Made by a program: the position numbers and the translations under genes | Notes under the pieces: generated by a model | What the model was told of the DNA's origin: nothing | The model's database searches: none | Seen by the model: the letters and a program-made list of their open reading frames with translations, nothing else | Part shown: positions 1-21,014 of the stretch, in pieces | Layout of the letters: each line of letters begins with the position of its first letter | How positions within the stretch are numbered: the stretch's first letter is position 1 | NCBI RefSeq assembly: GCF_000003605.2 | Contig: NW_003137828.1 | Span: 322,318-343,331, forward strand | Direction of reading: 5' to 3' | Source: Saccoglossus kowalevskii | Lineage: Eukaryota; Hemichordata; Enteropneusta; Harrimaniidae | DNA length: 21,014 bases

Positions 1-2246
1 AAAGTACAGGTATACATCAGACTTTCACTTCGGACGCATCTCAGTTTTCCACTTGTTTTCCACGAGAAACTTGTATACCGATCAAGACGCAACAGTGAGT
101 TGGCACAAATGGTTCAACCATAAATTGTACATACTAAATAGAAGCAAGCTTTAAAACGACTTTCTGCAGCTAAACCAAACATTAGAGTATCATTTTAAAT
201 AAATAATACCAAGATACCAATTAACTTATAGTTGACTGATAAAAATCCTTTGGCGGATGCATACAACAATGATCCACTTTCACCGGAAATGGCGGTTAAA
301 TGAAAAGTGCGCCACTAACGACTGGCATTGGGCACCATTTTGTTTTCATAGCGCTTCTGTAACTGTTCAAATGCATCGAATACAATACACAAAAATAACA
401 CTATTTTTAACAGTCTACACCTTCCTTGATGGCAAACATGTGAGCAGGTATGCATAGTGATTGTTTGGGTGAAAAGTATATTGTTATAGTGATTATGCCA
501 GACACCAGCGTAATACCTGACTGACAGGAGACCCCATGATTAATATGAGACGAAATCCTCTTTCACGGATACTAATAATTCTGCATGAATGCATACTAAT
601 AAACAGCAAAACACAGAATCTGTGGGTAGAAGATTTTAGCATGCCATGACATACAACTGGTCTCAGAAGACCCCTTTCATTCTAAGCCATACAGTAAATG
701 AAGTAAACTATATCGATCGGATTCACCTTACTGCTCACCCATTGTAATTCTTAAGGAAGTCTGATGGAAGTCTTTGATCTTGAGCAGATTTCCGAAAGTC
801 CAAAAAGATCACAATCTTTGATACTGTGCCCAGAGGAATTGTTTGCAGAATTGGCTGATAATTACGTAACCAAAATCGATCTCAATAAAAGATTTTGGAA
901 AATACCCCCCCCCCCCATGTGACAAAAACAAAAATTGCACTGCATACTTCTCTTGATGTTTTACAATATTGGTACCTTTCACACTGACATGTGAATAGTC
1001 TCAGCATGTTCAACCATTTAAAGATGGGTAAACTTAAACTTAACTTAACTATTCTTTTGTTTTGGTGTCTACGATATTCCATGAAGAAATGTTTTTCATT
1101 TTCAATTTTGTTCTGGGAACATAGCTTATAGATTGTGTTTTTTTAAAATGTTTTTGGTTGCGTTTGTTTGCTTATTCTAAAACAATTCATTATGATTTTA
1201 TGTTTCAGATCTCATGTTACAAAAGAGCAAATATGGTCACAACAGTGTATTTGTTTTTACACTTTATATATGTTTTAATAATATTCGTTATACGCAACTT
1301 CCAGAACTCTACATACCTTTGTCGGATATTATTTCGTATGTGTATTATGTGTATGTGACTGCGTGTCAATTTTTTGAGGTGTAATGGACAAAGACTGGGA
1401 CTAAATTGTCGTATTTTCCTGAAGTGAACCAATGTAAATTTTGTTATTTTTTTATATTATTGTGTGGTACCAGTATTTAATAAGATTTCCCTGAATATCT
1501 ATGAGTAATGGAAATTTTCCTATTCATCTCTATATGTGCCATTTGAGAATTTATTCACACCTAGTATTCTTTTTCAATATTTAAAATACAACTGTTAAGT
1601 GGCGTTTTGCTCCATCTATTATTTTCTATTATGTCATGTTCTCAACAAAATTGGTTTAATACATACCTGAAAAATATACATAAAACTTCTACATCCAGCC
1701 TCTCTTTTCATTGTTTTCAACAGTGTACACGTTGCTCCAGTAACTTTGCCTGCTAAACCCTATCTTGTTTAAGGAACCGTCAATTTTATTGTAAAGTTAA
1801 ACGTGGTTGAACTTATAAATTGACACAACATATGTTTTGTTCTTGGAATTGAAATAATTGTCTCCTTCTTATTGTCCCTTTTTAAAAAATGTGATTTATG
1901 TGTTGTTAAGACTTACCTGGAGGTTCCATATGTGGCAATACTCAGATAATTTATTTAATGCATTTTGCAAACATAATTGTAAATATACTGGTTCTAATAA
2001 AGCAAACTAGATGTTCTTGCATTGATGAACTTGTTAACCTATTGGATATGGTTCACCATCTATCTCTGCATCATATATCTGCCATTGGATGTCATCTCTT
2101 GATAACAAGCGATCAGTGTGACATCCACAGAATACAATACATGGTAGTTTTGTAATCAATTGTAAGATTATTGTTGCTGTGTAGCCAATGAAAAGCGAAT
2201 TTCAAGTAATGTTTGGTAACCCTGTACAGCTAATATTATAGGGTTG
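1..2246. other. Gene-free AT-rich stretch
   Basis: I see no supported gene here. Open frames are at most about 70 codons, with a composition typical of translated noncoding DNA, and none shows a recognisable domain. The only distinct structure is a 12-base cytosine run at 905-916. Several weak AATAAA-like and splice-like strings occur, as expected in AT-rich sequence, but nothing connects them into a gene model. Confidence 0.6.
905..916. repeat. Poly-C homopolymer run (12 nt)
   Basis: Twelve consecutive C residues stand out in otherwise AT-rich sequence. This is a simple mononucleotide repeat, probably length-variable and prone to sequencing error. Confidence 0.9.
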
Positions 2247-2252
2247 TGAAAT

Positions 2253-2621
2253 ATGAATGAAACAAACAAAAAAATCAAGCTGAAACCCGTTGTGTCCGCA
2301 AAACCTGTCCCTCAAAATGCAGGAAATAGCGTTTCAGAGGGGCTAGATTTTCAATTGTTTAAGGGGAAGCATGCCCCGGACGCCCTAGTAAAATTGGTGA
2401 GCAGACCTCGCCCCATGCAAAATGTCGTGCCCCCGCCACTGAAAAATAATCACCAACCTGTGTCTCATCGTTATCTCACACAAGATAAAATATCGCCAGC
2501 TAATTTAGCTTTTAGATTGGTCGGTGTATTGAATAGACCATTTTCCGTACACTGCGAGAATTACGCGTTATGCGTGAAATCGAACGTAAAAACAGGACAA
2601 ACAAAGGTCATAGCGTCGTAG
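2253..2621 (+). CDS. Hypothetical small protein, 122 aa
   Basis: I do not recognise this protein. The ATG at 2253 has an A at -3 and is preceded by an in-frame TGA at 2247-2249, so if translated from an unspliced message it starts here. The product is basic and proline-rich in its first two thirds, without a signal peptide or membrane segment. The C-terminal part (about residues 85-122) is more mixed and has two cysteines. The reading frame coincides with a rise in GC and CpG content that continues to about 2900, which is unlike the flanking DNA. A good splice-donor string (GTGAGC) occurs inside it at 2397-2402, so it could instead be a first coding exon ending near 2396. It may equally be a chance ORF in a CpG-rich regulatory patch. 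Confidence 0.3.
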   Translation: MNETNKKIKLKPVVSAKPVPQNAGNSVSEGLDFQLFKGKHAPDALVKLVSRPRPMQNVVPPPLKNNHQPVSHRYLTQDKISPANLAFRLVGVLNRPFSVHCENYALCVKSNVKTGQTKVIAS

Positions 2622-2900
2622 TCGCGTCAAACATCGCGTAGGATTCAACAAACGCGAAAGTATTTCGGGAACATTTCCATGCTTAATAATGTGCTGTCCA
2701 CATTTGATGATAGGCAATTTGATTAAGTAAGGGTATTCGGAAGCAATATTCCTCTGTCGAAGATCGGCCGGTCGATGTGAGCTACGAAATAAAGAAATTC
2801 TAGTTCAAAATCAAATCGTTCGATTTTTGCGGCAGACGTTCGACGCGCGTCTTTCATGCATGGCGCGAGATCTCGCAATTGTACGGAAAATCCTCTATTG
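2622..2900. other. CpG-richer patch downstream of small ORF
   Basis: CpG dinucleotides cluster here (CGCG, CGGCCGG, GACGCGCG), in contrast with the depleted AT-rich flanks. Together with the ORF just upstream this gives a patch of about 600 bp that could be an unmethylated promoter or exon region. I see no further open frame or TATA box in it. Confidence 0.4.
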
Positions 2901-3826
2901 AGCTGTTACAAACTTAATGAACTATAGAACAGTTGAGGCAAGCATATTTACCAGCACGTTCTACATATTCCACAGTTGCCAACACAAATAAAGTTACATT
3001 TATAACGTATTATTGATTTGAATAGCCCATTAAATAGGTTACATTATATAGAATTATAATCGTTAAAAACAATATGTGTGCCATACAAAGAAAATTATAT
3101 ATTTAATTCACGTGTTATTGTCCCACCATATCCCTTCCCATTCGGAATCTAATTCATGATTGTTTAAGAGGGATTCCTGTATTATGTACATAACAAGAGG
3201 AATGACAAGTGAAGATGTGTTAACAAAATAAATCTGGTTAGTTAGGCAAGGTTGGGTTTTTAATAAAAACCATGAGCTTTTTCCGAAATAATTGAGTCTA
3301 ACCTGGATGAAAGACAGATGGAAGAGAGTATTTGTTGTGTGTTTGTTACCATATTTGGTATTGTTTAATCCAAATATCACCCTATTATCTAGACAGCGGG
3401 TAGTAATCTCCATGAAATGAAACCAATTTCTAGATATTAAACTGTATAATACGACCTGTAAAAATTCCTCTGTTTACTTGTTTGGTATGTTTGGTATGCT
3501 GGACTTCACATTCAAGGCAACACAAACTCGGTAAAAACGCAGCTGGTTGCTCAAAATAGCACTGTGTGACAACCACTGTGATTATTAAACCACGGTTCAT
3601 TGCAATTGACCACTTGAACATGGTATTGATTTGGTGAATAACAGAGAGATATATCAGTCCAGCGAAAATCGATACAGCGTAACAGTTCAATATGAACAGC
3701 GGGCAACATTTACTGAAACGATAATTGAAAGCTTAACAAAGTTACAGCCGGTACAATATTTCGTCAATAAGGTTCTGCCGTCAAAACGAGTGGCGCCAGT
3801 CTATCAACACTGCCCGACGACCCGTG

Positions 3827-3834
3827 TGACGTCA
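3827..3834. promoter_or_regulatory. Perfect CRE palindrome TGACGTCA
   Basis: This is the full cAMP-response-element palindrome recognised by CREB/ATF-type bZIP dimers. A half site (ACGTCA) lies about 25 bp downstream, inside a locally CpG-richer segment (about 3740-3900). Function is inferred from the motif only; no adjacent transcript start is identifiable. Confidence 0.4.
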
Positions 3835-4324
3835 TACAATTACAGTAATCTACTACGTCAACCGTGTTTATAATTATCATCGACTACATCGTCTCTGACT
3901 TTCTCTGAGTCAGTGTGTGTTATGTATAGATACTACTTTGTCTTGGCTCATTTATTGAGAAATACAAACTGTGTCACTAAATTCAATTGTTGAACTGCAC
4001 TGATCTCCACTGAAACTTTCCGTGGTTCAACGAATGGTTTGAAATGATTTTAACACAATTTTGTTCATTTAAAATATTGCATACATATATACATGCATTA
4101 ATTCATGTTGGGTGTCAAATGGGAAAGCCGCCAGGCTAAGCTGCCACATATGCATTATTAATCTACAAAATACAAATAAAAAATGGTAACAGCAGGTACA
4201 TTTTACTCAGAGACACAACTAAAGTCACTGAATTATGTGGTGTGCATCTGTAATTTTGTTTAGGTTAGAACAACGTGCGTTTAGTATTTTCACGCACGCT
4301 CAATCCATGTACAGTTCATACGAA

Positions 4325-4332
4325 TGACGTCA
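4325..4332. promoter_or_regulatory. Second perfect CRE palindrome TGACGTCA
   Basis: An identical palindrome lies 498 bp from the first. With AT-rich base composition, fewer than one such 8-mer would be expected in the whole window by chance, so the pair is mildly notable. No neighbouring gene is recognisable. Confidence 0.35.
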
Positions 4333-4817
4333 AAATCATGCGCACTTGCTTCCAAAATGTTCATAGCTTATCGACCATCTTTTTGTTATAAGCATTATAA
4401 CTTCGAACAAAAGTACACCCTCTACGGCGGCATAGCGATATCTGAAACTGTGACAGTTTGAAGTAACCGATATAAGTGTACGATTGTTATTGTTACCCTT
4501 TGAGCAAGTATTGTGCAATATGGACAAAACATATACATTTTATTAATTTTGTTTGATACTGCATGTTGATGATCACCGATTATGATTTATGGTAGACTAA
4601 AAAACACACACATGCGTGTGAAGTGATTGTTGTTGCACGTACCAAAGCAATCAGTGCACATGCGTAGTAGGAATTTGAACTTTGCTGGGAACAAAATATT
4701 AGTTGGGTGACACAAGAACACTATTTATAGTTTATTATAAATCATAATCACATGTTCAAACAACAATTATATTCAATTAGATAATCAATATGCATGATAT
4801 TCGGTATTTTCAATTAG

Positions 4818-5147
4818 TATGCAAATTAGGTAATTAATATGCACGAATTTCAACTAAAACTAATCAGGTATGCGCATTGTCCCAAGCAACTATGTACCAA
4901 GCTTCATGAGAATATGGTGTCTAATTCTTGAAAATCACTGGCAAATAATATGCAAATTAATTAATATGGACATATTTAAACTCAAAACAGATCAGGTCTA
5001 TGCTCTGTTCTAAAGTATCGATGTACCGAGTGTTATTGAATGTGATGATTAGTACTTGATCGGCGAAAAGTCGGAAATTGATGAGTTATGCAAATTAGGT
5101 AATTAATATGATTTTAACCCAAAACTCATTAGGTCTATGTACCAAGT
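4818..5147. repeat. Tandem repeat, three units of about 131-138 bp
   Basis: Each unit opens with a near-identical TATGCAAATTA(GG)TAATTAATATG block, at 4818, 4949 and 5087. It continues through a looser block of the type ACTCAAAACAGATCAGGTCTATG and then a CGATGTACCGAG-like block. The third unit is partial and fades after about 5147. A weaker, diverged opening block can be seen upstream near 4780-4817. Unit-to-unit divergence is substantial, so this is an old array. It looks like a fragment of a dispersed satellite-like or transposon-internal repeat. Confidence 0.75.
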
Positions 5148-8100
5148 TGCCTAGTAACACTTCATTATTTACATATAAGTTAATCTTCCGTCGTTAGACA
5201 CATCTGTCCGTGACTATATGACATCCATACAAAAAGGATTACCACATTCTCTACTTTATCAATTGACCTTTCACCCCTTGTTCCGTGTAACATGTGTCTC
5301 CTTTATGCCAAGGCTGAAATGATTCAAACATGTTTTGTTATTGATGGAACATACACTTTAATCTAAGATAGATTATAACAAATAAGTAATAATGTATGGT
5401 ATTTTAGTGTCACATACACTTGTGTATGACATGAAAAATGTGCAGTGTCATCGCCACAATCTCTGCGCGTACTGTTATTGGTTAGGAGTAAAGGCGTTAT
5501 CATCGGATAGCCAATGAGTCTGAACACTGGTACATTTGCATATTTGTTTGTATTCATGTTGTCGTGGCGGCGCTCTTTGAGAACCGGTAAATGTATTAAA
5601 ACCGTCATCATCACCAGCGCGTTCGATTGTCGTGTAAACCGGGTTTCCCTTGTCATATAGTCAAATTGTTGTTCTATTCTGTTTTCCTCGGACGTTATTT
5701 TAAAGTAATATATGATTGAGAACAAAGAAATGCTGCTAATTTTAATTATATTATGCTAATTATTATATGATTGTATGTGGGATTGTTGAGTTCTAAGCCC
5801 AGTATTTGATCTCACATAGGTTTTCTCTATAGGTAGTAATGAGTCAAGTTTCGCTGTCATTGTCGAAATAGTTTGTTACGAAAGCGAGGCTGTGATTTTA
5901 TTCTAAATATTGGTATCACCAGACCGTAAATCGAGTGTGATTTTACTAATCTATATCATTCACTAGTAGAAACTTATCAACAGGTATCAAAGAGGTCTAT
6001 AAATTGTGTGTCAAAATAGGTCAGGTTTTTTTTTTTGACAAACATTAGCTTCATTTTCAATATAGACAACGTAGTTTTTGAATTTTGGAAAGGGGTAATT
6101 CAACTTAGACAAACATTTGTGTTCGATATTTGTTGCACATTTTTTTTATTATTTTGTTGTGTCTTCGGTATACAGTTTTAATGTATACAAAATCATAACT
6201 TAGTGCCTATATCATCATCGTGTTCCACACATACCTGCAAGAAAACACACCCTCTTTCTAGAAGTTATTCACTTACATGTTGTTTTATTATCGGGTACTA
6301 ATGCCGAACATTACTGTAACCGTGGCTTAAATGTATTCTCGACTGCGAGGTATATTATTGGGTGAACCACAAGGGCAAGACGGGATCGGGAATACATGAC
6401 GGGAGTTACTCGCCTTCGGGACATGATATCATGACTGGTAACATCGTTCAAGTAAGCCGCTTTCTTCAATTTGTTGAAAGAATAATACATCATGCTGTAA
6501 TTGAGCAATGAAGTAAAATTTTCCATTCACATTTCAGTAGCACAAACTGGGATGTAGAAGGATGACTTGGCTGTCATTATTACGACGTGATTTTGTAAAA
6601 CAAATCAAAACTATGTTTGTATTTCCTCGCCTAGCAATCGATGGGACTGAAGAACCGTGCAACAGCCTATTATTATCCGTTGTTCCACAATAACATTATT
6701 TTTTAAATTATAATTATATTTCACTCCTTTTTGCGATTACGAAAAAAAAACCGCCAATTATAAGCGTAGTAAAAGTTTTGTGGCGTGTCACCACAAAATG
6801 TCGGTGTGTGGTGTCAGAGATACAACCGGTGCGACAACAGCTATAATACCGCTTATCGGTGAAATAGTCTACTTACGTGGCACACGACAGGCGGTATTTT
6901 TACAGGGACAGGGCCAACAACAGTAGTGCCAATGACCGAGGTCAGTAACCATAGTAATAAATATTGAGTACAACTATGCGTCCAGAGAAATATACAATAT
7001 AAATAAAAATTATAAGTACATTAAGAACAAAGGAGAAACAACTGCGGCGAAGACAAAAAATATTTGTTTTCTATCCCTTTGATTACGACAATTACAAACA
7101 TTATTACCTGTCAGTGCGTCATATGGTGCGATAGACAGTGTATATGAACATTAAGTCGGTCTCTTTATCAAGCTTATACAAATACGGTTTACAGAGATGA
7201 AACATGATGGCTGGTGACAGTGATGTAATGTGAACGTGTGATTCAAAATTGATTAGAAAACAAAATCAGTACAGTAAACAATTGTTCCCCCCCCAAAAAA
7301 ACGCTTAATCAATACCAGCGATACTGATTACTTTTAGAAATAGTGTCCGAGTCCACTAACTCATTAATTCCAACTATTTCAAACTTTTTATAATATGTAT
7401 AATGAAATATATCTAATGTTTTTGATGGAAAAAAATAAATTATAAATACAGTTTACTCCCATCGCACGTACATGAACACTTTGTCTAATGGTGGAGTACT
7501 ACCTACATTCACCGTCAGTCAGACATTCATATGATAACAGCGGTACACGCAGCATTGAGCCGAGCCTAAGTTCAGAAGGTAAAGTGACACGTGTCATTGT
7601 ATAGCAATACAAATTATTTCCCGTATAAATATGCAAAACACTAAGTGTTTGCAAATTTAAAATCTGTATATAGGATTAAAAGTTACCTTGTCACGCTTTG
7701 TTGGCAACATGCTACCTTCCACCGTCTCGCCAATAATCCAATATCAGTCAGTCGCCAACAAATGATACAAACAAACAATATACAAATTGTTATAAATGGT
7801 TTCGTTCCGTACTGCCTGTTGACATTTAATAATGATTATCATAAGTTACATACATCGTCTTGATTTGTTGTACACCATGATGCCATATTCGATTGATTCA
7901 CTTTAGTATATTAATAGTGCGTACCAGTAATTCTGATCGCATGTGAAGTTACAGAGTTTATAACTAGTGTCTTGTTCACGACCAAAACTATTATAAAAGT
8001 TTAACAATACACCATCATGTTTATATCACAGCATACTTGAAATTAGATTGAACAGGAGTCACCATATGAGCGTGCACAGACTGTTTATTCGACACCCTAG

Positions 8101-8677
8101 GATGATGAAAAGATTCAACCGGGTAATTCGGCATTTATCTAATGCGATAGACTAAGCTGTGGGCTCTAGTCGTTTACAGTCATTGATTTACGTTGCGTTA
8201 TTTTTTTAATTTCATAAAAGAACACTCGCGCCGTTAAACTGTTTTAATAACTTTCCGATGTAACCTGGCACGTATATTTAGTGGGCGGTGTGAGCTCTGC
8301 ACTTTTTGTTGCACGTCACCGGGGTATGCAAACATCCTTGAACAATGAATGAAACTAATAATACATTATAATAACAGAAATGATTAACAAAAGTGATGAC
8401 ACAATGCACAGTTATATTCCGTTTTACCCACTTACTGTAAATGTACGCGACTTGGATTAACAACCTGTATTAATACATAGAAAGCTACTCTGGCGTTATT
8501 TTGATATATGCGCATATTTCAACGTACGTAGCAGTGGCAATGTGTTCGTGTTAAAATCTGTCTATAATCACTCGTTTTTGTATTAGTCCACATTATATGT
8601 ACCTATTATTATGTGAACGTAATAACTCACTGTAAATCTGTTCTTTGCGAAAAACCGTGACGGTTACCTAAATCGAA
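5148..8677. other. Gene-free intergenic stretch
   Basis: No gene that I can support. A patch at about 5450-5700 is richer in CpG. It carries an ATTGGTTAG (inverted CCAAT box) at about 5478, a CCAAT at about 5512 and an ATTTGCAT octamer at about 5535, so it could be regulatory. A 120-codon minus-strand frame over it (5363-5725) has no recognisable domain. Another mixed-composition patch lies at about 6310-6450. The rest is AT-rich with short poly-A/T runs. Confidence 0.5.
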
Positions 8678-8894
8678 GGCGGGAATACTATAACATATAT
8701 AAACGAGCCGGATATCGAATATTATTATACATCTGTCACCGTAATGCCATAAGTTACAGCGTGCCGTAATTTTGCGGTATTTTACGGGGTATTTTCATCC
8801 TACCATATTAGGAGATGCAAATTCCAAATATGGAATGATTACGCGCTTAAGCGTTCTAATAATAAAAACAAACATGGCTGCCACCAGGGTTTGA
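8678..8894 (+). promoter_or_regulatory. Promoter-like patch (E2F-like site, TATA, Kozak ATG)
   Basis: Several promoter-type strings occur in a plausible order. They are GGCGGGAA (E2F-like) at 8678-8685, TATATAAA at 8696-8703, a CGCTTAAGCG palindrome at 8844-8853, and an ATG in strong context at 8874 (AAC before it, GC after). The ATG opens a frame of only six codons before TGA at 8892-8894. If real, it would be an upstream ORF or a tiny first exon. No downstream exon can be identified, so this remains a weak call from motifs alone. Confidence 0.15.
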
Positions 8895-8991
8895 CCGGAC
8901 TCCACACAGAAAAGTTCGCTGATCTGTTCTAAACTATTTGGATTTCAGCATTCCCATGATGTATTCTTGAAAGAAAAGATGTATAATAATA

Positions 8992-9119
8992 AGTTTATTA
9001 CGAGAATACCTCAAAGTATGCACTCAGACAGTACACCGTGCATCGACCTCCCCTGCGCGTCGGTCGATACATCAGCTGTACTGTCTTCGAGCATACTTTG
9101 AGGAATCCTCGTAATAACT
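8992..9119. repeat. Palindromic (hairpin) repeat, complete copy
   Basis: The two ends are inverted copies of each other. The left arm (about 8992-9036) and right arm (about 9076-9119) share ATTACGAG, CCTCAAAGTATGC and AGACAGTACA with a few mismatches and a one-base gap. The apex has its own perfect 7-bp stem (ATCGACC with GGTCGAT) around a GC-rich loop. The whole could fold into one cruciform or hairpin. No coding capacity is visible. A second, shorter copy at 14151 shows that this is a dispersed family, most easily explained as a MITE-like or foldback element. Confidence 0.8.
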
Positions 9120-9768
9120 TCATAGAATATCTGGCGGTTATTGCTATTTTATATTATACCAGCATACCAATTGCCAGTTTCAAGTTATTTGATAGAATAT
9201 GAAATTGCAAAACAATCGGATTAATAATTAGTTAGTGTAAGAAAGCTTACACATACCGTGTATCAACATCTGTTCTTAATCATCTTTCTTTTGATTATAA
9301 TTAGGGAGACATACATATCATTATTATCAACTTACTATTAAAAAAAACAGAACAACATCGCACAACAACAACATTATCATTTATCCCCTATTTCTCAGAA
9401 CTGTTCGAATATATTAATTACCCACATATTTATTCTCGGTTTTACAAGCATAAAACAACATTTTTAAAACTGGATTTTGACAAATACTACAAACACTTGG
9501 AAAGATTCCTGGTCTCTTCAATGGGATATAGTGCCAACCAATCACAACGGTGTGTACAGAAAATATGACATATTTGTAATATTTGCAAATAATAATTTCC
9601 GTGGTTTACGCTAATATAACAATCGTACATAGATTTAAACATTATTCTTCTCACAATGACTTATTTTAGTGTAAAAAAATCGTTATCACAAAGAACAAAG
9701 TGCATTTTATAATCTCTGCAACTGAATGTTAGTGTACGGTTGACCGATTTTTGATTGATGAAAAGATG

Positions 9769-9780
9769 TGCGCATGCGTA
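9769..9780. promoter_or_regulatory. NRF1-like palindromic motif
   Basis: TGCGCATGCGTA matches the core GCGCATGCGC-type palindrome bound by NRF1-family factors in animals. A half CRE (ACGTCA) follows within a few bases. No transcript is identifiable nearby, so this is a motif match only. Confidence 0.2.
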
Positions 9781-10787
9781 TACGTCAAGATTCGTTTTAT
9801 TTTATTATTGCTTTTTTAGGATCACCCAATAAAAGAAAATTTTCGTTGCTAAATTCGGTCTTTTTAAAAAAATGTATTTGTTATCAACAGAATGTGTAAC
9901 AGCTGAGACCATACCATACTACACTGTGTAAAGGGGTGTGGGTCAATAATTAATTGAGGGGACATAAAAGGTTTGTAATTAAACATGTTTTTATTCTTTT
10001 AGGGTAATCTTGCAAATATTATTTGAAAATAGAAAGACAGTTCTTTGAAATGATATTTAAATACCCTATTTTTTGTTTTCGAGAATGTAATTAAACTCAT
10101 ATCATATCGACCCATTGCGGTTAAAATTGTATTTTTGACACGTACATATCAAGTGACAGGCGGCGTGCACATGTCCACCATATGCATGTCGTGTACTACC
10201 GTGACCAAGCATCAAGTTTGAGACTTTTCATGTTTAAACGCCAAGATATTGTGGCCATACACCAATCAGATATAATAAAATCAAATCATTATTTCTAAAT
10301 ACCAGGGACCATGCTAGACATTGTTGTGAGAAGCTAAGACGTATTCTGGCACGGCAATTTAATAATTTAATAATAAACAAATGTACAAGAACACAGAGCA
10401 AAACTTTATAATGTTAATACAAGTAGCAGATACACCCAGCGTATTCTGAACGACTGAACTAAAGGTAGTTTATGTAAATTAAATTCTAAATCATTTACAT
10501 GCCTTATATCCGTGTTTAAAATCTACATACTATGAACCCGACATGCACCGTTTATCATTGTAAATCCGAACAACGCTGCCGAAAAATACTGAACGACATT
10601 CGATCGTGACGGGAAACTCGACATACCATTGTATGCTTATTTAGAATGTGTCTTATGTCAGAAATTTCGGCTTATTTGCCACCGTTTTTCTTATTTTTCG
10701 ACATTAAACATACAACAACAGTAGATGTGAAACATACACATCTCGTTAATTTGGTTTATAATTAACCATACTTGATTCAAGAACCCG

Positions 10788-10808
10788 TCACACACCCACA
10801 CCCACACC
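10788..10808. repeat. Short (CACACC) simple repeat
   Basis: A run of CACACC/CCACAC-type units of about 20 bp, which is an ordinary microsatellite. Confidence 0.7.
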
Positions 10809-11238
10809 AAAATCGTTTCACCCATGAGAGCGACATACACGCAGAAAATATCACAGTCTAGATTTAATATTGTATGCGTGATGACACTATTAATTTATGG
10901 GCTATAACATTAGTGAAATGAAACTATTATACATTTACCATAAGCGCAAATATGTTATTATATTCACATACCAATCTAACACTAGGCTGTTATACTGACA
11001 CAAACCTAGGTGGTCTTTTTTACTTTGTGTTTTTTTGACCTACTATTAGGTTTCATTTTAGTTTACAGTTTCTGATAATTAAATAACTAATTGTGAGGAC
11101 AACCCTCATAGTACTTTTTTTTTGAAAATTGCTTCGATGTCGTATATTAAAATGTAGTAAATTAAATGAAATGAGGTTTGAAAGCCACACACATGCTCTT
11201 TTGCCACACCCTCTTACCGTTGCCATGTAGCCGATAAG

Positions 11239-11262
11239 CGGCCATTTTGAATATAAATTTTC
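11239..11262 (-). repeat. Isolated copy of the AAAATGGCCGC motif (minus strand)
   Basis: Read on the minus strand, this segment gives AAATTTATATTCAAAATGG followed by CCGCTT. That matches the motif repeated upstream of the mobile-element gene (for example TTTGCATATATTCAAAATGG at 15163). It is about 3.9 kb from that element and in the opposite orientation, directly beside the hairpin at 11281. It is probably a remnant of another copy of the same repeat family. Confidence 0.5.
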
Positions 11263-11280
11263 AATTTAAAAGTCAGTGTA

Positions 11281-11317
11281 ACCATGGAGGTAAAAGACAG
11301 ACTTTTACCTCTATGGT
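11281..11317. repeat. Short near-perfect hairpin
   Basis: ACCATGGAGGTAAAA (11281-11295) is followed by a 7-nt loop and TTTTACCTCTATGGT (11303-11317). Fourteen of fifteen positions pair by Watson-Crick rules and the remaining one is a G-T pair. There is no T-run after it and no gene ends here, so a terminator role is unlikely. It may be the tip of a small foldback repeat. The stem is too short for a typical microRNA precursor. Confidence 0.7.
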
Positions 11318-11745
11318 TTAACAGTTTCCAATTTTATCGACGATTCCGTCTAGAAGAAAGACAGAAAATATATTGTTTGGGTGTGTGGGTAATTAAGGTT
11401 AATATGAACTTGAACTAGAATGTTGTCATCGACGCAGTTCTTTTCGCAAATTATATTCAAAATGTTGGGGTTATCAGAGGATCTAATATTCTATAGCTGT
11501 ATTTTTATTTGATATTTTTGAAATAAAATGTGTCTGTCATTACTTGATGATATTTAAGTAACCAACTTACTATGTTGACCACTAGCCATTGTCACGGTGA
11601 AAGCAGCTCCGAGAGTAGACTCAAACTGTCGCGATGTAATGGCGAATGATCATATAATTTTAACAATTTAATTCAAATAACAAACAAACACAGACCCAGT
11701 CTCTCTAAATCACTAGAGTCTATTGTCTGACAATGTACACGAAAA
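11318..11745 (-). other. Probable 3' UTR / downstream flank of the sulfotransferase gene
   Basis: This is AT-rich noncoding DNA immediately 3' of the minus-strand gene. It contains a candidate poly(A) signal (listed separately), which would make the 3' UTR about 240-260 nt long. No other feature is visible. Confidence 0.35.
11504..11509 (-). terminator. Candidate poly(A) signal AATAAA
   Basis: TTTATT on the plus strand is AATAAA on the minus strand, about 240 nt past the stop codon of the sulfotransferase-like gene. The hexamer is canonical, but such strings are common in AT-rich DNA. Confidence 0.3.
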
Positions 11746-13101
11746 CTAATATCTGGATTTGTATTGAGCATCCCGATCGTGGCGATCATAAATATTACCC
11801 CAAGACAAAGTTTGGTTGAACTTATCGGCTAACATCTGGTCGTACGGCTCGAAGAAATCGTATAACTTAGACTTGAGCTCATCGGGCACCTCACCTCTGA
11901 TGCCAGCACCCTTGGTTTCACTGGCAACTTCTTTTTGTGATTTACTCTTTTTGGCAGGAGATGACTCTACACACATGTCTTGCGGGAATTTAAGGCAGTA
12001 CTTGTGGTGGTCCTCGTCAAAAAAGAAATGGCTTTCATCGAAGTAGGATGGGAGGCCGAGGAAGTATTCCAACCGCTGCATCTCCCTTGCTGGATGTTTA
12101 GTAGCCGCTTCAGCATCTATAAGTAATATTTGGTCCATCGGAAAAGCGTGCATCCATCGCATAAAGTGCTTGAAATAGAGACTGCTGTCTACTAGGGCAT
12201 TCAGGTGGTTTATGTTACCCGACCCACGATCAGTCACGGTTTTCTCCAAATTATCGGACATGTACTGCTCTATTGCTTCTGGGTTCTTGTCTTTCACAGC
12301 CAATGATACATAGTCAGCGATGAGCCTTTTCACAGGGTCACAGACTACAGCAACGATTCTCGTTTCCGGAGAGATTTCATCGCGTACTTTTTTCGGCACG
12401 TCATGCGGGACAATGAAATACTCGGGTGTCTTCTCGACAGTCAATTGGCTCTCCGTTGTGTATGGCATTTGTTTGCGATATAATTCAAGTCCCTTTTTGT
12501 AAGAGCCGCTGAAAAAATCTAGTGGCAGAAGAGACGTGCGCATTTCAATTGCTGGATGAAAGCGCAAAAACTGCAGAATTCGTCCTATTCCGCATTTACG
12601 CATCCCGATTAACACCGCCTGTGGTAGTCTCTGCTGACATCCTCTTTTCCGCAAATCTTTTTGATCCAACAACACTCGGTTGCTCAAGTCTTTCCTGTCT
12701 ACTTTGTAACATGAATTGTTGAACTTGGAATCAATATATGCGTCTACGTCGTGTTTTGCTTCATACGGAACGGACTGGTATTTGGACTGTCGGTCGAGAG
12801 CTTCAACCAGCCTATCTCGGCTGGACGCAGCGGAGGACCCGAACAAGGGGAGTTGATGATTGCTAGCCCAAAAGTGTTCAAGGATGTACAGTACCCACAT
12901 GGAACAACATATCAGAATCACGCCAAGCTCGAGACAGTGTGAGCGACAAAACTGTGCCAGTCCCCATCTTCGTATCGCCATGTTGTATATGAGAGAGAAC
13001 AGTAGACTGGGTCCACTATTGTCTGAATGGATACTATCCAACCTCCACGTAACAACTGTGGAGAGCGCGTCAGCTGTACTACCGTAAATCCCCGTGGCCA
13101 T
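11746..13101 (-). CDS. Heparan-sulfate 3-O-sulfotransferase-like protein, possible pseudoenzyme
   Basis: Intact, intronless 451-codon frame. The family transfers sulfate from PAPS to the glucosamine 3-OH of heparan sulfate in the Golgi lumen. Family signs are a hydrophobic type II signal anchor (about residues 57-74), a degenerate PAPS loop at 165-175 (IGMRKCGIGRI), LTVEKTPEYF at 220-229 with the conserved Lys, DP..R...DY at 255-264, a SLYFKHFMRWM...F segment (307-320), ERFL-like EYFLGL (345-350), and the paired cysteines C369/C377. Compared from memory with HS3ST1, key residues differ. KGGTR reads KCGIG, the catalytic Glu position falls on Leu191, the 3'-phosphate Arg and Ser read C254 and A262, and there is a Lys/Ser-rich insert at about 380-394. 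NxS/T glycosylation sites lie at N128 and N429. A second ATG in good context (12981) would give 411 aa with the anchor nearer the N-terminus. I kept the first ATG because it also has good context and lies about 80 nt from a TATA box. The fold call is firm; activity is doubtful. Confidence 0.88.
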   Translation of the reverse strand: MATGIYGSTADALSTVVTWRLDSIHSDNSGPSLLFSLIYNMAIRRWGLAQFCRSHCLELGVILICCSMWVLYILEHFWASNHQLPLFGSSAASSRDRLVEALDRQSKYQSVPYEAKHDVDAYIDSKFNNSCYKVDRKDLSNRVLLDQKDLRKRGCQQRLPQAVLIGMRKCGIGRILQFLRFHPAIEMRTSLLPLDFFSGSYKKGLELYRKQMPYTTESQLTVEKTPEYFIVPHDVPKKVRDEISPETRIVAVVCDPVKRLIADYVSLAVKDKNPEAIEQYMSDNLEKTVTDRGSGNINHLNALVDSSLYFKHFMRWMHAFPMDQILLIDAEAATKHPAREMQRLEYFLGLPSYFDESHFFFDEDHHKYCLKFPQDMCVESSPAKKSKSQKEVASETKGAGIRGEVPDELKSKLYDFFEPYDQMLADKFNQTLSWGNIYDRHDRDAQYKSRY

Positions 13102-13179
13102 GATAACAACGATTATAGTTTATCGAAGCAGTTGCATAGACTATGTAAAACCAATCAAAGCATCACAAAATAACATCTT

Positions 13180-13187
13180 TATTTATA
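13180..13187 (-). promoter_or_regulatory. Candidate TATA box of the sulfotransferase-like gene
   Basis: TATAAATA on the minus strand ends about 80 nt before the first ATG (13101). With a usual TATA-to-start distance of 25-30 nt, transcription would begin near 13150 and give a 5' UTR of about 50 nt. This also favours the upstream ATG. AT-rich sequence makes chance matches easy. Confidence 0.35.
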
Positions 13188-15160
13188 ACAATGAATTTTG
13201 GAAACCATATTCGTTTGTTGTTGACCATATAGCTAATATTTCCGGGCATGCAGACGACAATTGTGATTTTATCAATTGTTGGAGTCGATTCTAGAAATCC
13301 AATCTGCCTGGCGAACTGTCAGTGCGAATTGTAAATGATGATATTGACATCAATATCTACTCTGTATTATCCTATGTGTTTTGTGTAAAATTCAGTATGT
13401 ATTTTCACTATTATGGTATTACGGTACTTGATAACATGGCTTGACGTGCGAACCGTTCATTTGTACATTTTGAAACTATGTTTTTTAACAACTAGGGTTA
13501 ATAAATTTGATTCAGACATGCTTTCCATTAGTGCCACTACGTGCATTTGACCCACCATGTCCATGTCATAGCATCTGCCTTAAAAGGGGTCGCTCATTCT
13601 GTTACTTAATCTCTATACTTATTAATTCCGGCTGCTGCACGACCTGCATAGAAAGCGTGTATTTTCCATAGAAAAGAAACTCGCGCATTTAATGTGTATC
13701 CCTTTATTCATTCACAAAACAAAAACGTGTCCGTATTATCTACGGGTACTTAACGTAGGACATAACATATACTATCATTTCCGGTTCACTCAAAACTACT
13801 TCCTAAGTGGTGTTTGATTTCTGTGTGCACGATATAGACTAGTGTTTCATGGCCCGTGTACTGAAACACTTTTCTTCATGGCATATTTTGAGATGCACAT
13901 CACGGAGAAAGGGTGGGGTGGTTATTATAGTATATTCGTGAACCCTTTTTAGACGGTTGAAATAAAAAGACACAACATGACAAACACTGGCAAAACAATA
14001 GTTTTTAGTTACTGTAGCTTTAATAATCAATCAGGAACCATTACCTTCAACAAGTCTGCTAAACAACACAATGTTAAAAAAATGAAAGAAAGCACGTTAC
14101 TTAAATATGCATTTCTCGCAAGTAATGCCTCATATTGCACGTCATGGGGATATTACGAGGATACATCAAAGTATGCACTCAGACAGTACGCCGCGCAACG
14201 ACCTCCGCTGCGCGTCGGTCGGCGACAGATGTATAATAATAATTATTATTGCAACGAAAATAAACATAACTCGTATTATTACATATATTATGTAGGCACA
14301 GTTTGGCAGTTACGACACGAAATTACAGACGTATATGTGTGGGTGCGATTTGATTGGGAAAATGCATCTCGCCACTGTACACTGTAAACAGAAGCACACC
14401 CGTTAGACCACAGCGCGTTGCACCCCCTCACATTTTAAAATAGTGGATTCAAGGATATATAATTTTGTAAACAAATTCTTCAATGGGAGTTTTTTCCAGG
14501 GTAATGGCGGTAAGCAGCACCCAGGTATAGAATGGTTCAAACGGCTGCTCAACTGATGACATTTTTGTTTCCCGCAATCTAGTTGGAAACATTCATCGGT
14601 GGTAAACAATAGGGTGAATCGTTAGTCAAGTCAGCTTACGCATGTTATAGTTGCAACCGTTGGAGGTTGATTTGTTTGGCATTTTGATTATGATTCCGGG
14701 TATATTCCATTCTGAAAGGAAATTATTATTAAAATGAAAACAAAACAAAAACATTTGTATTTGTAGAAAATCTATAAACTTTAAGTCTGGTATTCTAACA
14801 ACAAAATCTTAGAGTAAGTTAAAGCGCAAATTCCGCGAAAGAAATACACTGCTATCAAAATTAGAAAATGTCTATCACTATATACATGGAAAACTATACC
14901 CGATGCAGTAAAAGTACATGGTAAAAAATCCACAACGCATAGTACATTAAAAAGCGACAAAGTATAAATCTACGAAAAAATCGTCTAGATAATGAGACAT
15001 GTCACAACATACAATCTTACCTTTCAATATTTAGTCCAGTCAATTTATGGTTTGACCCATCACAAATTGCAACAGAAATAATTTCTTGCAATACATTCCC
15101 TGGAGGTGCGTAGATTGACATACCAAAAGTCTAAGAAAATCAGGCTTCGGAAATATACCT
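13188..15160. other. Intergenic stretch containing a palindromic repeat remnant
   Basis: No supportable gene. The plus-strand frame at 13977-14387 runs through the palindromic repeat copy at 14151 and has no domain. The minus-strand frame at 14403-14609 is short and unrecognised. The remaining sequence is AT-rich. Confidence 0.55.
14151..14221. repeat. Palindromic repeat, truncated second copy
   Basis: Bases 14151-14192 match the left arm of the repeat at 8992 with only a few differences (TATTACGAGG, ATCAAAGTATGCACTCAGAC, AGTACGCCG). The apex follows, with its small stem CGACC (14199-14203) and GGTCG (14217-14221). The long right arm is missing. Immediately afterwards comes AGATGTATAATAATAA (14227-14242), a 16-mer that in the first copy stands on the other side, at 8977-8992. 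The copy is therefore half an element, truncated or rearranged at its apex. Confidence 0.75.
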
Positions 15161-15512
15161 AATTTGCATATATTCAAAATGGCCGTTTGGTGCATTTTTA
15201 CAACATAGAAAATATAACTATTAGGACATATCTTTAATTCTAGATGACATTTTTTAGATATTCAAGTTGCTGCGATATGGTTTGGTGTGTGTGAATGTAT
15301 GTGATTGTGAAACATTTGATTGAATAACAACCATTTGCATAAATCCAATATGGCCGCCAAAATAGTATCATTTAAATGTTTTGGCATTCAGATGATATTA
15401 TGTACAGGATGTAGATGCAAAACTATAATTTTGAAATAGAAGAAATGTTAACTAGTGTATGACCTTCTTATTAGAGATGCCTCATTTGCATAATTTATTC
15501 AAAATGACCACC
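15161..15512 (+). repeat. Three direct subterminal motif repeats upstream of element ORF
   Basis: The copies begin at 15161 (AATTTGCATATATTCAAAAT then GGCCG), 15332 (CATTTGCATAAATCCAATAT then GGCCGCC) and 15481 (CTCATTTGCATAATTTATTC then AAAATGACCACC). Spacings are 171 and 149 bp. Sequence between them is only loosely similar. Their position just before the leader suggests subterminal binding sites for an element protein or promoter repeats of the element. Confidence 0.65.
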
Positions 15513-15620
15513 AATATAACATTTAATCATGTTTTCACTTACAGGTGTAAGACATTGCAATTGTTGGGTTAATATTTGATTACAAGAAAAGTTAAATTTC
15601 AGGACAGGTATTATCATTGG

Positions 15621-15711
15621 GTAAGTATATAATTTGCTAGATTTAACATGACATTTTTGATTAATATTAAACTGCCAGCAATGAGTGGTCTATTTTTTAC
15701 ATTTATTTCAG
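15621..15711 (+). other. Candidate 91-bp intron in the element leader
   Basis: The donor GTAAGTAT at 15621 is close to the perfect consensus. The acceptor is a pyrimidine-rich TTTATTTCAG ending at 15711, 24 nt before the first Met (15736) of the conserved protein. The interval is AT-rich and of a plausible size for a small animal intron. If real, the element is transcribed by the host and spliced, and this copy is not a processed retrocopy. The call rests on signals alone. Confidence 0.4.
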
Positions 15712-15735
15712 ACTGTTGTTCATTACGTGTCTGCA

Positions 15736-16371
15736 ATGGATGAAGTAAGTAAATGTACTATATGTGAAAGGTCTTTTGGTGGTGAAAAATCAACTATCAT
15801 TACCCTGGGTGTGAAAGGAAGTGTCGGTGTTAACAAAGCCAGTGAAGAACATGGTGACACTACTATTCATACTGTGCCTGGCCAACAAGTTCACAAGGAA
15901 TGTCGTCGTATTCACTGCAATCCATTAAAAATAGCCAAAGCAAAGAGGCAGGTTGAGCAAGTCCAACTTCCGAGTACTCGTAAACTGCGTACACTTGAAA
16001 AAAGCTTCACCTTTTGCTCTGATTGTTCCTTCTATAACACTCCAATTAACTTCAAAATACGTGGAACGTATTTGCCAGTAACTACCATTGACTACAAAGG
16101 AGCATTATTGGCAACCTGCAGAGATGGGCAAGATACATGAAGTGTACATGACTTACCTGCTGCTGATGCTGTGTATCACCAGGTGTGCAGTGTCAATTTT
16201 CGTACTGGGAAGCAAATTTCTAAGATGTACATGGCTGGGCAAACTGTTTCCAAAAGAAAGAAGATGGGTAGACCACATGTTGAAGAAAGAACAAATGCAT
16301 TTCTTGAAGTCGCACAGTTCCTTCAAGAAAATTATGATGAGCAAGTTACCATGAGTGTCTCATCGAGTTGA
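15736..16371 (+). pseudogene. Element protein, N-terminal double C2HC zinc-binding region
   Basis: The conserved part begins at the Met at 15736. An ATG at 15685 is possible but lies before the splice acceptor. Two metal-binding modules are visible. The first is C7-x2-C10 with H53-x2-C56 (CTICERSF ... VHKECRR). The second is C94-x2-C97 (FCSDCSF) with H148 and C151 (YHQVCSVNFRTG). The TGA at 16138-16140 falls inside the second module and the same frame resumes after it. A basic tail (KRKKMGRPH) follows, and the frame stops at 16369-16371. Spacing and order suggest treble-clef or BED-like DNA-binding modules, but I cannot assign a named family. The upstream leader holds the candidate intron. 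Confidence 0.7.
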
Positions 16372-16384
16372 TTGACAGATTTTA

Positions 16385-16808
16385 GTGGACTCTGAAAGTA
16401 CAGCATATAGCCATACACAAATGAAGGCACAACTTAACGAACATTTTGTCAATCAGATAATAATAACCGAAATTAATGGAAAAGCTAATGTAGTCACTTT
16501 CAAGACAACTGCTGAGGCTGTTCTCCAAGAATGTCATGCTCGCCAGGAGACGGACCCAGAGAGAGAGAGAAATTTAACATTATAGAAGCAGCTGCCAAGT
16601 TAATTAGAGATGATATAAAATCAATCGAAACGTGTAATGATACATACCCACCCTCTAGTGTAATGGAATCGAAAGAAAAATGTCTTGCATTTGTACCAGA
16701 GTCTCTCAAGTGTTTTTAAAAGAAATATTCGTTGGGAAAGACATTGGAGTGAAGCTGGCATCAATTGGACAGGCTATTAAACAAGCATCTCGCCCCAGGG
16801 TTCTGTAG
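16385..16808 (+). pseudogene. Element protein, frameshifted linker region
   Basis: The frame shifts by one base relative to the N-terminal part. From 16385 (a GTG codon) it reads AYSHTQMKAQLNEHF and IIITEINGKANVVTF. At about 16560 it moves back to the first frame and reads FNIIEAAAKLIRDDIKS through VPESLK. A single missing T in the run at 16712-16716 brings a TAA at 16717-16719. One frame over, translation continues as EIFVGKDIGVKLASIGQAI until TAG at 16806-16808. After this a stretch present in the family as I recall it seems deleted. The region has no catalytic motif I can name; it is mixed and partly helical. Confidence 0.6.
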
Positions 16809-16831
16809 TTCATACTTAGAGACACAACGAT

Positions 16832-18034
16832 TTGGACAGAATGCAGCAATATATCAAGGAACACAATGTGGATCATAACATAAGGACCTTGGATGGAAAT
16901 GATACATTTCATGGTATAGGGATAATAGCTACTGTCACTCCAGGCACTAAGCAAACCAACTGTATTCCAAGAGAAAATGTTAGTCCACAAGATATATCCA
17001 CAACAGGACACATTCAAATACAGTTCCATGTAGTCGAAGGCCAAGGTATTGCTGAAGTGAAGTACAGGGATACAGTCCTCAAGACAGCTAGAGATCCAAT
17101 AGCAAATCTCGACATCATTTGGAAGACATCACTCTTGTTTGGTCCCTCTAGACTTGCTTGTTCAAGATTGTTACAGTTTGTTCATCATGGCAACCATCCT
17201 AGTAAATCAACAGTGGTATTCCTCCCAATGATTGACATGAGTTAAAGTGATATCACATGCGTCTTCTCTACTCTAAAGTTTATCACTGAACATGCAGAGC
17301 GTCACAATGTAGCACCAATTGTCACTTTTGACCAGCCACTATGGTGGAAAGCTTTCACATTTGTAGTTGCCGCACCCATGGAAACCAATTTACGTAAAAT
17401 GGTTTTATGTCTAGGCGGATTGCATACTGAAATGAGTTTTCTTGGGAGCATTGATCTAATGGTAGGTTCTGGTCTGGTAGAGCTTCTGGAAATAATATAT
17501 GCCCCAAAGGCAGTTGAGCAAATTGTTGCTGGTAAGGCCATTTCTAGGGCAGTAAGAGCTCATCTATTGGTTGACGCAGTTCTTAATGCATTAATGCTGT
17601 CCACTGCATTAGATGTATCCATTCCATGTGATTCAGGTGAATCAAGTATCACATATAGTACAGATGGTGATGGTGAGCAAGATGATGAGTTGATGAAAGG
17701 GGATAAGTCGGCAGAGGAAGCCAGTGCAGCTGAAGTTCTGGACAGGATCAAAGACCAGCTCGATAAACAGAAAAAGTTAATGAAGAATAATCGAACAGCT
17801 ACACTATGGTTACAATACATGGAAATGGTGGACATCCTTAGAATGTTTATCAAAGCTGAACGCATAGGAAACTGGGCTTTACATCTCCAAGCTGTGCCAG
17901 AGATGCTTCCTTACCTAGCTGCCTCGGGACACAATTCATATACAAAATCAGCTAAATTGTATTTGCAATTCATGTCTAGCCTTGAGAATGATCACCCTGA
18001 TATATATCAGAACTTTGTAGCTGGGTTATCATAG
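16832..18034 (+). pseudogene. Element protein, central conserved region (possible DDE-like core)
   Basis: This is the longest readable segment, 400 codons with one in-frame TAA at 17243-17245. Conserved blocks in order are VDHNIRTLDGNDTFHG (two Asp), VVFLPMIDM, APIVTFDQPLWWKAFTF (an Asp after a beta-strand-like run) and LGGLHTEMSFLGSIDLM (a Glu after His), then a helical region RAVRAHLLVDAVLNALM. An acidic linker and a lysine-rich coiled stretch (about 17660-17790) follow, then a block LWLQYMEMVDILRMFIKAER and LHLQAVPEMLPYLAASGHN. Strand-Asp, strand-Asp and helix-Glu in that order would suit an RNase-H-like DDE/D recombinase fold. That is inference from the pattern; I cannot place it in a known transposase superfamily. 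Confidence 0.65.
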
Positions 18035-18476
18035 AGCAAGTATTGATGAGAAGCATGAAAACGAATGGTGGACTCACGGGAGGCAGGGGCATGACTGAAC
18101 AACAGCGTCTCACTTGGCTACTGTCAACGCCTGCCTGTGCTGAAATAATCAACAGAGTAATGCAAGAGCTCACAGATGTAAAATATAGTACAGGTGAGCA
18201 AAACAAGGAGATGACCAAGGCAAGACAACTCCGTGATATGAAAGATACACGCACCTTGCTGATTGCTTTAACTGACAGGAATCCATTTACTCCCCATATG
18301 GGTCTTCGGAATATCATGAATCGTGTGAATGCAGATAGCAGATACAAGTGGATCCACAACTTCTGTTTCAACGCCTGATAATTGCTTGCAAAACATCTGA
18401 TGATATGGAAGGAATCTTCGAGTTTGAGCTATGTAGTTACCCAACAGCCCTATTTGATTTCTCGCTCATGCTGTGA
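18028..18476 (+). pseudogene. Element protein, segment between core and nuclease domain
   Basis: A frameshift at about 18025-18032 takes the reading to a second frame, which runs from IIEQVLMRSMKTNGGL through GRGMTEQQRLTWLLSTPACAE to RNIMNRVNADS near 18340. There an internal deletion joins it to a third frame starting at 18351 (DPQLLFQRLIIACKTSDDME ... YPTALFDFSLML). That frame ends at TGA 18474-18476, probably a decayed CGA. The GRGMTEQQR and TPACAE blocks are among the best conserved of the family as I recall them. I can assign no function. Confidence 0.55.
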
Positions 18477-18756
18477 CAACCACAAAAGCCTTTACTTGCA
18501 GATGCTATATTGGGAAAGTTATCTCCTGATGAAACAGAGACAGTTGGTGATTCCCTACATATGCAGAAATTTGCAATATCTATGTTGACTATGTTACTAC
18601 GAAGTATGGAAATGCAATCATAGTTTTTGATGGATATGACACTATCTCAACCAAGCACATCACCCAGCAGAGACGAACAGCTGGAAAAATTGTCCAAATG
18701 TAACTTTTTCAGATGAAATGTAGCTCACCACAAGCAAGAAGCTGCGTTTTATCTGT
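18477..18756 (+). pseudogene. Element protein, damaged first half of nuclease-like domain
   Basis: This segment is readable only by changing frame several times. A readable piece ADAILGKLSPDETETVGD is near 18500. A second, KYGNAIIVFDGYDTISTK, lies at about 18605-18660 and is followed by ITQQRRTAGK. VFDG followed by a basic helix with RR is the pattern at the start of FEN1/XPG-type nucleases, where the Asp binds metal; here it is the codon at 18629-18631. Stops and shifts between about 18695 and 18756 break the link to the second half. Confidence 0.5.
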
Positions 18757-19206
18757 ATGCTAGGTCACTATCTAGAGATGGTGAATTGCAAAGTATATCA
18801 TGCCCAAGCTGATGCAGATGTTCTTATAGTACAGAAAGCTGTAGAATCTGCCATCAGGGCTAACACCATATTGGTTGGAGATGACACAGATCTTCTTAGT
18901 CTGCTGTGTTACCATGTAATTTCTGGTGCATTTAATTTGTTCTTCCAGCCTGAACAAAAGAGGCATTCAAAGAAACATCGAGTGTGGAACATAAAGGTGG
19001 TAAAGGAGCAGCTAGGTCATGGTGTATGCATTCTGTTTGACCATGCAATTTTCGAATGTAACACAACTTCCCGTTTGTTTGGTTTAGGAAAAGGAGCCTC
19101 GCTTAAGAAGTTTACCACTAATAATGAGTTTCGTGAACAAGCAAGAGTGTTCAACAATCCATGCTCTTCTTCAGATCAAATAACACTTGCTGGAGAGAAA
19201 GCTTTA
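18757..19206 (+). pseudogene. Element protein, FEN1/XPG (PIN-like) nuclease-type domain
   Basis: The frame opens with HYLEMVNCKVYHA, followed by ADADVLIVQKAVESA and TILVGDDTDLLSLLCYH. These correspond to the two acidic clusters that bind metal in FEN1/XPG-like PIN-fold nucleases (usually EAEA...A and DxDxL). Here they are D19/D21 and D42/D43/D45, counted from the Met at 18757. Next come FFQPEQK, a lysine-rich stretch, RVWNIKVVKEQLG, then HAIFECNTTSRLFGLGKGASLKKF, reminiscent of a GCDTTS/GxG motif in the same superfamily. Acidic residues are intact in this copy. The frame shifts at about 19206. The assignment to a PIN-like nuclease is by motif recognition, not by alignment. Confidence 0.6.
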
Positions 19207-19633
19207 TTAAGCCTTACAATGGAAAGTCTGATGAAAATCTGGACAGTTTTCGATACAGGCGCTTCTGTGAAAAGGCTGCGACCAAGAATTTGCATGTTCA
19301 TGTCTTCCACCTACATCAGAAGCAGCAAGATATCACAGTTATCGTGTTTACTTCCAAGTACAGCAGTGGAGGGGGAAATGAAGCACTTCTAGCAGAAGAA
19401 TGGGGCTGGATCACAAGTGGTGGAACACTCATTCATGTAATGACTGACAAGGAGGCAGCACCTGAATTTCTCTTGAGGATAGTGAGATACACTGCTCCAC
19501 AGACTGTCGCAGTCTCAGATGTACCTGCAGAAAGCACAACCTTGAATGTTCTGCAGTTTGTGGTCAATGTCGAGGATCTGGATGCACAAATGAAGTTCAG
19601 ATATCTGATGAAGATAGCGATGATGATTACTAG
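19207..19633 (+). pseudogene. Element protein C-terminus with CXC-type cysteine cluster
   Basis: Three frames are needed. From about 19207 one reads YNGKSDENLDSFRYRRFCEK. From about 19297 another reads PPTSEAARYHSYRVYFQVQQ. From about 19390 comes LLAEEWGW and later APEFLLRIVRY. One missing base near 19499 then hides the true end. From 19502 the shifted frame reads DCRSLRCTCRKHNLEC, then SAVCGQCRGSGCTN, an acidic tail and TAG at 19631-19633. The spacing C-x4-C-x-C-x6-C-x3-C-x2-C-x4-C resembles tesmin/TSO1-like and MSL2-like CXC zinc clusters, which bind DNA. An AATAAA follows 18 nt after the stop. Confidence 0.65.
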
Positions 19634-19651
19634 CAATTACATTAATCAAAC

Positions 19652-19657
19652 AATAAA
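19652..19657 (+). terminator. Poly(A) signal AATAAA of the element gene
   Basis: A canonical hexamer lies 18 nt downstream of the inferred original stop codon (19631-19633). The closeness to the stop and the correct strand make it more convincing than a random AT-rich match. Confidence 0.5.
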
Positions 19658-19813
19658 CTTTTGGACATAATTATAACTATTTAATACAGTTTGTTAAATC
19701 AAAAATATAGTTTACAGAGTGTTACGTTTTAATGGTCTATTATGTATATAGTATAGCAGATTTGTAGAGGTGTTTCAAGGTGTTTCATTCCTTTCTGTTT
19801 TTCTTTTAGATGT

Positions 19814-19844
19814 GACGGCCATGTAAAATTTATGCAAATGAAGC
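19814..19844 (-). repeat. Inverted copy of the subterminal motif at element 3' end
   Basis: On the minus strand this reads ATGCTTCATTTGCATAAATT then TTACATGGCCGTC. It matches the three plus-strand copies upstream of the gene, the best being ATGCCTCATTTGCATAATTT at 15479. The opposite orientation makes the ends of the unit look like divergent inverted repeats. Confidence 0.6.
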
Positions 19845-19876
19845 ATCCGTCTACCCGGATACCATTCATTTACATA
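19831..19876. repeat. Imperfect hairpin at the element 3' boundary
   Basis: TATGCAAATGAAGCATCC (19831-19848) and GGATACCATTCATTTACATA (19857-19876) are inverted copies with a two-base bulge and two mismatches, separated by an 8-nt loop. It overlaps the inverted motif and is the last recognisable structure of the unit. Confidence 0.55.
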
Positions 19877-20252
19877 TTTTCTGTACTGTACGATTCTGTT
19901 TAAAATTGTATTCTCACATCTTAAACTTATTACATGTTTCTCTTACACCTTATACTTGTATTTTGCTTAACCTGAGTGCCCTTGTGCTTTTTTTGCTGTT
20001 CACTAATAAAGCGCCACCTTTTCTGCCAAGATGTTGTAGTGTATTTTGTTTCAGTCATAAAATGAGAAGTACAGAAGAAACGCCTTAACTAAAATTTAGT
20101 CGGCTACAAATCAGAACAAGTGATGGCACATGTCAATTCACACTCTTACAAACTCTTTCACACACGTGTAAGCCGAAATACTGACTAGTTCAAGCAGTGA
20201 AATAAGGAAAAACACCTTTCAAGAGCAAATCAAATGTTTTGTACTTTAAGAG
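19877..20252. other. Gene-free stretch after the element
   Basis: T-rich and AT-rich sequence with no supported gene. A short plus-strand frame (19906-20088) is leucine- and cysteine-rich, as expected from T-rich noncoding DNA. Confidence 0.5.
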
Positions 20253-20447
20253 TCAATTCCCCAAATCACGAACTTCGAAAGATGCTACGCTTACCCGACC
20301 TGCATGACCCGACGTATCCGCGAATGTCAATAGCCCTCCCGTTGCAATCGATGCATCTAATTCAACGTAGACAATATCATTCGTCCTGTCGACAATTCCA
20401 CTTCAATGTTGTCAAGATCGTCATCACGCAGAAGGGCATACATCCTC
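20253..20447 (-). pseudogene. Possible broken coding exon on the minus strand
   Basis: This is a CpG-richer island in AT-rich flanks. On the minus strand an acceptor-like TTCAG precedes 20447 and a donor-like GTAAGC lies at 20294-20289, bounding 153 nt. One frame reads MYALLRDDDLDNIEVELSTG before a TAG near 20354. Another frame, from about 20393, reads DIVYVELDASIATGGLLTF and FADTSGHAGR and continues to TGA at 20253. The two read like successive parts of one peptide separated by a frameshift. I recognise no family. The plus-strand frame over it (20234-20542) has no domain. It may be an exon remnant, an exon with a sequencing indel, or chance. Confidence 0.2.
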
Positions 20448-21014
20448 CTGAATTGTTACTCAACAGGTTGCTCGTCCGACAGATGAATTTTGCATTGATG
20501 TATACATATACATGTATATCACAGTTACAGTTTGTTTTCTGAATATTTCCTACGTTCGATCAGCACATGGCGACTTTCACGTGATCTGGTCCATGACAGT
20601 TAAAAGTAAAATACAGGATGCTATTGACATTATCATCATTAGACTTCTTTGATAGTCAAAGAGTTACCTACTTCTATTCAGTGATCTGCTTTCTCTGCTC
20701 TGCAATCTTCTAGGTTCAAACATATATTTTGCCCATATAGTGTATTTTTTGCTTATCATCTGCATAAGGGATTAGTCCATCAGCTGGGTCTAAAAAAATG
20801 AGATTTTGTACTCATTTCGGGGGACCGGCTGGAATTGCTGTAAATGGCTTTTATAGGCCCTAAGCATGAACATTTTGTGCGATAGCCTTGTCCAAGTGGT
20901 AGCTTGGAGTTGTTGCCATGGAAACCAATTCTGGCAATTAGTATATAATACTCCATTCCTCATTCCTAAGCTTCTAAAATAAAATTGCCACCCAAAATCA
21001 TCGTGTAATATATC
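20448..21014. other. Gene-free stretch at window end
   Basis: No supported gene. The last 200 bases have a different, more GC-mixed texture (GGGGGACCGGCTGGAATTGC, GTTGTTGCCATGGAAACC), which looks like part of a dispersed repeat continuing beyond the window. I found no second copy of it here. Confidence 0.4.

Follow-up and report, generated by a model that had tools for sequence, protein, structure and literature searches.

A decayed DNA transposon, probably of the AcademX kind, with a DDE-like core and a FEN1/XPG-like nuclease layout in Saccoglossus kowalevskii

A stretch of 21,014 nucleotides from Saccoglossus kowalevskii (contig NW_003137828.1; the window) contains a broken reading frame in which a recombinase-like core and a flap-endonuclease-like part appear to follow one another in a single protein. 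This raises the question of whether the locus is a host gene or a mobile element and, if mobile, to which kind of transposon it belongs.

Layout and extent of the window copy

The region 15700-19640 is coding-derived, because the lengths of its stop-free frames exceed those of all 500 dinucleotide shuffles. The longest plus-strand frame has 262 aa (shuffle maximum 193) and the frames of at least 80 aa total 1154 aa (shuffle maximum 481). The preliminary description had read from the broken frame, in order, two Cys/His modules, a DDE-like core, a FEN1/XPG-type nuclease and a CXC cluster. By motif this order holds, the nuclease as an acidic layout, but pairwise alignment of the window nuclease to FEN1 is not significant. 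The features are collected in Table 1.

Table 1. Features of the window copy, in window positions
Feature	Position	Strand	Remark
ATT, 3 bases outside the left end	15029..15031	.	Candidate target-site duplication; right-hand partner not found in window copy
Left terminal region, begins TAGTCCAGTCAAT	15032..15239	+	Homologous, in inverted orientation, to the 3' termini of L157 and L167
Subterminal repeat ATTTGCATATATTCAAAATGGCCG	15162..15185	+	Probable transposase-binding site
Subterminal repeat, second copy	15333..15356	+	
Subterminal repeat, third copy, less similar	15484..15509	+	Outside the 3 ATTTGCATANATTCAAAATGGCCG pattern matches
Probable protein start (ATG 15736) and two CxxC...HxxC modules	15736..16188	+	Modules at 15754-15918 and 16012-16188
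Transposase core, single frame with one TAA	16823..18031	+	DDE-like blocks; long stretch before candidate Glu
NVDHNIRTLDGNDTFHG, candidate D1	16865-16915	+	
TFDQPLWWKA, candidate D2	17324-17353	+	
GGLHTEMSFLGSI within core	17414-17452	+	
Core continued in another frame, VIIEQVLMRSMKTNGGLTGGRGM	18001..18375	+	Candidate catalytic Glu (VIIEQ) 18034-18036
Nuclease domain start, split over two frames	18531..18697	+	ETETVGDSL 18531-18557; VFDGYD 18623-18640
FEN1/XPG-like nuclease core	18724..19236	+	QADADVLI 18805-18828; GDDTDLL 18877-18897; FECNTTSRLFGLGK 19051-19092
CXC-like cysteine cluster RCTCRKHNLECSAVCGQCRGSGCTN	19517..19591	+	In-frame to stop at 19631-19633
Inverted subterminal repeat, right side	19816..19839	-	Terminal stretch past repeat not recognisable

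The second of the N-terminal modules is interrupted by one stop between its halves. In the transposase core the D/D/E-like blocks are conserved among relatives; profile searches of the core gave no match above cut-off, and the sole structure model has no usable fold (pLDDT 36). The candidate Glu was taken from a frame-by-frame reading, the ‘Glu’ match of the motif census in the window being off-frame and set aside. The CXC-like cluster is the single match to its pattern in the six frames of the window.

The left end of the element lies at 15032 and not, as had been proposed, at 15161. Two relatives align here in inverted orientation, window 15029-15239 matching the 3' end of L157 and 15032-15216 that of L167. 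The flanking inverted motif had been taken as the sign of a discrete mobile unit, which the element is, but the motif, ATTTGCATANATTCAAAATGGCCG, is a subterminal repeat and not the terminus. It matches the window three times (15162+, 15333+ and 19816-) against 0.00 expected, with a pattern derived from these same copies, and a degenerate fourth repeat may lie near 15631. The right end of the window copy was looked for and is not recognisable, and local alignment of the left and right sides of the window gives a score of 33, which shuffles also reach (maximum 38). The element spans from 15032 to about 19.85-19.9 kb.

Copies across the genome and their shared ends

The element had been described as repeated, and this is borne out in the 572-Mb host genome, where 52 nuclease matches and 121 core matches were found among those listed, the window included and some copies being counted in several pieces. 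The matches lie on many contigs and many contain stops. Domain presence was scored at E 0.01 in 20 copies fetched around the higher-ranked nuclease matches. The CXC piece is present in 17 of these, the core piece in 15, the piece 18031-18375 in 13, the VFDG piece in 10 and the N-terminal zinc-module piece in just 3; the domains other than the nuclease recur in part, and the copies are mostly decayed. As first proposed, a large protein recurs among the copies in which zinc modules precede a recombinase-like core and this core is joined to a FEN1/XPG-like layout and a CXC cluster. Locus L199 has one uninterrupted frame of 830 aa that runs from the DDE blocks to the first nuclease motif (VLDGGSLLQR), and in L169 VLDGGSLL, GCDSTSRIFGIGK and the CXC cluster follow one another in a single frame, which contains stops. 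Differences by codon position among copies (0.43, 0.30 and 0.63 for 7965 codon pairs, in a protein-guided alignment biased to conserved stretches) suggest past coding constraint.

The relatives share exact inverted ends, 5'-TAGTCCAGT. At 20 places with such ends the mean pairwise identity is 91% in the 40 bases inside and 28% in the 40 bases outside, and a reversed-pattern control gave 0. Matching 3-bp target-site duplications flank eight of the nine copies that have both outer ends, from 22 loci examined; these nine copies are 4.1-6.7 kb in length. Cross-pairs of the flanking 3-mers match in 7 of 72 cases, and the binomial tail is 6.6e-8; this tail serves as a guide, since both the position of the end and the duplication length of 3 bp had been set by eye on part of the tested copies. 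L197, which was fetched later than this definition, also has a matching 3-bp duplication. The exception among the nine is L167 (taa/att). L158, L174 and L176, in which one site is an inner copy preceded by CTAG, were left out of the count, and if taken as failures would make it 8 of 12; L164 (aaa/aaa by eye), with a degenerate left end, was also left out. L169 carries a different inverted repeat of 372 bp, without the TAGTCC end.

Common ends and target-site duplications had been set beforehand as the test of mobility. The family is a DNA transposon rather than a host gene family, because the relatives have common exact ends and 3-bp target-site duplications. A multi-copy host gene family, derived for example from DNA repair, would account for the long open frame of L199 and for the codon-position bias. 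It is contradicted by the shared ends, the unrelated flanks and the duplications, as well as by the large number of contigs on which copies lie and the stops that many of the matches contain, and is extremely improbable.

Beyond the host genome no relatives were found in phages, plasmids, IMG/VR or prokaryote contigs. Loci L001-L148 were rejected as relatives; they match the searched DNA patterns only, and a tblastn search with pieces of the window gave no significant match in them. Rfam gave no match at the gathering threshold, and neither did PADLOC on two pieces.

The FEN1/XPG-like part

The motifs VFDGYD (in a different frame), QADADVLI, GDDTDLL and FECNTTSRLFGLGK follow one another in the order seen in FEN1 and with similar spacing, and as in the FEN1/XPG host nucleases a GxG follows the last Asp. 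The element's domain differs from these host enzymes in being fused to a transposase-like core, in its high divergence and in falling below every profile threshold. The last nuclease Asp is Asn in the window copy, and many relatives have GCDTTS. Upstream, ETETVGDSL is possibly the damaged counterpart of the VLDGGSLL of relatives. With the first limits of a FEN1 spacing pattern the window was unmatched (one residue off by the printed indices); with the limits widened post hoc it matched, as did none of 300,000 composition shuffles.

Profile evidence for the nuclease is sub-threshold throughout. No match above cut-off was obtained in profile searches of this part, and profile alignment to FEN1 gave E 0.13. 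Pfam XPG_I exceeds its curated cut-off in none of 18 members; the best match, in L158, covers model positions 2-89 of 89 (E 0.051, 14.4 bits against a cut-off of 24.9), and sub-threshold matches to XPG_I and XPG_I_2 occur in one member each. Unrelated families outscored XPG_I, namely MCP1_TM in window pieces (E 0.0014-0.0037) and DUF4136 in one relative (E 0.0043).

It could be argued from these higher-scoring families, from the lack of a significant sequence match to FEN1/XPG and from the structure model without a fold that the nuclease-like part is a structural or DNA-binding domain of the transposon whose FEN1-like motifs arose by chance. Against this, the acidic motifs recur in diverged copies: among 21 loci including the window, GGS after the first Asp is found in 15, DxD in 18 and C[DN][TS]TS in 17, in what is a rough three-frame count (the CXC tally was dropped, its pattern also matching an off-frame nuclease motif). 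Together with the GxG and the sub-threshold XPG_I and XPG_I_2 matches, this recurrence makes a chance resemblance very unlikely.

Relation to known transposons and proposed mechanism

The AcademX elements, whose nuclease we take to be of the XPG type, have inverted ends as the present family does, and combine in one element a transposase and a nuclease, for which the DDE-like core and the FEN1/XPG-like part are the candidate counterparts here. AcademX belongs to the Academ superfamily (Kojima 2020, as cited in PMC10045372), and PMC10045372 describes it with a nuclease beside the transposase and target-site duplications of 3 or 4 bp, with which the 3-bp duplications found here agree. The earlier view that the combination fits no transposon class finds no support; the transposase-nuclease layout in one protein seems to be that of an already described transposon group, and the discovery of a new transposon class does not stand. 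The likeness is drawn from the published description of AcademX, and the CXC cluster and the TAGTCCAGT ends are features of the present family. The nine copies with both outer ends also lie around the mean length of 5565 bp given for curated bivalve Academ elements in PMC10294476. The main texts of PMC12730594 and PMC8230255 hold nothing on Academ.

AcademH is similar in belonging to Academ and having an accessory enzyme beside the transposase. That enzyme is a helicase and the duplications are of 9-10 bp, according to PMC10045372; assignment to AcademH disagrees with the 3-bp duplications, and none of the pieces scanned with Pfam yielded a helicase. KolobokP, KolobokE and KolobokD likewise add a nuclease to a DDD/E transposase, but these nucleases are His-Me finger, lambda-exonuclease-like or DnaQ rather than FEN1-like, and KolobokP has long terminal direct repeats (PMC9587614).

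On layout and duplication length the window element is very probably a decayed AcademX-like DNA transposon of the cut-and-paste type. A DNA transposon superfamily separate from Academ could independently have gained a CXC cluster along with a nuclease resembling FEN1, in keeping with the failure of any Pfam model to name core or nuclease above its cut-off, with an AcademX likeness based on layout and duplication length, and with a literature search that found no paper on a CXC or flap-endonuclease transposon. The same combination of transposase, nuclease and 3-bp duplication is however already reported for AcademX in PMC10045372, and its unrelated recurrence would be the costlier reading, which we consider unlikely. 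It is similarly doubtful that the DDE core, FEN1/XPG-like flap nuclease and CXC DNA-binding cluster in one protein mark a lineage separate from Academ; were this so, the element would bring its own enzyme for branched transposition intermediates instead of using that of the host.

In the AcademX-like element favoured here, the termini and the recurring subterminal sites of the ATTTGCATA type would be bound by the zinc modules together with the CXC cluster. The DDE core, RNase-H-like in this reading, would nick the termini and transfer them to target DNA at positions staggered by 3 bp, repair of which would leave the target-site duplication. The FEN1/XPG-like nuclease may cut branched or flapped strands from excision or after strand transfer. 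The window copy can no longer carry out these steps, because its reading frame is interrupted and at least one Asp of the nuclease part has given way to another residue.

The reported contrast within Academ, of a nuclease with 3-4 bp duplications and a helicase with 9-10 bp duplications, allows the contribution of the fused nuclease to be put to the test. Pfam-A names no model above its cut-off in the element pieces scanned, and profile libraries leave the family unnamed; decayed copies in the genome of an animal nevertheless allow the ends of such a transposon, the length of its duplications and the order of its domains to be reconstructed.

Coding region of the window copy and its relatives

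The window occupies C2922:322318-343331 of the 572-Mb host genome, C2922 being a contig handle. The region marked in the preliminary description as a broken frame is confirmed as a coding-derived stretch in pieces. The longest stop-free plus-strand frame is 262 aa, compared with a maximum of 193 in 500 dinucleotide shuffles, and frames of at least 80 aa total 1154 aa on this strand (shuffle maximum 481). A three-frame reading gives a protein with two N-terminal CxxC...HxxC modules, a core containing NVDHNIRTLDGNDTFHG, TFDQPLWWKA and GGLHTEMSFLGSI blocks and then, in order, VIIEQVLMRSMKTNGGLTGGRGM, VFDGYD, QADADVLI, GDDTDLL and FECNTTSRLFGLGK, with a CXC-like cluster last before the stop. The second zinc module is interrupted by a stop, the core is interrupted by a TAA, and the last nuclease Asp of many relatives is Asn here. 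Because of these changes and the broken frame this copy looks dead.

The proposed joining of a recombinase-like core to a nuclease is borne out by L199, a relative fetched from the host genome. It contains an unbroken 830-aa frame running from before ADNVDHNIRTIDG via TFDQPLWWKA and SSDLVIEQVLMRS to VQFVLDGGSLLQRVPW, and therefore a single protein holds the recombinase-like core together with the beginning of the nuclease. In the relative L169 a single frame, with stops, continues from the VQFVLDGGSLLQRVPW-type block across the nuclease to CNCLVGCKFSRCSCRRYGLPCTAVCGPCQIDNCDN. The protein of the relatives unites both enzyme-like parts.

The nuclease piece has at least 52 matches in the host genome and the core at least 121, the window's own included in each; both counts are lower bounds and some copies are split over several matches. 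Twenty copies chosen among the higher-ranked nuclease matches were compared with the window pieces at E 0.01: 15 matched the core, 17 the CXC piece, 13 piece 18031-18375, 10 the VFDG piece and three the N-terminal piece. Aligned pieces share 26-72% identity with the window, and stops interrupt many of them. The layout of the nuclease persists in diverged copies, with V[IL]DGGSL, VFDGY, E(E/D/N)(D/N)AD, GEDTDLL-like and GCDTTS-like motifs.

Comparison with FEN1-type nucleases

Neither the window pieces nor the scanned relatives gave a Pfam match above the cut-off, and PDB searches gave no significant match. XPG_I and XPG_I_2 were found below threshold in one of 18 members each. The XPG_I match, in L158, covers model positions 2-89 of 89 at 14.4 bits against a cut-off of 24.9 (E 0.051); that to XPG_I_2 is in L170 (E 0.16). 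On the nuclease part XPG_I was outscored by the unrelated MCP1_TM (E 0.0014-0.0037, window pieces) and also by the unrelated DUF4136 (E 0.0043). Plain alignment of human FEN1 to the window lacked significance; profile alignment (E 0.13) placed GCDSTSRIFGIGK against GSDYCESIRGIGP of FEN1. The acidic-motif spacing resembles that of FEN1, with 21 residues from (D/E)x(D/E) to DxD in FEN1 and 24 in the window, and 61 and 66 respectively from DxD to GxG. The initial spacing limits missed the window; once they were widened post hoc the window matched, and none of 300,000 shuffles did so. For the core, a structure modelled from a single sequence gave no useful information (pLDDT 36) and was left out of the conclusions.

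Precise ends and 3-bp duplications

The preliminary description had proposed a search for precise common ends and target-site duplications (TSDs) among the copies, and both were found. The 3' ends of relatives L157 and L167 are inverted matches to window 15029-15239 and 15032-15216, and TAGTCCAGT starts or finishes many relatives. With up to 3 mismatches allowed, the 38-base end sequence was found 20 times and its reversed control not once. Across these 20 loci the 40 bases that follow the pattern have a mean pairwise identity of 91%, compared with 28% for the 40 outside, and T is the third base before the end in 15 of the loci. Nine of 22 loci examined have both outer ends and measure 4.1-6.7 kb. 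Identical 3-bp flanks are present in eight of the nine (att, ttt, tca, taa, tta, tta, att, ata), the end position and 3-bp length having been set by eye on part of the scored copies; L167 (taa/att) is the sole exception. Cross-paired flanks matched in 7 of 72 cases. L197, fetched after end and length were set, likewise has matching 3-bp flanks. The relatives are insertions at scattered places, precise at their ends and flanked by 3-bp duplications.

The window copy has no recognisable right end, and flank-to-flank plain alignment inside the window alone was no better than shuffles.

Features of the window copy and its surroundings
Feature	Position	Strand	Detail
Left end	15032		flank ATT
Subterminal repeat, left side, three times	15162, 15333, 15484		last less similar
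Inverted subterminal repeat, right side	19816-19839		
Sulfotransfer_1 match	11746-13119	-	457-aa stop-free frame; Pfam E 2.1e-14

A second TAGTCCAGT-like site is seen in L158 (1560), L159 (7790), L162 (1274), L163 (7721 and 7937), L164 (7561), L171 (1141), L172 (1101) and L176 (7861), mostly after CTAG and in the same orientation. Where the outer 3' end is visible, the site lies 343-384 bp inward of it; L163 has an additional one 559 bp inward. As its flanks recur, this site looks inherited and not a separate insertion. L169 contains a 372-column, 88% inverted repeat (1824-2193 and 7060-7428) starting CCCCCC and no TAGTCC end, which suggests that it belongs to another subfamily or consists of two nested elements.

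Elsewhere in the window, the sulfotransferase frame, which lies about 2 kb away from the element, is probably a gene of the host. On the minus strand, positions 111-140 match 15028-15057, at the left end of the element, in inverted orientation over 30 nt (77%); this may be what is left of another copy's end, a short non-autonomous relative or a chance similarity. A 71-nt repeat (92%) at 8995-9117 and 14144-14221, with inverted partners of 41-46 nt, resembles a short palindromic repeat element.

Classification and possible mechanism

The nuclease of AcademX, a lineage of the Academ superfamily, is reportedly XPG-like. The present family resembles Academ/AcademX in its nuclease-like layout, the length of its TSDs, its inverted ends and its size, and as judged from these features it is very probably AcademX-type. 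TSDs are 3 or 4 bp for AcademX and 9 or 10 bp for AcademH, a difference that seems tied to the nuclease and helicase encoded (PMC10045372); in bivalves, 100 curated Academ elements average 5565 bp (PMC10294476). No paper on a CXC or flap-endonuclease transposon was found, an absence that is no proof that none exists. Core matches at 25-29% identity, partly stop-free, lie on host contigs C4566, C3001, C3427, C1850 and C1168 (genome G000); such weaker matches may represent additional lineages within this transposase group.

In transposition the zinc and CXC parts would bind the subterminal repeats as well as the ends of the element, the DDE-like core would cut and join with a 3-bp stagger, and the nuclease may trim or open branched strands.
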